From NCBI GenBank assembly GCA_022482815.1, contig JAKVOM010000001.1:2128946-2192945 (forward strand): a stretch of DNA of 64,000 bases. The letters run 5' to 3'. The stretch's first letter is position 1, and each line of letters begins with the position of its first letter. Both the position numbers and the translations under genes were made by a program. Shown here piece by piece: positions 1-64,000 of this stretch. The notes beneath the pieces are model-generated. The model worked only from the letters and a program-made list of their open reading frames with translations. It did not search any database and was not told the origin of the DNA. This DNA is from Acidaminococcus sp. (GTDB lineage: Bacteria; Bacillota; Negativicutes; Acidaminococcales; Acidaminococcaceae).

Positions 1-568
1 GATTCTCCGGCTGCAGACGAATCTGTTTCAATTCACGGTAAAATCTTTTGATGGTAGTTTCCTCTCCGTTAATGAGGGCAACTACTACATCACCGTTGGA
101 AGCAAAATTCTGTCTGCGGACGAACACGTAATCGTGATCCAGGATACCGGCGTTTTTCATACTGTCGCCTTCTACCGTCATCATGAAAACGTCATCCTTG
201 GTGCCGAGCAGATCCACAGGAATAGGGTAGGTGTCTTCAATATTTTCGTCGGCAAGAATAGGATTGCCGGCATGAACAGCACCGACGAGGGGCACAGGAA
301 CCATAGTTTTCTGGCGCCAGGAGATGTCCTGGGTAATGCCGTAGGTCCGCGGTTTATCGGGGTTCCAGCTTAAAAAGCCCAACTGTGCTAACTTTTTGAG
401 GTTATTATGAACGCTGGCACTGGAAGCAAGGCCAACAGCTTTGCCGATTTCACGAACAGCAGGAGGAAAGCCATTTTTGAAGGTATATTCCTTAATATAT
501 TCTAAAATCTGACTCTGGCGGGGAGATAATGCAGTTTTCTTGGATGGATCTGAATTACGAGCTGCCAT
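1..568 (-). CDS. lexA: LexA repressor, 3' end cut off by the window edge
   Basis: SOS-response repressor and self-cleaving serine protease. The visible 189 residues start MAARNSDPSK, with an N-terminal winged helix-turn-helix (about 15-65, including FPPAVREIGKAVGL), the Ala100-Gly101 cleavage site in VHAGNP, catalytic Ser136 in EGDSM and catalytic Lys174 in TIKRF. Only the last few residues of the usual roughly 200-210 are missing. The ATG at 568 follows AAGGAGG with good spacing. A promoter and a palindromic operator lie directly upstream, suggesting autoregulation. Identification is secure; where the stop codon falls cannot be seen. Confidence 0.96.
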   Translation of the reverse strand, partial: MAARNSDPSKKTALSPRQSQILEYIKEYTFKNGFPPAVREIGKAVGLASSASVHNNLKKLAQLGFLSWNPDKPRTYGITQDISWRQKTMVPVPLVGAVHAGNPILADENIEDTYPIPVDLLGTKDDVFMMTVEGDSMKNAGILDHDYVFVRRQNFASNGDVVVALINGEETTIKRFYRELKQIRLQPEN

Positions 569-604
569 AGGAGAGCCTCCTTAAATTTATTCTATATACA
601 GTAA

Positions 605-633
605 AGTATAACAATAGATTTTCAAATAGTCAA
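605..633 (-). promoter_or_regulatory. lexA promoter
   Basis: Reading the minus strand, TTGACT (628-633) and TATACT (605-610) are separated by exactly 17 bp, a near-consensus sigma-70/SigA promoter. It sits 37 bp upstream of the lexA start and overlaps the palindrome at 630-645. Confidence 0.8.
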
Positions 634-645
634 ACAAATGTTTGA
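630..645. promoter_or_regulatory. Putative LexA operator (SOS box)
   Basis: A 16-bp palindrome, TCAAAC-AAAT-GTTTGA, has perfect 6-bp arms. It resembles the Bacillota SOS box (CGAAC-N4-GTTCG) with C/G changed to A/T at the second arm base pair. It overlaps the -35 box of the lexA promoter, where LexA binding would block RNA polymerase. Binding itself is inferred. Confidence 0.65.
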
Positions 646-944
646 AAGATAGAACAAGAATCAAACATAAACGAAAAAAGCTGCAGCAGAAAAAATATAA
701 TCATAAAAGCAGAATCGAATAACATAAATACAAAAATAAAAAATAAAGATCCATATAAAAAGGAACCAATAAAATGATGCTGGAGAAATTCGTACGAGAA
801 ATAAAATTATAAAGTGAAGCAGAAATAATAAATTAATAAGCAAAGCAGAGTGCAGCCAAAGTGACCTCTCTTTTTGCGTTTTATTTTACGTCCTATAATA
901 TATATTATGTAAAATTCTATCAAAAAATATGGACACATATAAAA
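646..944. other. AT-rich intergenic stretch with no supported gene
   Basis: The stretch is extremely AT-rich with A-tracts and poly-purine runs on the plus strand. Two minus-strand open frames of about 60 codons exist, but they are low-complexity, Phe/Tyr/Ile-rich and lack a Shine-Dalgarno sequence. No RNA gene or further inverted repeat was recognised. Confidence 0.5.
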
Positions 945-981
945 TAACCCCGAGGCGCATGGAATCTTGTGCTCGGGGTTA
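945..981 (-). terminator. Rho-independent terminator of the secreted-protein gene
   Basis: A perfect 10-bp stem TAACCCCGAG/CTCGGGGTTA (945-954 with 972-981) closes a 17-nt loop. On the minus strand it is followed by a T-rich stretch (TTTTATATG). It lies 24 bp downstream of the stop of the gene at 1006-2163. Confidence 0.75.
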
Positions 982-1005
982 ATCTGAGTCAAATTTGTAA
1001 TTTAA

Positions 1006-2163
1006 TTAGTCAGCAGCCGTTGTATTTTCTTCATCCTTCAGTAACGTAAAAGATTCTACGGCCTGGCGGAAGGCTCTGAGCTTCAAATCATAGTTGATGG
1101 TATCATCCGTCTGGAAATGAAGCATATAACCTTTGCCTTGCGGGTTCAGGAGATATGCGTTGAGGATAAAGGCCTTTTTCAAATCTTCGTTATCAGTAGA
1201 TTCGAAGAGGCTCCCGCGCAGGTCTCCGACCGTAATCGGTTCGTGCTTCAGGATTGTAATATTTGGTGTATACTGGGTGATTTTATTAATAAAGTTGGTT
1301 TCTGCCTGTGCGATGGTATCTTTGCTGGCATTTCCCAGTTCTCTGAAGCTGTCATCACTGAATTCCCGGATCATGAGGTTATCTGTATGGACACTGCTCA
1401 GGGATCTTGCAAAGATGACATTGTCAGCTCTTACCGTGAAGACGCGCCATCCGCTGGGAATCTCAATGCTGTAATGCTCTTTCGGCACTGTCAGAAGGTT
1501 GATATCCGGGTATCTCACGCGGCTTAATTTCATTTTTTGCGTCATGGCCTTCAGGGCTTGTCCTGCAGCATCCGCATTTTCATCAGTCGTTCTAACTGTC
1601 ACAACCAGCAGTGAGTTTTTCTGCGGCTGGTAAGCTTTACCAATGATATACGGCCGGTTTGTCTTTGCCGGATCATTCGGTTTTGCACGGAACTCGTAAC
1701 TTTTATCGTTGATGACGCGTTTTGGTTTTCTGGACGTTTCCTTATCAGCCGGTACCGTTTGTGTGGATTTCCCTTCCGCACGCTGACGCAGCCGGTCTAA
1801 CGCACTTCCGCCTGCCGCTTCGCCGGCACCAATCTGTTCTATGGTACCGTCCTGGTCATCCTGGATTTTGGCAAGGAATTTATCGAGTTCCTTTTTCTGT
1901 TCACTGGAATATTGTTTCATTGGAACAGAAATGAAACTCGGCAGCGCGTATAAATCGGCGCTTACCATGAAATCCTGTCCGACTTTAAAACGAATTCCGG
2001 TGGACGTATGATAAATTTCTTCGCTGCCCGGCGGTATCGTGATTGTATAGCCGCCGCTCTTAGGCTGATATGTATTTGCCTTCGCAGCCAGCACCGGGAT
2101 TGACGGATGAAGCGTCATCCACAGCAGCGAAGCTGTAGCTGCCAAAAAGCCTAATTTCTTCAT
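1006..2163 (-). CDS. Secreted protein with two related domains, function unknown
   Basis: The 385-residue product has a Sec signal peptide (MKKLGFLAATASLL..., probable cleavage after VLAAKA), so it should be exported and is not a lipoprotein. Two segments look like copies of one domain: YTITIPPGSEEIY near residue 38 and YSIEIPSGWRVFTV near residue 230, each followed by strand-rich sequence. They are joined by a charged, probably flexible region (about 110-160). The pattern recalls PsbP/Mog1/DcrB-like folds, but that is only an impression. The ATG at 2163 follows AGAGGGGG. It lies 94 bp downstream of mtaD, in the same direction, and ends at its own terminator. I do not recognise the family. 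Confidence 0.8.
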   Translation of the reverse strand: MKKLGFLAATASLLWMTLHPSIPVLAAKANTYQPKSGGYTITIPPGSEEIYHTSTGIRFKVGQDFMVSADLYALPSFISVPMKQYSSEQKKELDKFLAKIQDDQDGTIEQIGAGEAAGGSALDRLRQRAEGKSTQTVPADKETSRKPKRVINDKSYEFRAKPNDPAKTNRPYIIGKAYQPQKNSLLVVTVRTTDENADAAGQALKAMTQKMKLSRVRYPDINLLTVPKEHYSIEIPSGWRVFTVRADNVIFARSLSSVHTDNLMIREFSDDSFRELGNASKDTIAQAETNFINKITQYTPNITILKHEPITVGDLRGSLFESTDNEDLKKAFILNAYLLNPQGKGYMLHFQTDDTINYDLKLRAFRQAVESFTLLKDEENTTAAD

Positions 2164-2257
2164 GGCATCCCCCTCTTTACTTTTGTTATGCGATATTTTT
2201 ACAGGTATTCATAAGAAAGAGAAACTTATGTTTCCACGTCTCCCCTTCTCCCTGATT

Positions 2258-3538
2258 TTACGCTTTTGCTTTCATCCGTTTCAAACTTTCTTCTACTTTG
2301 GCACAGACTTTTTCGATATCAATGGTCTTGTATTCGCCCTTGGCGTAGAGCAGTTTGCCGTCGACCAGTACATGGTCTACGTCGTGGGAAGATGCGGCAT
2401 AAGCAAGCAGTGAATACCGGTCGTTCCGCGGGTACCATTCAGGAGAGGTCATATCATACAGGGCGATATCGGCCTTCCAGCCTTTTTCGATACGGCCAAG
2501 CTGCGGCATACCGACGGCCTGGGCCCCATATACGGTACCCATGGCAACGGCTTCCCGCGCCGGAACGGCTTTCGGATCTCCCGAAGCTGTCTTTGCCAGG
2601 AAAGCGGCCAGACGTACTTCTTCCAGCATATCAAGGTTATTATTGCTGGAAGCACCATCCGTACCGAGACCGACAGTAATGTTTTTAGCGAGCATGGATG
2701 CAGTAGGTGCAACGCCGCTGGCAAGTTTCAGGTTGCTCTGCGGATTATGAGCTACGCGGACATGATGGCGGGCCATGATGTCCATATCATCATCCGTGAC
2801 ATGAACGCAGTGTGCCGCAAGAGTGCCCAGTTCAAACAAACCAAGTTCTTCCATCAGGGCAATCGGCGTTTTGCCGTACTTTTTGATGCATTCTTTGACT
2901 TCCCCTTCCGTCTCGGAAAGGTGCATATGAATCTCGGCTCCCATCCGGGAAGCTTCCGCAATGACGGATTTGATATAGTCCGGAGTGCAGGTATAAGGCG
3001 CATGGGGACCGTACATGACATGAATCCGGTCGCTGCACTTGCCGTGCCAGTTTTTATAAAGCGCCGTATTTTCCTCCAGACGGGATTTTCCGTCTTCAGG
3101 TGAACTTCCTGTCAGGCCGCGGGATAAAACGGCTCTGATACCGCTTTCTGCAGCTGCGCGAGCCGTGTCCTCCATAAAGAAATACATATCGGCAAAACAT
3201 GTCGTTCCGGTCCGGAGCATTTCGGCAATGCCGAGCAGGCTGCCCCAGTAAACCGCGTCCGCGTCCAGATTGTTCTCCATGGGCCAGATATGGTTCTGCA
3301 GCCAGTCCATAAGCACCAAATCATCCGCATAGCTGCGGAACAAGGTCATGGCTACATGGGTGTGGGCATTGACAAAACCGGGGACGGCAAGGTGATTGGT
3401 ACCATCAATGACTTCGGTTCCCTCTGCGGGTTCTGTGCCAATATAAGCAATCTTTCCGTCCTTGATGCCAATGGAATATGTCTTACCATCATTTTTATCC
3501 AGGATTTCAGTGTTCTTGATGACTACATCATACGTCAT
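2258..3538 (-). CDS. mtaD: 5-methylthioadenosine/S-adenosylhomocysteine deaminase
   Basis: Cytosolic amidohydrolase of 426 residues, expected to convert methylthioadenosine to methylthioinosine and SAH to S-inosylhomocysteine. The metal-binding HxH is His59/His61 in NAHTHVAM. Further ligands and catalytic residues lie in MHLSETEGEV, AAHCVHV and LGTDGASSNNNLDM. Length and motif order fit the MtaD/SsnA group of metal-dependent hydrolases. It is 21 bp downstream of the phosphorylase gene, so the deaminase product could feed that enzyme. Other aminohydrolases of the TrzA/AtzA type share this fold; the neighbour makes MTA/SAH the best guess. Confidence 0.88.
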   Translation of the reverse strand: MTYDVVIKNTEILDKNDGKTYSIGIKDGKIAYIGTEPAEGTEVIDGTNHLAVPGFVNAHTHVAMTLFRSYADDLVLMDWLQNHIWPMENNLDADAVYWGSLLGIAEMLRTGTTCFADMYFFMEDTARAAAESGIRAVLSRGLTGSSPEDGKSRLEENTALYKNWHGKCSDRIHVMYGPHAPYTCTPDYIKSVIAEASRMGAEIHMHLSETEGEVKECIKKYGKTPIALMEELGLFELGTLAAHCVHVTDDDMDIMARHHVRVAHNPQSNLKLASGVAPTASMLAKNITVGLGTDGASSNNNLDMLEEVRLAAFLAKTASGDPKAVPAREAVAMGTVYGAQAVGMPQLGRIEKGWKADIALYDMTSPEWYPRNDRYSLLAYAASSHDVDHVLVDGKLLYAKGEYKTIDIEKVCAKVEESLKRMKAKA

Positions 3539-3559
3539 GCTGCGAAAAGACTCCTTTCA

Positions 3560-4366
3560 TCAAAAATCTTCAACATGGAAACCGCCGACAGCGCTTGCTG
3601 CTTCATGGCAATGACAGGTCGACATAACAGGGTCGTCATCCGTAATAAAAGCGTGCATGGCGGCGGCAATCTTCTTGCTGTTTTCTGCCATCATGGCGGT
3701 TACTTCTTCATGGGATAGAGGCGCAAAGCTGAGGCCGGAACCCATATTGGTAACAACTGAGCAGTTCGCATAGCAGATTTCGGCTTCTCTCGCAAGTTCT
3801 GCCTCGGGCATCTGGGTCATACCGGCCACATCGCCGCCCAGGCAGGCAAACATCCGGACTTCTGCCGCTGTTTCGTAGCGCGGTCCTTCTGTAACCACAT
3901 AGCAGCCGGCCTTGGCATGACGGATATTTTTCTTTGTCAAAGCCCTGATTAAACGTTCCCGTACGGCCGGGCAGTACGGGTAAGCAAAATCTATATGGCA
4001 GACGGGATGATTTCCGCCGTCAAAAAAGGTGTGATCCCGCCCCTTGGTAAAGTCAAGAATCTGATTGGTAACTACAAAAGTTCCGGGCTGCAGTGCCAGG
4101 TTCAGGGACCCTACAGCGGTAAAAGAAAGGATTTCGGTAACGCCCAGTTTTTTGAGAGCAAAAATATTGGCTTTATAGGGAATTTTATGCGGCGGTACAG
4201 AATGATGGACGCCGTGGCGAGCCATAAAATAAACAGTGTTGCCGCCCACGTTTCCCTTAAAGCAATGGGCTGTTCCGAATGGAGTTTCTACATCAAGCGG
4301 TGTCAGGGAACCGAATAAAGAAGTGTCTTCTACGCCGGTACCTCCGATGATTCCGATGATTCGCAT
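3560..4366 (-). CDS. Methylthioadenosine phosphorylase family, likely methylthioinosine-type
   Basis: Nucleoside phosphorylase of the PNP/MTAP family, 268 residues, starting MRIIGIIGGTG. I chose the ATG at 4366 because AGAGG precedes it by 8 nt; a GTG three codons earlier has no usable spacing. Family motifs are ARHGVHHSVPPHKIPYKANI, TAVGSLN, TEGPRYET and GMTQMPEAELARE. At the base-recognition site human MTAP has TDYD (two Asp that read the 6-amino group), while this protein has TNMG (Asn about residue 207). Asn there is the 6-oxopurine signature of PNP and of the Pseudomonas methylthioinosine phosphorylase, which also shares HIDF and GMT-MPEA. It is probably a methylthioinosine phosphorylase working after MtaD. 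Confidence 0.85.
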   Translation of the reverse strand: MRIIGIIGGTGVEDTSLFGSLTPLDVETPFGTAHCFKGNVGGNTVYFMARHGVHHSVPPHKIPYKANIFALKKLGVTEILSFTAVGSLNLALQPGTFVVTNQILDFTKGRDHTFFDGGNHPVCHIDFAYPYCPAVRERLIRALTKKNIRHAKAGCYVVTEGPRYETAAEVRMFACLGGDVAGMTQMPEAELAREAEICYANCSVVTNMGSGLSFAPLSHEEVTAMMAENSKKIAAAMHAFITDDDPVMSTCHCHEAASAVGGFHVEDF

Positions 4367-4371
4367 GTATT

Positions 4372-5037
4372 TCACCTCTGGTCGTTGATTTGTTCGATGA
4401 CGTCTGCCAGCTGCGGCAGCGTCTTAATAATAAAATCGGGTTTAATGTAATGATTAAAGTACGATTCCTTTAGGGAAGACCAGCCTACTTTAACGCTGGC
4501 TTTGCAGCCGGCAGCCATTCCGCTCATGAGGTCAAACGGGCTGTCTCCGACGCAGATGCACTCATTTCCCGGTAGGCCCAGTCTTTCCAGGGCAATCCTG
4601 GATGGCATCGGATCCGGTTTATGGAGTTTGCTGTCATGGACACCGACCACGCCTTCTACATATGGAGTCAGTCCCAGACAGTTAAGGCCGCGCTCGCACG
4701 TCTCATTGGTTTTACTGGTCACAATCATGGAACGGATTCCCCTTTCCTTGAGCAGGCGGCAGCCTTCTTTTACAGTCGGAAAGGGCCGGATGAGCTGGTC
4801 ATGGATGGCCAGCTGGTGAGGACGATAATAGGCCAGCATATCCTCCACTTTTACTTCGTTTCCCGCAAAGCGTGCCATAGCTTCCGGCATGGGAAGGCCG
4901 AAAGTAGCAAGGATTTCCTCATCCGAAGGTTCAAATCCTCTGAAGTGTTTTACGGTCATTTTAAAACAGTGAAGAATAAGCGGTGTGGTATTGGCCAGGG
5001 TACCGTCAAAATCAAAAAGAATGCCGCGAATGGCCAT
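4372..5037 (-). CDS. HAD-superfamily hydrolase, PpaX/Gph-like
   Basis: A 221-residue HAD subfamily IA phosphatase. Motif I is LFDFDGTLANT near the N-terminus, motif II is the VTSK in MIVTSKTN, and motif III/IV is KPDPMP with CVGDSPFDLMSG. A helical cap domain lies between motifs I and II. Closest known types are pyrophosphatase PpaX and phosphoglycolate phosphatase Gph; substrate cannot be told from sequence. The ATG follows GAGAGGAG. It is first in an operon with the MTI-type phosphorylase (5 bp apart) and mtaD, so a role in removing a phosphate from a salvage intermediate is possible. Confidence 0.85.
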   Translation of the reverse strand: MAIRGILFDFDGTLANTTPLILHCFKMTVKHFRGFEPSDEEILATFGLPMPEAMARFAGNEVKVEDMLAYYRPHQLAIHDQLIRPFPTVKEGCRLLKERGIRSMIVTSKTNETCERGLNCLGLTPYVEGVVGVHDSKLHKPDPMPSRIALERLGLPGNECICVGDSPFDLMSGMAAGCKASVKVGWSSLKESYFNHYIKPDFIIKTLPQLADVIEQINDQR

Positions 5038-5110
5038 AAAAGTCTCCTCTCATGTTAATGTCTATACCTGCTTATTTTACCATAATTGGAAGGCAAAATA
5101 AAATGAAGAA

Positions 5111-5150
5111 GAGGCTGTGGAGAAATGAAAATTCATCTCTTCACAGCCTC
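5111..5150 (-). terminator. Long hairpin terminator after the M20 peptidase gene
   Basis: Outer stem GAGGCTGTG/CACAGCCTC (5111-5119 with 5142-5150) continues inward as an AT-rich stem with one mismatch. On the minus strand a T-rich tail follows. It shares its GCTGTG/CACAGC stem with hairpins at 37768, 44854 and (partly) 47924. Confidence 0.7.
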
Positions 5151-5234
5151 TGTTTCGCAGATAAAGGCCCGCGCTGACCACAGATCAGGTAAATGCCAAA
5201 CGCTGGAAACCAAAAGCGCCTTACTATTTCTCCC

Positions 5235-6392
5235 TTACAGACGGCAAATGGAAGCTGCCGCAAGGATGCATTTTTCAGTCAGGGATGCGACATCGGCCGC
5301 TTCTTCATACGTATGAGCGCCTGTGCCGACTACACCCATACCACAAAGTGTCGGAATCCCTGCCTGGATGGGAATTCCGGCATCGGAAAGGCCTCCGACC
5401 TGGATGCCTTCGAGTTCTCCCATTCCGCCGTCCCGGGCCGTTTCCTGAACGCATGCAAAAAGCTTTTTTACGGCTTCCGTCGTATCCATGCACGGAATCG
5501 TATGGCTGATATCGAGTTCCGCTGTTGTATCCGGGACAGTGTGCTCTTTTGTCACACGGTCAAGCAGTGTAAAGATTTCCTTTCCGATGGCAGCTGTCCG
5601 GAAGCGGATACCGATACGGATGAGGCACTCAGCCGGAATCGTATTTTCTCCAATACCGCCTTCAACTGCGCCGCAGTTAATCAGTTTGCCGCGGGGAATA
5701 TCATTGGCTGCTTCCAGGGCGAGAATCTTATGTGCTGCTTCCAGAATGGCAGAACGCCCTTTTTCAGGAGCCCCGCCGGAATGAGCAGCAATGCCGTGCA
5801 CCCGGATTGATACAGGGCCTCCGCCATAGCGGCCGACTACGACTTTACCCTTAGCGGGTGCCGGTTCAAAATTAAATACGGCCGCAGCGTCCTTAACGGC
5901 TTCGGCAATACGTGCTTTACCGTCGGAACGCATATGAAGCGTTTCCTCATCAGGAACAAAGACCAGTCTGATGGGCCGCTTTTTATAGCCGGTCTGCTGC
6001 AGTGCTTTCAAAACGTAGAGCGCGATGACATCGCCGCCCTTCATATCGGCTACACCGGGGCCGTGAGCAAACCCTTTATCATCAATCCGGAAAGGATTTT
6101 TCTGTGCAGCCCCGGGCGTGAATACCGTGTCGATGTGTCCCATGAGGACCACAGGAGGCTGCTTCACATCTGTATTCCACTCCCCAATCACCATGTCACC
6201 GGCATTTAAAACCTTGACGCGGTGAACGGTGCAGCCTGCTTTTCCCATCTCATTTGACAGGATATTTCCTACTCTGTTTACCCCGTCAATCTGGTCAGGT
6301 CCGCTTTCTGTATTGACAATCTGTTTCCACAGCGCAAGCATGGATTCTTTTTGATTCGTTACAAAGGCTTTGATTTCATCGAACTGGTTCAC
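5235..6392 (-). CDS. M20 family metallopeptidase, carboxypeptidase G2-like
   Basis: Zinc-dependent exopeptidase of 385 residues, close in layout to glutamate carboxypeptidase (CPG2), which removes C-terminal glutamate from folates and peptides. Metal and catalytic positions are visible: GHIDTV, the bridging Asp in GVADMKGG, PDEET, NFEPA, and a C-terminal His in TGAHTYEE. The insert between them (VSIRVHGIAAHSGGAPEKG) is the usual dimerisation domain. It starts with GTG at 6392, 10 nt after AAGGAG. No signal peptide, so cytosolic. It is 14 bp downstream of a transporter gene, an arrangement like AbgT with AbgA/B; the pair may import and hydrolyse an N-acyl-glutamate or peptide. Substrate is inference. 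Confidence 0.87.
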   Translation of the reverse strand: MNQFDEIKAFVTNQKESMLALWKQIVNTESGPDQIDGVNRVGNILSNEMGKAGCTVHRVKVLNAGDMVIGEWNTDVKQPPVVLMGHIDTVFTPGAAQKNPFRIDDKGFAHGPGVADMKGGDVIALYVLKALQQTGYKKRPIRLVFVPDEETLHMRSDGKARIAEAVKDAAAVFNFEPAPAKGKVVVGRYGGGPVSIRVHGIAAHSGGAPEKGRSAILEAAHKILALEAANDIPRGKLINCGAVEGGIGENTIPAECLIRIGIRFRTAAIGKEIFTLLDRVTKEHTVPDTTAELDISHTIPCMDTTEAVKKLFACVQETARDGGMGELEGIQVGGLSDAGIPIQAGIPTLCGMGVVGTGAHTYEEAADVASLTEKCILAAASICRL

Positions 6393-6406
6393 TATGATCA
6401 GACTCC

Positions 6407-7567
6407 TTATAAGATATTTACGACAACTCCTGCAAGCAGAACTGATGTAATCGTAACCGTCACAAAGCCGGCCACGAGCATCTTAGGCAGCATATAATTA
6501 AGCAGTGCCGTGCGTTCCTGTTGATTCTGACCGATGGCTTCAGATACTTCCTGAGAAACAAGCATTGTTGTCGGGAAACCGAACGTACAAGTAATACCGA
6601 GGGAGACGCACAGCTCAAAGGGCAAGTGGAAAATCAGGCTGCACAGGAATCCGGAAAGGAAGACACCTGCTACCCCGAGTACAGCTGTGACAACCAGTGG
6701 CGGCAATACGGAAACCACGTGAGCCGGCGTGGTATTTCCCAAGGTCGTAAAAATGACTACGGTAACTAAAAAGATAATGAGACCGCTCGATTCCGTTTTC
6801 TTGAGAATACCTGCTTCCAGAAAGCCAAGTGCGTAGAACAACATGCCCATGAGAAGGCACATGACGAGGAAATGAACCCTTCCGCCTGTCAGCTTGGAAG
6901 CATAGAAAGCAATGGAAGCCACGATACCCAGTTTTGCCAGGTAAACCGAAGGCCGATCAAACAGGGACGGAAGCTTCATCGGTTTTTTTGCTTCATTTTC
7001 ACTTTTTTCCTGGCTGTACAGCGCTACAAATTCGCTGTCTTTCCGCAGCTTTTTGGCAAGACGGCGCAGCATCATGGAGGCGACCGGAATGCCAAAGAAC
7101 TTCTGGGTAACCAGAAGTACAAGGCAGAAGGTGGCTACATATTCTATGCCTTTTTTCTTAGCTCCGTCAAGCATAATCAGCGTCGCTGCGTTGCCGCCCG
7201 CAAAAATCGGCGAACCGGCAATAGCAAGTTTAGCGTCAATAAAGTGCTGACCAATCAGGATAATAGCAGCAACGGAAATGACAACGGCGGCCATGGAAGT
7301 CACAACAACTTTCCACTCCCGTTTCATTTCTGCAAAATCGATGGTTGTGCCAAGGGACACAATAAGCATACCTACCGTAAGCATACCCATTCCGGGAATC
7401 TGGGCAATCTTGATGATGTCCTTAGGGAACAGACCGGACCAGAAACCGGCCGTCAAAATAACAGAAATTCCCAGGACGGTCGATAAGACGGCACGTGTAC
7501 GCAGAGCAATGATTTCGCTTACAGCGTATACGATAAACAAAACAGTGAGCGCTACAATACTAGGCAT
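6407..7567 (-). CDS. Polytopic membrane transporter, GltS/carboxylate-type
   Basis: A protein of 386 residues with about ten hydrophobic helices and two pseudo-symmetric halves: GSPIFAGGNAATLIML in the first half and LGITCTFGFPTTMLVSQ in the second. A charged cytoplasmic loop (about 180-205) separates them. This architecture matches sodium:glutamate symporters (GltS) and related carboxylate transporters, but I cannot place it firmly in one family. I chose the ATG at 7567, 9 nt after AAGGAG, over a TTG two codons earlier that is too close. A consensus-like promoter precedes it, and the M20 peptidase gene follows, suggesting a shared glutamate-containing substrate. Confidence 0.75.
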   Translation of the reverse strand: MPSIVALTVLFIVYAVSEIIALRTRAVLSTVLGISVILTAGFWSGLFPKDIIKIAQIPGMGMLTVGMLIVSLGTTIDFAEMKREWKVVVTSMAAVVISVAAIILIGQHFIDAKLAIAGSPIFAGGNAATLIMLDGAKKKGIEYVATFCLVLLVTQKFFGIPVASMMLRRLAKKLRKDSEFVALYSQEKSENEAKKPMKLPSLFDRPSVYLAKLGIVASIAFYASKLTGGRVHFLVMCLLMGMLFYALGFLEAGILKKTESSGLIIFLVTVVIFTTLGNTTPAHVVSVLPPLVVTAVLGVAGVFLSGFLCSLIFHLPFELCVSLGITCTFGFPTTMLVSQEVSEAIGQNQQERTALLNYMLPKMLVAGFVTVTITSVLLAGVVVNIL

Positions 7568-7602
7568 AGACAATATCTCCTTATATTACACAGATTGTTT
7601 TC

Positions 7603-7632
7603 ATTATATATATTTAAGATTCATGTTGTCAA
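7603..7632 (-). promoter_or_regulatory. Promoter of the transporter-peptidase operon
   Basis: On the minus strand TTGACA (7627-7632) and TATAAT (7603-7608) are both perfect consensus hexamers, separated by 18 bp. It is 35 bp upstream of the chosen start codon. Confidence 0.82.
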
Positions 7633-7663
7633 TTTTTTGTCACAATTTCTAAAGCTTGCAAAT

Positions 7664-7696
7664 AGAAAGCCTTCCTTATGAGGCGGAAGGCTTTCT
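7664..7696 (-). terminator. Strong hairpin after the EIIC-like gene
   Basis: A perfect 12-bp stem AGAAAGCCTTCC/GGAAGGCTTTCT with a 9-nt loop. The T-tract following it on the minus strand is short, so termination efficiency is uncertain. It separates the EIIC-like gene from the transporter promoter. Confidence 0.6.
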
Positions 7697-7759
7697 AGCA
7701 TATAGAATCATTTAATTTGCAGATGGGAGCGTCAGTTCTTTGCTCCCCCACTCCCCTCT

Positions 7760-9325
7760 TTACGCTTTTTCTTCTGCTTTTGAGTTATGCAGCTTATTCG
7801 CTGCTACAGTGATGCAGAAAGCACAGAAGGCAGAAGCAAACATACTGATGATAAAACCGAGCCAGTTATTGGACAGTGCGGGGGCTGCAAGACAAGGTAC
7901 GTAAGCAGTTCCGTGGACATTGAAATAACCGACGAAGAGTCCGCCGATGCCGGCTGAAAGAATGGCTCCGATCATGACCATCTTATCGGAAAACATGAAA
8001 GGATAAGCGGCTTCGACAAAGGTACCGAAAGCAAGGTTAATAAAGAGGCCCGGTACGGCAAGTGCACGGTCATCTTTGCGTCTCGGGCTTACCACGTTAG
8101 CGAGGGTAATACCGGCGGAGACCATGACGAGGCCTACCATATCAATAGCCCCCAGGAAGGAGCTGCCCGTTTTTTCCATTTCGAGCATGATAATCGGCAG
8201 AATAGCAGCATGGTACATGCCGCACATAATAGCGGGCCAAATCAGAAGTCCGGCGATGACGCCGCACAGAATCGAACTCATGGCAAGAGCTGTATCAATC
8301 AGGCCGCGGATGCCGTCGCCGACGAAGGTAGCAAAAGGCGCAATGAAGAGGTATACAATGAGACCAGCAATCAGACCCGCAATACCGCCGGCTACAATGT
8401 TAGCCGTAGTCGCCGGGAAGTTCAGTTTCAGGCAGCGGATAAGCAGATATTCAACGAGAGCGCCGGCAATGATACCTCCAATCATGCCGCCGATAAGGCC
8501 GCCTTTGACGGACAGGATACCGGTCACAACACCTGCGACGATGGCTACATCGCCCAGACCGGAAATCTGATGGCAGGCAATGGTAGCAACGATGACAGGC
8601 AGCGCGTCAATCATTGTGTTAAATATCTTTTCGAAATATTCAAGTCCCGGAATCTTACTGATAATCAGAGTCAGTGCCATAGCGATAAAGCCGGGCAGCG
8701 AAGCCATCAGGACACCGTGCAGACTGATGCGGGACATGAGGCTTCCGTGCTTCATGTTCTGTGTATCACCTTTACCGATAGCCGGGTGGTAAGAAAGATT
8801 CCATTCTTTGGCGAGGGCAAAGACATTGGCAATGGCTCTTGTCCGATTCGTTGTACCGGTAGTTCCCGACACAGCGACAACGTGAAGCCCCATTGCTTCC
8901 GCCTGGGCCATGGAAGTACCGCCTGTACCGACTGCCGTCAGTTTGACTTTAGAAGCTGCTTCGAAGGCCTTGGCATTGGCGCCTTTCGGATCGGCGCTGA
9001 CCAGTATGGCACCGTCTATTTTCTGGCTGGCGATTTTATCGGCAATCACAGCGTCTTCTTCGGCAGCCCGTGCGTTGACTTCGGCAAGAGTCCCCTGGAA
9101 AACAAGCGCCGGTTCCGAGCCGTTCCAGGTCCACAGTCCGGCCTTGTCTTCAGGTTTGATGCGGTCCATAGAAGTACTTGCCGCAATAAACTGGATGGCG
9201 GCCACTTCCATTCCTGCCGCTTTGATCTGACGGACGAGTTCGCCCAGAAGATTCTCAGGATCCTTACCGCCCAGATTATAAAGATTTCCGCCGCTGCTGC
9301 CTAATACAGCAATTTGTTTTGCCAT
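7760..9325 (-). CDS. PTS fructose-type EIIC-like membrane protein with N-terminal soluble domain
   Basis: A 521-residue fusion. Residues 1 to about 190 form a soluble alpha/beta domain (starts KQIAVLGSSGGNLYNLGG; later GAILVSADPKGANAKAFEAA and VVAVSGTTGTTNRTRAIAN) that I do not recognise. Residues about 200-510 are a multi-helix membrane domain resembling fructose-family PTS EIIC, with glycine-rich helices (GGLIGGMIGGIIAG) and GTFVEAAYPF in place of the GITEGAIPF motif. No EIIA or EIIB phosphoacceptor domain is fused or encoded nearby, so phosphotransfer-coupled uptake is not demonstrated. It stands alone between terminator and promoter, with an inverted repeat in its leader. Confidence 0.78.
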   Translation of the reverse strand: MAKQIAVLGSSGGNLYNLGGKDPENLLGELVRQIKAAGMEVAAIQFIAASTSMDRIKPEDKAGLWTWNGSEPALVFQGTLAEVNARAAEEDAVIADKIASQKIDGAILVSADPKGANAKAFEAASKVKLTAVGTGGTSMAQAEAMGLHVVAVSGTTGTTNRTRAIANVFALAKEWNLSYHPAIGKGDTQNMKHGSLMSRISLHGVLMASLPGFIAMALTLIISKIPGLEYFEKIFNTMIDALPVIVATIACHQISGLGDVAIVAGVVTGILSVKGGLIGGMIGGIIAGALVEYLLIRCLKLNFPATTANIVAGGIAGLIAGLIVYLFIAPFATFVGDGIRGLIDTALAMSSILCGVIAGLLIWPAIMCGMYHAAILPIIMLEMEKTGSSFLGAIDMVGLVMVSAGITLANVVSPRRKDDRALAVPGLFINLAFGTFVEAAYPFMFSDKMVMIGAILSAGIGGLFVGYFNVHGTAYVPCLAAPALSNNWLGFIISMFASAFCAFCITVAANKLHNSKAEEKA

Positions 9326-9342
9326 TCTAACTTCCCCCTCAC

Positions 9343-9359
9343 ATCATAATTCTTATGAT
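9343..9359. promoter_or_regulatory. Inverted repeat in the leader of the EIIC-like gene
   Basis: ATCATAA-TTC-TTATGAT is a perfect 7-3-7 palindrome lying between the promoter and the Shine-Dalgarno sequence, ending 18 bp before the start codon. It could be a repressor operator or an mRNA hairpin; nothing nearby identifies the regulator. Confidence 0.5.
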
Positions 9360-9393
9360 TTCTTCCTTTGATGTATACAAGAGTACAATATTT

Positions 9394-9422
9394 AGGATAC
9401 ACACTTTAGTACGGTATGTCAA
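9394..9422 (-). promoter_or_regulatory. Promoter of the EIIC-like gene
   Basis: Minus strand TTGACA (9417-9422), 17-bp spacer, TATCCT (9394-9399). The predicted transcript would begin about 60 nt upstream of the ATG and include the palindrome at 9343-9359. Confidence 0.7.
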
Positions 9423-9492
9423 TAATACAATAAAGGAATAAAGAAATTAGCACCGCCAAAAATAAAAAAAGTTGATTGGTATATACGGGTTC

Positions 9493-9615
9493 TATTGTCA
9501 GATACTTCTCATGACAATAAAGAATTTTATCCTGTGGACGGTGCGTAAATGACGCTGTGACCGCCAAGGCGGCTGGCCTGCGGCACTAGCTTTGGTTGCC
9601 TTCGGCAACGGAATG
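9493..9615. repeat. Hairpin-rich intergenic segment
   Basis: Several inverted repeats lie close together: TATTGTCA/TGACAATA (9493-9500, 9512-9519), CCGCC-AA-GGCGG (9561-9572) and GTTGCC-TTC-GGCAAC (9595-9609). The GC-rich block stands out from its AT-rich surroundings and has no open frame that looks coding. It may be a dispersed intergenic repeat or a structured RNA; from here to 9732 nothing else was recognised. Confidence 0.4.
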
Positions 9616-9732
9616 AGGTGTTATTAAAATGGTACACTCCCATTTTACTTTCTAAGTGATAGCTTTCTTCACTGCTTTATTACATTCAAAATACTGTCTG
9701 CCTGCTCACAGATGGCGCGTAATCCGAATAAA

Positions 9733-9768
9733 AAAATCATCCTTTCCGGATACAGAAAGGATGATTTT
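9733..9768 (-). terminator. Terminator after the glycosyltransferase gene, bidirectional shape
   Basis: A perfect 14-bp stem AAAATCATCCTTTC/GAAAGGATGATTTT closes an 8-nt loop. On the minus strand it is followed by a long T-run. Confidence 0.82.
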
Positions 9769-9825
9769 CATATCTTAATTTAAAGGCCCGAGGCCTAACC
9801 AGCGCCGAATAGCTGCGAATCTTTG

Positions 9826-11133
9826 TTATCGAGACTGTGCTTTCTTCTTTTCTTCCCGCTTGGGAAGCACAATCTGCTTCGGCCCCTTATCAGAGCTTTC
9901 CGGTACCATGACATCGTTGAAGCTGATGCCGCGCGTATGCAGCGTGTGGCTCCAGACGTGCTCATGACGATGCAGGAACCCGAGGAACGTAATGGGAATC
10001 CAGCTATACACGAAGACCGGATAGAAAATGGTATAGAACCAGGACTTCGGAGCTGCGTGAATTTTGAGCAGTATAACCGCCGGTACCACGTACTGTCCGA
10101 CGCCGATGACCTGCCAGATTTCATAAGGCAGGATTGCATACAGGACGTTCGTATAGAAAGGTACAAACGTGTAAATGGTACTGCAGATAACAAAGAAAGC
10201 AGAAACCAGCAGGAAGTAAGGCTGAATCAGGTCAATGACACCGTCCAGAATGACGATATCATGCTTTTTCAGTCCTTCCTTCAGGAGCTTCGGAATGTAC
10301 CGCTCTCCCACATCGAAATGGCCTTGTGCCCACCGTTTACGCTGATTCCATGACTGTTTAAACGTCAGGGCCTTTTCATCGTAGACAATGGCAGAATCGC
10401 ACCACGTCGTAGGAATCCCTTCCAGGAGAGATTTCATGGTAAATTCCATATCCTCAGTCAGGCACGTGGCCTCCCAGCCGTATTTCTTTAAAATATCGAC
10501 GGAAATGCACATGCCCGTACCGCCCAGGACACTGGACAAACCGATATTATATTTGGCAAGGGACCAGCAGACGTTGGTAATCCAGAAAGAAATGGCAAAT
10601 ACACCGCTGACCCAGGTGTCATTCGGATTTTTCGAGTCAAGATAGCCTTGAATCAGACGTTCTCCCTTGCAGTAACGGGAGTTCATTTCCTTCAGGAAAT
10701 CAGGATGAACGAGATTATCGGCATCGAAGATGACGACGGCGTCATACTGCTTTTCCATCTTGAAAATGCGCTGGAACATCCATTCAAGTGCAAAGCCCTT
10801 CCCCTTTTCCGTATCGTTGAAACGTTCATGAACGATAGCGCCTGCTTTTCGGGCTACCTCTGCCGTATGGTCCGTACAGTTATCGGCGACGACGAAGATG
10901 TCGTACATTTCATCCGGGTAGCGGAGCATGCGCAGATTTTCAACGAGCTGTCCGATGACGCGTTCTTCATTATGAGCAGCTGCAATGACCGCAAACGTCG
11001 TTTTCGGGGTTAAGATCTTCTTTTCCTTTTTACGGGGTAAAATCCCAAAAATGGAAAGCGTAAAAAAGTAAAGCGTAAAGAAAACGATGAGCACTTGCAG
11101 AGGAATCATAATGATGTCAAAATAACTTCCCAT
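9826..11133 (-). CDS. Membrane-anchored family 2 glycosyltransferase, processive type
   Basis: A 435-residue GT2 enzyme. An N-terminal membrane helix (about 8-30) precedes the cytoplasmic catalytic domain: AAAHNEERVIG, VVADNCTDHT, the metal-binding DAD in VIFDADN, the general-base TED in LTEDMEF, and QRKRWAQG, the QxxRW motif of processive synthases such as PgaC, NodC and BcsA. Three or four further membrane helices follow (about 285-400) and the tail is basic. Donor and product are unknown. It is 15 bp downstream of pssA and last in a run with psd and pssA, which suggests an envelope polysaccharide or glycolipid role. Confidence 0.85.
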   Translation of the reverse strand: MGSYFDIIMIPLQVLIVFFTLYFFTLSIFGILPRKKEKKILTPKTTFAVIAAAHNEERVIGQLVENLRMLRYPDEMYDIFVVADNCTDHTAEVARKAGAIVHERFNDTEKGKGFALEWMFQRIFKMEKQYDAVVIFDADNLVHPDFLKEMNSRYCKGERLIQGYLDSKNPNDTWVSGVFAISFWITNVCWSLAKYNIGLSSVLGGTGMCISVDILKKYGWEATCLTEDMEFTMKSLLEGIPTTWCDSAIVYDEKALTFKQSWNQRKRWAQGHFDVGERYIPKLLKEGLKKHDIVILDGVIDLIQPYFLLVSAFFVICSTIYTFVPFYTNVLYAILPYEIWQVIGVGQYVVPAVILLKIHAAPKSWFYTIFYPVFVYSWIPITFLGFLHRHEHVWSHTLHTRGISFNDVMVPESSDKGPKQIVLPKREEKKKAQSR

Positions 11134-11148
11134 AGCAATGCGCTCCGA

Positions 11149-11841
11149 TCATGCTTCTGTTTGTTTATTCTTACCAGTAGCTTTCACATAAATGGCGTTT
11201 AACACACCGCAGAGGGTATACGTGAACATAATGACAAAAGGCCAGGCCGAGAAATTCTTCAGCAGCATAAAAGCCCCGATGATGAAAGAAATGATGACGG
11301 GAAGTTTATACAGCGGGTTTCCATGCCCCTTGAAGTCAGGATAACGGACATCACTGTACATCAGCTTGGCAACCGCCAGCGTCAGAATGGCCGTCCCGAC
11401 AGCCCCGAACTGGAATCCGGAAAGGACATAGGTCACGATAACGCAGGCACCTGCCGGTGCCGGCATACCTTGAAAGTAACCGTGAACCACACCTGTATTG
11501 ACGTTGAAACGAGCCAGTCTCAGTCCTGCTCCGAAGGTGAAAAGAGAAGCAATGATCTGCCCGGCAAGGCCCAGCTCTGTCATGGCATACGTATAAATCA
11601 GAATAGCAGGAGCCATCCCGAAGGAGCAAACATCACAAATAGAATCCATTTCCTTGCCGAAGTCACCGCTGACGCCCAGGAGACGTGCTGCGCGGCCATC
11701 ACAGGAGTCCGCACAGACTGCAAGGATAATGAAGATAGCGGCCCGGGAGAACTGGTGGTCCATCGTCAGGAATATGGATAATACACCCAGAACCATACTT
11801 AAACCACTGATGCTGTTTGGAACCATACGTTTATAATTCAT
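11149..11841 (-). CDS. pssA: CDP-diacylglycerol--serine O-phosphatidyltransferase
   Basis: Integral membrane enzyme making phosphatidylserine from CDP-diacylglycerol and serine, 230 residues. The CDP-alcohol phosphotransferase signature DG-x2-AR-x8-G-x3-D-x3-D is complete in DGRAARLLGVSGDFGKEMDS (about residues 48-67). The remainder forms several hydrophobic helices and ends in a basic tail. Its ATG overlaps the psd stop by 4 bp, so the two enzymes of phosphatidylethanolamine synthesis are translationally coupled. Confidence 0.93.
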   Translation of the reverse strand: MNYKRMVPNSISGLSMVLGVLSIFLTMDHQFSRAAIFIILAVCADSCDGRAARLLGVSGDFGKEMDSICDVCSFGMAPAILIYTYAMTELGLAGQIIASLFTFGAGLRLARFNVNTGVVHGYFQGMPAPAGACVIVTYVLSGFQFGAVGTAILTLAVAKLMYSDVRYPDFKGHGNPLYKLPVIISFIIGAFMLLKNFSAWPFVIMFTYTLCGVLNAIYVKATGKNKQTEA

Positions 11842-12479
11842 TCTGCGTTCTGCCTCCCGATAATAGTTATACCGCCTTTTACCTTGTCACCTTTGCGTAC
11901 TATGACTTCTACATTCTTAGGCATAATAAGTTCTGTACTGGATCCCAGCTTGATCATCCCGTATGTTTCCCCCTGAGCAAGCTCTTTGCCGAGAGAAGTC
12001 CAGGATACAATGCGACGCGCCAGGATGCCGGCAATCTGAACCACCAGGACACGATTCTTACCGTTATCGAGACCAATCGCCATGCGTTCATTGACGACCG
12101 GTGCCGAACCGCGGTACGCTGGCTCAAATCCGCCGCACGTATAACGTTGGTATTTCACAACGCCGCGCATCGGAGAACGGTTCGTATGCACATTGAAGAT
12201 GGAAAGGAAAATCGTTACTTTCTTAGCTTCTTCATGAAGAAATTCATCATCATAGAAATCCTCTACAGACATTACCGTCCCATCTGCGGGAGAATACAAG
12301 ATATGATTATCTTCCTTCACGGGACGATAGGGTTCCCGGAAAAAGAAAGTAATAAATATCGTAACCAGGGCCGGCAGCACAGCAAAAATCGGTCCAATCA
12401 AATAACCGATCAGCAATGTGACCGCCAAAGCTCCGAAAATCATAGAGTATCCTTCTTTAAGGATCTTAAAACTGCTCAC
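11838..12479 (-). CDS. psd: Phosphatidylserine decarboxylase proenzyme, short form
   Basis: Converts phosphatidylserine to phosphatidylethanolamine. The 213-residue protein belongs to the short 'archaeal-type' group. It has a hydrophobic N-terminal region (about 15-48), FREPYRPV, SPADGTV, FNVHTNRSPMRG, and the self-cleavage motif LGSSTE near residue 179, where cleavage before Ser generates the pyruvoyl group. The start is GTG at 12479 after GGAGG. It overlaps pssA by 4 bp. Confidence 0.93.
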   Translation of the reverse strand: MSSFKILKEGYSMIFGALAVTLLIGYLIGPIFAVLPALVTIFITFFFREPYRPVKEDNHILYSPADGTVMSVEDFYDDEFLHEEAKKVTIFLSIFNVHTNRSPMRGVVKYQRYTCGGFEPAYRGSAPVVNERMAIGLDNGKNRVLVVQIAGILARRIVSWTSLGKELAQGETYGMIKLGSSTELIMPKNVEVIVRKGDKVKGGITIIGRQNAE

Positions 12480-12529
12480 GCCCTCACCTCCATCATCCGA
12501 CTATTATAATACAAAGAACCAAGCTTTGT

Positions 12530-13273
12530 CTATTTATGGGCAGCGTTCTTTGCATTTAATACCTTCAGAACAAATTTGGGCAGAGCCATCATCCTTCCCA
12601 GCCGGCTGGGCTGCTTATAAAGACGGAACAGCCATTCAAGAGAAGCCTTCTGCATCCACTGGGGAGCGCGTTCCATCTTCCCGGCGAGCACGTCAAAGCT
12701 GCCGCCGAGGCCGATACGCAGAGACGGCGTCAGTGCCGGTCCGTACTGCTTCAGCCAGTATTCCTGTTTCGGGGCTCCCAGTGCCGTAAACAGGATATCA
12801 GCGCCGGTTGCATTGATAGCATCTACAATGGCGGGTGATTCTTCTTCCTTGAAATAACCGTTGCGCATGCCGACAATCTGGACGCCGGGTGCAATTTCCA
12901 GGGCCTTTTGGGCGGCGGCTTCCGCAATGCCCGGTGCAGCGCCAAAGAAGTAAATCTTCTGGCCATGCTGCGCCGCGTATTTCAGGATTTCCAAAAAGAG
13001 ATCATATCCCGCAACGCGTTCGGGCACTTTATAACCGAGTTTACGGCCGGCCCAGACGGTACCCGCACCATCCGGAAGGACCAGGTCTGAATTCCTTAAA
13101 AGCTCCAGGTAAGAAGGATCTTCCTGGCACATCATGATGATTTCGGCGTTGGCCGTAATGACGTGAGTAGGAATATGGTGATTGACACGATCCATCAGCC
13201 AGTCAACCGCCTCTTGCATGGAAAAAGGCGTAACCGGTACCCCTAAGATATCTATCGTCGTTTTTTCCTTCAA
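12530..13273 (-). CDS. WecG/TagA/CpsF family glycosyltransferase
   Basis: GT26 family enzyme of 247 residues, which in characterised members adds N-acetylmannosamine(uronic acid) to undecaprenyl-PP-GlcNAc. Conserved motifs are the Thr in VITANAEI, LVLPDGAGTVWAGR with the catalytic Asp, YFFGAAPG and TALGAPKQE, followed by a basic C-terminal amphipathic region (about 205-247) that docks to the membrane. It starts with TTG at 13273 after GGGGAGGGG. It lies 50 bp upstream of psd. The exact sugar is not predictable. Confidence 0.9.
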   Translation of the reverse strand: MKEKTTIDILGVPVTPFSMQEAVDWLMDRVNHHIPTHVITANAEIIMMCQEDPSYLELLRNSDLVLPDGAGTVWAGRKLGYKVPERVAGYDLFLEILKYAAQHGQKIYFFGAAPGIAEAAAQKALEIAPGVQIVGMRNGYFKEEESPAIVDAINATGADILFTALGAPKQEYWLKQYGPALTPSLRIGLGGSFDVLAGKMERAPQWMQKASLEWLFRLYKQPSRLGRMMALPKFVLKVLNAKNAAHK

Positions 13274-13298
13274 GACTATCCCCTCCCCTTCTGTTTCA

Positions 13299-14909
13299 TT
13301 AAATTGCTTTGGCTTCGGACGGAACTTCCGTGAAGTTGATGCCCGGGTTCCGTTCCAGGATCCAGTTCAGGTTCCATTCGTTGGAAACAAGAATAACAGG
13401 GCGTTCCTTCTTATCAAACACGAGCATGCCATTATCCAGCCCTTTGATATTTAAAATATCTTCCGCTTTGTCAGCATAGACCCAGCGGGCTACTGTGTAC
13501 GGGAGCTGATCCATAATGAGCTGTGCGTTGTATTCATTCTTCAGGCGGTACTCCAGCACTTCCAGCTGCAGCACACCAACGACGCCGACAATGAAGCTTT
13601 CCATACCGACATTGCGCTGATGGAAGACCTGGATGGCACCTTCCTGGGCGAGCTGTACAATCCCCTTTTCAAACTGCTTTCGTTTCAGGGAATCTTTCGG
13701 CTGCACCTTAGCGAAGATTTCCGGCGGGAAAATCGGGAAGTCTTCAAACTGAATCTTATTTTTTGCCGTGCAGAGGGTGTCACCGATGGTAAAGATGCCG
13801 GGATCAAAAATACCGATGATATCCCCCGGATAAGCCTCTTCCACGGCTGTCCTCTCCTGCGCCATGAACTGCTGCGGCTGGGCCAGCTTGACCATATTGC
13901 CGCCCTGGACGTGATAGACGCTCATGCCTTTTTCAAATTTGCCGGAGCAGATTCTCATGAAGGAAATGCGGTCTCTGTGCGCCGGGTTCATGTTTGCCTG
14001 AATCTTGAAGATAAAAGCACTGAAATCTTCATCATCGGGATGGACCAAGCCGCCGTCCTTGAGTTTTCTGGGCTGCGGTGCAGGAGAAAGTTCAAGAAAT
14101 TTTTCCAGGAACGGACGTACGCCAAAGTTCGTCATGGCGGAGCCAAAGAACATTGGCGTCAATTCACCTGCATCGACACGGGCAAGGTCAAATTCATCTC
14201 CCGCAAGGTCGAGAAGTTCAATATCATCAAGCAGATTCTTGTAGTTTTCTTCTCCGATGGCTTCCTTGATGGCAGGATCATTTAAATCGCCTGTCGTTGA
14301 TTTAAGAATTTTGGAGCCATGACTATTGTCGTTATCAAAAAGCTCGACCTGTTTTTTCAGGCGGTCGTACACACCGATATAATGACCATCTGTTCCGATT
14401 GGCCAGTTGATAGGATAAGCGTTGATATGCAGGACCTTTTCGATTTCATCCATCAGATCCATAGGAGCCCGGCCGTAGCGATCCAATTTGTTGACGAACG
14501 TAAAAATCGGCAGCTTTCTCCGGTGGCAGACCCAGAACAACTTCTTGGTCTGCGGTTCCACGCCCTTTGCTGCATCAATCAGCATGACAGCGCTGTCAGC
14601 GGCAATCAGCGTACGGTACGTATCTTCACTGAAGTCCTGGTGGCCCGGCGTGTCCAGAATATTGACGCGGTACCCGTTGTAGTCGAATTGCAGCACACTG
14701 GAGGTGACAGAAATACCTCTCTGCTTTTCGATTTCCATCCAGTCGGATACGGCATGACGATTTGCTTTTCTGGATTTTACGGAACCAGCCAGATGAATTG
14801 CGCCTCCATAGAGAAGCAGCTTTTCAGTCAAAGTAGTTTTACCAGCATCAGGGTGAGAAATAATTGCAAAAGTCCGGCGTTTTGCAATCTTATCTTGTAA
14901 TTCGGACAT
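13299..14909 (-). CDS. prfC: Peptide chain release factor 3
   Basis: GTPase that recycles RF1/RF2 from terminating ribosomes; 536 residues. G motifs are SHPDAGKTTLTEKL, DTPGHQDFSEDTYR and NKLDR, followed by EF-Tu-like domain 2 and an RF3 C-terminal domain. I chose the ATG at 14909 (MSELQDKIAKRR) because AGGAGG precedes it by 10 nt; the ATG eight codons upstream has no ribosome binding site. It is followed 25 bp later by the WecG-like gene. Confidence 0.96.
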   Translation of the reverse strand: MSELQDKIAKRRTFAIISHPDAGKTTLTEKLLLYGGAIHLAGSVKSRKANRHAVSDWMEIEKQRGISVTSSVLQFDYNGYRVNILDTPGHQDFSEDTYRTLIAADSAVMLIDAAKGVEPQTKKLFWVCHRRKLPIFTFVNKLDRYGRAPMDLMDEIEKVLHINAYPINWPIGTDGHYIGVYDRLKKQVELFDNDNSHGSKILKSTTGDLNDPAIKEAIGEENYKNLLDDIELLDLAGDEFDLARVDAGELTPMFFGSAMTNFGVRPFLEKFLELSPAPQPRKLKDGGLVHPDDEDFSAFIFKIQANMNPAHRDRISFMRICSGKFEKGMSVYHVQGGNMVKLAQPQQFMAQERTAVEEAYPGDIIGIFDPGIFTIGDTLCTAKNKIQFEDFPIFPPEIFAKVQPKDSLKRKQFEKGIVQLAQEGAIQVFHQRNVGMESFIVGVVGVLQLEVLEYRLKNEYNAQLIMDQLPYTVARWVYADKAEDILNIKGLDNGMLVFDKKERPVILVSNEWNLNWILERNPGINFTEVPSEAKAI

Positions 14910-14981
14910 CGGTGTGGAGCCTCCTGTTAACATGCATGCAAATTAGTCAAATACAGCTCTATTATACCAGTAGTTATGGCA

Positions 14982-15015
14982 TAAAAAAACGCCACAAAGC
15001 TTAAACTTTGTGGCG
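14982..15015 (-). terminator. Rho-independent terminator of tRNA-Pro
   Basis: Perfect 10-bp stem CGCCACAAAG/CTTTGTGGCG with a 6-nt loop, followed on the minus strand by a run of seven T. It begins 14 nt after the tRNA CCA end. Confidence 0.92.
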
Positions 15016-15028
15016 CTTGTTCTCTAAA

Positions 15029-15105
15029 TGGTCGGAGCGGCGAGATTCGAACTCACGACCTCTTCCACCCCAAGGAAGCGCGCTACCAAACTGCGCTACG
15101 CCCCG
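15029..15105 (-). tRNA. tRNA-Pro (anticodon GGG)
   Basis: A complete cloverleaf can be drawn. Acceptor CGGGGCG pairs CGCTCCG with one G-U, the D-stem is GCGC/GCGC, the anticodon stem CTTCC/GGAAG encloses loop TTGGGGT (anticodon GGG), and the T-arm is GTGAG-TTCGAAT-CTCGC. The discriminator is A and the CCA end is encoded. It reads proline codon CCC (and CCU by wobble). Confidence 0.96.
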
Positions 15106-15117
15106 AACACGTCTTCT

Positions 15118-15146
15118 AGTATACAACAGCGGCATAAAGAAGTCAA
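15118..15146 (-). promoter_or_regulatory. tRNA-Pro promoter
   Basis: Minus strand TTGACT (15141-15146), 17-bp spacer, TATACT (15118-15123). The -10 box ends 12 bp before the mature tRNA 5' end. Its hexamers equal those of the lexA promoter. Confidence 0.85.
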
Positions 15147-15315
15147 GTAAAATTTAGGTGTATCCGGGGCACTGAACGGCAATCAATCCTTACGTGCGCT
15201 GCCTTAACTATTCGATTTTTAAAGGTACCTTTGAATGCTTTCCCTCAATCAGCCGTCCGCAGCCCGCCTGTGGAGGAAAAATGACCAAGGCATTTTTCTA
15301 CGAACTTATAATAAT
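15147..15315. other. Intergenic stretch with one hairpin, no gene seen
   Basis: The only structure noticed is GAAAAATG/CATTTTTC (15276-15283 with 15291-15298), an 8-bp stem with a 7-nt loop. No plausible open frame was recognised. Confidence 0.4.
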
Positions 15316-15355
15316 AAAACCTGAAATTCAGATTAGCTGCTAAATTTCAGGTTTT
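15316..15355. terminator. Bidirectional terminator downstream of thrB
   Basis: Perfect 13-bp stem AAAACCTGAAATT/AATTTCAGGTTTT with a 14-nt loop, flanked by T-rich sequence on both strands. It lies about 90 bp past the thrB stop and probably ends the hom-thrB transcript. Confidence 0.75.
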
Positions 15356-15442
15356 TATTATTTTATTTGAATCAAAAGCTTTGCCAAATTGCTGCAGACG
15401 AGGCCAAAAGCCAAAGGAGCTTTTTTATTTTTTCAAAGCCCC

Positions 15443-16348
15443 TTAAAGAACCTTAGCCCCTTCTCTATCGATGTCCAGATAGTGAACGTGTGCTTCGATA
15501 CTGCGCTTTTCGAAAGGAGCCAGTAAAGCTTTCCCAATTTTATCACGGTCGGCTTCCATGGGTGCATACGCAAGGAGCGTGGAACCGGATCCGGAAATGA
15601 TTGCCTGATAGGCTCCGGCTTTTACGGCTCCCGTCAATGCTTCCTTACAGCCCGGAATAAGCGGCATCCGGTACGGCGTGTGGAGCTTATCAAGCAGTGC
15701 TTCCTGCAGGCATTCATAATGCCCCGTAAGCAGAGCAGCAACGAGAAGAGCCGCACGGGAAGAAGAAAAGACGGCATCCTTATGAGCAATCGTATGAGGA
15801 ATCGCAGCCCGTGCCTTCGCCGTCGAAACACGCACTTCCGGAACAAGGGCGATGAGCTGCAGCGGCTTTGCCACGTCGACTTTCAGACTGTGCACTTTGC
15901 CGTCGGCAAGAATACTGACAGTGAGTCCGCCCAGAATGGCAGGTGCTACATTATCCGGGTGCCCTTCAATTTCCGTAGCACGCGTAACGAGTTCCTGCGG
16001 GGAAAGAGGCGAGCCGGCCATCTGGTTAGCCGCAGCAAGACCTGCTACGACGGCGGTAGAACTGCTGCCCAGCCCTCTGGATACGGGTACTTCAATATGG
16101 CTGAAAATGCGCAGCCCCGTTTCCGGCATATGGAGCTCTTCCCACAGGCGGTAGAATGACTGTGCAGCCAGATTCCGGCGCCCTTTTGGCAGGGTATCGG
16201 CTCCCCTGCCCTCTCCGCTTGTTTCTACCCCTTCCGGAATACGTTCAAACGTAAAAGTGTTGTAGAGTGTGCAGGCAAGGCCCAGACAATCAAAACCGGG
16301 ACCGCAGTTAGCGGAAGTAGCCGGTACTCGAATCGTTACTTTCTGCAT
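15443..16348 (-). CDS. thrB: Homoserine kinase
   Basis: GHMP-family kinase phosphorylating homoserine in threonine synthesis; 301 residues. N-terminal VRVPATSANCGPGFDCLG-type motif (here IRVPATSANCGPGFDCLG), ATP-binding PVSRGLGSSSTAVVAGLAAA and C-terminal ISGSGSTLLAY are all present. It begins 20 bp after the hom stop, so the two genes form an operon. Threonine synthase is not in the window. Confidence 0.95.
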   Translation of the reverse strand: MQKVTIRVPATSANCGPGFDCLGLACTLYNTFTFERIPEGVETSGEGRGADTLPKGRRNLAAQSFYRLWEELHMPETGLRIFSHIEVPVSRGLGSSSTAVVAGLAAANQMAGSPLSPQELVTRATEIEGHPDNVAPAILGGLTVSILADGKVHSLKVDVAKPLQLIALVPEVRVSTAKARAAIPHTIAHKDAVFSSSRAALLVAALLTGHYECLQEALLDKLHTPYRMPLIPGCKEALTGAVKAGAYQAIISGSGSTLLAYAPMEADRDKIGKALLAPFEKRSIEAHVHYLDIDREGAKVL

Positions 16349-16368
16349 TTAAATCAATGTCTCCTTTG

Positions 16369-17670
16369 TCAGTCCGTAAGAGTAGAATCTTCTACGCGGA
16401 TAATATTACTGATGCGGCTTACGCAAGATTCCTTGTCGAGTTCATCTGCAGCCAGTTTCATATCATATTCGGATACACTTCTTGTGATAACAACGATTTC
16501 TGCCATCGTCCCGATAGAACGTTTCTGCACAACCGTTTTCAAGCTTACGCCGTGATTGCCGAAAGCTCCAGCGATTTTGGCAAGTACACCGGGAACATCT
16601 TCAGCGAGAAGACGCACATAGTAAGGAGAAGTAACTTCTTTTTCATCCGCCAGATGTGCTACTTCATAGCAGGTGCAGCCAACACGGCCGGTGCAGCCCT
16701 GACGGATGTTTCTCGAAATCTCAATGATATCACCGCAGGCAGCACTTGCTGTCGGGAAACGGCCGGCACCGCGGCCGAAGAACATAGCCTCACCAATGGG
16801 CTTCCCTTCAATGTAGACAGCGTTAAACACGTCGTTGATCGAAGCCAGCGGGTGATCTTTAGGCAGCATTGTCGGATGGACGCCGACGCTGATTTTCTTA
16901 TCGCTGTACTGCTTGGCAATGCCCAGCAGCTTGAGCACATAGCCCAGTTCCTCCGCGTATTCAATATCACGCAGAGAAATTTTTTCGATTCCTTCGATGG
17001 AAACATCTTTCAGCCCGATTCGGGAGTTGAAAGCGATGGAAGAAAGAATGGCAATCTTACGGGCGGCGTCAAAACCACCGATATCTGCAGTAGGATCGGA
17101 TTCTGCGTAGCCCTTCTCCTGGGCTTCTTTCAGCACTTCGGCAAAATCCATATGTTCGGCCGACATTTTCGTCAGCATATAGTTTGTGGTGCCGTTGACA
17201 ATACCCATGATCAGGGAAATCCGGTTACTTGCAAGGGATTCCTTGAGCGGACGAATAATCGGAATACCGCCGGCTACCGCGGCTTCAAACAGGAAATCGA
17301 CATGTTTATCAGCAGCCAGTTCAAAAAGCTCTTTTCCATGTTCCGCTACCACATCCTTATTGGCGGTAACCACGTTTTTGCCGGCTTTAAGAGCTGCTTC
17401 CATGTACTCGAGAGCCGGGTGCTCGCGTCCCATGAGTTCTACGACAATGTCAATATCAGGGTCATTGATGATAGCATCAATGTTATCCACTGTCGAAAGT
17501 GAAGGATCAAGAGCGCTTACTTTTTCCGGATGACGAGCCAGAACGTTTTTGATGCGGATAGGGCAGCCCACACGTTCCGTGATGATATCTTGATTCTCTT
17601 TCAGGACCAGGATGACACCACCGCCTACAGTACCGCAGCCTAACAAGCCAATGTTAATTTGATTTTTCAC
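16369..17670 (-). CDS. hom: Homoserine dehydrogenase
   Basis: Reduces aspartate semialdehyde to homoserine; 433 residues. N-terminal NAD(P)-binding domain (IGLLGCGTVGGGVI), then VVELMG, TANKDVVAEHG, catalytic-domain motifs GIVNGTTNYML and GYAESDPTADIGGFDAARK, and a C-terminal ACT domain (about 350-430, YYVRLLAEDVPGVLAKIA) expected to bind threonine for feedback control. The start is GTG at 17670. The preceding 180 bp holds no recognisable T-box or attenuator. Confidence 0.95.
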   Translation of the reverse strand: MKNQINIGLLGCGTVGGGVILVLKENQDIITERVGCPIRIKNVLARHPEKVSALDPSLSTVDNIDAIINDPDIDIVVELMGREHPALEYMEAALKAGKNVVTANKDVVAEHGKELFELAADKHVDFLFEAAVAGGIPIIRPLKESLASNRISLIMGIVNGTTNYMLTKMSAEHMDFAEVLKEAQEKGYAESDPTADIGGFDAARKIAILSSIAFNSRIGLKDVSIEGIEKISLRDIEYAEELGYVLKLLGIAKQYSDKKISVGVHPTMLPKDHPLASINDVFNAVYIEGKPIGEAMFFGRGAGRFPTASAACGDIIEISRNIRQGCTGRVGCTCYEVAHLADEKEVTSPYYVRLLAEDVPGVLAKIAGAFGNHGVSLKTVVQKRSIGTMAEIVVITRSVSEYDMKLAADELDKESCVSRISNIIRVEDSTLTD

Positions 17671-17849
17671 AGGACCACACCTCTCCTTATCTTGTAATAA
17701 AAATAAAACAGTTCACCTTTATACAGCAGCATTGCTCACTAAGCTCACTTCATCATTGTTATGATGTTGCGAATATTTCTGGGATACAGGAGTATAATGG
17801 CAGCCATATAAAGATGAACTGTTATATAAATGAATTTGAAAAGATGAAA

Positions 17850-18302
17850 TTAATCAACCTGGCCAAGTACGTCCAGACGCTTTACACCTTCGATCAGACG
17901 AACTTTGTCAAGCAGGGCTTCCATATCAATGGTCAAAAACTTTGTTTCGACAGAAATGGTTGTGTTCGCGACGCCCTGAAGAGGCACTCCCTGGTTGATT
18001 GTAATAACACTGCCGCCATCGGCAGCAATCGTGTTCAGTACGCTGGAAAGAACACCGGGTTTATGCTCCAGCAGCAAAGAGATGGTAATGACCTTCTCAC
18101 GGCTGGCATCATAAAACGGAAAGACATAGTCCTTATACTTATAATAAGCACTTCTGCTCAATCCGACTTTTGCCACAGCTTCATTCACAGTTTTTAACTT
18201 ACCGCGTTTGAGAATTTCCTTCACCATAATCGTCTTTTTGATTGCTTCCGGAAGGATCTCTTCTCTGACTAAATAAAATTCTGATTTTTTCTCATTTGCC
18301 AT
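17850..18302 (-). CDS. ACT domain protein, PheB-like
   Basis: A 150-residue protein with an N-terminal helical segment containing a helix-turn-helix-like stretch (KTVNEAVAKVGLSRSAYYKYK, reported in part) and a C-terminal ACT domain (about 70-148, ITISLLLEHKPGVLSSVLN). Members of this UPF0735/PheB family sit near hom/thrB in many Bacillota and are thought to sense an amino acid. The start ATG at 18302 is preceded by AGAGGA; a TTG seven codons upstream is less likely. It precedes hom, which supports a regulatory role in the threonine branch, but function is not proven. Confidence 0.88.
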   Translation of the reverse strand: MANEKKSEFYLVREEILPEAIKKTIMVKEILKRGKLKTVNEAVAKVGLSRSAYYKYKDYVFPFYDASREKVITISLLLEHKPGVLSSVLNTIAADGGSVITINQGVPLQGVANTTISVETKFLTIDMEALLDKVRLIEGVKRLDVLGQVD

Positions 18303-18375
18303 GTAGCATCTATCCTCTTTCAACGAATATTTATCCTCTCTGAGAGGACATTATAACATACTTACCGTTATAAAT

Positions 18376-19368
18376 CTACTCTTTCTTTCCTTTTCTATTC
18401 ATAGAGTCGTGAATTGCCTCACGAATACTCTTTCCTTCGTACAACACCTGCCATAGTTGGTAAAGGAGCGGCATTTCAACATGATATTTTTTGGATAATT
18501 CCATAACTACCTTGGAAGCATCGATGCCTTCGATAACCATCTTTGTCCCACTGAGCACTTCTTCCAGCTTTTTACCAGAGGCAAGAGCCACGCCGGCAGA
18601 ATGATTCCGACTCAGGGGACTGCTGCAGGTGGCAATCAGGTCGCCGACACCGGCCAGACCAAAGAAAGTTTCCCGCTGCGCTCCCATAGCAACACCTAAT
18701 CGGGTAATTTCCGCAAGGCCGCGCGTAATGAGTCCGGCCTGACAATTCTCCCCCATTCCAATGCCTGCCATCATTCCGCTCATGAGCGCATAGCAGTTCT
18801 TGACGGATCCGCCAAGCTGTACACCGATAAGGTCGGAAGAAGTATAGGGCCGGAAATAGGAATTAATCAAGGCATCCTGCAAAGTTACGGCAGCGGAAGC
18901 GTCCTTGCAGGCAATGACCGTAGCTGCCGGCTGTCTGTCAGCAATTTCCCGTGCCAGATTCGGACCGCTGAGAGCTGCGATTGCCTTCGCTTTGGGAAAT
19001 ACACTGCTTAAGACATCCGTCATGAGCCTGTGGCTTTTCATATCAAAGCCCTTGGTACAGCTCAAAATGATCTTATCCCGGGCATCCGTATACGCACTGA
19101 GCGCTTCTGCCACATTTTTCATTCCTTTGGAAGGCACAACAAAAACGAGCACTGAGGCTCGTTTCGCTGCCAGTTCCAAATCACTTGTGACTGTTACGGA
19201 AGGAGGTAATATCATATCCGGAAGATAATCCGCATTACGCCGGGATTTCTGGATTTCCGCTGCTTTCTCAGGATTTCTTGCCCACAGCACAACGGTATGA
19301 CCGTTATCGGCAAGAGTACGGGACAGTACGGTCCCCCAACTGCCGGCACCAATTACTGAAATCTCCAT
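18376..19368 (-). CDS. gpsA: Glycerol-3-phosphate dehydrogenase [NAD(P)+]
   Basis: Makes sn-glycerol 3-phosphate for phospholipid synthesis; 330 residues. Rossmann motif ISVIGAGSWGTVLSRTLADNGH at the N-terminus (within residues 3-24), ALSGPNLAREIA, catalytic Lys in QLGGSVKNCYALM, and GLAGVGDLIATCSSPLSRN. It follows plsY by 11 bp, coupling production and first acylation of glycerol phosphate. Confidence 0.96.
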   Translation of the reverse strand: MEISVIGAGSWGTVLSRTLADNGHTVVLWARNPEKAAEIQKSRRNADYLPDMILPPSVTVTSDLELAAKRASVLVFVVPSKGMKNVAEALSAYTDARDKIILSCTKGFDMKSHRLMTDVLSSVFPKAKAIAALSGPNLAREIADRQPAATVIACKDASAAVTLQDALINSYFRPYTSSDLIGVQLGGSVKNCYALMSGMMAGIGMGENCQAGLITRGLAEITRLGVAMGAQRETFFGLAGVGDLIATCSSPLSRNHSAGVALASGKKLEEVLSGTKMVIEGIDASKVVMELSKKYHVEMPLLYQLWQVLYEGKSIREAIHDSMNRKGKKE

Positions 19369-19379
19369 ATGATGCTCCT

Positions 19380-19994
19380 TTATTTTTTCTTTTTGAAACT
19401 TAAATGCCCTTCCTTAATTTTACTTTCGGTTCCGTTTTTGAGTCGGACCATATTATCATAGTGACGAATAATAACGATAGCCGCCATTATCGCCGTAAAG
19501 CCAACCAGCCAGCTGTCATAATCGCGGTACCATGCTGCAATCGGCGCAAGGAACGCTGCAATTACGGAGCTTAGGGAGACATAACGGGTCACAAAGACCG
19601 TTGCCATCCAGACTGTCAGGCAAAAAATCGAAACATCCGGCATGAAGTAAAGCAGCACACCCAAACCGGTGGCTACACCCCTGCCGCCTTTAAAATGCAG
19701 GAAAAGGGAATAACTGTGACCAAGAATAGCGGCTGCAGCACAGAAAAGCTGAACCCGTACATCCTGGGAAACAAAGTGATCCGTGAGATACAGGGCAATC
19801 ATTCCTTTGCCAATATCCCCCAGAAGGACAAAAGACGCCATCCGGGCACCGACGGTGCGGAAAACATTCGTCGTCCCGATATTATGGCTGCCGTAATCCC
19901 GGATATCAATTCCGCATACGGCCTTTACAAAGACGAGGCCGCAAGGAATTGAGCCGAGTACGTAACCGATCAGGATTGCGAGTACTATGTCCAT
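19380..19994 (-). CDS. plsY: Acyl-phosphate:glycerol-3-phosphate acyltransferase
   Basis: Membrane enzyme transferring acyl groups from acyl-phosphate to glycerol 3-phosphate; 204 residues with about five membrane helices. The three conserved loops are visible: GSIPCGLV, GSHNIGTTNVFRTVG and GHSYSLFLHFKGGRGVATGLG. The tail is basic. AAGGAGG precedes the ATG. It lies between der and gpsA. Confidence 0.96.
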   Translation of the reverse strand: MDIVLAILIGYVLGSIPCGLVFVKAVCGIDIRDYGSHNIGTTNVFRTVGARMASFVLLGDIGKGMIALYLTDHFVSQDVRVQLFCAAAAILGHSYSLFLHFKGGRGVATGLGVLLYFMPDVSIFCLTVWMATVFVTRYVSLSSVIAAFLAPIAAWYRDYDSWLVGFTAIMAAIVIIRHYDNMVRLKNGTESKIKEGHLSFKKKK

Positions 19995-20030
19995 CTTTGC
20001 TCAGCCTCCTTTGTATGACTCATCAAGAAG

Positions 20031-21362
20031 TTATGCTTCATCCTCATTCTTGCCGCGCACAATCAGATTGATAGGCGTGCCCTGGAAACCAAAGGCATCA
20101 CGCAGCTTATTTTCCAGATAACGCTGATAAGAGAAATGCATGATTTCAGGTTCATTGCAGAAAATCACGAATGTCGGCGGTTTCACCTTCACCTGGGTCG
20201 CATACAGGATTTTCAGGTGCTTGCCCTTTTCCATAGGAGGCTGGTTCATCGCCACGGCATCCGTAATCACTTGATTCAATACGGACGTGGAAATTCTCAT
20301 GGCATTGGACTCTGCCGCGTCCTTTATAAGTTCGGGCAGGCGGGAAATACGCTGCTGTGTCAATGCGGAAACGAAGACGACATTGGCATAAGGCATGAAA
20401 ATCAGTTCCCTATGGATCATCTCCGTAAATTTCACGGTAGAGTTATTATCTTTATCGTAAAGATCCCACTTATTGACGACAATGACAATACCCTTGCCTG
20501 CTTCATGTGCATAACCGGCAATTTTTTTATCCTGTTCGGTAATGCCTTCCACGGCATTCAGAACCATCAGGACTACGTCAGAGCGATCGACAGCACGCAG
20601 CGTACGGATAATGCTGTACTTTTCAATCGGTTCATCAATCTTGCCCTTGCGGCGCATACCGGCCGTATCTATAAACAGGTAAGTCTGCCCGTCTTTGACA
20701 ACGGGTACGTCAATAGCATCACGGGTCGTACCTGCCACATCGCTGACGATGGAACGGGCCTGACCGCAGATGTCATTGAAGATGGAAGATTTCCCTACAT
20801 TCGGGCGCCCGATAATGGCGACCTTGATTACATCATCATCGTCGTCGTCATCATCGTCGTCTTCTTTCGGGAAGTTATCAACGATTGCGTCGAGGAGGTC
20901 ACCAAGATTCAGACGGTTGGCTGCAGAAATCATAAAGGGTTCCCCGATGCCCAGGTTATAGAATTCATACGCCTGTAATTCCTGGGTCTGGGTATCAGCC
21001 TTGTTGACGGCAAGTACCACGGGTTTACGGGAACGGCGCAGTAAATTGGCCACTTCCTGGTCTTCGGTGGTGACTCCCGTGCGGGCATCGCAGACAAAAA
21101 GAATGACATCGGCTTCTTCTATAGCAATCTTTGCCTGTTCCCGGATGGAAACGGCAATAGAGTCAGTATTTTGGATTTCAATTCCGCCGGTATCGACCAT
21201 CGTAAACTTGCGGTCGAGCCATTCGGCATCCGCATAGAGACGGTCACGCGTTACGCCCGGAGTATCTTCTACGATAGAAATCCGGCTGTCGGCAAATATA
21301 TTAAATAGTGTAGACTTGCCGACGTTAGGTCTGCCGACAATTGCAACTATGGGTTTGCTCAT
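20031..21362 (-). CDS. der: Ribosome biogenesis GTPase Der (EngA)
   Basis: Double-GTPase needed for 50S subunit maturation; 443 residues. First G domain: IVGRPNVGKSTLFN, DTGG, NKAD. Second: IIGRPNVGKSSIFND, DTAGMRR, NKWD. A C-terminal KH-like domain binds rRNA. The linker between G domains carries ten consecutive aspartates (about residues 170-180), encoded by mixed GAC/GAT codons rather than a pure repeat. Acidic linkers are common in Der, but ten Asp in a row is long. Confidence 0.96.
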   Translation of the reverse strand: MSKPIVAIVGRPNVGKSTLFNIFADSRISIVEDTPGVTRDRLYADAEWLDRKFTMVDTGGIEIQNTDSIAVSIREQAKIAIEEADVILFVCDARTGVTTEDQEVANLLRRSRKPVVLAVNKADTQTQELQAYEFYNLGIGEPFMISAANRLNLGDLLDAIVDNFPKEDDDDDDDDDDVIKVAIIGRPNVGKSSIFNDICGQARSIVSDVAGTTRDAIDVPVVKDGQTYLFIDTAGMRRKGKIDEPIEKYSIIRTLRAVDRSDVVLMVLNAVEGITEQDKKIAGYAHEAGKGIVIVVNKWDLYDKDNNSTVKFTEMIHRELIFMPYANVVFVSALTQQRISRLPELIKDAAESNAMRISTSVLNQVITDAVAMNQPPMEKGKHLKILYATQVKVKPPTFVIFCNEPEIMHFSYQRYLENKLRDAFGFQGTPINLIVRGKNEDEA

Positions 21363-21401
21363 TTAAAATTCCTCTTTCAGTGCCTGTGCTGCACTTTTAC
21401 T

Positions 21402-22439
21402 TCATAAATTTTCCAGGGAGCGAATCGCATCCGCCGTATCACCCGTGAAATAATAACGGACTTTACGGAGTTCGGAAGCATTCCGGCATCCCAGAAGTAC
21501 ATAAAAATCCTTGATAGCTTCTAAATCACGCAGGATCATGTCAGCCGCAGCTTCGACGCCCTGCTGTAAAACCATACGGAGTACATTCCCTGCCATGGCT
21601 GCTGCATTGGCTCCCAGGACCTGAGATTTTACGACATCAAGTCCCGACCGGATACCACCGGAAGCGATGACACCGCCCTGCCATCCTGTCTGGGAAACTA
21701 CTTCCCTCAGGGAAAGCACAGTGGGAATTCCCCATGTATTCAGTTCTGCATTACCATCCTGGTAACGACAATGTTCGATTGCAGGAAAATTGGTTCCCCC
21801 TGCCCCACCTACGTCGAGAAGGGAAACACCGCAGTCCAGCAGCTGCTTTGCTTGTTCTTTTGCCATTCCGCAGCCTGTTTCCTTGACGATGACAGGTATT
21901 CCGGCATGGCGGCATATTGCTTCAATATGCCGGAGGCAGGAAGTAAAATCCCGGTCTCCCTCTTCCATAGCAAGTTCCTGCGCGGCATTCAAATGAATCT
22001 GCAGCGCACAGGCCCCTATCATCTCAACAGCCCGCTTCGCGTCTTCCACAGACGCAAAAGCACTCAGGTTCGCAAAAACCATACCATTGGGATTGACTTT
22101 ACGGACAACGGTAAAAGTATCCGCATTCTTCCCCTCACGCACGGAACCATACTGGGAGCCGACAGCCATCGCGCTATGCGTGACAGCTGCCGTTTCTGCC
22201 AGCTTTTGATTGATTTCCTTGACGCTCGAGGCCCCTCCCGTAATGGCATTGATGATAATCGGGTGCTGCAGTACCCCGATTCCCGGGAGTGTGACGGACA
22301 CATCAACCTGGCTGCGATCAATGCCCGGAAGACAGTTATGCATCAAATGAACATCAGAAAAGCCGGAAGCGCAAGGTCCATCGTCAATGTGCATAGCGTA
22401 CTTGATGTGGTCTAACTTACGGCTTTCCCGTCTTTTCAT
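21402..22439 (-). CDS. fni: Isopentenyl-diphosphate delta-isomerase, type 2
   Basis: FMN-dependent isomerase interconverting IPP and DMAPP; 345 residues. Landmarks: RKLDHIKYA near the N-terminus, INAITGGA, AVGSQYGSVRE, LQIHLNAAQEL with the essential Gln, VKETGCGM, DVGGAGGTNF and ASGGIRSGLDV, in a TIM-barrel order typical of IDI-2. It is 18 bp after ispH-rpsA. Because IspH itself yields both IPP and DMAPP, the isomerase here balances the two pools. Confidence 0.95.
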   Translation of the reverse strand: MKRRESRKLDHIKYAMHIDDGPCASGFSDVHLMHNCLPGIDRSQVDVSVTLPGIGVLQHPIIINAITGGASSVKEINQKLAETAAVTHSAMAVGSQYGSVREGKNADTFTVVRKVNPNGMVFANLSAFASVEDAKRAVEMIGACALQIHLNAAQELAMEEGDRDFTSCLRHIEAICRHAGIPVIVKETGCGMAKEQAKQLLDCGVSLLDVGGAGGTNFPAIEHCRYQDGNAELNTWGIPTVLSLREVVSQTGWQGGVIASGGIRSGLDVVKSQVLGANAAAMAGNVLRMVLQQGVEAAADMILRDLEAIKDFYVLLGCRNASELRKVRYYFTGDTADAIRSLENL

Positions 22440-22457
22440 GGTGTTACTCCTCTGCGT

Positions 22458-24500
22458 TTATTTTGTTTCGACTTCAGCCAGCTTGTCACCGATACCCTGG
22501 GACAGCGTGCCTTTCTTGCCAAGATATTGTTTCATTTCAGCCTTTTCAGCATCTTCCTTAGCCTTGGTGATGCTGAGGGCAATCTTCTTGTTTTCGGTAT
22601 CGATACGCAGTACCTTAACCTTGACTTCCTGACCAGCTTCCAGAACATCTTCCGGCTTTTCAATGCGCTGCGGAGCAATTTCGGAGATATGGATCATACC
22701 TTCGTTCTTGTCGTTCAGTTTTACAATAGCGCCGAACGGAAGGAAGCGAACAACTGTACCGGTTACGATATCGCCCACATGCAGGGTCTTAGCAGCAGTC
22801 TGCCAAGGATCTTCCTGCAGTTGTTTGATGGAGAGGCTGATACGGCCCTTTTCCTGATCCAGGCCTTTGATATATACCTTAACGGTATCGCCAACCTTAT
22901 AGAGGTCAGCCGGCTTTACGCTGCGGTCCCAGGAGATTTCGGAGATGTGAACCAGACCTTGTACGTAAGGTGCGATTTCTACAAACATACCGAAGTCTAC
23001 AATGCTTCTGATCGTGCCGTCGACAACGTCGCCTTCATGGAAGGTTTCAAAAGCCTTGGCCAGAGCTTCCTTGCGGGCTTCTTCACGACGAGCTCTTTCT
23101 TCTCTGTAAGCCTGGTTCTTGGCAGCTCTTTCTTCTCTCAGAACGTTTCTGCGGGAGAAGACCAGACGCTTCTTTTCAGGGTTGATTTCAAGCAGGGAAA
23201 CCTGCAGTTCCTTGCCTTCATATTCCTTGACATCATCCACGTGTCTCAGATCCAGATGAGAAGCAGGGATGAAACCGGTTACATCGTTATAGGAAACAGT
23301 CAGGCCGCCCTTAACAGCGCGCAGGCCCTTGACCGTAACGACTTTCTTTTCGTCTTCGAATTCTTTCGGCAGTTCCTGCCAAACTTTGTCAGCTTCCGCT
23401 CTGGTCTTGGACAGTACAACAAGACCATCCTGGTTTTCGCTGGCGATGACCTTTAAGGTAACTTTATCATCTTTCTGTACTGTGGGAGCGACGGTATCCT
23501 TGGTACCACCCTGAACCCATTGGTCAAAAGCCACAGATCCTTCGCTCTGATAACCGAAGTCTACAACAACTTCGTCATTGGTTACGTCGACGACTGTGCC
23601 TTCCACAATCATACCAATGTGCAATTTCATGCTTTCATGTTCATTCAACAAGCTTTCCATCGTTTCCATAGCAACAATAGCCTCCTCAATAATTTCCTGC
23701 GGTGTCGATGCACCAGCAGTGATGCCAATTTTTGTAGCTCCGGCAAGCATTGACGCGGTAATCTCACTGGCATCCTGTAAAAGATAAGAACGGGAATTGA
23801 CAGTACTTGCAATGTCCCATAAGTGACGGGTATTCGCGCTGTTCTTTCCACCGAAAACGAAGAACGCGTCTGTCCGTCCGGCCAGCTGCCGGGCAGCCGC
23901 CTGTCTCTCAGCAGTAGCCGTACAAATGGTCCTGCTCACTTTGTAATCGCCGGGACGTCTTTCCTGAGACATCCGAAGCAGAAGGTTAAACTTCTCTGCC
24001 TCAAAAGTCGTCTGGCTGACTACCCCATACTTATCTCTTTCAGGAAGAGATTCCAGGTCATCTTCGTTTTCAATGACCACAGAGTCCTTACCTGCCCAAG
24101 CCTTGATACTTTGCACCTCAGGATGACGCTTTTCCCCAACAATAATCACAAAACGGCCCTCTTGAGCCAGTTCCGCAGCCGTTTTCTGTGCTTTCCGCAC
24201 GTGTGGGCATGTGGCGTCAATGACATTCAATCCACGGCGTTTGGCCTCTTCGTATACTTCCGGCCCGACACCATGGGAACGAAAAATTACCGTATCACCG
24301 GATGAGAATTCATCCAGCGTTGTCTTACATTGTACACCTTGTTGTTTTAATGAATTTACAACACGGGGATTATGAACTAATTCACCCAGAGTGGCAATAC
24401 TAGTATTATATCCTTTTGCTTGCAAATGTGCAATGTCCACTGCCCTTTTTACACCATAACAAAATCCGCAGGGATCTGCCACATAAATCTTCATTTTCAT
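22458..24500 (-). CDS. ispH: Fused IspH (HMBPP reductase) and ribosomal protein S1-like protein
   Basis: A 680-residue two-part protein. Residues 1 to about 280 are 4-hydroxy-3-methylbut-2-enyl diphosphate reductase, the last MEP-pathway enzyme: iron-sulfur Cys in DPCGFCYGV, ATCPHV and TICTATAERQ. Residues about 295-660 contain four S1 RNA-binding domains (for example VVVDFGYQSEGSV, MFVEIAPYVQGLVHISEI and AIVKLNDKNEGMIHISEI). The fusion is established in Clostridia and Negativicutes. The ATG at 24500 overlaps the plsC stop (TGATG) and follows AAGGA; a GTG one codon upstream is too close to it. Confidence 0.95.
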   Translation of the reverse strand: MKMKIYVADPCGFCYGVKRAVDIAHLQAKGYNTSIATLGELVHNPRVVNSLKQQGVQCKTTLDEFSSGDTVIFRSHGVGPEVYEEAKRRGLNVIDATCPHVRKAQKTAAELAQEGRFVIIVGEKRHPEVQSIKAWAGKDSVVIENEDDLESLPERDKYGVVSQTTFEAEKFNLLLRMSQERRPGDYKVSRTICTATAERQAAARQLAGRTDAFFVFGGKNSANTRHLWDIASTVNSRSYLLQDASEITASMLAGATKIGITAGASTPQEIIEEAIVAMETMESLLNEHESMKLHIGMIVEGTVVDVTNDEVVVDFGYQSEGSVAFDQWVQGGTKDTVAPTVQKDDKVTLKVIASENQDGLVVLSKTRAEADKVWQELPKEFEDEKKVVTVKGLRAVKGGLTVSYNDVTGFIPASHLDLRHVDDVKEYEGKELQVSLLEINPEKKRLVFSRRNVLREERAAKNQAYREERARREEARKEALAKAFETFHEGDVVDGTIRSIVDFGMFVEIAPYVQGLVHISEISWDRSVKPADLYKVGDTVKVYIKGLDQEKGRISLSIKQLQEDPWQTAAKTLHVGDIVTGTVVRFLPFGAIVKLNDKNEGMIHISEIAPQRIEKPEDVLEAGQEVKVKVLRIDTENKKIALSITKAKEDAEKAEMKQYLGKKGTLSQGIGDKLAEVETK

Positions 24501-25096
24501 CACGCATCCTTATGCGCTTCGATTAAAAGGCCGATTTCCCGCATCAGCTCTTCTGAAAGCGCCTCAGTTTCTTTTTTATTGCCCGATTCATCGTGTACGG
24601 AAATCGGTTTGCCGAAAATTACTTTGATGTGCGGCCAGAAAGATTTACGGGCTTTTAAATTGCTGCCCATGATGGCCGTCGGCACGACAAGTGCTTTTCC
24701 TTTGATGGCAATGGCCATGGCGCCGGGTTCGGCCTTGTCAAGCTTTCCCGTCGTGACGCGGTGTCCTTCCGGGAAAATGCCGAGCACCTGTTTATTCTTC
24801 AGAATCGTCAGCGCCTTGCGGATGGCCTGTGTATCTGCCTTGCCGCGATGCACTGGAAAGGCATACAGGGAAGCATAGACCTTTCCCATGAAGGAATCAA
24901 ACAGTTCGGATTTGGCCATGAAATGAATCGTGCGGGTTGCCGCGGTCCCGACCATAGGGGGATCGAGATTGCTCACATGGTTGCAGGCAATGACAACAGG
25001 TCCTTCCTTAGGAATATTTTCTTTGCCGTACACGTCCAAACGAAAGAGAATCCGGAAAAGTACGGAAAAAACTACTTTTACAAATTGGTACCACAT
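24500..25096 (-). CDS. plsC: 1-acyl-sn-glycerol-3-phosphate acyltransferase
   Basis: Makes phosphatidic acid at the membrane; 198 residues. The N-terminus is hydrophobic. Acyltransferase blocks are ACNHVSNLDPPMVG (HX4D catalytic pair), KSELF, FPEGHR and VVPTAIMGS. It overlaps cmk by 19 bp upstream and ispH by 1 bp downstream. With plsY, gpsA, pssA and psd, the window encodes most of the route to phosphatidylethanolamine except CdsA. Confidence 0.95.
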   Translation of the reverse strand: MWYQFVKVVFSVLFRILFRLDVYGKENIPKEGPVVIACNHVSNLDPPMVGTAATRTIHFMAKSELFDSFMGKVYASLYAFPVHRGKADTQAIRKALTILKNKQVLGIFPEGHRVTTGKLDKAEPGAMAIAIKGKALVVPTAIMGSNLKARKSFWPHIKVIFGKPISVHDESGNKKETEALSEELMREIGLLIEAHKDA

Positions 25097-25761
25097 ACGC
25101 CGTTCCTTTCTGCCAAAGCCACAATTTTGGCGGTTACTTCATCAATGGAAAGCGTGGTCGAATCGACCAAAACAGCGTCGTCCGCCTTGCGCAGCGGCGC
25201 AATTTCGCGTGTTTCGTCAAGATGATCGCGCTCGGCAATACGCTTTTTGAGATCTTCCAGATCGACATCTTCGCCTTTCTCTTTCAGTTCAAGATAACGG
25301 CGGTGAGCTCGTTCTTCTACGGAAGCGGTCAGAAAAACTTTTAATTCCGCATGCGGGAAGACAACCGTCCCGATATCGCGCCCGTCCATGACGACGCCGC
25401 CCATGGAGCCGATTTTGCGCTGCAGGGCTACCATGGCTTTGCGGACCCCGCCGACAGCGGAGACTTTTGAAACATTGCGGGATACTTCCAGGGTGCGGAT
25501 AGCTTCCGTGACCTCTTTCCCATTCACATATACGCGGTTGACCCCATCCTTATAGGCAAAGGAAAGATCCATGGTTTCTGCTTCCCGCGTTACCACATCT
25601 TCTGAAAACGGTGCGCCGCTTTGCAGGAAGCACAGTGTGACTGCCCGATACATAGCGCCCGTATCGATATAGGCATAACCCAGCTTGGCAGCAACCTTTT
25701 TGGCAATTGTACTTTTCCCCGCACCGGCAGGGCCGTCAATCGCGATAATGATTTGTTTCAA
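25078..25761 (-). CDS. cmk: Cytidylate kinase
   Basis: Phosphorylates CMP and dCMP; 227 residues. P-loop IDGPAGAGKSTIAKKVA, YIDTGAMYRAVT, DGRDIGTVVFP and RAHRRYLELKEKG are all present. The start is TTG at 25761, directly after the TAA of the flavoprotein gene, with GAGGA 7 nt upstream. The cmk-plsC-ispH/rpsA order is a conserved Bacillota arrangement. Confidence 0.96.
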   Translation of the reverse strand: MKQIIIAIDGPAGAGKSTIAKKVAAKLGYAYIDTGAMYRAVTLCFLQSGAPFSEDVVTREAETMDLSFAYKDGVNRVYVNGKEVTEAIRTLEVSRNVSKVSAVGGVRKAMVALQRKIGSMGGVVMDGRDIGTVVFPHAELKVFLTASVEERAHRRYLELKEKGEDVDLEDLKKRIAERDHLDETREIAPLRKADDAVLVDSTTLSIDEVTAKIVALAERNGVCGTNL

Positions 25762-27021
25762 TTATAATTCCTCTTTTCTGAAAGCGGCTGCATTTTTTCC
25801 AGACACAAAACCGGATGAGAAAGCAGCCTGTAAATTATATCCTCCCGTAAACCCATCCACATCCATTACTTCACCGGCAAAGAACAAATTCGGTACGAGT
25901 TTGGATGCAAATGTCGACGGGGAAATTTCTTTAAGGTTGACTCCTCCTGCAGTTACAATGGCTTCCGCGAGAGGACGCGTTCCCGTAAGAGGCAGGGTGA
26001 ATTTTTTGAGGGTTGCGGCAAGACGCAGCCGTTCCTTTTTGGTCAGCTGATTAACCGGCTGGTCCGGCTTCAGACAAGCCGCGTCGATGATCACCGGTAT
26101 CAGCGACTGAGGCAGCAGATCATGCATCCCTGCCTTGAGCTGTTTCCGGCTGTATTTCTGAAAATCACGCTGCAGCCGGACATCGAGCTGTTCCGGAGTC
26201 AGCGCCGGCTTAAGGTCAATGGCAAGATCCAGCAGGCCGTCAGGATGCTTCTTCCAGTAGAGCGCCGCTGTACGGCTCAGTTTCAGGATCACCGGACCCG
26301 AAACGCCGAAATGGGTAAAAAGCATCTCACCGAACTCCTCGGCCAGTACCTTGTCACCGGCAAGGAGGGAAACAGATACATTGCGCAGGGAAAGACCCTG
26401 CAGAACCTTCGGATCATCCATCTCACATTCGAGCGGTGCCAGCGCCGGTGAAGGCGTCACAATCGTATGCCCTACGGATTTGGCAAGCGTATATCCATCG
26501 CCGGTAGAACCGGTACGCGGATATGAAGCACCGCCGGTCGTGATGATGAAGGCATCTCCGGGATAGCGGTTTCCTTCCGTATCGACGACGGCCGTAATGA
26601 GTCCGTCTTTGGTATCAAAATGAGAAGCGCGGCAGTTCGTCAAGAGCCGTCCGTGGGCCTCTGTTAAAATCTTTTCGAGCGTCTTTACAACGTCTGGTGC
26701 TTTATCGCTGACGGGGAAAACTCTTCCGCCCCGTTCCACTTTTGTGGGAAGACCATTGTCTTCGAGGAGGCGAATGATATCCTGATTGGAGAACTGGGAA
26801 AAAGCGCCATAAAGAAATTTACCATTGCCCGGAATATGGGCAATCATTTCATCCATGGAGCAGCTGTTTGTAATATTGCAGCGCCCCTTGCCGGTAATCA
26901 TGAGCTTCCGTCCCGGCTGGTTCATCCGTTCCAGGACAGTGACCTCCGCACCCATTCGAGCCGCCGTAATCGCCGCCAAAAAACCTGCGGCGCCGCAGCC
27001 GATGACAACAACTTTACTCAT
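25762..27021 (-). CDS. HI0933-like FAD-dependent oxidoreductase (YhiN family)
   Basis: A 419-residue flavoprotein. N-terminal dinucleotide fold VVIGCGAAGFLAAITAARMGA, then GRKLMITGKGRCNITNS, a family hallmark, ITTGGASYPRTGSTGDGY and C-terminal FAGEVMDVDGFTGGYNLQAA. Family members are widely conserved with no agreed function. It starts within the end of rluB (8-bp overlap) and abuts cmk. Confidence 0.9.
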   Translation of the reverse strand: MSKVVVIGCGAAGFLAAITAARMGAEVTVLERMNQPGRKLMITGKGRCNITNSCSMDEMIAHIPGNGKFLYGAFSQFSNQDIIRLLEDNGLPTKVERGGRVFPVSDKAPDVVKTLEKILTEAHGRLLTNCRASHFDTKDGLITAVVDTEGNRYPGDAFIITTGGASYPRTGSTGDGYTLAKSVGHTIVTPSPALAPLECEMDDPKVLQGLSLRNVSVSLLAGDKVLAEEFGEMLFTHFGVSGPVILKLSRTAALYWKKHPDGLLDLAIDLKPALTPEQLDVRLQRDFQKYSRKQLKAGMHDLLPQSLIPVIIDAACLKPDQPVNQLTKKERLRLAATLKKFTLPLTGTRPLAEAIVTAGGVNLKEISPSTFASKLVPNLFFAGEVMDVDGFTGGYNLQAAFSSGFVSGKNAAAFRKEEL

Positions 27022-27751
27022 GATGCTTCACCAGTTTCCATAACCCATCGACTTCTTCCTGCGTCAGATCCCTAAACTCTCCGCGCTTCATGCCTCTAAG
27101 CGTCAGCATGCCTACCTGTACGCGTTTTAAATGACGCACAGGATAGCCGATGAACTCACACATGCGGCGCACCTGGCGGTTTCTTCCTTCATGTATCGTT
27201 ACATGAAACGTTGTCAGATCTTTAGCTTCGTCGTAATGTTTGATTTCCACAATGGCAGGAGCCGTAAGCCCGTCTTCCAGGGGAATGCCGAGCCGCAGGA
27301 GGTCGAGCTTTTCTTCCGGTACTTTGCCCTTGACGATGACTTCATACGTCTTATTGACGTGATAGCTCGGATGCGTCATCCGCTGCGCAAGGGCACCATC
27401 GTTGGTCATGAGGAGAAGGCCCTCCGTCATAAAGTCGAGCCGTCCCACCGGATACACGCGTTCCTTTAAGGCAGCGGTCAGATCCGCTACCGTTTTTCTG
27501 CCGCGCGGATCTTTCATGGTCGTGACCACGCCGACAGGTTTATACAGCAATATATATCTTTTGTGAGAATGATGCAGGCCCTTGCCGTCAATTGTGATGA
27601 CAGCATCGGGTCCTACCTTGGTTCCCAGCTCCGTTACAATCTTTCCGTTGACTTTGACGCGTCCGGCCAGAATAATTTTTTCGCACTCCCGCCGGGACGC
27701 TACCCCGTTGGCTGCCATGACTTTCTGCAGCCGTTCCATTTTTTCTTCCAT
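27014..27751 (-). CDS. rluB: 23S rRNA pseudouridine synthase, RluB type
   Basis: Isomerises a uridine in helix 90 region of 23S rRNA. The product is 245 residues from the ATG at 27751, which has GGGGA 6 nt upstream; a longer upstream frame lacks a ribosome site and would overlap scpB. An N-terminal S4 domain (ERLQKVMAANGVASRRECEK) is followed by the RsuA/RluB catalytic domain with PVGRLDFMTEGLLL (catalytic Asp) and VTIHEGRNRQVRRM. It starts 1 bp after the scpB stop. Confidence 0.93.
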   Translation of the reverse strand: MEEKMERLQKVMAANGVASRRECEKIILAGRVKVNGKIVTELGTKVGPDAVITIDGKGLHHSHKRYILLYKPVGVVTTMKDPRGRKTVADLTAALKERVYPVGRLDFMTEGLLLMTNDGALAQRMTHPSYHVNKTYEVIVKGKVPEEKLDLLRLGIPLEDGLTAPAIVEIKHYDEAKDLTTFHVTIHEGRNRQVRRMCEFIGYPVRHLKRVQVGMLTLRGMKRGEFRDLTQEEVDGLWKLVKHHE

Positions 27752-27752
27752 A

Positions 27753-28349
27753 TCAATCCCCATTAGTCTGTGCAGTTTCCGGCTGTTCGGCTTCCTTATC
27801 TGATGCTTTATCTTCTGTTTCCGCCGGTTCCGGCCGATCCAGAAGTTCTTCAGGAAGTTCCGGGAGGTCATTCAAACTTTCAAGACCGAAGGTAACAAGA
27901 AATTTTTCAGTGGTACCGTAAAGAACAGGTCTCCCGATTACTTCCTTGCGTCCCACTTCCAGAATCAGTTCCAGGTCTGTCAAAGTATTTACGACTCCGT
28001 CCACCTTGACGCCGCGGATAGCTTCGATTTCACTTTTAGTCACCGGCTGTTTATAGGCCACAATGGCCAGGGTTTCCATCGCGGCATTGGAAAGTTTGAT
28101 TTCCTGTTTTTCGTGGAGTTCACGGATGACAGGCACAGCTTCCTGGCGGGTGACAAGCTGCCAGCCGCCTGCTACCTGGCGCAGCATCAGCCCTGAATCA
28201 GGTGTATTGTATTTTTCGGAGAGTTCCTGCAGGAGCTGCTCCGTATCCGGTAAGGACAGATGCAGGATGGACGCCATTTTTTCGAGCGTCAGAGGATCTC
28301 CTGAAGCAAATAACAAGGCTTCAAGCTGACCCACTTTGCTTAATTCCAT
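27753..28349 (-). CDS. scpB: Segregation and condensation protein B
   Basis: Kleisin-associated subunit of the SMC condensin complex; 198 residues. Two winged-helix domains are seen (LEALLFASGDPLTLEKMASI and METLAIVAYKQPVTKSEIEAIRGV), followed by a Glu/Asp-rich C-terminal tail from about 165 onward. Its Shine-Dalgarno lies inside the last codons of scpA and the gap is 2 bp. Confidence 0.95.
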   Translation of the reverse strand: MELSKVGQLEALLFASGDPLTLEKMASILHLSLPDTEQLLQELSEKYNTPDSGLMLRQVAGGWQLVTRQEAVPVIRELHEKQEIKLSNAAMETLAIVAYKQPVTKSEIEAIRGVKVDGVVNTLTDLELILEVGRKEVIGRPVLYGTTEKFLVTFGLESLNDLPELPEELLDRPEPAETEDKASDKEAEQPETAQTNGD

Positions 28350-28351
28350 CG

Positions 28352-29065
28352 TTACATTTCCTCCCGTCTTAGAATATAAATCGGTGCAAACGCACTTTGC
28401 TGCTCAATGTTGATTTTACGCAGCCGCAAGAGTTCGAGTACGGCCAGAAAAGAAGCAATCGTTTCACTGCGGTTTTTGCCCGAATGGACGATGTCATTAA
28501 AAGGCAGCTTCTTTGTCCCGCTGTTTAAGCTCGTAAGGATTTCTTCCATCTTATCCTGCACATGAAATTCCTGCCGCACGATGACGGCAGGTCTTTCTTC
28601 CGGTGTCGGAATCAGATTGGCCAGCGGACGCAAGAGGTCCGCCAGGGCATATTGTTTGATCCTGCGGACAGGACCAATTGTAGTCATCGGTTTGCGCGCT
28701 GCATGCAGGGAAGCCTGGGACAGACATTCCCGGAGCAGACCGGCCCGCTTCTTGAACTGCCGGTACACGACCAGCATTTCCACAAGCATCTGGCGGGGAT
28801 CCCCTTCTTCATCGTCGTCATCCTCGTCTTTGGGCAGGAGCATCCTTGACTTAATCTGGAGCAGCATGGCTGCCATCAGAAGAAATTCACTGGCTCCGTC
28901 CAGGTCATATTCCTGCATGGAATTGAGATACGCGATATATTGTTCCGTAATGGACTCAATGGGAATATCGTAGATGTCTACTTTATCCTTTTCAATTAAA
29001 TGTATCAGAAGATCAAGCGGGCCCTCAAATTCCGGCAGCTTTAATGTATATGGCATTCCATTCAA
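28352..29065 (-). CDS. scpA: Segregation and condensation protein A
   Basis: Kleisin subunit of SMC-ScpAB; 237 residues from a TTG at 29065, or 234 from an ATG at 29056 (MPYTLKLPEFEGPLDLL), which matches family starts better. N-terminal SMC-head motif KLPEFEGPLDLLIHLIEKDK, a central acidic run (DEDDDDEEGD, about 105) and a C-terminal winged helix (SETIASFLAVLELLRLRKI). Forms one operon with scpB and rluB. Confidence 0.95.
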   Translation of the reverse strand: MNGMPYTLKLPEFEGPLDLLIHLIEKDKVDIYDIPIESITEQYIAYLNSMQEYDLDGASEFLLMAAMLLQIKSRMLLPKDEDDDDEEGDPRQMLVEMLVVYRQFKKRAGLLRECLSQASLHAARKPMTTIGPVRRIKQYALADLLRPLANLIPTPEERPAVIVRQEFHVQDKMEEILTSLNSGTKKLPFNDIVHSGKNRSETIASFLAVLELLRLRKINIEQQSAFAPIYILRREEM

Positions 29066-29087
29066 TCCGTTCCTTTATTCCCCATCC

Positions 29088-29726
29088 TCAGAGAATGAGG
29101 TCGATAATTGCATAACAAAGTTCTACATACAGCGAAGCTAAAGGCTGCAAAATCATTCCAATTATACCTGTAAAGCACAGGACAATCAAGATAAGTGTGG
29201 AATAGCGGCCGATAAAAGATTCATAAGCATAGGCCTTCTCATAAGGAAGAAAGCGGCGAAGGACATTGTAGCCATCGAGCGGCGGAATCGGAATCAGGTT
29301 AAAAAAGGCAAACCATACATTGTAGAGAGCCAGCCAGCGCAGAAATGTGGCTACGCCGATAAAACTTCTGATACCAACCCGGGGAGCTACAAATTTGGCC
29401 AGGAGAGAAGCAATCAAAAAGGACAGGAAACATAAGAGCAGATTGGCAGCAGGTCCTGCCAGGGCCACTTTCATGAAATCTTCCCTGGGATGCTTATAGT
29501 AGCGCGGATCGACTTCAACCGGTTTGGCCCAGCCGAAACCGACGAGCACCAGCATAATCGTCCCGAAAATATCCAGGTGCGCCAGTGGGTTCATCGTCAG
29601 CCGCCCCTGTGCTTCCGGTGTCGGGTCGCCGAGGGAAGCAGACATGGCACCGTGAGCATATTCATGTACCGTGAGCGCCATAAGCAGCGCCGGTACACGA
29701 TAAATAAGCGTACTTAAAACTAGCAT
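29088..29726 (-). CDS. Site-2 protease family (M50) membrane metalloprotease
   Basis: A 212-residue intramembrane protease with about five helices. Zinc-binding HEYAH (residues 21-25) and the second motif NLIPIPPLDGYNVL give a complete active site. The ATG at 29726 is 6 nt after AAAGGA; an ATG two codons earlier has no spacing. Homologues in Bacillota often sit beside scpAB, as here; substrate unknown. No PDZ domain. Confidence 0.9.
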   Translation of the reverse strand: MLVLSTLIYRVPALLMALTVHEYAHGAMSASLGDPTPEAQGRLTMNPLAHLDIFGTIMLVLVGFGWAKPVEVDPRYYKHPREDFMKVALAGPAANLLLCFLSFLIASLLAKFVAPRVGIRSFIGVATFLRWLALYNVWFAFFNLIPIPPLDGYNVLRRFLPYEKAYAYESFIGRYSTLILIVLCFTGIIGMILQPLASLYVELCYAIIDLIL

Positions 29727-29784
29727 GATCATTCCTTTCTAAGAATCGTAAAGAGGTTCCTGGAAGAACTCTTTACTTTTCTAC

Positions 29785-29823
29785 AAAAAAAGAGTCAAAA
29801 TGCACAGGCAGATTGACTCTTTT
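29785..29823 (-). terminator. codY terminator
   Basis: Perfect 11-bp stem AAAAGAGTCAA/TTGACTCTTTT with a 14-nt loop, followed on the minus strand by seven T. It lies 14 bp after the codY stop and ends the dprA-to-codY operon. Confidence 0.88.
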
Positions 29824-29836
29824 CAGGATTCCTGTT

Positions 29837-30613
29837 TTATTTCTTGTGGTCTTTCAAACCATCACGCAGGTACTCGTTAAGGATCCGGACATAAGTACCT
29901 TTCATACCGAGGGACTCGGTTTCGAGAACACCGGCACTTTCAAACTTTCTCAGGGCGTTAACGATAACGCTGCGGGTAATACCGGCCTGGTCGGCAATCT
30001 TACTGGCAACGAGCAGTCCTTCATCGCCCGGCAGAGCCTTCAGAATTTCGGAAATCGCTTCCAGTTCGCTGTAGGACAGGTTGGAGAATGCAATCTGAAC
30101 CATAGCCTTCTTGCGGGAAGCTTCTTCGATATTCATAGCCTTGTCATGCAGGAGCTGCATGCCAATGACCGTCGCAGCATACTCGGAAAGGAGCAGGTCG
30201 GAATCAACAAATTCCTTCTTGAATTTTCCGAGAATCAAGGTACCGAGACGGATACCGTTCCCGAAAATAGGAACTACCGTCGTGAATTTATTTTCAAAAT
30301 AGCACTTCGTATTATCGGCAAAAGCGCACATCCCCTTGACCAGACGATAGTTGGAAGAGGTCTCACGGATACCTTCCAGCCATTTTACGTAATGATCAGG
30401 GAACTTACCTACATCGAGGACTTTCTTAATCATCAATTCGCATTCAAAGCCGTCCAGGATGGAATAGCCGAGTACGTCGCCGGTGTTCGAAACGATGTAG
30501 ATGTTTGACTTGATGACATCCTTCAGCACGTCAGCTATTTTTCTGTAGCTGATAGCCTCAGTGTTCTGCAACAGCTTGTTGATTGCTCTCGTTTTTTCCA
30601 GTAATGCTAACAT
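29837..30613 (-). CDS. codY: GTP-sensing transcriptional pleiotropic repressor CodY
   Basis: Global regulator of nutrient limitation that responds to GTP and branched-chain amino acids; 258 residues. An N-terminal GAF domain (about 1-155) is followed by a C-terminal winged helix-turn-helix, ASKIADQAGITRSVIVNALR, the conserved DNA-recognition segment. The ATG at 30613 (MLALLEKTRAINKLLQ) has AGGAGG 7 nt upstream, right after the xerC stop. Order xerC-codY matches Bacillus except that hslV and hslU are missing between them. Confidence 0.96.
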   Translation of the reverse strand: MLALLEKTRAINKLLQNTEAISYRKIADVLKDVIKSNIYIVSNTGDVLGYSILDGFECELMIKKVLDVGKFPDHYVKWLEGIRETSSNYRLVKGMCAFADNTKCYFENKFTTVVPIFGNGIRLGTLILGKFKKEFVDSDLLLSEYAATVIGMQLLHDKAMNIEEASRKKAMVQIAFSNLSYSELEAISEILKALPGDEGLLVASKIADQAGITRSVIVNALRKFESAGVLETESLGMKGTYVRILNEYLRDGLKDHKK

Positions 30614-30627
30614 AATCTTTCCTCCTA

Positions 30628-31545
30628 TCATGCTCTTGGATGATGCTTCCTATACACAGCAGCGATTCGATCCGCAGTTACATGTGTGTAAATCTGCGTT
30701 GTAGACAAACTTGCGTGACCTAATAATTCCTGCACGGACCGAAGATCCGCGCCATGGTCCAATAGATGGGTGGCAAATGTATGCCGGATTGTATGGGGAC
30801 TGATGTGTTTGGAAATCGACGTCTGTTCCACATACTTATCAAGTATTCGCCGCACACTGCGTGCCGTGAGCGGTGTTCCCCGACTGTTCACAAATACAAA
30901 GGAATGAGGCGACGCGTGATAATGCTCCATAAGGACATTTCGCGTATTTTCGAGATAATTCCTCATCGCTTTGACACAGGGCCTTCCCAGCGGAACAATT
31001 CGTTCCTTGTGCCCCTTGCCCATCAGCAGGACGTAGCGATTGGACAGATCCATTCGGTCCAGCGTCAGACCCACCAGTTCGGAAACACGGCATCCTGTCG
31101 AATAAAGCATCTCAAGGATGGCCCGGTCCCTTCTTCCCAGTTCCGTAGATAAGTCGGGCGCTTCAAGCAGCTGATCGATTTCAAATTCTTCTAAAAATAC
31201 CGGAAGTCTTTTATCGAGCTTCGGCGTTCGGACTTTTGTGAAAGGATTCATCTTCACAGTTCCTTCCCTCAGTAAATACCGATAGAAGGATCGCAAGGAA
31301 GAAATTCTGCGGGAAATCGTCCGTCGTGACAAATTCTCGCGGTGGAGCTCAGCCAGGTAAGAACGGATATCCAGTACGGTCACGTCGGGCCATACCACAT
31401 CCCCTTTCCGCTTTTGCAAGAATTCGGCAAAGACCTCAATATCTCCCTCATAATTCAGAAGCGTATAAGGGGAATCATTCTTTTCCACCTTTAAGTACGA
31501 CATGAATTGTCTGACCCAAGGATCCAAATTCTCTCTTTTTTCCAT
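30628..31545 (-). CDS. xerC: Tyrosine recombinase XerC
   Basis: Resolves chromosome dimers at dif with XerD; 305 residues. An N-terminal SAM-like core-binding domain is followed by the catalytic domain with Arg in GCRVSELVGL, Lys in GKGHKERIVPLG, HTIRHTFATHLL (His-x-x-Arg), LGHASLSTTQIYTH (His and nucleophile Tyr). The ATG at 31545 follows CGGAG. It lies between trmFO and codY, its conserved chromosomal place, so it is the housekeeping enzyme and not a phage integrase. Confidence 0.94.
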   Translation of the reverse strand: MEKRENLDPWVRQFMSYLKVEKNDSPYTLLNYEGDIEVFAEFLQKRKGDVVWPDVTVLDIRSYLAELHRENLSRRTISRRISSLRSFYRYLLREGTVKMNPFTKVRTPKLDKRLPVFLEEFEIDQLLEAPDLSTELGRRDRAILEMLYSTGCRVSELVGLTLDRMDLSNRYVLLMGKGHKERIVPLGRPCVKAMRNYLENTRNVLMEHYHASPHSFVFVNSRGTPLTARSVRRILDKYVEQTSISKHISPHTIRHTFATHLLDHGADLRSVQELLGHASLSTTQIYTHVTADRIAAVYRKHHPRA

Positions 31546-31608
31546 AGGCAACTCCGGATTTTACAAAATTGTATATAAATCCTGACAATTCATACTAACA
31601 CATAAAAA

Positions 31609-32925
31609 TCATTCCTGCAACAAATTTTTATAATTTTCGAGAATTTTCAAACTCTTAGCCGCTATTGCCGCATTTTTGTCTTTTTTATTACGAATTCGCG
31701 GACCATCCCAAGGAGAAATAAGGCCGAAATTAATATTCATGGGCTGGAAATGTTTCACTTCAGGGTTGCTGATGTAATGTGACAAAGCCCCGATTGCTGT
31801 TTCAGGAGGAAAAACTACCTTTTTCTTACCCGCAAGGGCACGGCTGCAGTAAATTCCGGCGGCAAGACCGGACGCTGCCGATTCCACATAGCCTTCGACC
31901 CCCGTCATCTGTCCGGCAAAATAAAAATGCTCACGGCCGCGAAGTGAATAATCATCATTTAAGAGCAACGGTGAATTCAGATAGGAGTTTTTGTGCATGA
32001 CGCCGTAGCGGACAAATTCCGCATTTTCAAGTCCCGGGATCATACGAAAGACTCTCTTCTGCTCAGGCCAGCGGAGGTGTGTCTGAAATCCGACGATGTT
32101 ATACAAGCTGCCGGCCCCGTTATCCTGGCGCAGCTGAACTACTGCGTAGGGATCCTCCCCTGTTCTCGGGTCGGGCAGACCAACCGGTTTCAGCGGGCCA
32201 AAGCGCATCGTATCTTCCCCGCGCTGCGCCATTTCTTCGATGGGCATGCAGCCTTCAAACACCATGCCGTGTTCAAAATCCTTCACGGGCGCTACTTCCG
32301 CATGACAAAGTTCCTTCCAGAACTTCAAATATTGTTCCTTCGTAAAGGGGCAGTTGTAATAAGCCGCTTCCCCTTTCCCATAGCGGGAGGCCTTGTAGAC
32401 AATATCCAGATTGACAGAATCCAGTGTCACAATGGGTGCTGCGGCGTCGAAAAAGTGAAAATAATCTTTATTGACCGTCTTTTGAATCGCTTCGGAAAGG
32501 GCCGGAGAAGTCAGGGGACCGGTTGCCACGATGACATAATCCTCTTCCGGAAAGTCCAGGGAAGTAATTTCTTCTTCCACAACCGTTACGAGAGGATGCG
32601 ACTTAATGGACTCCGTAATCGCCTGGGCAAACCCCACGCGGTCCACGGCAAGGGCTCCGCCGGCCGGAACCTGATGGGCATCGGCTTCTCTCATGATGAG
32701 GGAATTAAGGTGCCGCATTTCTTCCTTTAGCAGACCGACGGCATTTTCAATATTGTTGGCTCTCAGGGAATTGCTGCAGACAAGTTCACTATAGTATCCC
32801 GTATGATGGGCCGGGTCCGATTTGCCGGGACGCATCTCATGCAAAATGACGGGAATGTCCCGGCTGACCAGCTGCCAGACAGCCTCACTGCCGGCAAGTC
32901 CGGCACCGATTACATGCACCTGCAT
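31609..32925 (-). CDS. trmFO: tRNA (uracil-54-C5)-methyltransferase, folate/FAD-dependent
   Basis: Methylates U54 in tRNA T-loops using methylenetetrahydrofolate and FADH2; 438 residues. [17 protein letters not shown] at the N-terminus binds FAD. Also seen are [12 protein letters not shown] (conserved catalytic Cys region), [17 protein letters not shown] and C-terminal [18 protein letters not shown]. Its ATG overlaps the topA stop by one base (TAATG). Confidence 0.96.
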
Positions 32926-35033
32926 TATTTTTTACCTCGTTTCGTAACACGTCCCGTTTTCTTTTTGGGACGACCGTTCACGCACTCCTCATTGCTGCAG
33001 TAGTGCGTAACTTTTCCGCTGCGGTCCTTTGCTTCCAGCATAATGCTGCCGCAGACCGGGCATTTTTCATTGATCGGTTTATCCCAGGAAGTAAACCGGC
33101 ATTTCGGATAATTGGAACAGCCGTAAAAGAGCCGGCCTGTTTTACTGTGACGTTCGATGAGGTCGCCCCCGCATTCCGGACATTGGACGCCAATCTTGAC
33201 GTAGATGGGTTTCGTGTTCCGGCACTTCGGAAATCCCGGGCAGGCAAGGAACTTACCGTGACGGCCTTCCTTGATGACCATGAAGCGGCCGCATTTTTCG
33301 CATTTGATATCCGTGACGATTTCCTTTTTCTCGACTACGGGAATCTCTTTTTCTGCCACTTCGAGCTCTTTTTCAAAGGGCTGATAAAATTCGTTCAACA
33401 CGTCTTCCTTGCTCATCTTATGCTCACTGATAGCATCCAGTTCGCTTTCCATATGGGCACTGAAAGGCACATCGATGAGACCCTTGAAATACTGGGTCAG
33501 CATTTCAATCATTGTTTTGCCAAGCTCGGTCGGTACGATTTTCTTACTTTCCTTCGTCACGTAATCGCGGGACAGAATCGTCTGGATAATCGCCGCATAC
33601 GTACTCGGACGGCCGATTCCCTTATCTTCCAGCTCTTTGACAAGCGTCGCTTCTGTAAAGTAAGGAGGCGGTTCCGTAAAATGCTGAATCGCTTCATCGA
33701 CACTGATAAGCTTGAGCGGCGTGCCTTTAGGCAGGTCAGGGACCTTTTTATTCTTCTCGAGATCCTTTTTGTCCATAATCTTGAGAAAACCATCAAAGGT
33801 AACAACTGAACCGGTAGCCTTAAGTTCATAATCCCCGCCCGTAATGGCGAGCGTCGTCACGGCACTGACAGAGCTGCTCATCTGGCAGGCCACGGTTCGT
33901 TTCCAAATGAGGGTGTAGAGACGCAGCTGGTCGCGGTCCAGGTAAGGAGCTACCGATTCCGGCGTTCTCAGGACGCTGGTCGGGCGGATGGCTTCGTGCG
34001 CTTCCTGGGCGTTCTTTTTGCTGCTGTAGAAATTCGGTTTTTGCGGTACATATTTCGAACCGTACTCATTCTCGATATATCCGCGGATTTCTGTTAAAGC
34101 TTCGGCCGCCAGATGAACGGAGTCCGTTCTCATATACGTAATCAGGCCGACAGGCGTCTTACGGCCCAGCGCGACACCTTCATAGAGCTGCTGTGCTACC
34201 ATCATGGTTTTACGCGTCGTAAAATTCAGGTGTTTGACAGCTTCCTGCTGCAGGCTGCTCGTTGTGAATGGAGCGGCCGGACGGCGGATGCGGTCCTTGA
34301 CGCTGCTGTCTTTTACTGCGTAGGAGGCAGCTTTCAGATCCGCCGTGACAGCGTCTGCTTCTTCACGGTTATGGATTTCAAGCTTTTTGCCGTTCTTTTT
34401 GATGACGTCTGCCGTAAATTTCTGCGATTTGCTGTCCTTGGCGAGCGTTACGGAAGAAGTCCAGTACTCCTCCGGTTCAAAGGCATCGATTTCCTTCTGA
34501 CGGTCGCAGATGATTTTGACTGCCACGGACTGTACGCGTCCGGCAGATAAGCCCTTGCGAATCTTGCGCCACAGCAGAGGACTCAGTTTATAACCGACGA
34601 TACGGTCCAGGATACGCCGCGTCTGCTGCGCATCTACCTTATCCATATCAATCGGTCCCGGATTCTTTAAAGCCTCTTTAACTGCTTTCGGAGTAATTTC
34701 ATGGAAAGCAATACGGCAAGAATCTTCGGGATTTACGCCTAAAAGAAAACTTAAATGCCAGGCAATAGCCTCCCCTTCACGGTCCGGGTCCGTTGCGAGA
34801 TAAATCTTATCGGCTTTCTTAGCCAGGGATTTTAACTCTTTAATCAGCTCGCCCTTGCCGCGGATATTGATATATTTAGGGGTAAAATGATTTTCAATGT
34901 CAACGCCAAACTGGCTCTTCGGCAGATCCCGGAGATGCCCCATCGACGCCTTAACGGTATAATTCTTGCCCAGGAATCTGCCAATCGTTTTTGATTTAGT
35001 CGGAGATTCGACAATTACCAAATTCTTTGTCAT
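32925..35033 (-). CDS. topA: DNA topoisomerase I
   Basis: Type IA topoisomerase relaxing negative supercoils; 702 residues. N-terminal Toprim ([31 protein letters not shown]), catalytic Tyr in [13 protein letters not shown], and three C-terminal C4 zinc fingers (from [16 protein letters not shown] and CPVCGSIM, about residues 580-690). The ATG at 35033 is preceded by AGGAGG; the longer frame upstream runs into dprA and has no ribosome site. A basic tail closes the protein. Confidence 0.96.
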
Positions 35034-35043
35034 AGAAATCCTC

Positions 35044-36150
35044 CTACAATGCGAGATATCGATTTCCCGGTCCTTGTCGAACAAGGCCTGCAATCTCCAT
35101 GCGGAGAAGCAGCATACTGATTACGGCAAAGGGCCATTGAAAATGTTCACTGATAGCTTCCATGGACTGTCCGCCGCTTTGGGCAATCCATTGGTATAAT
35201 GATTTGATTTGCTCTTGATCAGTCTTGGAAAACTGTTCAAAAAGCGATGGTTCCTCAATCCTCCCGGGAGTGTTCCCGTGACTGGGGAAAAAGTCCTTCA
35301 AAATATCTTCCGGACAATCTACCAGCCGTGCTCCCTCTTTGATAAGGCGATGAGTGCCCTTCTGGGAGACCCCGTAATAGGGACCCGGTACGGCATAGAC
35401 CTCACGGTTTTCGTCGGCTGCGGCATGGGCGGTAATCATGGCGCCGCTTTTTTCGGCGGCTTCTACCACAAGGACGCCACGGCTGAGTCCTACGATGATG
35501 CGGTTACGCTGCGGAAAATAATAGGATCTGGGCGTTTCCCAAGGTGCATATTCCGTCACCAGGGCTCCGCCATGTTCACAGATCTGCCGGAACAATCCGC
35601 GATGGGCTGCAGGATAAAGATGCTCAAACCCGCCGCCCAGGACGGCGATGGTTTTACCGCCAGCGGAAAGTGCCGCCTTGTGTGCTGCCGCATCAATACC
35701 ATAAGCACCGCCGCTGATAATGACAAGCCCCTCGCGGGCAAGACTGCCTGTAAGGTGCCCCGCTGCGGCAATCCCATAGGCGGAAGCTTTGCGGGAACCC
35801 ACTACTGCAAGGCTCACCCGGAGAGAAGGTGTTTCTCCCTTGACATACAGCACCGGCGGCGGAGCTGTGATTTCCTTGAGAAGCGCCGGATACGCGCTGC
35901 CGCTGTAAGCACAGATTCTTACTTCATGCGTATGGCAGTAGTCATCGATACGGCTCGGAAGGTCACAATCATAACGCTCCCGGCAAGCTTCTGCCTGTTT
36001 TTCAGTCAAAAGTCCCTTAGCCAGAAAAGCATCGGGGCCGGCCGAAAAGGCTTCCCGTGCTGATTCGAAATGCGCCTGCAAATCTTCCAAAAAGATGGCA
36101 TCCCGACCCGGGAAAAGCGCTGCCAACGCGGCTTCATAAATAGCATCCAT
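35044..36150 (-). CDS. dprA: DNA-processing protein DprA (Smf)
   Basis: Loads RecA on incoming single-stranded DNA during transformation; 368 residues from the ATG at 36150 (an ATG four codons upstream is possible). A small N-terminal helical domain precedes the Rossmann core: VVGSRKASAYG, ISGGAYGIDAAAHKAAL, VLGGGFEHLYPA, YFPQRNRIIVGLS and VVEAAEKSGAM. The C-terminus (about 300-368) is a winged helix. It leads the dprA-topA-trmFO-xerC-codY operon. No com genes are in the window. Confidence 0.93.
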   Translation of the reverse strand: MDAIYEAALAALFPGRDAIFLEDLQAHFESAREAFSAGPDAFLAKGLLTEKQAEACRERYDCDLPSRIDDYCHTHEVRICAYSGSAYPALLKEITAPPPVLYVKGETPSLRVSLAVVGSRKASAYGIAAAGHLTGSLAREGLVIISGGAYGIDAAAHKAALSAGGKTIAVLGGGFEHLYPAAHRGLFRQICEHGGALVTEYAPWETPRSYYFPQRNRIIVGLSRGVLVVEAAEKSGAMITAHAAADENREVYAVPGPYYGVSQKGTHRLIKEGARLVDCPEDILKDFFPSHGNTPGRIEEPSLFEQFSKTDQEQIKSLYQWIAQSGGQSMEAISEHFQWPFAVISMLLLRMEIAGLVRQGPGNRYLAL

Positions 36151-36208
36151 GTAATTCCACATCCCTTGCTGCGATTTGAGTGCGTCTAGTATTCCTTACA
36201 TGGCTATG

Positions 36209-36238
36209 ACAATACCACGAAAAAAAGGAATTGTCCAA
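36209..36238 (-). promoter_or_regulatory. Candidate promoter of the dprA-codY operon
   Basis: Minus strand TTGGAC (36233-36238), 18-bp spacer, TATTGT (36209-36214), about 60 bp before dprA. The match is moderate (5/6 and 4/6). Confidence 0.45.
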
Positions 36239-36358
36239 TTTTTTTCAACATTAATTTGAAAGAAAAATGTGAACTCACAGGAAAATTCGTTCAGAAAATC
36301 ATGAAAATCTTACGCTGTTTCGCGGGTATTTCCACTTTTCTAACCTACTGTAATGTAT

Positions 36359-36393
36359 TATAATAAGCGTAATAAAAATTGATAAATTTTATC
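36359..36393 (+). promoter_or_regulatory. Candidate hydF -10 box and adjacent palindrome
   Basis: A perfect TATAAT stands at 36359-36364 with no good -35 box at the expected place. Seventeen bases further on, GATAAATTTTATC (36381-36393) is a near-perfect palindrome close to the likely transcription start, where a regulator could bind. The remainder of 36241-36358 shows nothing recognisable. Confidence 0.4.
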
Positions 36394-36400
36394 GTACAAT

Positions 36401-36446
36401 TTCTCCCTGCTATTCCCAGTAAGAAGTATCAGGGAGAATTCTTTTT
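36401..36446 (+). terminator. Terminator-like hairpin in the hydF leader
   Basis: A perfect 9-bp stem TTCTCCCTG/CAGGGAGAA (36401-36409 with 36430-36438) with a 20-nt loop is followed at once by TTCTTTTT, the form of an intrinsic terminator on the plus strand. It ends about 20 bp before the hydF start, after the candidate -10 box, so it could act as an attenuator. Confidence 0.6.
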
Positions 36447-36465
36447 AAAATTAAGGAGGCTAATT

Positions 36466-37689
36466 ATGCCTGCATCGTTAAATGATACCCCTTCCGGTGA
36501 ACGCGTTCACATTGGCTTATTCGGCTGCCGCAATGCCGGTAAATCTTCTTTGATCAATGCCCTGACCGGCCAGAATCTTGCTATTGTGTCCGATTTGAAA
36601 GGGACGACTACGGATCCTGTGTCCAAGGCCATGGAAATCCTTCCTCTGGGGCCGGTGCTGATTACGGATACCCCGGGCCTTGACGATGACAGCCTTCTCG
36701 GGCAGAAACGCATTGAGAAGGCCCTTGTTGTACTGCGCAGTACTGATATAGCCCTCCTCGTCGTGGACGCTTCTATCGGCATGAATGACGCTGATAAGAC
36801 CATCTTAAAGGAAATCAGGGCACGGAAATTACCTTACCTCATTATTTTTAACAAAGCCGATCTGGTAAAGAATCTGACCATCCCCGAAGAAGACAAGGGA
36901 CATATCATGGTAGTCAGTGCGGCCCGCTATGAAGGCATCACGGAACTCAAAGACAGACTGGCCGCGATGGCTGGTAAGGATATCGTGGAGAAACCTCTCC
37001 TTGGTGATTTGCTGAAGCCGGGTGACCTTGTGGTGCTTGTAGTGCCTATCGATGAATCGGCACCTAAAGGCCGTCTGATTCTGCCGCAGCAGCGCACCAT
37101 CCGCGAGTGCCTGGATTATCACGCCACTTCTCTCGTGACTCAGGTAGAGGAACTGCCGGAAGTTATCCGACTATACAAAGATAGGATTCGTATGGTCATT
37201 ACGGACAGTCAGGCATTTGCCAAGGTCAGCAAAATCGTGCCGCAGGAGGTACTCCTGACTTCCTTCTCTATTATCTTTGCCCGTTTCAAAGGCCAGCTGG
37301 ATTCCTTTATCGAAGGCGCTCTGGCTCTGAAGGAACTGAAGGATTCAGATACGGTACTCATTTCTGAAGGCTGCACGCACCATCGTCAGTGCAATGACAT
37401 CGGGACGGTTAAAATGCCCAACTGGATCCGTACTTTTTCCGGTGTCAACCCACAATTTGATTTCACGAGCGGCAAGGGATTCCCGGATGACCTGACGCCT
37501 TACAAGCTGGTCGTACACTGCGGTGCCTGCATGCTGAATCCGCAGGAAGTCAAATATCGCCAGCATAAGGCGACCCTTGACTCAGTACCTATGACCAATT
37601 ACGGCATTGCCATTGCCTATATGAACGGCATTCTGCCGAGAGTCTTGTCGCCGTTCCCGGAGTTAGTGAAACGAGTGGCTGGTGAGTAA
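36466..37689 (+). CDS. hydF: [FeFe]-hydrogenase maturation GTPase HydF
   Basis: Scaffold that assembles the 2Fe subcluster and delivers it to HydA; 407 residues. The GTPase domain has GLFGCRNAGKSSLINAL, KGTTTDPV, DTPG and NKAD (about residues 18-145). A dimerisation domain follows, and the C-terminal cluster-binding domain has CTHHRQ and VHCGACM (the Cys-x-His...His-Cys-x-x-Cys set). The ATG at 36466 has AAGGAGG just upstream; an in-frame ATG 29 codons earlier would include the leader hairpin and is rejected. It is the only plus-strand gene here; hydE, hydG and hydrogenase genes are elsewhere. Confidence 0.96.
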   Translation: MPASLNDTPSGERVHIGLFGCRNAGKSSLINALTGQNLAIVSDLKGTTTDPVSKAMEILPLGPVLITDTPGLDDDSLLGQKRIEKALVVLRSTDIALLVVDASIGMNDADKTILKEIRARKLPYLIIFNKADLVKNLTIPEEDKGHIMVVSAARYEGITELKDRLAAMAGKDIVEKPLLGDLLKPGDLVVLVVPIDESAPKGRLILPQQRTIRECLDYHATSLVTQVEELPEVIRLYKDRIRMVITDSQAFAKVSKIVPQEVLLTSFSIIFARFKGQLDSFIEGALALKELKDSDTVLISEGCTHHRQCNDIGTVKMPNWIRTFSGVNPQFDFTSGKGFPDDLTPYKLVVHCGACMLNPQEVKYRQHKATLDSVPMTNYGIAIAYMNGILPRVLSPFPELVKRVAGE

Positions 37690-37767
37690 TGATAAGTATG
37701 ATATGCCAGTTGATTGAGAGGCAGCATGGTATGGCCTCGCGGCTAAAATGAATAAAAAATAAAAACA

Positions 37768-37810
37768 GGGGCTGTGAAGAAGTTTTTTGATAAAATTTCT
37801 TCACAGCTCC
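37768..37810. terminator. Bidirectional terminator between hydF and sfsA
   Basis: A 14-bp stem GGGGCTGTGAAGAA/TTCTTCACAGCTCC with one G-U pair closes an AT-rich loop. T-rich stretches flank it on both strands, with the stronger T-run on the minus strand. It lies between convergent genes and shares the GCTGTGAA stem with 44854-44895. Confidence 0.8.
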
Positions 37811-37840
37811 TTATTTATGGTGGCTGGGATCTTTAATTTA

Positions 37841-37955
37841 CCAATTCCTGTTATCTTACTGAACACCCACCGTGGCCAGAAAGCGTTTACCACGCTTTAT
37901 TACGGTCCTTCCCTCTTATTTCCAGGGAAAACAAGAGGGCTTGGTGCGTAAAAAA
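37841..37955. repeat. Dispersed intergenic repeat, copy A
   Basis: Starts CCAATTCCTGTTATC and contains ACCCACCG, then a perfect hairpin AAAGCGT/ACGCTTT (37880-37898), then GGTCC and CCCTCTT/AAGAGGG (37911-37939), ending near GGTGC. The first 32 bp match copy B at 44731 in 28 positions, and the AACAAGAGGGCT-GGTGC end also matches. The central part differs. No coding capacity. Confidence 0.6.
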
Positions 37956-37981
37956 GGCTGCGGCTTTAAATTGCCACAGAT

Positions 37982-39124
37982 TCAGATTTTAAGATTATCC
38001 AATCGATTCATACGGAAATCTTCTATGACTTGCATGAAGTCTTTACGGTGGATTGGATTATCGGGAAAACCGAATAAATGAGAAGCAGAGGGTTTATCCG
38101 TGGCACCAAATCCTTCAATTTGGAAGGCCGCAATGCGGCGCACTGCTGCTGCCATGTCTTCCTCCAGGTCATCAGCTGTACGAACGGGCACGAGGGCCTC
38201 GATATTTGCTTTCTGACGCAAGTAATCGATATGCCAATGGAAGTGCTTGCGTTTACGCTGATGACGTGCCAGACGGGCCGCCAGATTCTTTCTCGCGGAA
38301 CCGACATAGACATAATATCCTTTCGGGTAATGGACGCTGCCCAGTGAACCCGTTTCGATATCTTTATCTTCCGGAAGCGAAAGCACCACAAAGTAATCGC
38401 CCCCGTCGTGGTTTTCACGGTCCAGGATTTCCGGATGATAACCTAAGAGACCGCATACTTTCGGTAATGTGAACGTACTGTCCCACTGCAGGGACAATGC
38501 TTTCCAGTCCAATACCCCGACAGCATCCCTGAAAGTTTTGGCAAACTCCGGATCTGTATGGTAATCCGGCAGGAACCAGCGCGCCTTGTTCCAATGGACA
38601 AGGAAAAGAACACCGGTGTGGATGCCCTTCTGATGCATCCCGGCAAGTTCCGCAATATGTTTTCGGCCCCTTTCGGTCACCGCATCGGGAAACATAGCGC
38701 CATAACGGCTGAACAGCGTGCAAGACTTGACTTCTACATAAAAGAGCTCCCGGCCCCTGCCAAGCAGCAGATCAAAGCGGCTGTCCCCTGCCGTGACTTC
38801 CCGGCGGACCAGATTCCAGGACTCCCAGCCGGGGATTTTTTTATTTTCGACGAGGTAAGCTGCCACATCGTTATTATATTGCGTATCCATCAAAATCGGT
38901 ACGCCGTCACGTTCGATGCCCACGACGTCATACGGCGTCTTGCGGCCCGACTGCGCGGCCCTGCGAAGGTAAATAACAACGCCCGGAAATAAAAGCTCCC
39001 ACATCCGTCCCGGATTCGGCATATGACAGCGAACCGTTTCGCCCTGAAGCTCACATAAGGCAATAAAACGGTTCGGCCGGGAAAGAAAATGAGCTTTCAC
39101 TAAATCTTGTTTGTAATGGATCAT
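37982..39124 (-). CDS. sfsA: SfsA-family protein fused to a DUF123 (GIY-YIG-like) domain
   Basis: A 380-residue fusion. Residues 1 to about 228 are SfsA ('sugar fermentation stimulation', DNA-binding): the N-terminal OB-like part ends in CHMPNPGRMWELL, and the C-terminal part has RFDLLLGRGRELFYVEVKSCTL, whose Asp and Glu-x-Lys form a PD-(D/E)XK nuclease-like signature, reported here in shortened form as RFDLLL...YVEVKS. Residues about 235-340 form DUF123, related to GIY-YIG nucleases: GYYVYVGSARKNLAARLARH and HWHIDYLR. A short tail follows. SfsA alone is about 235 residues. It is a single gene behind the repeat and terminator region. Function is unproven. Confidence 0.88.
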   Translation of the reverse strand: MIHYKQDLVKAHFLSRPNRFIALCELQGETVRCHMPNPGRMWELLFPGVVIYLRRAAQSGRKTPYDVVGIERDGVPILMDTQYNNDVAAYLVENKKIPGWESWNLVRREVTAGDSRFDLLLGRGRELFYVEVKSCTLFSRYGAMFPDAVTERGRKHIAELAGMHQKGIHTGVLFLVHWNKARWFLPDYHTDPEFAKTFRDAVGVLDWKALSLQWDSTFTLPKVCGLLGYHPEILDRENHDGGDYFVVLSLPEDKDIETGSLGSVHYPKGYYVYVGSARKNLAARLARHQRKRKHFHWHIDYLRQKANIEALVPVRTADDLEEDMAAAVRRIAAFQIEGFGATDKPSASHLFGFPDNPIHRKDFMQVIEDFRMNRLDNLKI

Positions 39125-39268
39125 AACTATAAAGAGTTCCTTTTTTCAGAATGAGGCAGCTTTTACTGCCGCAAAGTATTATAGCACGAGACGAGGCAAA
39201 CTTATGTATTTTACCTTGTCCCGCACTTAAAGAAACTCTACAAGACACCGGCAGAAACCGTTTGCTAT

Positions 39269-40000
39269 TTATAGCTCTCTTAAGCGTTCTGATTGATTCA
39301 GAACGTAATCAAGACCTGACAATCTTGTATTAAGAATTAATTCTTCCGGGAAATTGACAGCGTTAAGCATCGCTTCCGCTGTGGTAAAGTTTCCCACCTG
39401 ACTCCAGATATGAGCATCACTGCTTACGATGACAGGAATCCTGTATTCCTTACACAGCTCCAGATAAGCCGGAATGTTTTTATCGGCATTCTTTCTGCCC
39501 GTACGCGGCGATGTGGAGCTGCTGTTTACTTCGAGTGCCACCTTGTAACGAGCAGCCGCTTCGACAAGCTTCGGGTAGTCCAGCGGGTACCGGTCATCAT
39601 CGGGATGACCAATGATTTTTACATAAGGATTCTGCATCGCCCCGATAAGCGCATCGGTATTTTCCGCACGGGTTCCTGCTTTGATGCAGGGAATATGAAG
39701 GCTTGCAATGACATAATCCATGCGTGCAAGCATTTCGTCTTCAAGATCGAGGCGGCCCTGGAAGTCTAAAATATTGGCTTCTACGCCCGTATAGATGGCA
39801 AGGCCCATGATTTCCTTCGGAATAGCCTTATAATTCTTAAAGAAAATCGGGCCGGGAGCACCCGGCATGGCCGGTGCATGGTCGCTGGTACCGAAAGCCA
39901 GCAGTCCCTTTGCTTTGGCCTCCTCGATATTTTCTTTCAGCGTGCTGAACGCATGACCGCTTGCCGTGGTGTGTGTATGGATATCAAAAAGCAGTTTCAA
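39269..40000 (-). CDS. PHP-domain phosphoesterase, YcdX-like
   Basis: A 243-residue metal-dependent phosphoesterase. Metal ligands: FDIHTHTTASGHA (His-x-His), SDHAP, ASLHIP, IGHPDDDRYP, EVNSSS and SSDAHI, matching the trinuclear-zinc YcdX family. The start is TTG at 40000, 8 nt after AGGAGG. It is the last gene of the five-gene transporter operon, 13 bp after the ATPase, so it may hydrolyse a phosphate ester brought in by that transporter. Substrate inferred only. Confidence 0.85.
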   Translation of the reverse strand: MKLLFDIHTHTTASGHAFSTLKENIEEAKAKGLLAFGTSDHAPAMPGAPGPIFFKNYKAIPKEIMGLAIYTGVEANILDFQGRLDLEDEMLARMDYVIASLHIPCIKAGTRAENTDALIGAMQNPYVKIIGHPDDDRYPLDYPKLVEAAARYKVALEVNSSSTSPRTGRKNADKNIPAYLELCKEYRIPVIVSSDAHIWSQVGNFTTAEAMLNAVNFPEELILNTRLSGLDYVLNQSERLREL

Positions 40001-40013
40001 TGCGAAAGCCTCC

Positions 40014-41048
40014 TTAGGCAATATACACAAGTTTAACCTGGTCTCCCAGTTTAAACTGTTCGTGGCTGGATGCGTAAACCGTCACATTACGATGATTGCA
40101 AAGCAGTGAGTACTGAATTTCCCTGCCGCTATATTGCTTATTGGTGATGACGGCATCAAGACCGCTGCCTTCAAAGCAAATTTTGAATTGTTCCGGACGC
40201 ACGGGGAAAATGCCTTTCTGACGGAACACACCAGAAATTTCCTTCCCGTCATAGGTAACCGGACATCCGTCGGCAGAAAAGGCATCACCGTTCCAATGAC
40301 CTTGCACAAGGTTGCACTTGCTGACAAAGGTCGCTACAAATTCTGTTTTCGGGTGGCAGTAGATTTCTTCCGGTGTTCCGAGCTGCTCAATGTGGCCGCT
40401 GCGCATAACAAGAATACGATCCGCCATGGCAAGTGCTTCACTCTGGTCATGAGTGACGTAGATAACCGTAGCACCCGTACGCTGGTGAAGATCCTGGATT
40501 TCTTTACGCATACTGATTTTCAGTTCTGCATCCAGGGCGCTCAGCGGTTCATCCATCAAGAGAATGGAAGGTTTTCTGACAATAGCCCGCGCCATAGAAA
40601 CGCGCTGACGCTGTCCGCCGGAAAGTTCACTGGGAAAACGATGTTCATAAGCGGTGAGTCCCATGGCATTGATTGTCCTGTCTACCATTTTCTTTTTTTC
40701 ATCCGCAGACAGAAACTGACAGCGTTTACTCTTGAGCGGAAATTCCACATGCTCCCGCACGGTCATGTGGGCCCAGAGAGCAAAAGACTGGAAAACCATT
40801 CCGAGATTGCGGTCTTCCACCGGTACCATACGTCCTTTACCGGAATAAATTTCCTTGTCCATCCGAATGATACCGGAAGTCGGCTCCTGAAATCCGGCAA
40901 TGGCTCGCAAAAGCGTCGTCTTGCCGCACCCGGAAGGTCCTAGAATGGCCATAAACTCACCATCGTTGATTGTTAAATTAATATCGTTAAGCGCCAGCGT
41001 TGTCCCGAATTGCTGCGTTACGTGTTCCAGAAACAAACTCACTTTCAA
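40014..41048 (-). CDS. ABC transporter ATP-binding protein, Fbp/Pot/Afu type
   Basis: A 344-residue importer ATPase. Walker A GPSGCGKTTLLRA, Q-loop, signature LSGGQRQRVSMARA, Walker B ILLMDEPLSALDA and switch His in YVTHDQSEAL are intact. A C-terminal TOBE-like regulatory domain (about 240-344) follows. The TTG start at 41048 has AAGGAG just upstream and lies inside the permease gene (62-bp overlap). It belongs with the permease and lipoprotein that follow. Confidence 0.92.
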   Translation of the reverse strand: MKVSLFLEHVTQQFGTTLALNDINLTINDGEFMAILGPSGCGKTTLLRAIAGFQEPTSGIIRMDKEIYSGKGRMVPVEDRNLGMVFQSFALWAHMTVREHVEFPLKSKRCQFLSADEKKKMVDRTINAMGLTAYEHRFPSELSGGQRQRVSMARAIVRKPSILLMDEPLSALDAELKISMRKEIQDLHQRTGATVIYVTHDQSEALAMADRILVMRSGHIEQLGTPEEIYCHPKTEFVATFVSKCNLVQGHWNGDAFSADGCPVTYDGKEISGVFRQKGIFPVRPEQFKICFEGSGLDAVITNKQYSGREIQYSLLCNHRNVTVYASSHEQFKLGDQVKLVYIA

Positions 41049-42714
41049 TCTTCTCCTTCTTTAGCACAGCGCTAAAATTTACAATCCCATAGCCCACCAG
41101 GATCATGGCAACTATCAATGTGGACATAGCAGCCGAAAGGCTGTATTCCCCACCCTGCTGGAAATTAAAGATCGTCAGACCGATGGTCTTCGTGTCTGCA
41201 CTGGCAAGCATGGAAGAAAGGGTCAGCTCCGTCAGAGATGATACAAAAATCAGGAAAGAGCTGGAAAGGACATTCTTTTTCAAAAGCGGAATCAGTACAA
41301 AGCGCCAGGTCATCAGAAAATTTCCTCCGGAGGAGCGAACGGCTTCTTCAAGTTCCGGATTGACGGATAACAGTGCTGTCGTACTCCCCTTGATCTGCAG
41401 AATCAAATAGCGCGTCAGGTACGCAATCACCAGAATGTTGATTGTTCCGTAGATACCCGGATGAATTCCGGGCAGCGGTTCTGTCCAGTGAAAGATCATC
41501 GATAGAGACAGTACAATACCTGGAATGGCATAGGTCATGGCCGCGCATTTTTCTCCGATGACTACGGCATGATTGCCGCGCCGCACCTTGAGATAGGCCA
41601 TCGCCGTTCCAATGAGGATACACAACGTACACGTGACCATTGCCAGGATCAGGCTGTTGCTGATTGACGAAAGAACGGACGTATTGGTGCAGACAAATTC
41701 AAAATTATCAACGGACAAATTCTGCCGAGTAATGGCAAGCCCGTAATTTTTAAGGAATGCATTGGAAACCATCACAAGGAGAGGAATCATATCAAAAAGC
41801 CCCCACCCCAGGAGCAGTATCACTTCCGCAGCTTTGCGGCGGCTTTCACGGATATAAACGCGTGGAGAAAAATCCTCCTTGATACTTTCCATGGCGCCGC
41901 CCTTACGAACCAGGACTTCCAGCAGCGTACCGCCGATGGCAATTGCGCAGAGCAGTACCGAAAGCGCTGCCGCGAGCGGGAACGACTGTGGGCCGAAGCT
42001 GATTGCCTTTTCGTAGATATAGGTACTCAGCACGGGAATCCCGGCCGGAATCCCTAGAAATGCCGGTACCGAGAAATTGTCAATAGCCGCCAGAAAAGAA
42101 AGGACGGCTCCACTCATGATGGCCGGCATGGCTTCCGGTACATCAATCTTCCAGAAGGTTTTCAAAATACTGAACCCGCAGGAACGCGAGGCCCATTCCA
42201 GATCTTTTGGAATCTTCCGCAGCGTGTGGGTCACGGAAAGGTAAACAATCGGGATATTGCAGACACCGACAATAAACAAAATGCCGCCGATGGAATAAAT
42301 ATTGATGGTTCCGAGGCCCAGCGCTGCAGCAGTCCTGTTAATCAAGCCTCTTTTCGTAATTATTCCGGCCCAGGAAAGGGTCGTAATATACGAAGGGATA
42401 ATAAAAGGCATCAGCACAAGCATCTCAAGGAGATGTTTGTGCCGAAAATTCGTATAAGCAATGACGAAAGCCATACACGTGCCAACTACTGTCGCAATGC
42501 CGGATGACCCTACCGCAATGATAAGCGTGTTAATAATGGCTTTGAGCGTCCGCGGCTCATGGAGCAGGACCACAAAGTTCTGCAGTCCATAGCCATCCGG
42601 TCCTTTGCAGCTCATGATAATTAGCCGAAGAATCGGAGCCACAAAGAAGAGAAAGATTACTGCATAAAAAAGCAGTGTACCGATGCGGTTTTTCAATTGA
42701 TTATGGTGAATCAT
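40987..42714 (-). CDS. ABC transporter permease, duplicated (Fbp/Afu-type)
   Basis: A 575-residue permease carrying two tandem six-helix units in one chain. Each unit has an EAA loop that meets the ATPase: LEWASRSCGFSILKTFWKID in the first and LEEAVRSSGGNFLMTWRF in the second. This double permease form is typical of FbpB, AfuB and PhnU/V-like systems. It overlaps the ATPase gene and starts 15 bp after the binding-protein gene. Confidence 0.92.
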   Translation of the reverse strand: MIHHNQLKNRIGTLLFYAVIFLFFVAPILRLIIMSCKGPDGYGLQNFVVLLHEPRTLKAIINTLIIAVGSSGIATVVGTCMAFVIAYTNFRHKHLLEMLVLMPFIIPSYITTLSWAGIITKRGLINRTAAALGLGTINIYSIGGILFIVGVCNIPIVYLSVTHTLRKIPKDLEWASRSCGFSILKTFWKIDVPEAMPAIMSGAVLSFLAAIDNFSVPAFLGIPAGIPVLSTYIYEKAISFGPQSFPLAAALSVLLCAIAIGGTLLEVLVRKGGAMESIKEDFSPRVYIRESRRKAAEVILLLGWGLFDMIPLLVMVSNAFLKNYGLAITRQNLSVDNFEFVCTNTSVLSSISNSLILAMVTCTLCILIGTAMAYLKVRRGNHAVVIGEKCAAMTYAIPGIVLSLSMIFHWTEPLPGIHPGIYGTINILVIAYLTRYLILQIKGSTTALLSVNPELEEAVRSSGGNFLMTWRFVLIPLLKKNVLSSSFLIFVSSLTELTLSSMLASADTKTIGLTIFNFQQGGEYSLSAAMSTLIVAMILVGYGIVNFSAVLKKEKIESEFVSGTRNAAIRDNAGA

Positions 42715-42729
42715 AAACGTTTTCCTTAC

Positions 42730-43767
42730 TTATTGATTAAACAGTGCACTGAATTGTTTCTTATCATTTTCACGTTCTTTAAAGAGTTCCAGAGGGTTAG
42801 CAGCAATCGGTTTGATATCTTTGACACCCTTAAGACCTTCCGGAGCCTTGACGTCTTCGCGAATCGGAGTATAGCCAATGCCGGCAGCTACCTCCTGGCC
42901 TTCCTTGGACAGAATAAAGTCGATGAAGGCCTTGGCAGCCGCTTTATTCTTGGACGCTTTCAAGAGGCCAATCGGTTCGGTTACATAGGGAGAGCCTTCA
43001 GCCGGATAGATAAATTCGACAGGAGCGCCGTTCTTCTTGGAGCGCATCACCATGTAGTCTACGATGATACCGGCAGCCTTATCGCCGGCAACTACTGCCT
43101 TTTGAATGGAGCCATTCCCCTTATCAACCTTGACGCCATTGGCTTTCAGGTTCTTGTAGAAATCCCATCCGATACCCTTGGTACGGGTCAGCACACCCAG
43201 GTTGTAAGCGGCAGCACCGGAATACAGCGGGCTCGGCATGGTCACTTCATCTTTAAGAGCTGGTTTCACGAGATCGGCAAAAGACGTAATCTTTTCCTTC
43301 GTACGGGTCGTATTGACGATGATACCGGTCGTAATAATTTTTGTCCCGGCATACATATGATCTTTATCTACGTACTGGGATGGAATGTTTTTGGCTTCCG
43401 GAGAGTCATAAGCTTCGAGTAAATCCTTGGATTTCAAGGACTCAAATGTCACGTTATCGGCAACGAGCAGTACATCGGCCTGTACCTGGCCTGCTTCCTT
43501 TTCTGCCATGACTTTGCTGATGACTTCCTCTGTACCGGAACGGAAGACGCTGACTTTCACATCCGGATATTTCTTATTAAAAGCAGCAATCAATTTTTGA
43601 GCGTCCGCATTCGGCTGAGACGTGTACAACACAATTTTGCCGGAAGGTTTGCCCTTATCATTAGAGGCAGCCTTATTATCAGTTCCCTTGCCGCCGCAGC
43701 CGGCCATTCCCACAGCCATCAAACTGGCCAGAATGAGTGCCATCGTTTTTTTACCCAAGAATTTCAT
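42730..43767 (-). CDS. ABC transporter solute-binding lipoprotein
   Basis: A 345-residue extracytoplasmic binding protein with a lipoprotein signal (hydrophobic segment then MAGCGG, lipidated Cys about residue 24). The mature part starts GKIVLYTSQPNADAQKLIAAF, as in the Fe3+/sugar-phosphate/aminoethylphosphonate-binding group. The paired tyrosines that bind iron in FbpA are not apparent, which argues against a simple ferric function. Its neighbours, a TIM-barrel isomerase-like protein and a PHP phosphoesterase, suggest a phosphorylated organic ligand, as for AfuA. Confidence 0.88.
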   Translation of the reverse strand: MKFLGKKTMALILASLMAVGMAGCGGKGTDNKAASNDKGKPSGKIVLYTSQPNADAQKLIAAFNKKYPDVKVSVFRSGTEEVISKVMAEKEAGQVQADVLLVADNVTFESLKSKDLLEAYDSPEAKNIPSQYVDKDHMYAGTKIITTGIIVNTTRTKEKITSFADLVKPALKDEVTMPSPLYSGAAAYNLGVLTRTKGIGWDFYKNLKANGVKVDKGNGSIQKAVVAGDKAAGIIVDYMVMRSKKNGAPVEFIYPAEGSPYVTEPIGLLKASKNKAAAKAFIDFILSKEGQEVAAGIGYTPIREDVKAPEGLKGVKDIKPIAANPLELFKERENDKKQFSALFNQ

Positions 43768-43782
43768 ATCCTTTCCACTCCT

Positions 43783-44607
43783 TTAAGCATTAAAATGGTT
43801 CATAATAATTTCTGCTGATGTTGTCATTGCATCGGGAATAATCGATGCTAAATAGGCTGCATTATGCCACAATTTTGTACGATTGGGACTATCGTCGTAT
43901 CCTTCAAGTACCAGTTTCTTACCAGCAAGCAGAAGGCGGGGCAACAGCCAGCGAAAATCAAAATCTCCGTCATCAAGGGACGTGTGATAAGTTTTGCCTT
44001 TGCGGTTACTGATATGGAACTTCGAATAAGAAGGCAGTGAAGAAGCCAGTTCATCAATTTCTACCGTACTGTCGCAGTGTGCTACATCAATTGTATACGT
44101 GAAGAAATCGGACAGAGAACCGGTTACCTGTTTCATGGCTTCTGCATTCGTGACGAATTCTTTTTTAACCTTCTCCATGACTTCAAGGGAAACAAGCACA
44201 TTTCTTTGCTTTGAAATCTCCGCAATCTGCAAAAGAGAATCCCGCATCAGCTCGATACTCATTTTCTTGAAACACGTCATCGTCATATGACCCGGATGAA
44301 CGGTTACATCTTCCCCATTGATTCGTCTGCACAGTTCAATAGATTCCTTAACCTGTCCAATAGATGCTTCCCGGACTGCATCGTTGATAGAAGATAAGTT
44401 TAAATCCCAGCTCACGCTGTGAACCGTTGTGCCAAGATGATAAAACTCGGCAAGCCGTCTGTATTCTTCTTCATCATAGCCGCAGTCAAAAAACTGCTGC
44501 GCCCACATTTCAATGCCGGAAAAACCGCACTCATGAACAACACGAAATAATTCTTCAAGAGGAACTCCCCACAGGAAAGAAGAAGACGCATAAACTTTAC
44601 TCTTCAT
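43783..44607 (-). CDS. Sugar phosphate isomerase/epimerase-like TIM-barrel protein
   Basis: A 274-residue member of the xylose-isomerase-like/AP endonuclease 2 fold. It starts MKSKVYASSSFLWGVPLEEL, with GFSGIEMWAQ near residue 30. Likely metal and catalytic acids lie in VSLEVMEK, TIDVAHCDSTVEI and KLVLEGYDDS. The group includes isomerases, epimerases, dehydratases and endonuclease IV-like proteins, so the reaction is open. It is the first gene of the transporter operon, 15 bp before the binding protein. Confidence 0.82.
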   Translation of the reverse strand: MKSKVYASSSFLWGVPLEELFRVVHECGFSGIEMWAQQFFDCGYDEEEYRRLAEFYHLGTTVHSVSWDLNLSSINDAVREASIGQVKESIELCRRINGEDVTVHPGHMTMTCFKKMSIELMRDSLLQIAEISKQRNVLVSLEVMEKVKKEFVTNAEAMKQVTGSLSDFFTYTIDVAHCDSTVEIDELASSLPSYSKFHISNRKGKTYHTSLDDGDFDFRWLLPRLLLAGKKLVLEGYDDSPNRTKLWHNAAYLASIIPDAMTTSAEIIMNHFNA

Positions 44608-44730
44608 AGATACCCCCTTATCTCATAACGGGTTTATTATTTCAAGAAAATGTAAAAGATGAATCAGAGATTTGTAAAATTTGCATAAAAAGAGGGTATC
44701 TACTATCTCAACATCATAAGTTCTATCGGA

Positions 44731-44816
44731 CCAATTCCTGTTATCCAATTGAATACCCACCGCAAGCGGTCCCTCCCTTATTCGCGAAAACCACGCGAAC
44801 AAGAGGGCTGGTGCAT
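44731..44816. repeat. Dispersed intergenic repeat, copy B
   Basis: Starts CCAATTCCTGTTATC, continues to ACCCACCG, then GGTCC, hairpin TTCGCG/CGCGAA (44781-44799) and AACAAGAGGGCTGGTGC. Both ends match copy A at 37841, but the centre is shorter and carries a different hairpin. It lies upstream of the transporter operon and next to the M16 protease terminator. Apart from these two structures 44608-44943 shows nothing else. Confidence 0.6.
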
Positions 44817-44853
44817 CAATTTTTCTTGCCATTAGCAGAGGAATGGTTATAAA

Positions 44854-44895
44854 AAAAGCTGTGAAACAATGATTGCTCATTGCTTCACAGCTTTT
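44854..44895. terminator. Terminator after the M16 protease gene, bidirectional
   Basis: A 12-bp stem AAAAGCTGTGAA/TTCACAGCTTTT is extended by a further 6-bp stem after one mismatch, with a 4-nt loop. On the minus strand seven T follow. It shares GCTGTGAA with the hairpin at 37768. Confidence 0.85.
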
Positions 44896-44943
44896 GATTC
44901 CTGCAGGGCGAACCGCGACAAGCGGGCAGCGACCTGCATTCTT

Positions 44944-47865
44944 TTATGCTTTTTTAATGGACTTAAAGAGGTCTTTATGGGCTTCGATCGCCGTCTGACT
45001 GCCGACAACACAGTAGTAATTGTCTTTCAGCACATCCCGGACAAGCGGGGCCAGTGCGCGGATGTCTTCGGCCTTGCAGTCGATGACTTCATCACGGGTC
45101 TGCTGCGCATACGCTTCGGGCAGACCGCGCATATACGTCGTAATGGCCTTTTCCAGATGCATAGCCGTCGTAAGCGGCGTATCAATGAGGCTGATCGTGC
45201 CGATGACGTACTTCGTCATTTCCCGCTCAGACGCTTCAAAGTGTTCCAGGAATTCCGGAAGGTCGCGGTAAACCTGCAGCGTCTCTACAAGTTTCGGATC
45301 ACGGTACGAAGAGAAGTAAACATTCCCGTTGCTGTCAAAGCGGGTACCGCAGCCATAAGCACCGCCCTGGACACGGATCTTGGTCCAGAAATAACCATAG
45401 CGGAGAATCGTTTCAAGCACCTTCATGGCGCCTGTATATTCGTAACCGTGGTCACGGTAGTTGCCGCCGGCAAGCACATATTGTACCTTACCGGACGTTG
45501 TAATGCCTTCATCAGGTTCCAGTGCGGTCAGTTCCGGCATAGGCTTTCCGGCAAATTCAGATTCAGGCAATGTGTCTACAAAGGCCTGCATACGCTGCAG
45601 TGCTTCTTCCTTATGCCCAGCTTCACAGGAAAGGGACATCACAAGCTCATCCTTATGGAAGAAAGCTCGCGTCAGCGTCGTAAGGTTAGCAGCCACTTCG
45701 TCTACTTTTTCGTCAAAGTGTTCGACGATGTCCTGCAGGAACTTATAGTACGTGAACTGGTCGTGCTCTGCACTCCGCGAAGAACGGGAGAAGTAGGACT
45801 GCAGACGAATCGTGGCTACCGTCATGCCGCGGGAGAAGAACAGTGCATCCCATCCGGACTTGACTTCTTCCACGATTTCACGAAGCCGCTTCTTATCATC
45901 TACATGGCTTCGCAGCGCCAGGGAACTCAAGAGCGTAAAGAGTTTATCCTCGTTCTTTTCGAGAACCTTGGCAGAGACCTTAAAGTAGTTGCGGTAGGTA
46001 TTCGTATCCTTATAGAACGTGTAAGGCTGCACGGCAAAACTCAGGCCGCCGATATAACGGTCCGTGTACGTATTGAGTTCTTCATACGTGAAGTCATCCG
46101 TATTGACCTTGCCCAGTACATCAGACAGGAGATAGGCGTAGCAGAGCAGCTCTTCCGGTACCCCTGTCATATCAAAGCAGAAATCAAAATAGGAAATCTT
46201 GTTTGTCGAAGCAGGACGGAAAAGGAAGGTTTCCGTATCCTTTTTCGTGATTTCAGGCTTTTCGTATTCACACTTACGTGTGATATCCGAGCGCTGCAAA
46301 AGAGGAATCGACTGCAGCGCTTCGGGGGAATCCGGAGCAGCCTGGCGGGCATGAAGTTCGTCAGCAATGTCCTTATATTCCTTCAATGTCTTTTCGGAAA
46401 GACCCTTCTTCACCGTTTCCATTTTGGCCTGGTAAGCCGCCATGTCTTTTTCTTCCTTACCCGGCTCAGGAGTCAGCGTAAGGAGTACCTTATGGGTATT
46501 ATCCATGAGAATCGTCTCTATCAGGTTCTCATAGTAATGCGTGCCGATCTTGCTCCTGAGGAAATCCAGGGCTTCCGTAAATTTGAGGCACGTCGTCGGA
46601 TCACCGCCGTAAAGCCACGTTTCCATGACGGCGAGACCATAAATCAGCCCTTTCGGATAAATATTATAATCCGCTTCACGCATCTTGAATTCTTCGGAAT
46701 TAAGCTGTGCCGTCAAGAGTTCCTCCGGCACACCTTTGCGGGAAATATCCTGGAGGGTATGGTATACGACGGACACAAATTGATCCATTTTATCCGGATC
46801 GGATCCGCTGACACGGATGGACCACACCGGCTGCAGTTGTGACGTATTATAGCTGCCTGCCACATCGCTGCCGATACCGGCCTTTAAGATAGCAAGACGC
46901 AGCGGTGCATTATCACCGTTAAGGAGGACATGGGACAGCACGCGCAGGGCCATGACTTGTTTCTGGTCATAGACGTTGCCCGTGACGATATTGAGAGAAA
47001 GGTACGTCTTATGCTCCTTGCTCTCCCCTGCCGGTTCCGGATACGTGGCGTGTACTTCTTTCGTTTTATCAAAAGGAGCCTGTTCCGGAATTTCAACCTT
47101 GAAGCCAGGCGTCTTGTGGAAATGACTCAGGTAATCATGGTCGAGGTAAGCCAGATAAGCATCAATATCCATATTGCCGTAGAGATAAATATAGGCATTT
47201 TCCGGCTTATAGTACTTTTTGTGGAAGGCCTCAAATTTTTCCTGGGTCAGGGTCGGAATGGCTTCCGGCAGTCCGCCCGATTCAAAGCGATAAGGCGTAT
47301 CGGGGAACAGCGCTCCGAGTACAGCATGTTCCTCTACGGCATCCGCCGAAGAGTATACGCCCTTCATTTCGTTGTAAACGACGCCGTTGTGGATGAGATG
47401 ACCTTCTTCATCCACTTCGTAATGCCAACCTTCCTGGCGCAGCGTAAACGGATTCTCGTAAATCAGAGGATAGAATACGGCATCGAGATACACATCCATC
47501 AGATTGCGGAAATCCTTGTCATTACGGCTTGCCAGCGGATACACCGTTTTGTCTGTATAAGTCATAGCGTTGAGAAACGTATTAAGGGAACCCTTAACCA
47601 GTTCCACAAACGGTTCTTTCAAATGATACTTGCGGGAACCGCACAGCGTGGAATGCTCCATGATGTGTGCTACACCCGTATCGTCCTGGGACGGAGTGCG
47701 GAAACCAATAGTAAAGACCTTGTTGTCATCAGCGCACTTCAGATAAAAGACGCGTGCGCCGCTTTGCTCATGAGTCAGTTCATACCCCACCGCATCCACA
47801 TCGGGCAGAGGCGTGACCCGCGTTACGGTAAAGCCATGAACCTGCATATTTTCTTTCAGTTCCAT
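44944..47865 (-). CDS. M16C insulinase-family metalloprotease, PreP-like
   Basis: A 973-residue two-part zinc protease with no signal peptide. The inverted zinc motif HIMEH is at 67-71, with ELVKGSLNTFLNAMTYTDKT, the family's conserved stretch, just after, and the third ligand Glu further on. Four homologous M16 domains, the M16C 'presequence protease' central part and the length near 970 fit PreP/Cym1, which degrade short peptides. It is a single gene with its own terminator. Confidence 0.94.
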   Translation of the reverse strand: MELKENMQVHGFTVTRVTPLPDVDAVGYELTHEQSGARVFYLKCADDNKVFTIGFRTPSQDDTGVAHIMEHSTLCGSRKYHLKEPFVELVKGSLNTFLNAMTYTDKTVYPLASRNDKDFRNLMDVYLDAVFYPLIYENPFTLRQEGWHYEVDEEGHLIHNGVVYNEMKGVYSSADAVEEHAVLGALFPDTPYRFESGGLPEAIPTLTQEKFEAFHKKYYKPENAYIYLYGNMDIDAYLAYLDHDYLSHFHKTPGFKVEIPEQAPFDKTKEVHATYPEPAGESKEHKTYLSLNIVTGNVYDQKQVMALRVLSHVLLNGDNAPLRLAILKAGIGSDVAGSYNTSQLQPVWSIRVSGSDPDKMDQFVSVVYHTLQDISRKGVPEELLTAQLNSEEFKMREADYNIYPKGLIYGLAVMETWLYGGDPTTCLKFTEALDFLRSKIGTHYYENLIETILMDNTHKVLLTLTPEPGKEEKDMAAYQAKMETVKKGLSEKTLKEYKDIADELHARQAAPDSPEALQSIPLLQRSDITRKCEYEKPEITKKDTETFLFRPASTNKISYFDFCFDMTGVPEELLCYAYLLSDVLGKVNTDDFTYEELNTYTDRYIGGLSFAVQPYTFYKDTNTYRNYFKVSAKVLEKNEDKLFTLLSSLALRSHVDDKKRLREIVEEVKSGWDALFFSRGMTVATIRLQSYFSRSSRSAEHDQFTYYKFLQDIVEHFDEKVDEVAANLTTLTRAFFHKDELVMSLSCEAGHKEEALQRMQAFVDTLPESEFAGKPMPELTALEPDEGITTSGKVQYVLAGGNYRDHGYEYTGAMKVLETILRYGYFWTKIRVQGGAYGCGTRFDSNGNVYFSSYRDPKLVETLQVYRDLPEFLEHFEASEREMTKYVIGTISLIDTPLTTAMHLEKAITTYMRGLPEAYAQQTRDEVIDCKAEDIRALAPLVRDVLKDNYYCVVGSQTAIEAHKDLFKSIKKA

Positions 47866-47923
47866 GAATCAAACTACCTCCATTAGTGATTTTTTTATAA
47901 TATCCCGTCCGAAAACGGGCAAA

Positions 47924-47955
47924 AACGAGGCTGTCGCCTAAGCAACAGCCTCGTT
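47924..47955 (-). terminator. purL terminator
   Basis: Perfect 11-bp stem AACGAGGCTGT/ACAGCCTCGTT with a 10-nt loop, followed on the minus strand by five T. A smaller hairpin CCCGT/ACGGG (47904-47919) comes next. It is 8 bp after the stop codon. Confidence 0.88.
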
Positions 47956-47963
47956 ACTACTAC

Positions 47964-50900
47964 TTATTTGAAGTATTGAACACCGGCCAGGAAAATAGGC
48001 TGCAGTTTGTTGCCGGGGATATTCTTCATCAGACCGTCGGTAAAGCGTTCAGAGTGCCCCATCTTACCGAGGATACGGCCATCCGGGCTCGTGATACTTT
48101 CGATGGCGTACAGGGAACCGTTCGGGTTGTACGGGCTTTCCATCGTCGGATTACCGGAAAGATCCACATACTGGGTAGCGACCTGACCATTCTTGAAGAG
48201 GTACTGGATTTCCTCTTCGGTGGCTACGAAGCGGCCTTCACCATGGGATACGGCCACCGTATGGACATCACCCGGTTCGCAGAGTGCGAGCCACGGGGAC
48301 TTGTTGGAAACGACCTTGGTGTCAACCATACGGGAAATATGGCGGCCAATAGTATTGAAGGTCAGAGTCGGAGACGTTTCGGTCATCGGCAGGATCTTGC
48401 CATACGGTACAAGGCCCAGTTTGATAAGAGCCTGGAAGCCGTTGCAGATACCAAGCATCAGACCGTCCCGTTCGTTCAGGAGCTCTTCGATAGCTTCCTT
48501 CAGTTTCGGGTTGCGGAACATGGTGGCAATGAACTTACCGGAACCTTCCGGTTCATCACCGGCACTGAAACCGCCGGGCAGGGCAATAATCTGAGCTTCC
48601 TTGATGCGTTTAGCCATCTCATCGACAGATTCCTTGATCGCTTCCGGCGTCAGGTTCTTGACGACGAAGATATCGGCTTTACCACCGGCATCTTCAAAGG
48701 CAGCTGCCGTGTCATATTCGCAGTTGATGCCCGGGAATACAGGGATGAAAACTCTCGGTTTAGCCACATTGTACGGAGCCGTCAGCGGCAGATCGTTGCT
48801 AAACGGTACTTCGCGAATGTTCTTTTTCGGGCAGTTCTTGACTTTCTGCGGGAAAGTGCTGTCGAGCGTTCTCGTATAAGCATCTTCGATATCTTTCAGC
48901 GTGATTTCCGTATCGTTGACGGTAATCTTGCCATCATTGGTCAAACGACCAAGCGGCAGGTAATCAATGCCTGCAAAGACATCTTCTGCTTTTGCTTCCG
49001 GAGCCAGTTCAATGAGGAAGCCGCCCGGCTGCAGCGTAAAGAGGCATTCTTCATGCAGGAACGGTTTGACAAAGGCAAAGCCCAGTTCATTGCCAAGGCA
49101 CATGGAAGAAAGTGCTGCGGCTACGCCGCCTTCTTTGACAACGCCGGCCGTAATGATGCGCTTGCCCAGGATGCCTTTATGGACGGAAGCAAGAAGCTTC
49201 TTCAGGGCATCAAAGTCGACGACTTCATGTTCATCGCAGGGAACCGGTACGAAGATAACTTCGTTGCCGGCCTTCTTGAAGTCATTGGAGATCGTGTCGC
49301 GGCCATCCATCACTCCAACGGCAAAGCACAGGAGGGACGGCGGAACTTCCAGATCCATAAACGTACCGGACATGGAGTCCTTACCGCCGATAGCCGGCAG
49401 TTCGAGTTCGCTGCAGGCTTTATAGGCACCCAGCAGAGCGCTCATCGGGAGACCCCACTTGGCAGGATTATGCAGTTTCGGGAAGTATTCCTGCATGGAA
49501 AGACGCAGCTTCGTCGTATCTGCGCCGACAGCAGCCGCACGGCAAACCGCTTCCACAACGGCATACATACCGCCGTGATACGGGCTCCAGCAGGCTACAT
49601 TCGGGTTATAGCCGCAGGCCATAACGCTCGTGGCATTCGTCTTGCCATGGAGCACAGGCAGGCGAGCTGCCATCGCTTCGGTCGGAGTCAGCTGACGACG
49701 TCCGCCGTAAGGCATCAGGACCGTGCCGCGGCCGATGGTACCATCAAAACGTTCGCCCAGGCCTTCTTCACTGCAGACGTTCAGGCGGTCCAGGTTAGCG
49801 AGCCATGCATCATGGATATTCTTGCCTTCTACAGCCTTCGGAGCTTCGTTAAACGGAGATACGGCTTCAATGCCTTCAACCTTGACGGAGGTCTTTTGAG
49901 GAATACCGTTCGTATCGAGGAAAGCCCGGGAAATATCTACAATCTTTTCACCGCGCCAGTACATCACAAGGCGAGGATCTTCGGAAACTTCGGCCACCAC
50001 GGTAGCTTCCAGGTTTTCTTCCTTGGCAGCCGCCATGAACTTATCCAAATCCTTCGGAGCAATGACAACGGCCATTCTTTCCTGGGATTCACTGATAGCC
50101 AGTTCCGTACCATCAAGACCTTCGTACTTCTTCGGTACTTTGTCGAGGTTAATGACAAGGCCCGGAGCGAGTTCGCCGATAGCGACGGACACACCGCCGG
50201 CACCAAAGTCGTTGCAGCGTTTGATCAGACGTGTCACGTTCTTATCGCGGAACAGACGCTGAATCTTTCTTTCGTTAGGCGGATTCCCTTTCTGGACTTC
50301 CGCACCGCACGTGCTCAGGGATTTTGTCGTATGTTCCTTGGAAGCACCGGTAGCGCCGCCCATACCATCACGGCCGGTACGGCCGCCGAGCAGAATGACA
50401 AGATCACCGGCTGACGGTCTTTCACGGACAACAGCATCTCTTGGAGCTGCACCGATAACGGCACCGACTTCCATGCGTTTTGCTACAAAACGTTCATGGT
50501 AATATTCTTCAACAAGGCCCGTCGCCAGACCGATCTGGTTCCCGTAGGAGCTGTAGCCGGCAGCAGCGCCGATTGTAATCTTTCTCTGAGGCAGTTTGCC
50601 GACAAGCGTCTTTTCATACGGCGTGCGGGGATCACCGGCACCGGTGACACGCATAGCCTGATATACGTAGCTGCGGCCGCTCAATGGGTCACGAATAGCA
50701 CCGCCAAGGCAGGTAGCAGCACCGCCGAACGGTTCGATTTCGGTAGGATGGTTATGGGTCTCGTTCTTGAACATTACGAGCCAGTCTTCCTTCTTCCCGT
50801 CAATCGTAATCGGCACGACGATGGAGCAGGCGTTGATTTCTTCGGAAGCATCCAGATCAGGAATCTTTCCTTCCTTCTTCAGCTTCTTCGTAGCAAGGCA

Positions 50901-51737
50901 GGCCATATCCATCAGCGTAATCGGACGCTTGGTGTCTTTGCCGTACACAAAGTCGCGGTCTTTCTTATACAGGTCAAAAGCTTCCTGCACAGGTTCCGTA
51001 TAGACGGAATCGTCAATCTGCACATCTTCGAGTTTTGTCTCGAAAGTGGTGTGACGGCAGTGGTCGGACCAATACGTATCCAGAACCTTGATTTCCGTAA
51101 TGGAAGGATCGCGGTTTTCCTTCTGGAAATATTCCTGGCAGTAAGCAAGATCTTCAAAGCTCATGGCGAGTTCCTGCTTCTTAAGGAAATCAGCCAGTTC
51201 ATCCTTCGTAAATTTCGTGAAGCCCTTGATGATAGCAACCGGTTTCGGAGCTTCCCACTTAAAATCGAGGGATTCCGGTTTTTCGATAGCCGCTTCCTGA
51301 GCTTCTACCGGGTTAATGACATATTTCTTGATCTTTTCGACATCGGCATCGCTGAGATTCCCTTCAAGGAGGTAAACCTTAGCTGCCGCCACGATAGGAG
51401 GCGCACTCTGAGTGACCAGCTGAATGCACTGAGCGGCGAAATCTTCACGCTGATCGTACTGACCGGTAATCAGTTCCACAGCAAAACTCTTGACACCGGC
51501 CGGAATTTCCATCGTTTCATCATAGACGTTGTCCACAGGCGGTTCGGAAAGAATAACCCTCTTGGCAGCATTGTACGCATCGTCCGTAATCCCGCTCAGA
51601 TCATAGCGGTTAATGACACGGACACCCGTCAGCTGCTTCATGCCGAGGGTCTGCTGCAGATTAGCCAGCATATTGCTCGCTTCTACGGCATACTCTTTCT
51701 TCTTTTCTACGAAAATTCTTCTGATTTCTTCGCTCAT
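47964..51737 (-). CDS. purL: Phosphoribosylformylglycinamidine synthase, single-chain
   Basis: Converts FGAR to FGAM with glutamine and ATP in purine synthesis; 1257 residues with PurS-like, PurL and PurQ parts in one chain. Catalytic stretch DTYWSDHCRHTTFET and ETHNHPTEIEPFGGAATC identify the synthetase. The C-terminal class I amidotransferase has the nucleophile in LGICNGFQAL and a His in VSHGEGRF. The ATG at 51737 follows GGGAGG by 5 nt; a frame 28 codons longer has no ribosome site. It is last in an operon with the Eis-like and DUF2156 genes. Confidence 0.96.
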   Translation of the reverse strand: MSEEIRRIFVEKKKEYAVEASNMLANLQQTLGMKQLTGVRVINRYDLSGITDDAYNAAKRVILSEPPVDNVYDETMEIPAGVKSFAVELITGQYDQREDFAAQCIQLVTQSAPPIVAAAKVYLLEGNLSDADVEKIKKYVINPVEAQEAAIEKPESLDFKWEAPKPVAIIKGFTKFTKDELADFLKKQELAMSFEDLAYCQEYFQKENRDPSITEIKVLDTYWSDHCRHTTFETKLEDVQIDDSVYTEPVQEAFDLYKKDRDFVYGKDTKRPITLMDMACLATKKLKKEGKIPDLDASEEINACSIVVPITIDGKKEDWLVMFKNETHNHPTEIEPFGGAATCLGGAIRDPLSGRSYVYQAMRVTGAGDPRTPYEKTLVGKLPQRKITIGAAAGYSSYGNQIGLATGLVEEYYHERFVAKRMEVGAVIGAAPRDAVVRERPSAGDLVILLGGRTGRDGMGGATGASKEHTTKSLSTCGAEVQKGNPPNERKIQRLFRDKNVTRLIKRCNDFGAGGVSVAIGELAPGLVINLDKVPKKYEGLDGTELAISESQERMAVVIAPKDLDKFMAAAKEENLEATVVAEVSEDPRLVMYWRGEKIVDISRAFLDTNGIPQKTSVKVEGIEAVSPFNEAPKAVEGKNIHDAWLANLDRLNVCSEEGLGERFDGTIGRGTVLMPYGGRRQLTPTEAMAARLPVLHGKTNATSVMACGYNPNVACWSPYHGGMYAVVEAVCRAAAVGADTTKLRLSMQEYFPKLHNPAKWGLPMSALLGAYKACSELELPAIGGKDSMSGTFMDLEVPPSLLCFAVGVMDGRDTISNDFKKAGNEVIFVPVPCDEHEVVDFDALKKLLASVHKGILGKRIITAGVVKEGGVAAALSSMCLGNELGFAFVKPFLHEECLFTLQPGGFLIELAPEAKAEDVFAGIDYLPLGRLTNDGKITVNDTEITLKDIEDAYTRTLDSTFPQKVKNCPKKNIREVPFSNDLPLTAPYNVAKPRVFIPVFPGINCEYDTAAAFEDAGGKADIFVVKNLTPEAIKESVDEMAKRIKEAQIIALPGGFSAGDEPEGSGKFIATMFRNPKLKEAIEELLNERDGLMLGICNGFQALIKLGLVPYGKILPMTETSPTLTFNTIGRHISRMVDTKVVSNKSPWLALCEPGDVHTVAVSHGEGRFVATEEEIQYLFKNGQVATQYVDLSGNPTMESPYNPNGSLYAIESITSPDGRILGKMGHSERFTDGLMKNIPGNKLQPIFLAGVQYFK

Positions 51738-51750
51738 GACAGCCTCCCCA

Positions 51751-52932
51751 TTAGAAATATTCATTGATATAGTTGTGTTGTACCGGGAATAACAAAGTAA
51801 GCTTTCTTGCTGCTTCCTCATCTTTGGTCAGGATAAATCCTGCATGCCGCAGCGTTTCCACGCTCACAGCGCCAAATGCCAGCTGCGTAAAGGCACCGAT
51901 ATCAAGCAGTACATCCGGATCTTCCAGCGTGTTGAGCAGCTTGATACCTTCCTCTGTAAACGAAACCTTTACAAGCATCGTATTGAGAGGAATATCTTCA
52001 TCCCGAATAGCCAGGACGAGAGAATCCCGAAGCAGTGCCTGAGGTACGGCAAGGCCTTCCAAAAACAGGGCCGCGTCGATAATCCGCCCCATCATGAAAG
52101 GAGCAATCTTCGGCGCCATACCCTGGTCAGGAAGCCGCAGGTACATCAGGTCGTCGCAGGGCGCAAGATATCGGAGTGTCTTATACGTACCTGCCAGACC
52201 TCTCAGATAACTCATGAGACGATACATAACAGGTGCCGAAACACTCATCAATTCCTGAACATTTACGACCTCATCTTCTTTATTATACAGCATATAGCCG
52301 AGAATGTCAGACCCATCTTTGACAATGACTGTCTCCATATGGTCCTGCTCCGCCGTAATCAAAAGATTATCCCAAACGCGGTCATCTCTCACTACATACC
52401 CATTATACCGCGCTGCCGCACTTTCGTACACGGGGGCAATCAGAGATTTTGCAGATAAGGTGGGAATCCTTTCGAGCTGATAATCACTGTCGTCATACCC
52501 TCCGAACGATAAGGCAGAAAGGGGCAGCTCATACTGTTTGCGAAAATGAGTGTAGCGGAATCCGTAAGGCTGATAGATGCCTGCATAAATCGGCATCAGA
52601 ATGACAAAAGGAATCCGCATGGCCCTGAGCATGGTAAAGGCGGTCTTCATCAAATCGCCCATCACGTGCTGCCCGCGGTCAACAGGGTCGGTTGCCACAC
52701 CAACAATATACGGTACACGGTAAGTTTGTCCCCGCAGCATCAAGGTATACGGATTGAGGTGAAGCATAGTGGCAAGCCGCATTCCCTTGAAACCGCCGAG
52801 AATTTTATTCTGCTTCAGGCAATATTCGGAAAAATACCACTGAAAGAAAGGGGTATCCTTCTTTTCAAAGCAGTAATCCCAGAGATCCATTGCCTGAGGA
52901 AGTGTATCCTTGTTGAGAAGCCGAAAATCCAT
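51751..52932 (-). CDS. GNAT-family N-acetyltransferase, Eis-like
   Basis: A 393-residue protein with an N-terminal GNAT domain (acetyl-CoA loop VGVATDPVDRGQHVMGDLM about residues 80-98; PYGFRYTHFRK), a second GNAT-like part, and a C-terminal sterol-carrier-like domain (about 290-390), the three-part plan of Eis acetyltransferases. Acceptor substrate is unknown. It lies 13 bp after DUF2156 and 13 bp before purL. Confidence 0.85.
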   Translation of the reverse strand: MDFRLLNKDTLPQAMDLWDYCFEKKDTPFFQWYFSEYCLKQNKILGGFKGMRLATMLHLNPYTLMLRGQTYRVPYIVGVATDPVDRGQHVMGDLMKTAFTMLRAMRIPFVILMPIYAGIYQPYGFRYTHFRKQYELPLSALSFGGYDDSDYQLERIPTLSAKSLIAPVYESAAARYNGYVVRDDRVWDNLLITAEQDHMETVIVKDGSDILGYMLYNKEDEVVNVQELMSVSAPVMYRLMSYLRGLAGTYKTLRYLAPCDDLMYLRLPDQGMAPKIAPFMMGRIIDAALFLEGLAVPQALLRDSLVLAIRDEDIPLNTMLVKVSFTEEGIKLLNTLEDPDVLLDIGAFTQLAFGAVSVETLRHAGFILTKDEEAARKLTLLFPVQHNYINEYF

Positions 52933-52945
52933 GCTGCAGTGCTCC

Positions 52946-53833
52946 TTAGGAAATAATGGTATTATACTTTTTCACCATGAATTCAGGATGATAGGATTCC
53001 TTAGCTTTTCTCATGCCGGGAATCCCCATATCTTCTTCGCGGTTGATGTATTTAACGTCGGACCACGTCCGTTCCACATATTCTTTATTGATAGCCGTAA
53101 AGAGTCCCCGGATATCCGGGTCAGCCTTTTCAATATGGACGACGGCAGTTTCTTCACTGACCCGTTCACCGAACGTAAAAGCTTTAACCTCTCCATCAAG
53201 ACGAATCAGACCGCCGCGTATCTGGAGTGCTTCAATATTGCGCAGGCCTTCGACAATGGCCGACTTTTCACTGAGAATGGTCGGATCAGTCTGTGCTCTG
53301 TTTTCATCCCATTTCATGCCAAAAGCGATACATTCCTCGGCATTAGCCGGCGTAATAGGTTCATAGACAAAATCAGGATGGTCTTTAATGAACGCATTAT
53401 AATGATTTTTCTTGCCATGGTACTTGCGGCCGGAAAGCGTAGCCAGTTTCTCTCGTGAATATACGTAGTCCCAGTTATCCCGGTCTTCCGTATATTCCGT
53501 GACTTCGGGGAGGTACTTCTTGAATCTTTCAATCGTCGTATCATACACCCCGTGGAATTCAAAGGGTTCATGATGGAAATAGTCTTTCAAGGACTCCACG
53601 ACAAGAGGCAGCTCTTCATCGACGCCTCCAAAGGGAGGCAGAACAAAAGTACGTCCCTCATTCGTCACTTTGAGAATCAGCGCACCATGAGATACAGCCC
53701 AATAGGTGTCAAAATATTTTCGCCAGATAAACAATGTGCCAAAGCAGCATTCCGCTGCATGATAGTCCTTTTCATTGAAGTAATTATCAAAGATAGGCTT
53801 ATCATCGATAGAAATATGTTTAAATTCTAAAAT
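52946..53833 (-). CDS. DUF2156 (phosphatidylglycerol lysyltransferase C-terminal-like) protein with AUU start
   Basis: A 295-residue soluble protein of the DUF2156/LPG-synthase C-terminal family (double GNAT-like fold): FIWRKYFDTYWAV, LSGRKYHGKKNHYN (about 128-141), IRGGLIRLDGEVKAFTFGE, VHIEKADPDIRG and YINREEDMGI. Family members normally begin about where the frame reads LEFKHISIDDKPIFDNYF. No ATG, GTG or TTG is available there. AAGGAG is followed 8 nt later by ATT at 53833, which I take as the start. The first conventional start, TTG at 53734, would lose 33 conserved residues and lacks a ribosome site. Function unknown; some relatives transfer amino acids to lipids. Confidence 0.8.
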   Translation of the reverse strand: MLEFKHISIDDKPIFDNYFNEKDYHAAECCFGTLFIWRKYFDTYWAVSHGALILKVTNEGRTFVLPPFGGVDEELPLVVESLKDYFHHEPFEFHGVYDTTIERFKKYLPEVTEYTEDRDNWDYVYSREKLATLSGRKYHGKKNHYNAFIKDHPDFVYEPITPANAEECIAFGMKWDENRAQTDPTILSEKSAIVEGLRNIEALQIRGGLIRLDGEVKAFTFGERVSEETAVVHIEKADPDIRGLFTAINKEYVERTWSDVKYINREEDMGIPGMRKAKESYHPEFMVKKYNTIIS

Positions 53834-53884
53834 AAAAATCTCTCCTTACTTGTACTGAGTTTAATCCAATACGCTTTCATTATA

Positions 53885-54058
53885 TCAAACGTGTAAAGAA
53901 GGGACTCCGTCGGTTGGAGATTCGCAGCAGACATATAGATGGGAAAAGATTTCCTTATATCCCGTTGCCTCAGCAAAACTTTTCAGACTTTCGTCTGAAA
54001 GTTTCACGAAATTTGAAACGCTGACAACGTGTGCAGCCAAATCCATTTGCCCTTCCAT
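53885..54058 (-). CDS. Possible small protein, 57 residues
   Basis: An open frame starting MEGQMDLAAHVVSVSNFV with a mixed, protein-like composition and ending ESPTDGVPSLHV. It has only a weak ribosome site (AAGAAG). A GNRA-loop hairpin (53981-54000) lies inside it, which makes coding less certain. No homology recognised. Confidence 0.25.
   Translation of the reverse strand: MEGQMDLAAHVVSVSNFVKLSDESLKSFAEATGYKEIFSHLYVCCESPTDGVPSLHV
53981..54000 (-). terminator. Hairpin with GAAA loop downstream of the phosphatase gene
   Basis: On the minus strand TTTCAGAC-GAAA-GTCTGAAA is a perfect 8-bp stem with a GNRA tetraloop, followed by AGTTTTG. It may terminate the transcript of the gene at 54108-54719, but the T-run is short. 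Confidence 0.4.
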
Positions 54059-54107
54059 TCTTCTTATAAGGAGAATTGTACACCAAAATCGGGAATTTTT
54101 CAGCCGT

Positions 54108-54719
54108 TCACTCAAGTGTTCCCAAATAATTTACATATCGAATGCGATATCCGATACGATGGTCATATTCGATACGGCAAACTGACGTATTATCGATGCA
54201 GAAATGCCAGATTTGATTCAGATTTGCATCAAGAATCTTGCTGAGCAGCAGACGGATCATACCGCCGTGGCTTGCAACCATGACCTTTGTATTTTCCGCC
54301 ATTTCCTGACGGATAGCATCAAAGGCATCCCAGCCTCTTTTCTGTGCCTTAAAGAGGTCTTCCCCGCCGGGAATATGGGCATCGGCCGCATGGAGCCAGA
54401 GCGTATCAAGGAGTTTACCCTGGGTTCTCTGGATATCGGTAATCTTCTCCCCTTCCCAGTCGCCGAAAGAAATCTCCCGGAGACCTTTCTTAGTAGTAAT
54501 CGGCATTTCCTTTATTTTAGCCAACGGTGCCAGTGTTTCATGCGTCCGGATGAGATCACTTGCATAAAGTTTTGAAAGTTTAAGGCCTTTTGCGCGCTCA
54601 GCAAGGCTTTCCGCCTGACTGCATCCCGTTTCATTCAGCGGATGATCTTCCCAGCCCTGAAAACGGCCATCGGCATTTGCCTGTGTCATTCCATGTCGAA
54701 CCAAATAAATAGTCTTCAT
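54108..54719 (-). CDS. Histidine phosphatase family protein (phosphoglycerate mutase-like)
   Basis: A 203-residue phosphatase. The catalytic RHG motif is YLVRHGMTQANADGRFQG, the proton-donor Glu lies in LREISFGDWEGE and the second His in VASHGGMIR. Size and motifs fit GpmB/CobC-like phosphatases; substrate unknown. It has its own AGGA ribosome site and follows the efp terminator. Confidence 0.9.
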   Translation of the reverse strand: MKTIYLVRHGMTQANADGRFQGWEDHPLNETGCSQAESLAERAKGLKLSKLYASDLIRTHETLAPLAKIKEMPITTKKGLREISFGDWEGEKITDIQRTQGKLLDTLWLHAADAHIPGGEDLFKAQKRGWDAFDAIRQEMAENTKVMVASHGGMIRLLLSKILDANLNQIWHFCIDNTSVCRIEYDHRIGYRIRYVNYLGTLE

Positions 54720-54736
54720 AATTTCCTCAATAGTAC

Positions 54737-54770
54737 AAAAAAACGAGCCCGCTTATAAGGCTCGTTTTTT
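54737..54770 (-). terminator. efp terminator
   Basis: Stem AAAAAACGAGCC/GGCTCGTTTTTT (12 bp) with a 9-nt loop; the minus strand ends in seven T. It starts 9 bp after the efp stop. Confidence 0.92.
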
Positions 54771-54779
54771 AATTTAAAG

Positions 54780-55337
54780 TTATGCTCTTTCGATGTATTC
54801 ACCAGTACGGGTATCAATGCGGAGCACATCGCCTTCGTTGATGAACAGAGGTACCTTGACCACATAACCGGTATCCATCGTAGCGTTCTTGCTGCCGCCG
54901 GTAGCGGTATCGCCTTTGATGCCCGGTTCGGTTTCAACAACCTTCAGTTCTACCGTGTTCGGCAGTTCTACACCGAGAATACGATCGTTGAAGGAGCTGA
55001 TCTTGACATCCATGTTTTCTTTCAGGAAGTTGATCGCGTTGCCCAGCTGTTCCTTATTCAGTTCGAGCTGTTCATACGTTTCATTGTCCATGAATACATA
55101 CATATCGCCGTCAGCATACAGATACTGCATTTCTCTTCTTTCGACGTTAGCATTCGGAAGACGTTCAGCAGCGTTGAAAGTACGTTCAACAACAGCGCCG
55201 GTGCAGAGGTTACGCATCTTTGCACGTACGAAAGCGGCACCCTTGCCAGGCTTTACATGCTGGAATTCAACTACCTGCCAAGCATCGCCGTCAATCTCAA
55301 CCGTTACCCCAGTTTTAAAATCGTTCGTAGAAATCAT
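54780..55337 (-). CDS. efp: Translation elongation factor P
   Basis: Rescues ribosomes stalled on polyproline; 185 residues in three OB/KOW domains. N-terminal [19 protein letters not shown] leads to the tip loop KPGKGAAF with Lys32, the residue modified in many bacteria. C-terminal [20 protein letters not shown] is the standard ending. It lies 28 bp after pepP, a common pairing. Confidence 0.97.
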
Positions 55338-55365
55338 TCAAAAACCCTCCAAATTATATAATCTG

Positions 55366-56418
55366 TTATTCAAGTTCTTTCAACGCTTTATCAACGGACG
55401 TCATCTTTTCACAGCCCGTTTCGGTCACAAGGACCGTATCTTCAATACGCACTCCGCCGCGGTCAGGCAGGTAGATTCCCGGTTCGACCGTCACAACGGC
55501 TCCCACCGGAAGCGGCGCATTGTTTACTTTGTTCAGCACAGGTTTTTCGTGAATATCGAGTCCCACGCCATGACCGAGGCCATGACCAAAATACTCACCA
55601 TAACCGCGTGATGCAATGTAATCACGTACCTTGCCGTCAACTTCGACACCGGTCAGTCCGGGACGAAGTACCTTTTCTCCAAGAAGATTGGCATTCAGGA
55701 CAATGTCATAGATTTCTTTCTGCCAGGGGGCAGCCTTCCCTATCACAACAGTACGCGTAATATCGGAACAGTACCCTTCAAACACAGCGCCAAAGTCGAA
55801 CGTCAGGAAATCACCCTTCTCGACGACTTTATTGGAAGCCCTGCCATGGGGCAGAGCACTGCGTTTACCGGAAGCTGCAATCGTATCAAAAGAAGGTTTT
55901 TCAGAACCCAGCTTTTTCATATTGTATTCCAGTTCGGCAGCAAGATCCATTTCTGTACGGCCCGCCTTGATATGCGGCAGAAGCTGGTTGAATGCTTCAT
56001 CCGAAATAGCAATGGCCCGGCGAATCCGCTTCATCTCTTCCGGCAATTTCACCTGACGGAGCCCAACAAGATTCAGGTTCTTCCAGGACGCATCCGGCAA
56101 GGCAGCGGCGAGTGCCTGCTGCTCCGTATAGGAGAAGTAATCTCCGTCCAGAGCCAGATTACGGGAAGTCGGGAGTTTAGCAGCTTCAGGCCAGAACCCG
56201 TGGTGATGTTCCACCAGTTCGCACTCCGGTGCTTCCTCTTTTACCTGAAGGGTATAACGGGAGTCCGTAATGATGACCTGCCGCTTACCATCCACGTAAA
56301 GGAGGCTCTCTCCTCCGGTAAAGCCGGTAAAATAGCGGATTGAGGAATCTCCCTTGATGAAAATTCCATCGACTTTTTCCTGTTCCATGAAGGCGCGCAG
56401 TCTACTGAGTGTATTCAT
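55366..56418 (-). CDS. Xaa-Pro aminopeptidase/dipeptidase (M24B)
   Basis: A 350-residue metallopeptidase. The N-terminal creatinase-like domain (1 to about 120) precedes the pita-bread catalytic domain with metal ligands in TFDFGAVFEGYCSDITRT (Asp, Asp), GHGLGHGVGLDIHE (His), VTVEPGIY (Glu) and RIEDTVLV (Glu). The Tyr/Arg details for strict prolidase are not resolved by eye. It is upstream of efp. Confidence 0.93.
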   Translation of the reverse strand: MNTLSRLRAFMEQEKVDGIFIKGDSSIRYFTGFTGGESLLYVDGKRQVIITDSRYTLQVKEEAPECELVEHHHGFWPEAAKLPTSRNLALDGDYFSYTEQQALAAALPDASWKNLNLVGLRQVKLPEEMKRIRRAIAISDEAFNQLLPHIKAGRTEMDLAAELEYNMKKLGSEKPSFDTIAASGKRSALPHGRASNKVVEKGDFLTFDFGAVFEGYCSDITRTVVIGKAAPWQKEIYDIVLNANLLGEKVLRPGLTGVEVDGKVRDYIASRGYGEYFGHGLGHGVGLDIHEKPVLNKVNNAPLPVGAVVTVEPGIYLPDRGGVRIEDTVLVTETGCEKMTSVDKALKELE

Positions 56419-56543
56419 AACGATGCCTCCAAAATAAAAAGTACCCTAGTATTTTAGCATATTCGCGGCTTTTTGCATATAGCAAAAAGCGAAAAAGTGG
56501 CTGTTTCAGTGAGTTTGACAGATTTCTGCAGGCATTTGCTGTC

Positions 56544-57767
56544 TCATTTTCGAATCAGTCTTCTGACCAGGGAATAAGATTGCATGCGGTCATCGCCGTC
56601 TGCCGTGTAAATCATCTGGGGATGCGGAGCCGCCGTGATAGGCGCGCCCGTATCATCCTTCATATTAGCGAGTGTCCAGGAGAAAATCTCCCCATCAGGC
56701 GTCAATACTTCGAGCTCCTCCCCTGCCTTCACATGGTTGCGCTGTTCAATGGTCACGCGCTTTGACGTTTTATCATAGGCAACAATCTGACCTACAAAAT
56801 CAGCGGACTGAATGTAGGAACTGCTTCCATAGACTTCTCCGTCATCGGCGTGCGGTGAAACGGCGAACGCCGTTGTATAAGGGCGATGGGAAATCTTTTC
56901 GAGTTCATCGCGCCAGGCCTGAGGCACCTGATAATGATCCGGGTCGACAAAGCAGGCGTCAATCGCCTTGCGGTAAACGCTGACCACCGTAGATACATAA
57001 TGGATACTCTTCATGCGGCCTTCTATTTTAAGGCTTGCCACTCCTGCTTTCATAAGGTCGGGCAGGTAATCTATGAGGCACAGGTCCTTGGAATTTAAGA
57101 TATACGTGCCGCGCTCATCCTCGGCAATATCAAAAGCTTCACCGCGGTGATTCTTTTCATGCAGAGAAAACTCCCAGCGGCAAATCTGGGCGCAGGCGCC
57201 GCGATTACTGTCGCGGTTCGTGAAATAGTTGCTCAGAAGGCAGCGGCCGGAATGGGAAATACACATGGCCCCATGGACAAAGACTTCAAGATCTATATGG
57301 CTGCGGCGCGCAATTTCGGCAATCTCACTGATCGACAGTTCCCGGGCCAGCACTACGCGGCTCGCTCCGAGCGCTTCCCACGCTTCTACGGCCGCATAAT
57401 TTGTCGTATTTGCCTGCGTGCTCACATGGAGCGGCATAGCAGGAATCACTTTGCGTGCGATATTCCAGATACCCAGATCGGAAACAAGGAGCGCATCCAC
57501 ACCGGCATCCTGCAGTTCTTTCAGATAAGCAGGAAGTTTTTCCAGGTCTGCGTTATGGGGTACGATATTCACGGTCACATAAATCTTTTTTCCGCGTTCA
57601 TGGGCGAAGGCGACAGCCTCCCGAATCTCATCCAGAGAAAGATTGGCCGCAAAAGCGCGCAGTCCGAACATCTTGCCGCCCAGATAGACTGCATCGGCTC
57701 CATAGCGCAGGGCCATTTTGCATTTTTCGAGGCTGCCGGCAGGGGCTAGTAATTCTGGTTTTTTCAT
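56544..57767 (-). CDS. Peptidase U32 family / TrhP-type tRNA hydroxylation protein
   Basis: A 407-residue protein with the U32 start PELLAPAGSLEKCKMALRYG, the AVYLGG motif, YVTVNI and the iron-sulfur cysteine region EVFVHGAMCISHSGRCLLSN with CAQICRW after it. Longer U32 members (YegQ/YrrO, now TrhP) are needed for prephenate-dependent 5-hydroxyuridine in tRNA rather than being proteases; this protein fits that group. Its ATG overlaps the mltG stop by 4 bp. Confidence 0.9.
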   Translation of the reverse strand: MKKPELLAPAGSLEKCKMALRYGADAVYLGGKMFGLRAFAANLSLDEIREAVAFAHERGKKIYVTVNIVPHNADLEKLPAYLKELQDAGVDALLVSDLGIWNIARKVIPAMPLHVSTQANTTNYAAVEAWEALGASRVVLARELSISEIAEIARRSHIDLEVFVHGAMCISHSGRCLLSNYFTNRDSNRGACAQICRWEFSLHEKNHRGEAFDIAEDERGTYILNSKDLCLIDYLPDLMKAGVASLKIEGRMKSIHYVSTVVSVYRKAIDACFVDPDHYQVPQAWRDELEKISHRPYTTAFAVSPHADDGEVYGSSSYIQSADFVGQIVAYDKTSKRVTIEQRNHVKAGEELEVLTPDGEIFSWTLANMKDDTGAPITAAPHPQMIYTADGDDRMQSYSLVRRLIRK

Positions 57768-58816
57768 TGCTCTGTATCTCCGTTGCCAGAAGCAGCTTCA
57801 TCAGAATCTCCGTTGATTCTCTGAATCATCTCCTGGTGTTCTTCATAAGTTTTTGTAAATCGATGGTAGCCATTCTTATCGGCGACAAAATACAGATATT
57901 CTGTCTGGATTGGATGCGTGACCGCTTCAATCGCTTCAATGCTCGGATTGGCAATCGGTCCGGGCGGAAGCCCCTGATGAAGGTACGTATTGTAAGGCGA
58001 TTCCACCTTGAGATCGTCGTAGGTCACGACTTCATGATGGGCACCCAGGATATACTGCACCGTCGTATCCGACTGGATGGGCATGCCCATCTGCATTCTC
58101 CGCAGGAAAATACTTGCCATAATCGGCATTTCTTCCTTCTGGGTCGCTTCCCTTTCCACCATGGCTGCCACATTGACGACATCGCGTATGGACATATTCG
58201 TCTTGGCGATATCAGCACGCAGTTCCGGGGTCAGGCGTTTATCAAACTCCTTAACCATGATTTCCAGAATCTGCTGCTCCGTGGCGCCCTCCGGGAGGTG
58301 ATACGTAGAAGGATAGACAAACCCTTCTGCCGTATAAATCACATCCGGATTAGACGTCTGCATATAAGGAAATGGTGCGTAGCGTCTTGCAGCTTCCTGA
58401 AAAGCTATCGCATTTCCCAAATGCTTCTTTTCGAGGTAGACACCAATTTCCGGAATCGAAGCTCCTTCCGGTACGGTAAACGTATTGTAGCGCACCCTGC
58501 CTTCCGCCAGCATCGTAATTAATTCTTGATTAGAAATGCCAGGTTTGACCTCATAATTTCCTGCCTGCAGGGAGTTGTCCAACCCGCGCAGTTTGACCGC
58601 AATCCGAAAAGTTTCAGGGATGGCTACAACATCCTTCTCATGCAGAAGGGCCGCAATTTCTTTCGTTCCCATTCCTTTTTTTACTGTAAAGCGGACTTTT
58701 TGATCAGACGCAAGAGCCTGGTTGTTATTATATTGAGTTTCATACCAGTATCCGCCGCCTAGGAGGGCTGCACCGAGCCCCAGTAGGAAAACTGCCGTCC
58801 ATAGCTTCTTTCCCAT
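57764..58816 (-). CDS. mltG: Endolytic murein transglycosylase MltG
   Basis: Membrane-bound enzyme cleaving nascent glycan strands; 350 residues. An N-terminal membrane helix (about 5-25) precedes a LysM-like domain, then the YceG domain with TFTVPEGASIPEIG, AEGFVYPSTYHLPEG (catalytic Glu region), VNVAAMVEREATQKEE, QSDTTVQYILG and SPYNTYLHQGLPPGPIANP. A short acidic tail follows. Confidence 0.95.
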   Translation of the reverse strand: MGKKLWTAVFLLGLGAALLGGGYWYETQYNNNQALASDQKVRFTVKKGMGTKEIAALLHEKDVVAIPETFRIAVKLRGLDNSLQAGNYEVKPGISNQELITMLAEGRVRYNTFTVPEGASIPEIGVYLEKKHLGNAIAFQEAARRYAPFPYMQTSNPDVIYTAEGFVYPSTYHLPEGATEQQILEIMVKEFDKRLTPELRADIAKTNMSIRDVVNVAAMVEREATQKEEMPIMASIFLRRMQMGMPIQSDTTVQYILGAHHEVVTYDDLKVESPYNTYLHQGLPPGPIANPSIEAIEAVTHPIQTEYLYFVADKNGYHRFTKTYEEHQEMIQRINGDSDEAASGNGDTEQ

Positions 58817-58825
58817 GTTTTCTCT

Positions 58826-59143
58826 TTATTCCTCGTCCTGTTTTTCCATTTCGTCCATGATGGCGTCATAAGCCTTCTTGACGACTTCAAATTCTTCGTC
58901 CGTAGGATCCAGATAAAGCGGCTCTCCGTTTTCATCAAATTCCATACGGGCAATAATGACCGTGTCATCGTCATCCTCTGCAGCTTCATCATCAGCCTGA
59001 GCCTTTACGAGAAGGGCAAAGTTTTTGTTATCCACGGGAATGACCATTTCTTCCGTATAATACGTTTCATTTCCTGCTTCGTCCGTGATGATCACAAGTT
59101 CTTCCTGATCCTGTGTATCCATCATGTCCTTTTCCTTTGTCAT
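58826..59143 (-). CDS. DUF1292 protein
   Basis: A 105-residue very acidic protein: ELVIITDEAGNETYYTEEMV, then FALLVKA, then an Asp/Glu-rich stretch and DEEFEVVKKAYDAIMDE. It matches DUF1292 (YrzB-like), of unknown function, conserved directly after ruvX in Bacillota. GGAGG precedes the ATG; 5 bp after the ruvX stop. Confidence 0.93.
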   Translation of the reverse strand: MTKEKDMMDTQDQEELVIITDEAGNETYYTEEMVIPVDNKNFALLVKAQADDEAAEDDDDTVIIARMEFDENGEPLYLDPTDEEFEVVKKAYDAIMDEMEKQDEE

Positions 59144-59148
59144 GGTAG

Positions 59149-59565
59149 TTACCTCCTCCGGCTGTCCAGATAATTCTGCAGGATGACCACAGCCGCCATC
59201 ATATCGATGATTTTCTTCCGTCTTTTGCGCTGCAGGTCGGCCTCAATCAGCACCTTTTCGGCAGCTACCGTAGAAAGCCTTTCATCCCACAGGGTGACAG
59301 GCTTTCCGGGGAACTGCTGCTCCAGAAGGACTTTAAATTCCTCACTGGCCTTGGCTCGTTCGCCGACAGAGCCATTCATATTTTTCGGATATCCCAGGAC
59401 GAAGGCCTCGACATTTTCCTGCCCGGCAATTTCCTTCAGCCTGGCAAAATCTTTTTCAAGGCTCCTGCGATGGATTGTTTCCACCCCGCGGGCAATCAGT
59501 CCCGTCTCATCACTGACGGCGACGCCGATTGTCCGGGTTCCCAGGTCCAGTCCCATAATTCTCAT
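59149..59565 (-). CDS. ruvX: Holliday junction resolvase RuvX/YqgF homologue
   Basis: A 138-residue RNase H-fold nuclease. [20 protein letters not shown] contains the first catalytic Asp, and [15 protein letters not shown] contains the later acidic residues; [12 protein letters not shown] is conserved. Family members act in 16S rRNA maturation and possibly on Holliday junctions. It overlaps ireB by 4 bp. Confidence 0.95.
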
Positions 59566-59825
59566 TTGGTTTTCTGTTCTCCGAGATAAGACTGCAGCAG
59601 AGCTTCAATCAGTTCATACCGTTCATAACGGCGAATCTTCAGACGGGCATCCTTATAGCTCGTTACATAGGCAGGGTCGCCGCTCAAAAGATACCCTGCA
59701 AGCTGGTCAATCGGGTTATATCCTTTTTCCTGCAGTGCATCCACGACCTCGCGGATTGTTTCCGCAATGGATTTCTTTTCGCTGACCGGTTTAAACATGG
59801 TTGTTTCCTGAGTTGCATGAGACAT
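59562..59825 (-). CDS. ireB: IreB family regulatory phosphoprotein (DUF965)
   Basis: An 87-residue protein. In Enterococcus IreB is a substrate of the IreK kinase and a negative regulator of cephalosporin resistance. The conserved core [30 protein letters not shown] is intact in part form ([19 protein letters not shown]). AAAGGAGGG precedes the ATG. The usual alaS-ireB-ruvX-DUF1292 order is interrupted here by a tetR gene and terminator. Confidence 0.94.
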
Positions 59826-59854
59826 AGTAATCCCTCCTTTGAAACGTTGAAAGA

Positions 59855-59877
59855 CGATGATGCATAATTCATCATCG
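59855..59877. promoter_or_regulatory. Inverted repeat upstream of ireB, candidate TetR operator
   Basis: CGATGATG-N7-CATCATCG is a perfect 8-bp inverted repeat, 30 bp before the ireB start and just after the tetR terminator. A weak promoter (TTGTTA, 17 bp, TATGCA) overlaps it on the minus strand. Size and symmetry suit a TetR-family site, but it could instead be an mRNA hairpin. Confidence 0.45.
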
Positions 59878-59890
59878 GTCGATTAACAAA

Positions 59891-59923
59891 ATATGGGGAA
59901 CTTTGTAAGAAGTATCCCCATAT
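59891..59923 (-). terminator. Terminator after the tetR gene
   Basis: Perfect 9-bp stem ATATGGGGA/TCCCCATAT with a 15-nt loop and a following TTTGTT on the minus strand, 16 bp after the tetR stop. It separates alaS-tetR from ireB-ruvX transcription. Confidence 0.75.
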
Positions 59924-59939
59924 AGAGTCACTAGATCAA

Positions 59940-60476
59940 TTAATAGAAATACTGGCTGATGCAGACAGGAATCGACTCCTGGAACAACACCAGCATCACT
60001 TCGATAGGAACTTTCATACCGTCGACAATCCAGCGGATTGTCATTTCCTCGCCGCCAACGACCACCATTTCCGTGGCAAAGATGATATGTGGATTGTTCA
60101 GGTCGGCTCCGGCATGATGCAGCATCATCCTGTAGGCGTCCCGCACGAAGCGGCGGTTCACCTGACGGAGATCCTCAATATCCTTGCCCTGGTACACATG
60201 CTGAAAGAACTTCAGGTTGGACTGATAGACAAGAAACTTTTTATAAAGTGCTTCGGACCAGGAACTGCTTCCGAGGATATCCCGGGCGTGAACCGAAAGG
60301 ATATGCAGATATTCCCACCTTACCAGTTCTTCCTTGGAATGGAAGTACTTATAGAACTGATAACGGCTGACCTTTGCCTTAGTGAGGATTTCCTTAACGC
60401 TAATCTCCTCGATGGTACGGTCTTCCAGCAGTACCCGAACAGCTTCACCCAGCAGTTTTCTCGGATCCTTTTCCAT
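59940..60476 (-). CDS. TetR/AcrR-family transcriptional regulator
   Basis: A 178-residue regulator. The N-terminal helix-turn-helix is IEEISVKEILTKAKVSRYQF with YKYFHSKEEL after it (about residues 17-50). The C-terminal ligand/dimer domain (about 60-178) contains IRWIVDG and resembles the group of short TetR proteins that lack a clear ligand signature. It lies 12 bp after alaS with its own GAAGGTG ribosome site, so it should be co-transcribed with alaS. It may control itself, ireB-ruvX or something elsewhere. Confidence 0.88.
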   Translation of the reverse strand: MEKDPRKLLGEAVRVLLEDRTIEEISVKEILTKAKVSRYQFYKYFHSKEELVRWEYLHILSVHARDILGSSSWSEALYKKFLVYQSNLKFFQHVYQGKDIEDLRQVNRRFVRDAYRMMLHHAGADLNNPHIIFATEMVVVGGEEMTIRWIVDGMKVPIEVMLVLFQESIPVCISQYFY

Positions 60477-60488
60477 GCTAACACCTTC

Positions 60489-63113
60489 TTATTGAATCTG
60501 ACCTTCTACTACAGTCAGAGCTTCCTTCAGGGCAGCCTGCACCTTGGAAGCGTCTTTGCCGCCGGCCTGGGCCATATCCGGACGACCGCCGCCGTTGCCG
60601 CCCATTACCTGGGCTACGGCCTTGACAATCTTACCGGCATGAATACCCTTCTTAACGGCATCTTTCGTGGCCATGCAGAGAATATTGACTTTATCCGGTG
60701 CCATCGGAGCAGCCAGAACAACGACGCCCTGCACTTTGTCGCGCAGCTGGTCGCCCATCGTTCTGAGCGCCGGCACATCCCGAACCTTGACTTCCTTGAC
60801 AAGAACCGGTACACCCTTGATTTCTTTGACGTCATCGGCAGCACCTGCTGCAGCAGCGGAAACCAGTTTCTTTTCAAGTTCCGCAGCCTTATGCTTTTCA
60901 GCTTTCAATTCATCCTGCAGCGCGTCAATACGGCTGACGAGCGTGCTCGGACGGCCCTTGACCTTTTCTGCGGCTTCATTGATCAAAGCTTCGAGTTCAC
61001 GAGTATAGGCCAAGGCACCGCGGCCCGTAACAGCTTCGATGCGGCGAACACCGGCACCGACACTGGATTCGGACAGAATCTTAAAGAGCCCGATATGAGC
61101 GGTATTGCTTACATGAACGCCGCCGCACAGTTCCATGCTGTAGCCCGGTACATTGACGACACGGACAATATGGCCGTACTTCTCACCAAAGAGTGCCGTT
61201 GCACCCATTTCTTTGGCTTTTTCAAGTTCTTGTTCAGAAATTTCTACATCCACGGCGTCGAGGATCTTGTCATTGACAATATCTTCCACTTCCTGCAGTT
61301 CGTCCGCCGTCAGCGGGGAGAAATGCGAGAAGTCGAAACGCAGACGATCCGGTCCTACATAGCTGCCGGCCTGGTTGACATGGCTGCCCAGTACCTTGCG
61401 CAGTGCTGCATGAAGCAGGTGCGTAGCCGTATGGTTGCGGGCAATGTCAGCCTTGCGGGACAGGTTGACTTCAAAAGTCACTTCTTGTCCAACCTTGAAT
61501 TCGCCGGAAGCCACGGTACCCAGATGAATGGTCGTGCCGTCCGGAAGCTTCTTCGTGTTAGTTACATCAAAAATACCTTCCGGGGAAACGAGACGGCCTG
61601 TATCGCCGAGCTGTCCGCCGCCTTCTGCGTGGAAAGCCGTATTTTGCAGAATAATGGCCAGTTCGTCGCCTTCCTCGCCTTTTTCAATCGGCTGGGAATC
61701 ATGGGCTTCGAAGAGAGCGGCCACTTTGCCTTCCTTGCTGTCTTCATCAACTGTCAGGTCTTTCAGCTGGAGGCTGCGGGTATCGTACATCACGGCAGCA
61801 CCGTTCTTCCCGCTGCGGGCTTTACGGGCACGTTCCTTCTGTTCGGCCATAGCCTTGTCGAAGCCTTCCTTATCCATGGAAAGGCCTTGTTCTTCCAGGA
61901 TTTCTTCCGTCAGTTCCCAGGGGAAACCGAAAGTGTCGTACAGTTTAAAGGCATCGTCTCCATTCAGGACCTTCGTGCCGGAAGCTTTCATTTCGGCAAT
62001 CTTGGCATTCAGCAAATCCGTACCCTGTTCCAGGGTCTGGAGGAAGCTGCTTTCTTCCATGTCGATGACTTTCTCGATAAATTCTTTCTTTTCGACAAGT
62101 TCCTTGTAATGGTCACCGTACATTTCGATAACCTTGTCGGCAAGCTTAACGAGGAACTTATCATGGATACCAATGAGGCGGCCATGACGAACGGCACGGC
62201 GCAGTACGCGGCGCAGCACATAACCGCGGCCTTCGTTGGACGGCAGGATGCCGTCGCCGATCATAAAGGTGACACTGCGGGCATGGTCGGCAATAACCTT
62301 CAGGGAAACATCCGTTGCCGCATCGGCATTGTACTTCTTACCGGAAATCGCACAGGCCATTTCAATGAGCGGGAAAATCAAATCCGTTTCAAAGTTGGAC
62401 GGCTTGCCCTGGATAACGGAAGCCAGACGTTCCAGACCGGCACCGGTATCGATGTTCTTATGAACCAGCGGCGTATACGTACCATCAGCGTTCTGGTTGT
62501 ACTGAGTGAATACGAGGTTCCATAGTTCGAGGAAACGACCGCAGTCGCAGCCGGGGCCGCAAGTCGGTTTGCCGCAGCCTTTATCGGCGCCGAGGTCGAT
62601 ATGGATTTCGGAGTCAGGACCGCACGGGCCGCTGCCGATTTCCCAGAAGTTATCTTCCAGACGTACGATTCTCTCATCAGGCACACCTACTACATCGTGC
62701 CAGATATGATAAGCTTCATCGTCTTTCGGATAAATGGTGATCCACAGTTTGTCAGCCGGGAGTTCCAGTTCCTTGGTCAGAAATTCCCAGGCCCAGGGAA
62801 TGACTTCTTTTTTGAAATAATCCCCAAAAGAGAAGTTGCCCAGCATTTCAAAATACGTATGATGGCGGGCCGTATGACCCACGTTTTCAATATCATCGGT
62901 GCGGACGCACTTTTGGCAGGTCGTAATTCTCTTGGAAGGCGGCTTCTGCTTGCCCGTGAAGAAAGGCTTGAAAGGCGCCATACCGGCACCAATCAGGAGC
63001 AGCGTCGGATCATCGTGAGGAATGAGGGACGCACTCGGAAGGACCAGATGACCGCGGGCCTTGAAGAAGTCCAGATACTTTTGACGAATTTCATTACCGG
63101 TTAAATATTTCAT
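60489..63113 (-). CDS. alaS: Alanyl-tRNA synthetase
   Basis: Class II synthetase charging tRNA-Ala; 874 residues. Motif 2-region HHTYFEMLGNFSFGDYFKKE, a Cys-rich insert (GCGKPTCGPGCDCGRF), GAGLERL motif 3, editing-domain zinc ligands HTATHLLHAAL and ELCGGVHV, a coiled-coil (about 715-745, KAEKHKAAELEKKL) and a C-terminal glycine-rich domain (GGNGGGRPDMAQAGGKD). The leader is about 75 nt from the promoter and no T-box was seen. Confidence 0.97.
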   Translation of the reverse strand: MKYLTGNEIRQKYLDFFKARGHLVLPSASLIPHDDPTLLLIGAGMAPFKPFFTGKQKPPSKRITTCQKCVRTDDIENVGHTARHHTYFEMLGNFSFGDYFKKEVIPWAWEFLTKELELPADKLWITIYPKDDEAYHIWHDVVGVPDERIVRLEDNFWEIGSGPCGPDSEIHIDLGADKGCGKPTCGPGCDCGRFLELWNLVFTQYNQNADGTYTPLVHKNIDTGAGLERLASVIQGKPSNFETDLIFPLIEMACAISGKKYNADAATDVSLKVIADHARSVTFMIGDGILPSNEGRGYVLRRVLRRAVRHGRLIGIHDKFLVKLADKVIEMYGDHYKELVEKKEFIEKVIDMEESSFLQTLEQGTDLLNAKIAEMKASGTKVLNGDDAFKLYDTFGFPWELTEEILEEQGLSMDKEGFDKAMAEQKERARKARSGKNGAAVMYDTRSLQLKDLTVDEDSKEGKVAALFEAHDSQPIEKGEEGDELAIILQNTAFHAEGGGQLGDTGRLVSPEGIFDVTNTKKLPDGTTIHLGTVASGEFKVGQEVTFEVNLSRKADIARNHTATHLLHAALRKVLGSHVNQAGSYVGPDRLRFDFSHFSPLTADELQEVEDIVNDKILDAVDVEISEQELEKAKEMGATALFGEKYGHIVRVVNVPGYSMELCGGVHVSNTAHIGLFKILSESSVGAGVRRIEAVTGRGALAYTRELEALINEAAEKVKGRPSTLVSRIDALQDELKAEKHKAAELEKKLVSAAAAGAADDVKEIKGVPVLVKEVKVRDVPALRTMGDQLRDKVQGVVVLAAPMAPDKVNILCMATKDAVKKGIHAGKIVKAVAQVMGGNGGGRPDMAQAGGKDASKVQAALKEALTVVEGQIQ

Positions 63114-63193
63114 TCATCTATCTCCCAACGTCATTTAATCGCAGCAGGAACGAGCAAGTCCCGCCCTGCCAAAAAGCTTTCAAGCATCCGTAA

Positions 63194-63222
63194 ATTATAT
63201 AAAAATAACGGAAAAGTGTCAA
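63194..63222 (-). promoter_or_regulatory. alaS promoter, full consensus
   Basis: Minus strand TTGACA (63217-63222), exactly 17 bp, TATAAT (63194-63199): both hexamers and the spacing are ideal. It is about 80 bp upstream of alaS and should be among the strongest promoters here. Confidence 0.88.
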
Positions 63223-63236
63223 TTAAGAGGAAAATC

Positions 63237-63281
63237 CGACAGGCCAGAGATGGCTAAAAGAAACAAATCTACGGCCTGTCG
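63237..63281 (-). terminator. Terminator after the aminotransferase gene
   Basis: Perfect 9-bp stem CGACAGGCC/GGCCTGTCG with a 27-nt loop, followed on the minus strand by GATTTTCC. The long loop and short T-run make it moderate. It is 25 bp after the stop codon and just before the alaS promoter. Confidence 0.6.
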
Positions 63282-63305
63282 TGACAAATTCATATAAAAT
63301 TGGCT

Positions 63306-64000
63306 TTATTTATATTCCGCGGCCAGTTTCTTAAAGAGCGGCAGGCTGCGGCGAATCGTATCCTGATTAATGCAGTAGGAAGCACGGAAATAACCGGGGC
63401 ATCCGAAATCAGTACCGGGAACGAGGAGCAGATCGTACTTCTTTGCACGTTCGCAGAAAGCATAATCATCATCTTCGAGGCACTTCGGGAAGAGATAGAA
63501 AGCACCCTGCGGTTTCACACAGGAAATACCGGCTTCCATCAGGCCCTGGTACAGAAGACGTCCATTTTCTTCATACGGCTTGATATTGGAAGGTTTGCCT
63601 GCACAGCGAGCCACTACGAGCTGCCACAGGGACGGTGCATTGACGTGAGTCAGAATGCGGGCAGCACCGGCAATAGCGCCATAGACTTTGGCAAATTCAT
63701 CCACTTCGGAAGGAACGACAATATAACCGATACGTTCCCCCGGAAGCGAGAAGGATTTACTGTAAGAATAGCAGACCAGCGTATTGCGATAGTACAGCGG
63801 CACATAAGGCACCGTCAGACCATCGTAAACGATTTCACGATACGGTTCATCACTGATGATGAAAATCGGATGACCATATTCTTTTTGCTTCTTTTCGAGG
63901 ATGGCAGCAAGACTCTTGATGGTTTCCTCGGAATAGACCGTACCACTCGGGTTATTCGGAGAATTGATGATTACACCCTTCGTATGAGGCGTCAGTGCTT
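63306..64000 (-). CDS. PLP-dependent class I/II aminotransferase, 5' end cut off by the window edge
   Basis: The C-terminal 230 or so residues of a fold-type I aminotransferase. NSPNNPSGTVYS, ISDEPYREIVYD (Asp and Tyr contacting PLP) and the Schiff-base Lys in SYSKSFSLPGERIGY are all in frame; the C-terminal domain ends FKKLAAEYK. It resembles aspartate/aromatic aminotransferases of the AspC/AraT group; substrate not assignable. The start lies beyond position 64000. Confidence 0.93.
   Translation of the reverse strand, partial: ALTPHTKGVIINSPNNPSGTVYSEETIKSLAAILEKKQKEYGHPIFIISDEPYREIVYDGLTVPYVPLYYRNTLVCYSYSKSFSLPGERIGYIVVPSEVDEFAKVYGAIAGAARILTHVNAPSLWQLVVARCAGKPSNIKPYEENGRLLYQGLMEAGISCVKPQGAFYLFPKCLEDDDYAFCERAKKYDLLLVPGTDFGCPGYFRASYCINQDTIRRSLPLFKKLAAEYK

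Follow-up and report, generated by a model that had tools for sequence, protein, structure and literature searches.

Does a protein that joins SfsA to a DUF123 domain hold two working nuclease centres in one chain and, if so, what would the pair do? This question is raised by a gene in a 64,000-nucleotide stretch of an Acidaminococcus sp. genome (the window), in which a sequence-only reading had recognized two nuclease-like folds in a single open frame. The coordinates given in that reading, 37982-39124, are exact, the gene lies on the minus strand, and the motifs RFDLLL, YVEVKS and YVYVGSARKNLAARLARH that it quoted are all present in the translation. The features of the locus are as follows.

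37982..39124, minus strand: SfsA-DUF123 fusion gene, 380 aa (ATG at 39124, stop codon at 37982-37984, free of internal stops)
38891..39085, minus strand: SfsA N-terminal OB domain, residues 14-78 (Pfam SfsA_N; the model aligns to the SfsA structures 4dap and 4dav)
38519..38881, minus strand: SfsA PD-(D/E)XK domain, residues 82-202 (Pfam SfsA; fold match)
38771..38773, minus strand: D118, aspartate of PD-(D/E)XK
38726..38734, minus strand: E131-V-K133, (D/E)XK half-motif
38420..38518, minus strand: linker and C-terminal part of SfsA, residues 203-235, lowest in conservation
38069..38419, minus strand: DUF123 or GIY-YIG-like domain, residues 236-352 (Pfam DUF123 at 266-351; residues 232-380 modelled alone)
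38393..38395, minus strand: Y244, GIY tyrosine
38306..38308, minus strand: Y273, YIG tyrosine
38261..38275, minus strand: R284 and H288, GIY-YIG arginine and general-base position
38162..38164, minus strand: E321, putative metal-binding Glu of GIY-YIG (weak-score alignment to the Glu of small GIY-YIG proteins)
38087..38095, minus strand: K344-P-S346, site of the DCxC cysteine loss
37985..38068, minus strand: C-terminal helical tail, residues 353-380 (helices 361-371 and 373-379 in the model)
37958..37979, minus strand: terminator-like hairpin directly past the stop codon (7 pairs and a T-rich tail; weak)

A Pfam profile search matched SfsA_N to residues 14-78 (E 1.4e-20), SfsA to residues 82-202 (E 4.3e-35) and DUF123 to residues 266-351 (E 3.1e-21), each well above its own cut-off (121 bits against 22.8 for PF03749, 76.1 bits against 25 for PF01986), in agreement with the earlier claim that SfsA and DUF123 share one chain. 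The NCBIfam model TIGR00230 scored 182.4 bits against a cut-off of 126.45; its name, 'DNA/RNA nuclease SfsA', is a label and not a test. The AlphaFold2 model of the whole fusion protein had a pLDDT of 94 and a pTM of 0.90. Within its own genome, a single contig of 3,057,042 bases, DUF123 was matched nowhere besides the fusion, and two GIY-YIG matches lie outside it, in frames of 101 and 647 residues, the second of which is UvrC-sized. The hairpin past the stop codon is weak evidence for a terminator, since three such sites were found in the whole stretch against 2.0 in shuffles. A frameshift, a misassembly or a chance join as the source of the frame was considered and rejected. Scanning of named genomes yielded 191 relatives, and among the best 80 there were 79 one-frame fusions and one (L119) broken over two frames; because SfsA and DUF123 share one frame in 79 of these best 80, an artefactual join is very unlikely. 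The fusion gene runs over two frames in L052 (G045) and in L119 (Anaeroglobus geminatus), which may be a true frameshift or a sequencing error.

In the SfsA half, D118, E131 and K133 are invariant in 59/59 aligned fusions and also in 20/20 separate SfsA proteins of Negativicutes. The model of residues 1-231 superposed on E. coli SfsA (4dap) with Z 27.5 and an rmsd of 1.9 over 228 aligned residues, and on the P. furiosus SfsA-DNA complex (4dav) with Z 27.1, so the predicted structure of this half fits that of a solved SfsA-DNA complex.

The DUF123 half keeps the residue set expected of a GIY-YIG nuclease. Y244, Y273, R284 and E321 are invariant in all 59 fusions and in all 41 DUF123 domains that lack an SfsA partner, while H288 is found in 58/59 and 38/41, respectively, the remaining three of the latter having Tyr. 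The spacings are 11 residues from Y273 to R284, 4 from R284 to H288 and 37 from R284 to E321, which fits the spacing of UvrC-type GIY-YIG domains. The alignment was inspected for a DUF123 part devoid of catalytic residues; they are kept, and the reading of two nuclease-type domains in one chain, with the expected residues invariant or nearly so in both, was not refuted.

The same reading had taken DUF123 for a relative of GIY-YIG nucleases; the residue set agrees with this, and structure comparison supports the fold weakly. The PF01541 GIY-YIG model scored 14.7 bits on this protein, under its cut-off of 22.6, and among 11 full fusions in the 40 genomes searched it was passed by two (G009 and G027, 22.8 bits) and missed by nine, this protein included. 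When the DUF123 part (residues 232-380) was modelled alone, the pLDDT was 93.6 and the best structure match was the GIY-YIG domain of UvrC (1yd6; Z 4.7, 75 residues, rmsd 2.8), in a tie with the 5hmC-specific restriction endonuclease 9u75 (Z 4.0); among the matches listed, all others were under Z 3. Foldseek returned nothing at E <= 0.001 for this model and no GIY-YIG description among the best 50 matches listed, and a search by sequence found no solved structure of DUF123. An hhalign comparison with small GIY-YIG proteins of the class, which covered 24 of 25 loci (all but L239), pairs Y273, R284, H288 and E321 with their GIY-YIG counterparts at weak scores (E 0.009, probability 4.5%). Taken together, the model lends weak support to a GIY-YIG fold of the DUF123 part, which agrees with the two PF01541 passes and with the published assignment of COG1833. 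Some fusion frames are longer by about 25-60 residues and reach 411-444 residues (L043-L046, L103-L105, L107 and L114, of which L103-L105, L107 and L114 are in records titled Veillonella); their match breaks near residues 315-322, about at the putative catalytic Glu.

The D-C-x-C-x-x-H cluster of DUF123 reads D-K-P-S-A-S-H in this protein, with K344 and S346 at the cysteine positions and D343 and H349 kept, a departure that the earlier reading had not remarked on. Cysteine is found at position 344 in 56/59 fusions and 40/41 DUF123 domains without SfsA, and at position 346 in 54/59 and 40/41. Both cysteines are also gone in L074 (D-K-P-S-R-S-H), and the other two Acidaminococcus rows, L083 and L133, keep the first and have lost the second. 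Since the Cys and His residues of COG1833 are called semi-conserved, with a suggested stabilising role, in the available part of a 2006 survey (PMC1564403), the lost cysteines were not taken to deny DUF123 membership; as far as the alignment tells, the loss of both is a lineage-specific change with the putative catalytic set kept. If the cluster binds metal, metal binding would be lost here while the catalytic set remains. The fusion of Megasphaera micronuciformis (L116:6001-7131) goes further: it keeps the SfsA catalytic residues and its DUF123 half is broadly eroded, with changes at H288, W297, H298 and the Cys/His cluster, which suggests that the second centre can be dispensable.

These cases bear on the main rival explanation, in which only the SfsA half cuts and DUF123 is a structure-binding or positioning module whose residues are kept for folding or recognition. 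The eroded DUF123 of L116 beside intact SfsA residues, the absence of DCxC from this protein and L074 and of half of it from L083 and L133, and the weak GIY-YIG fold match of the DUF123 model would all be expected of such a module. Folding alone, however, would hardly seem to demand that exactly the catalytic set Y244, Y273, R284 and E321 stay invariant in every fusion and every other DUF123 aligned, and we consider this explanation unlikely, though it is the strongest competitor.

How widely the fusion occurs was examined in several samples, and it proved to be widespread, not peculiar to one genome. In 200 Negativicutes genomes, 110 match the protein: 54 have SfsA and DUF123 in one frame, two more carry split fusions, 53 have a whole or partial SfsA without DUF123, and one holds an undecided fragment. 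The fusion was also found in 19/148 genomes of the phylum sample of a Syntrophaceae genome, in 3/23 of that of an archaeon (L147), and, as 11 full-length and 4 partial or interrupted forms, in the 100 genomes of that of a Nitrospiraceae genome. The nearest named relatives include Acidaminococcus (L074 and L133, the latter A. intestini DSM 21505), and the record titles among the 191 relatives name Megasphaera, Veillonella, Dialister, Anaerospora, Syntrophaceae, other 'Deltaproteobacteria', Nitrospirae, Schekmanbacteria, Hakubella and two archaea. Read from such titles, Thermodesulfobacteriota, Myxococcota, Nitrospirota and Actinomycetota are among the holders; phylum names outside Negativicutes may rest on faulty binning, because those records are nearly all metagenome bins.

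Each half was then placed in a tree, both by 'quick' searches without bootstrap. In the SfsA-half tree (71 chosen rows; L207 dropped for a split hit, and row L219, labelled 'alone', lying at a contig end), 33 fusions group together with one contig-end piece at an SH-aLRT of 99, and the 20 separate Negativicutes SfsA form their own group, also with 99. In the DUF123-half tree (74 chosen rows, leaving out the partial rows L180 and L181, some near-copies and rows with long inserts), all 32 fusion rows fall in one group (SH-aLRT 99). Because the fusions form one group in both trees, the best-fitting and simplest reading is that the fusion probably arose once and then moved between phyla.

A genome hardly ever carries both the fusion and a separate SfsA. 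Across four samples totalling 470 genomes, both forms were present in a single genome (G131) against 25.4 expected if they were independent, kinship being ignored. The fusion counts in this table are 56/199 for Negativicutes (54 single-frame genes, plus G045 with the parts in adjacent frames and G026 with them on two contigs; the 38-residue fragment of G140 was dropped, and some of the 53 'separate SfsA' are pieces), 19/148 for the Syntrophaceae phylum (short fragments in G603, G632, G674 and G716 scored as no SfsA), 15/100 for the Nitrospiraceae phylum (including no more than partial pieces in G817, G832 and G839 and, in G783, a single frame that contains an insert) and 3/23 for the archaeal phylum. 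Taken alone, the Nitrospiraceae-phylum set (p 0.07) and the archaeal set (p 0.25) did not reach significance, again with kinship ignored. Given this near exclusion, the fusion probably stands in for the separate SfsA and does its job, as judged from gene content.

The exchange seems to have taken place even within a single genus. Three genomes, that of the window, G048 and G171, carry the fusion, and five genomes of the same genus (G073, G082, G086, G098 and G110) have only a separate SfsA of a distant group. In A. intestini (L023), the fusion adjoins the same topA-dprA-hydF genes as in the window. Four of the five separate-SfsA genomes still have dprA and hydF together, and for G110 the stretch examined yielded hydF alone; no fusion lies within about 1.5 kb of hydF in any of the five (a wider stretch for G073). 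At E <= 1e-15, no other gene in the stretches around their separate SfsA genes has a match in the window.

A second alternative is that the two domains were joined by chance and act on separate substrates, the fusion having spread as a merely linked unit. DUF123 does have unrelated partners, such as GNAT acetyltransferase domains, and separate DUF123 and SfsA genes show no co-occurrence beyond background: SfsA is present in 229/398 genomes of the phylum sample, and 12/24 genomes with a separate DUF123 have SfsA versus 209/366 without DUF123. In archaea that have both as separate genes, the two are close in 2/8 (0.8 kb in G749 and 2.5 kb in G754), too few to use. Chance joining fits poorly, however, with one fusion group kept across several phyla, with a pTM of 0.90, which suggests a set placement of the domains in the model, and with a fusion that seems to replace separate SfsA; we regard it as quite improbable.

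Other architectures came to light during the survey. DUF123 is C-terminal to a GNAT acetyltransferase domain in L178, L179 and L182 (G500, G247 and G320; assigned by Pfam for the first two, with L182 looking alike), and the three adjoin in the DUF123 tree with a support of 67. It ends frames of 343-456 residues in L215:440-1468, L217:703-1785 and L221:864-2231, the first 200-350 residues of which have no Pfam match at E <= 0.001 and are perhaps other partners, perhaps just long frames. A 1247-residue frame (L222:1100-4840) ends in SfsA-DUF123 (residues 876-1210), its first ~870 residues being without a Pfam match. In L137:2269-4107, SfsA-DUF123 is in frame with a short-chain dehydrogenase, which may reflect read-through or an assembly error, and L163:877-1830 (G269) holds DUF123 and a nitroreductase in one open frame of 317 residues.

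The neighbourhood offered little on function. We rejected a prophage or defence gene, as its neighbours in the window look chromosomal (topA, dprA and hydF, named from their sequences by eye) and matches to phage and defence profiles were absent or marginal: none at E <= 0.1 in the PHROG search and one in the PADLOC search (E 0.022, 12 bits). Predicted ORFs around 80 loci were clustered, with flanks of at most 6 kb that often stop at contig ends. Besides the fusion, 16 of 101 clusters cross the Negativicutes border or recur in at least three other loci, each in at most 10/80 loci, and no function was drawn from neighbours because no gene is general across that border or among the 80 loci. The closest thing to an operon partner, in Megasphaera-type loci only, is a gene of about 195 residues 3' of the fusion on the same strand in nine such loci (L080:7226-7813 and like genes in L076, L079, L081, L082, L086, L088, L116 and L119), 25-114 bases away in seven; the two copies searched had no Pfam match, and outside these loci it recurs only far off in L140. 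A GTPase with a TGS domain (assigned by Pfam in L132 and L152) lies on the opposite strand 99-183 bases from the fusion in L132:4902-5882, L137:1184-2086 and L152:4916-5902, and farther away in L134. A nitroreductase is near the fusion in 9/80 loci, at 1.2-4.8 kb. On the same strand as the fusion, positions 40014-43767 of the window hold, by eye, ABC-transporter-like genes (ATPase, permease, binding protein) beside a PHP-domain-like gene, and the order is the same in L014.

A third alternative, that the protein serves mainly to bind DNA and regulate sugar genes, has in its favour the historical name of SfsA and the non-specific DNA binding of the E. coli protein cited in the available part of PMC1189080, but is very improbable given that nuclease-type residues are invariant in both halves and that the Pfam matches at E <= 1 include no helix-turn-helix family.

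On balance, we lean towards the view that the protein belongs to a family of bifunctional nucleases, with two live centres that act on structured or damaged nucleic acid and make two cuts; we infer the activity, the substrate and the cuts. This two-centre reading is favoured because the catalytic residues are invariant in both halves of 59 fusions from several phyla and because the two catalytic domains are conserved about equally (mean pairwise identity 0.54 and 0.52, against 0.46 for the OB domain and 0.31 for the linker part, residues 203-235). Further points in its favour are the Pfam matches to both domains, the confident model and its likeness to solved SfsA, UvrC as the first structure match of the DUF123 part, the two PF01541 passes, the single fusion group in both trees and the near exclusion of separate SfsA. 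It is weakened by the sub-cut-off PF01541 score, the weak Foldseek and hhalign results, the eroded L116, the lack of co-occurrence of the separate genes and the lack of a general neighbour. In this mechanism, the OB domain would hold structured or damaged nucleic acid, and a metal-dependent PD-(D/E)XK centre of D118, E131 and K133 in the SfsA core would do the basic SfsA job. The DUF123 domain, as a GIY-YIG domain of the COG1833 type, would add a second metal-dependent centre (Y244, Y273, R284, H288 and E321) and with it a second cut. Held at a fixed place relative to the first, the GIY-YIG centre would allow two cuts in one binding event, by analogy with the two incisions of UvrC. A bolder version, which we think rather unlikely, sees a single protein that makes two repair cuts as UvrC does and evolved independently of it: the cuts of its PD-(D/E)XK and GIY-YIG centres would flank a lesion, a branch or an RNA-containing stretch held by the OB domain, lone SfsA would make one of the two cuts in this task, and in this Acidaminococcus lineage the GIY-YIG half would no longer have its supposed metal cluster and would bind substrate in a different way.

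That SfsA may be a nuclease has been proposed before: a 2005 paper predicted it to be an OB plus PD-(D/E)XK nuclease (PMC1189080), and by 2007 Pfam's nuclease clan included it (PMC1913061). As far as its available text extends, the 2006 survey describes DUF123 as GIY-YIG under COG1833, lists a fusion to endonuclease III, occurring in Methanococcales, as the sole fusion, and contains no occurrence of SfsA, COG1489 or 'sugar fermentation' (PMC1564403). In the open literature we found no paper that brings SfsA and DUF123 together and, from 2012 on, none that mentions SfsA with 'nuclease activity'; with subscription journals outside this scope, this does not prove absence. SfsA occurs in many prokaryotes, and a stable natural fusion with a second nuclease-type domain is a gene-fusion hint that it processes nucleic acids; the fusion also offers a way to test the role of SfsA with two sets of point mutants and clear predictions. 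DUF123, to Pfam a domain of unknown function, would gain a second nuclease partner beside endonuclease III. Pfam or InterPro may already list the SfsA-DUF123 architecture.

Among known systems, SfsA itself (TIGR00230, or PF03749 with PF17746; 4dap and 4dav) has the OB and PD-(D/E)XK layout and D118/E131/K133 in common with the fusion, which differs from the solved and separate forms by its C-terminal DUF123. The SfsA half of the fusion also forms a tree group of its own and has the motif PNPGRM where 20 separate Negativicutes SfsA have KNTGRC (with one exception in the last letter). NucS/EndoMS (2vld and 5gke) bears a distant fold likeness to the SfsA half (Foldseek E 4e-4 to 8e-4), with a Z of 7.6 for 2vld that is at the level of common arrangements, 11-12% identity and partial overlap; DUF123 is not named in its match rows. 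COG1833/DUF123 proteins, EndoIII-DUF123 included, have the same domain and the same Y, Y, R, H, E set as the fusion, whereas the partner here is SfsA and this protein lacks the usual DCxC cluster. UvrC likewise combines a GIY-YIG centre with a second nuclease centre in one chain, an analogy of mechanism only. That second centre is EndoV-like in UvrC, according to the available part of the survey (PMC1564403), and PD-(D/E)XK in the fusion; the order of domains differs, and no EndoV-like, UvrB-binding or HhH domain is among the Pfam matches of the fusion at E <= 1.
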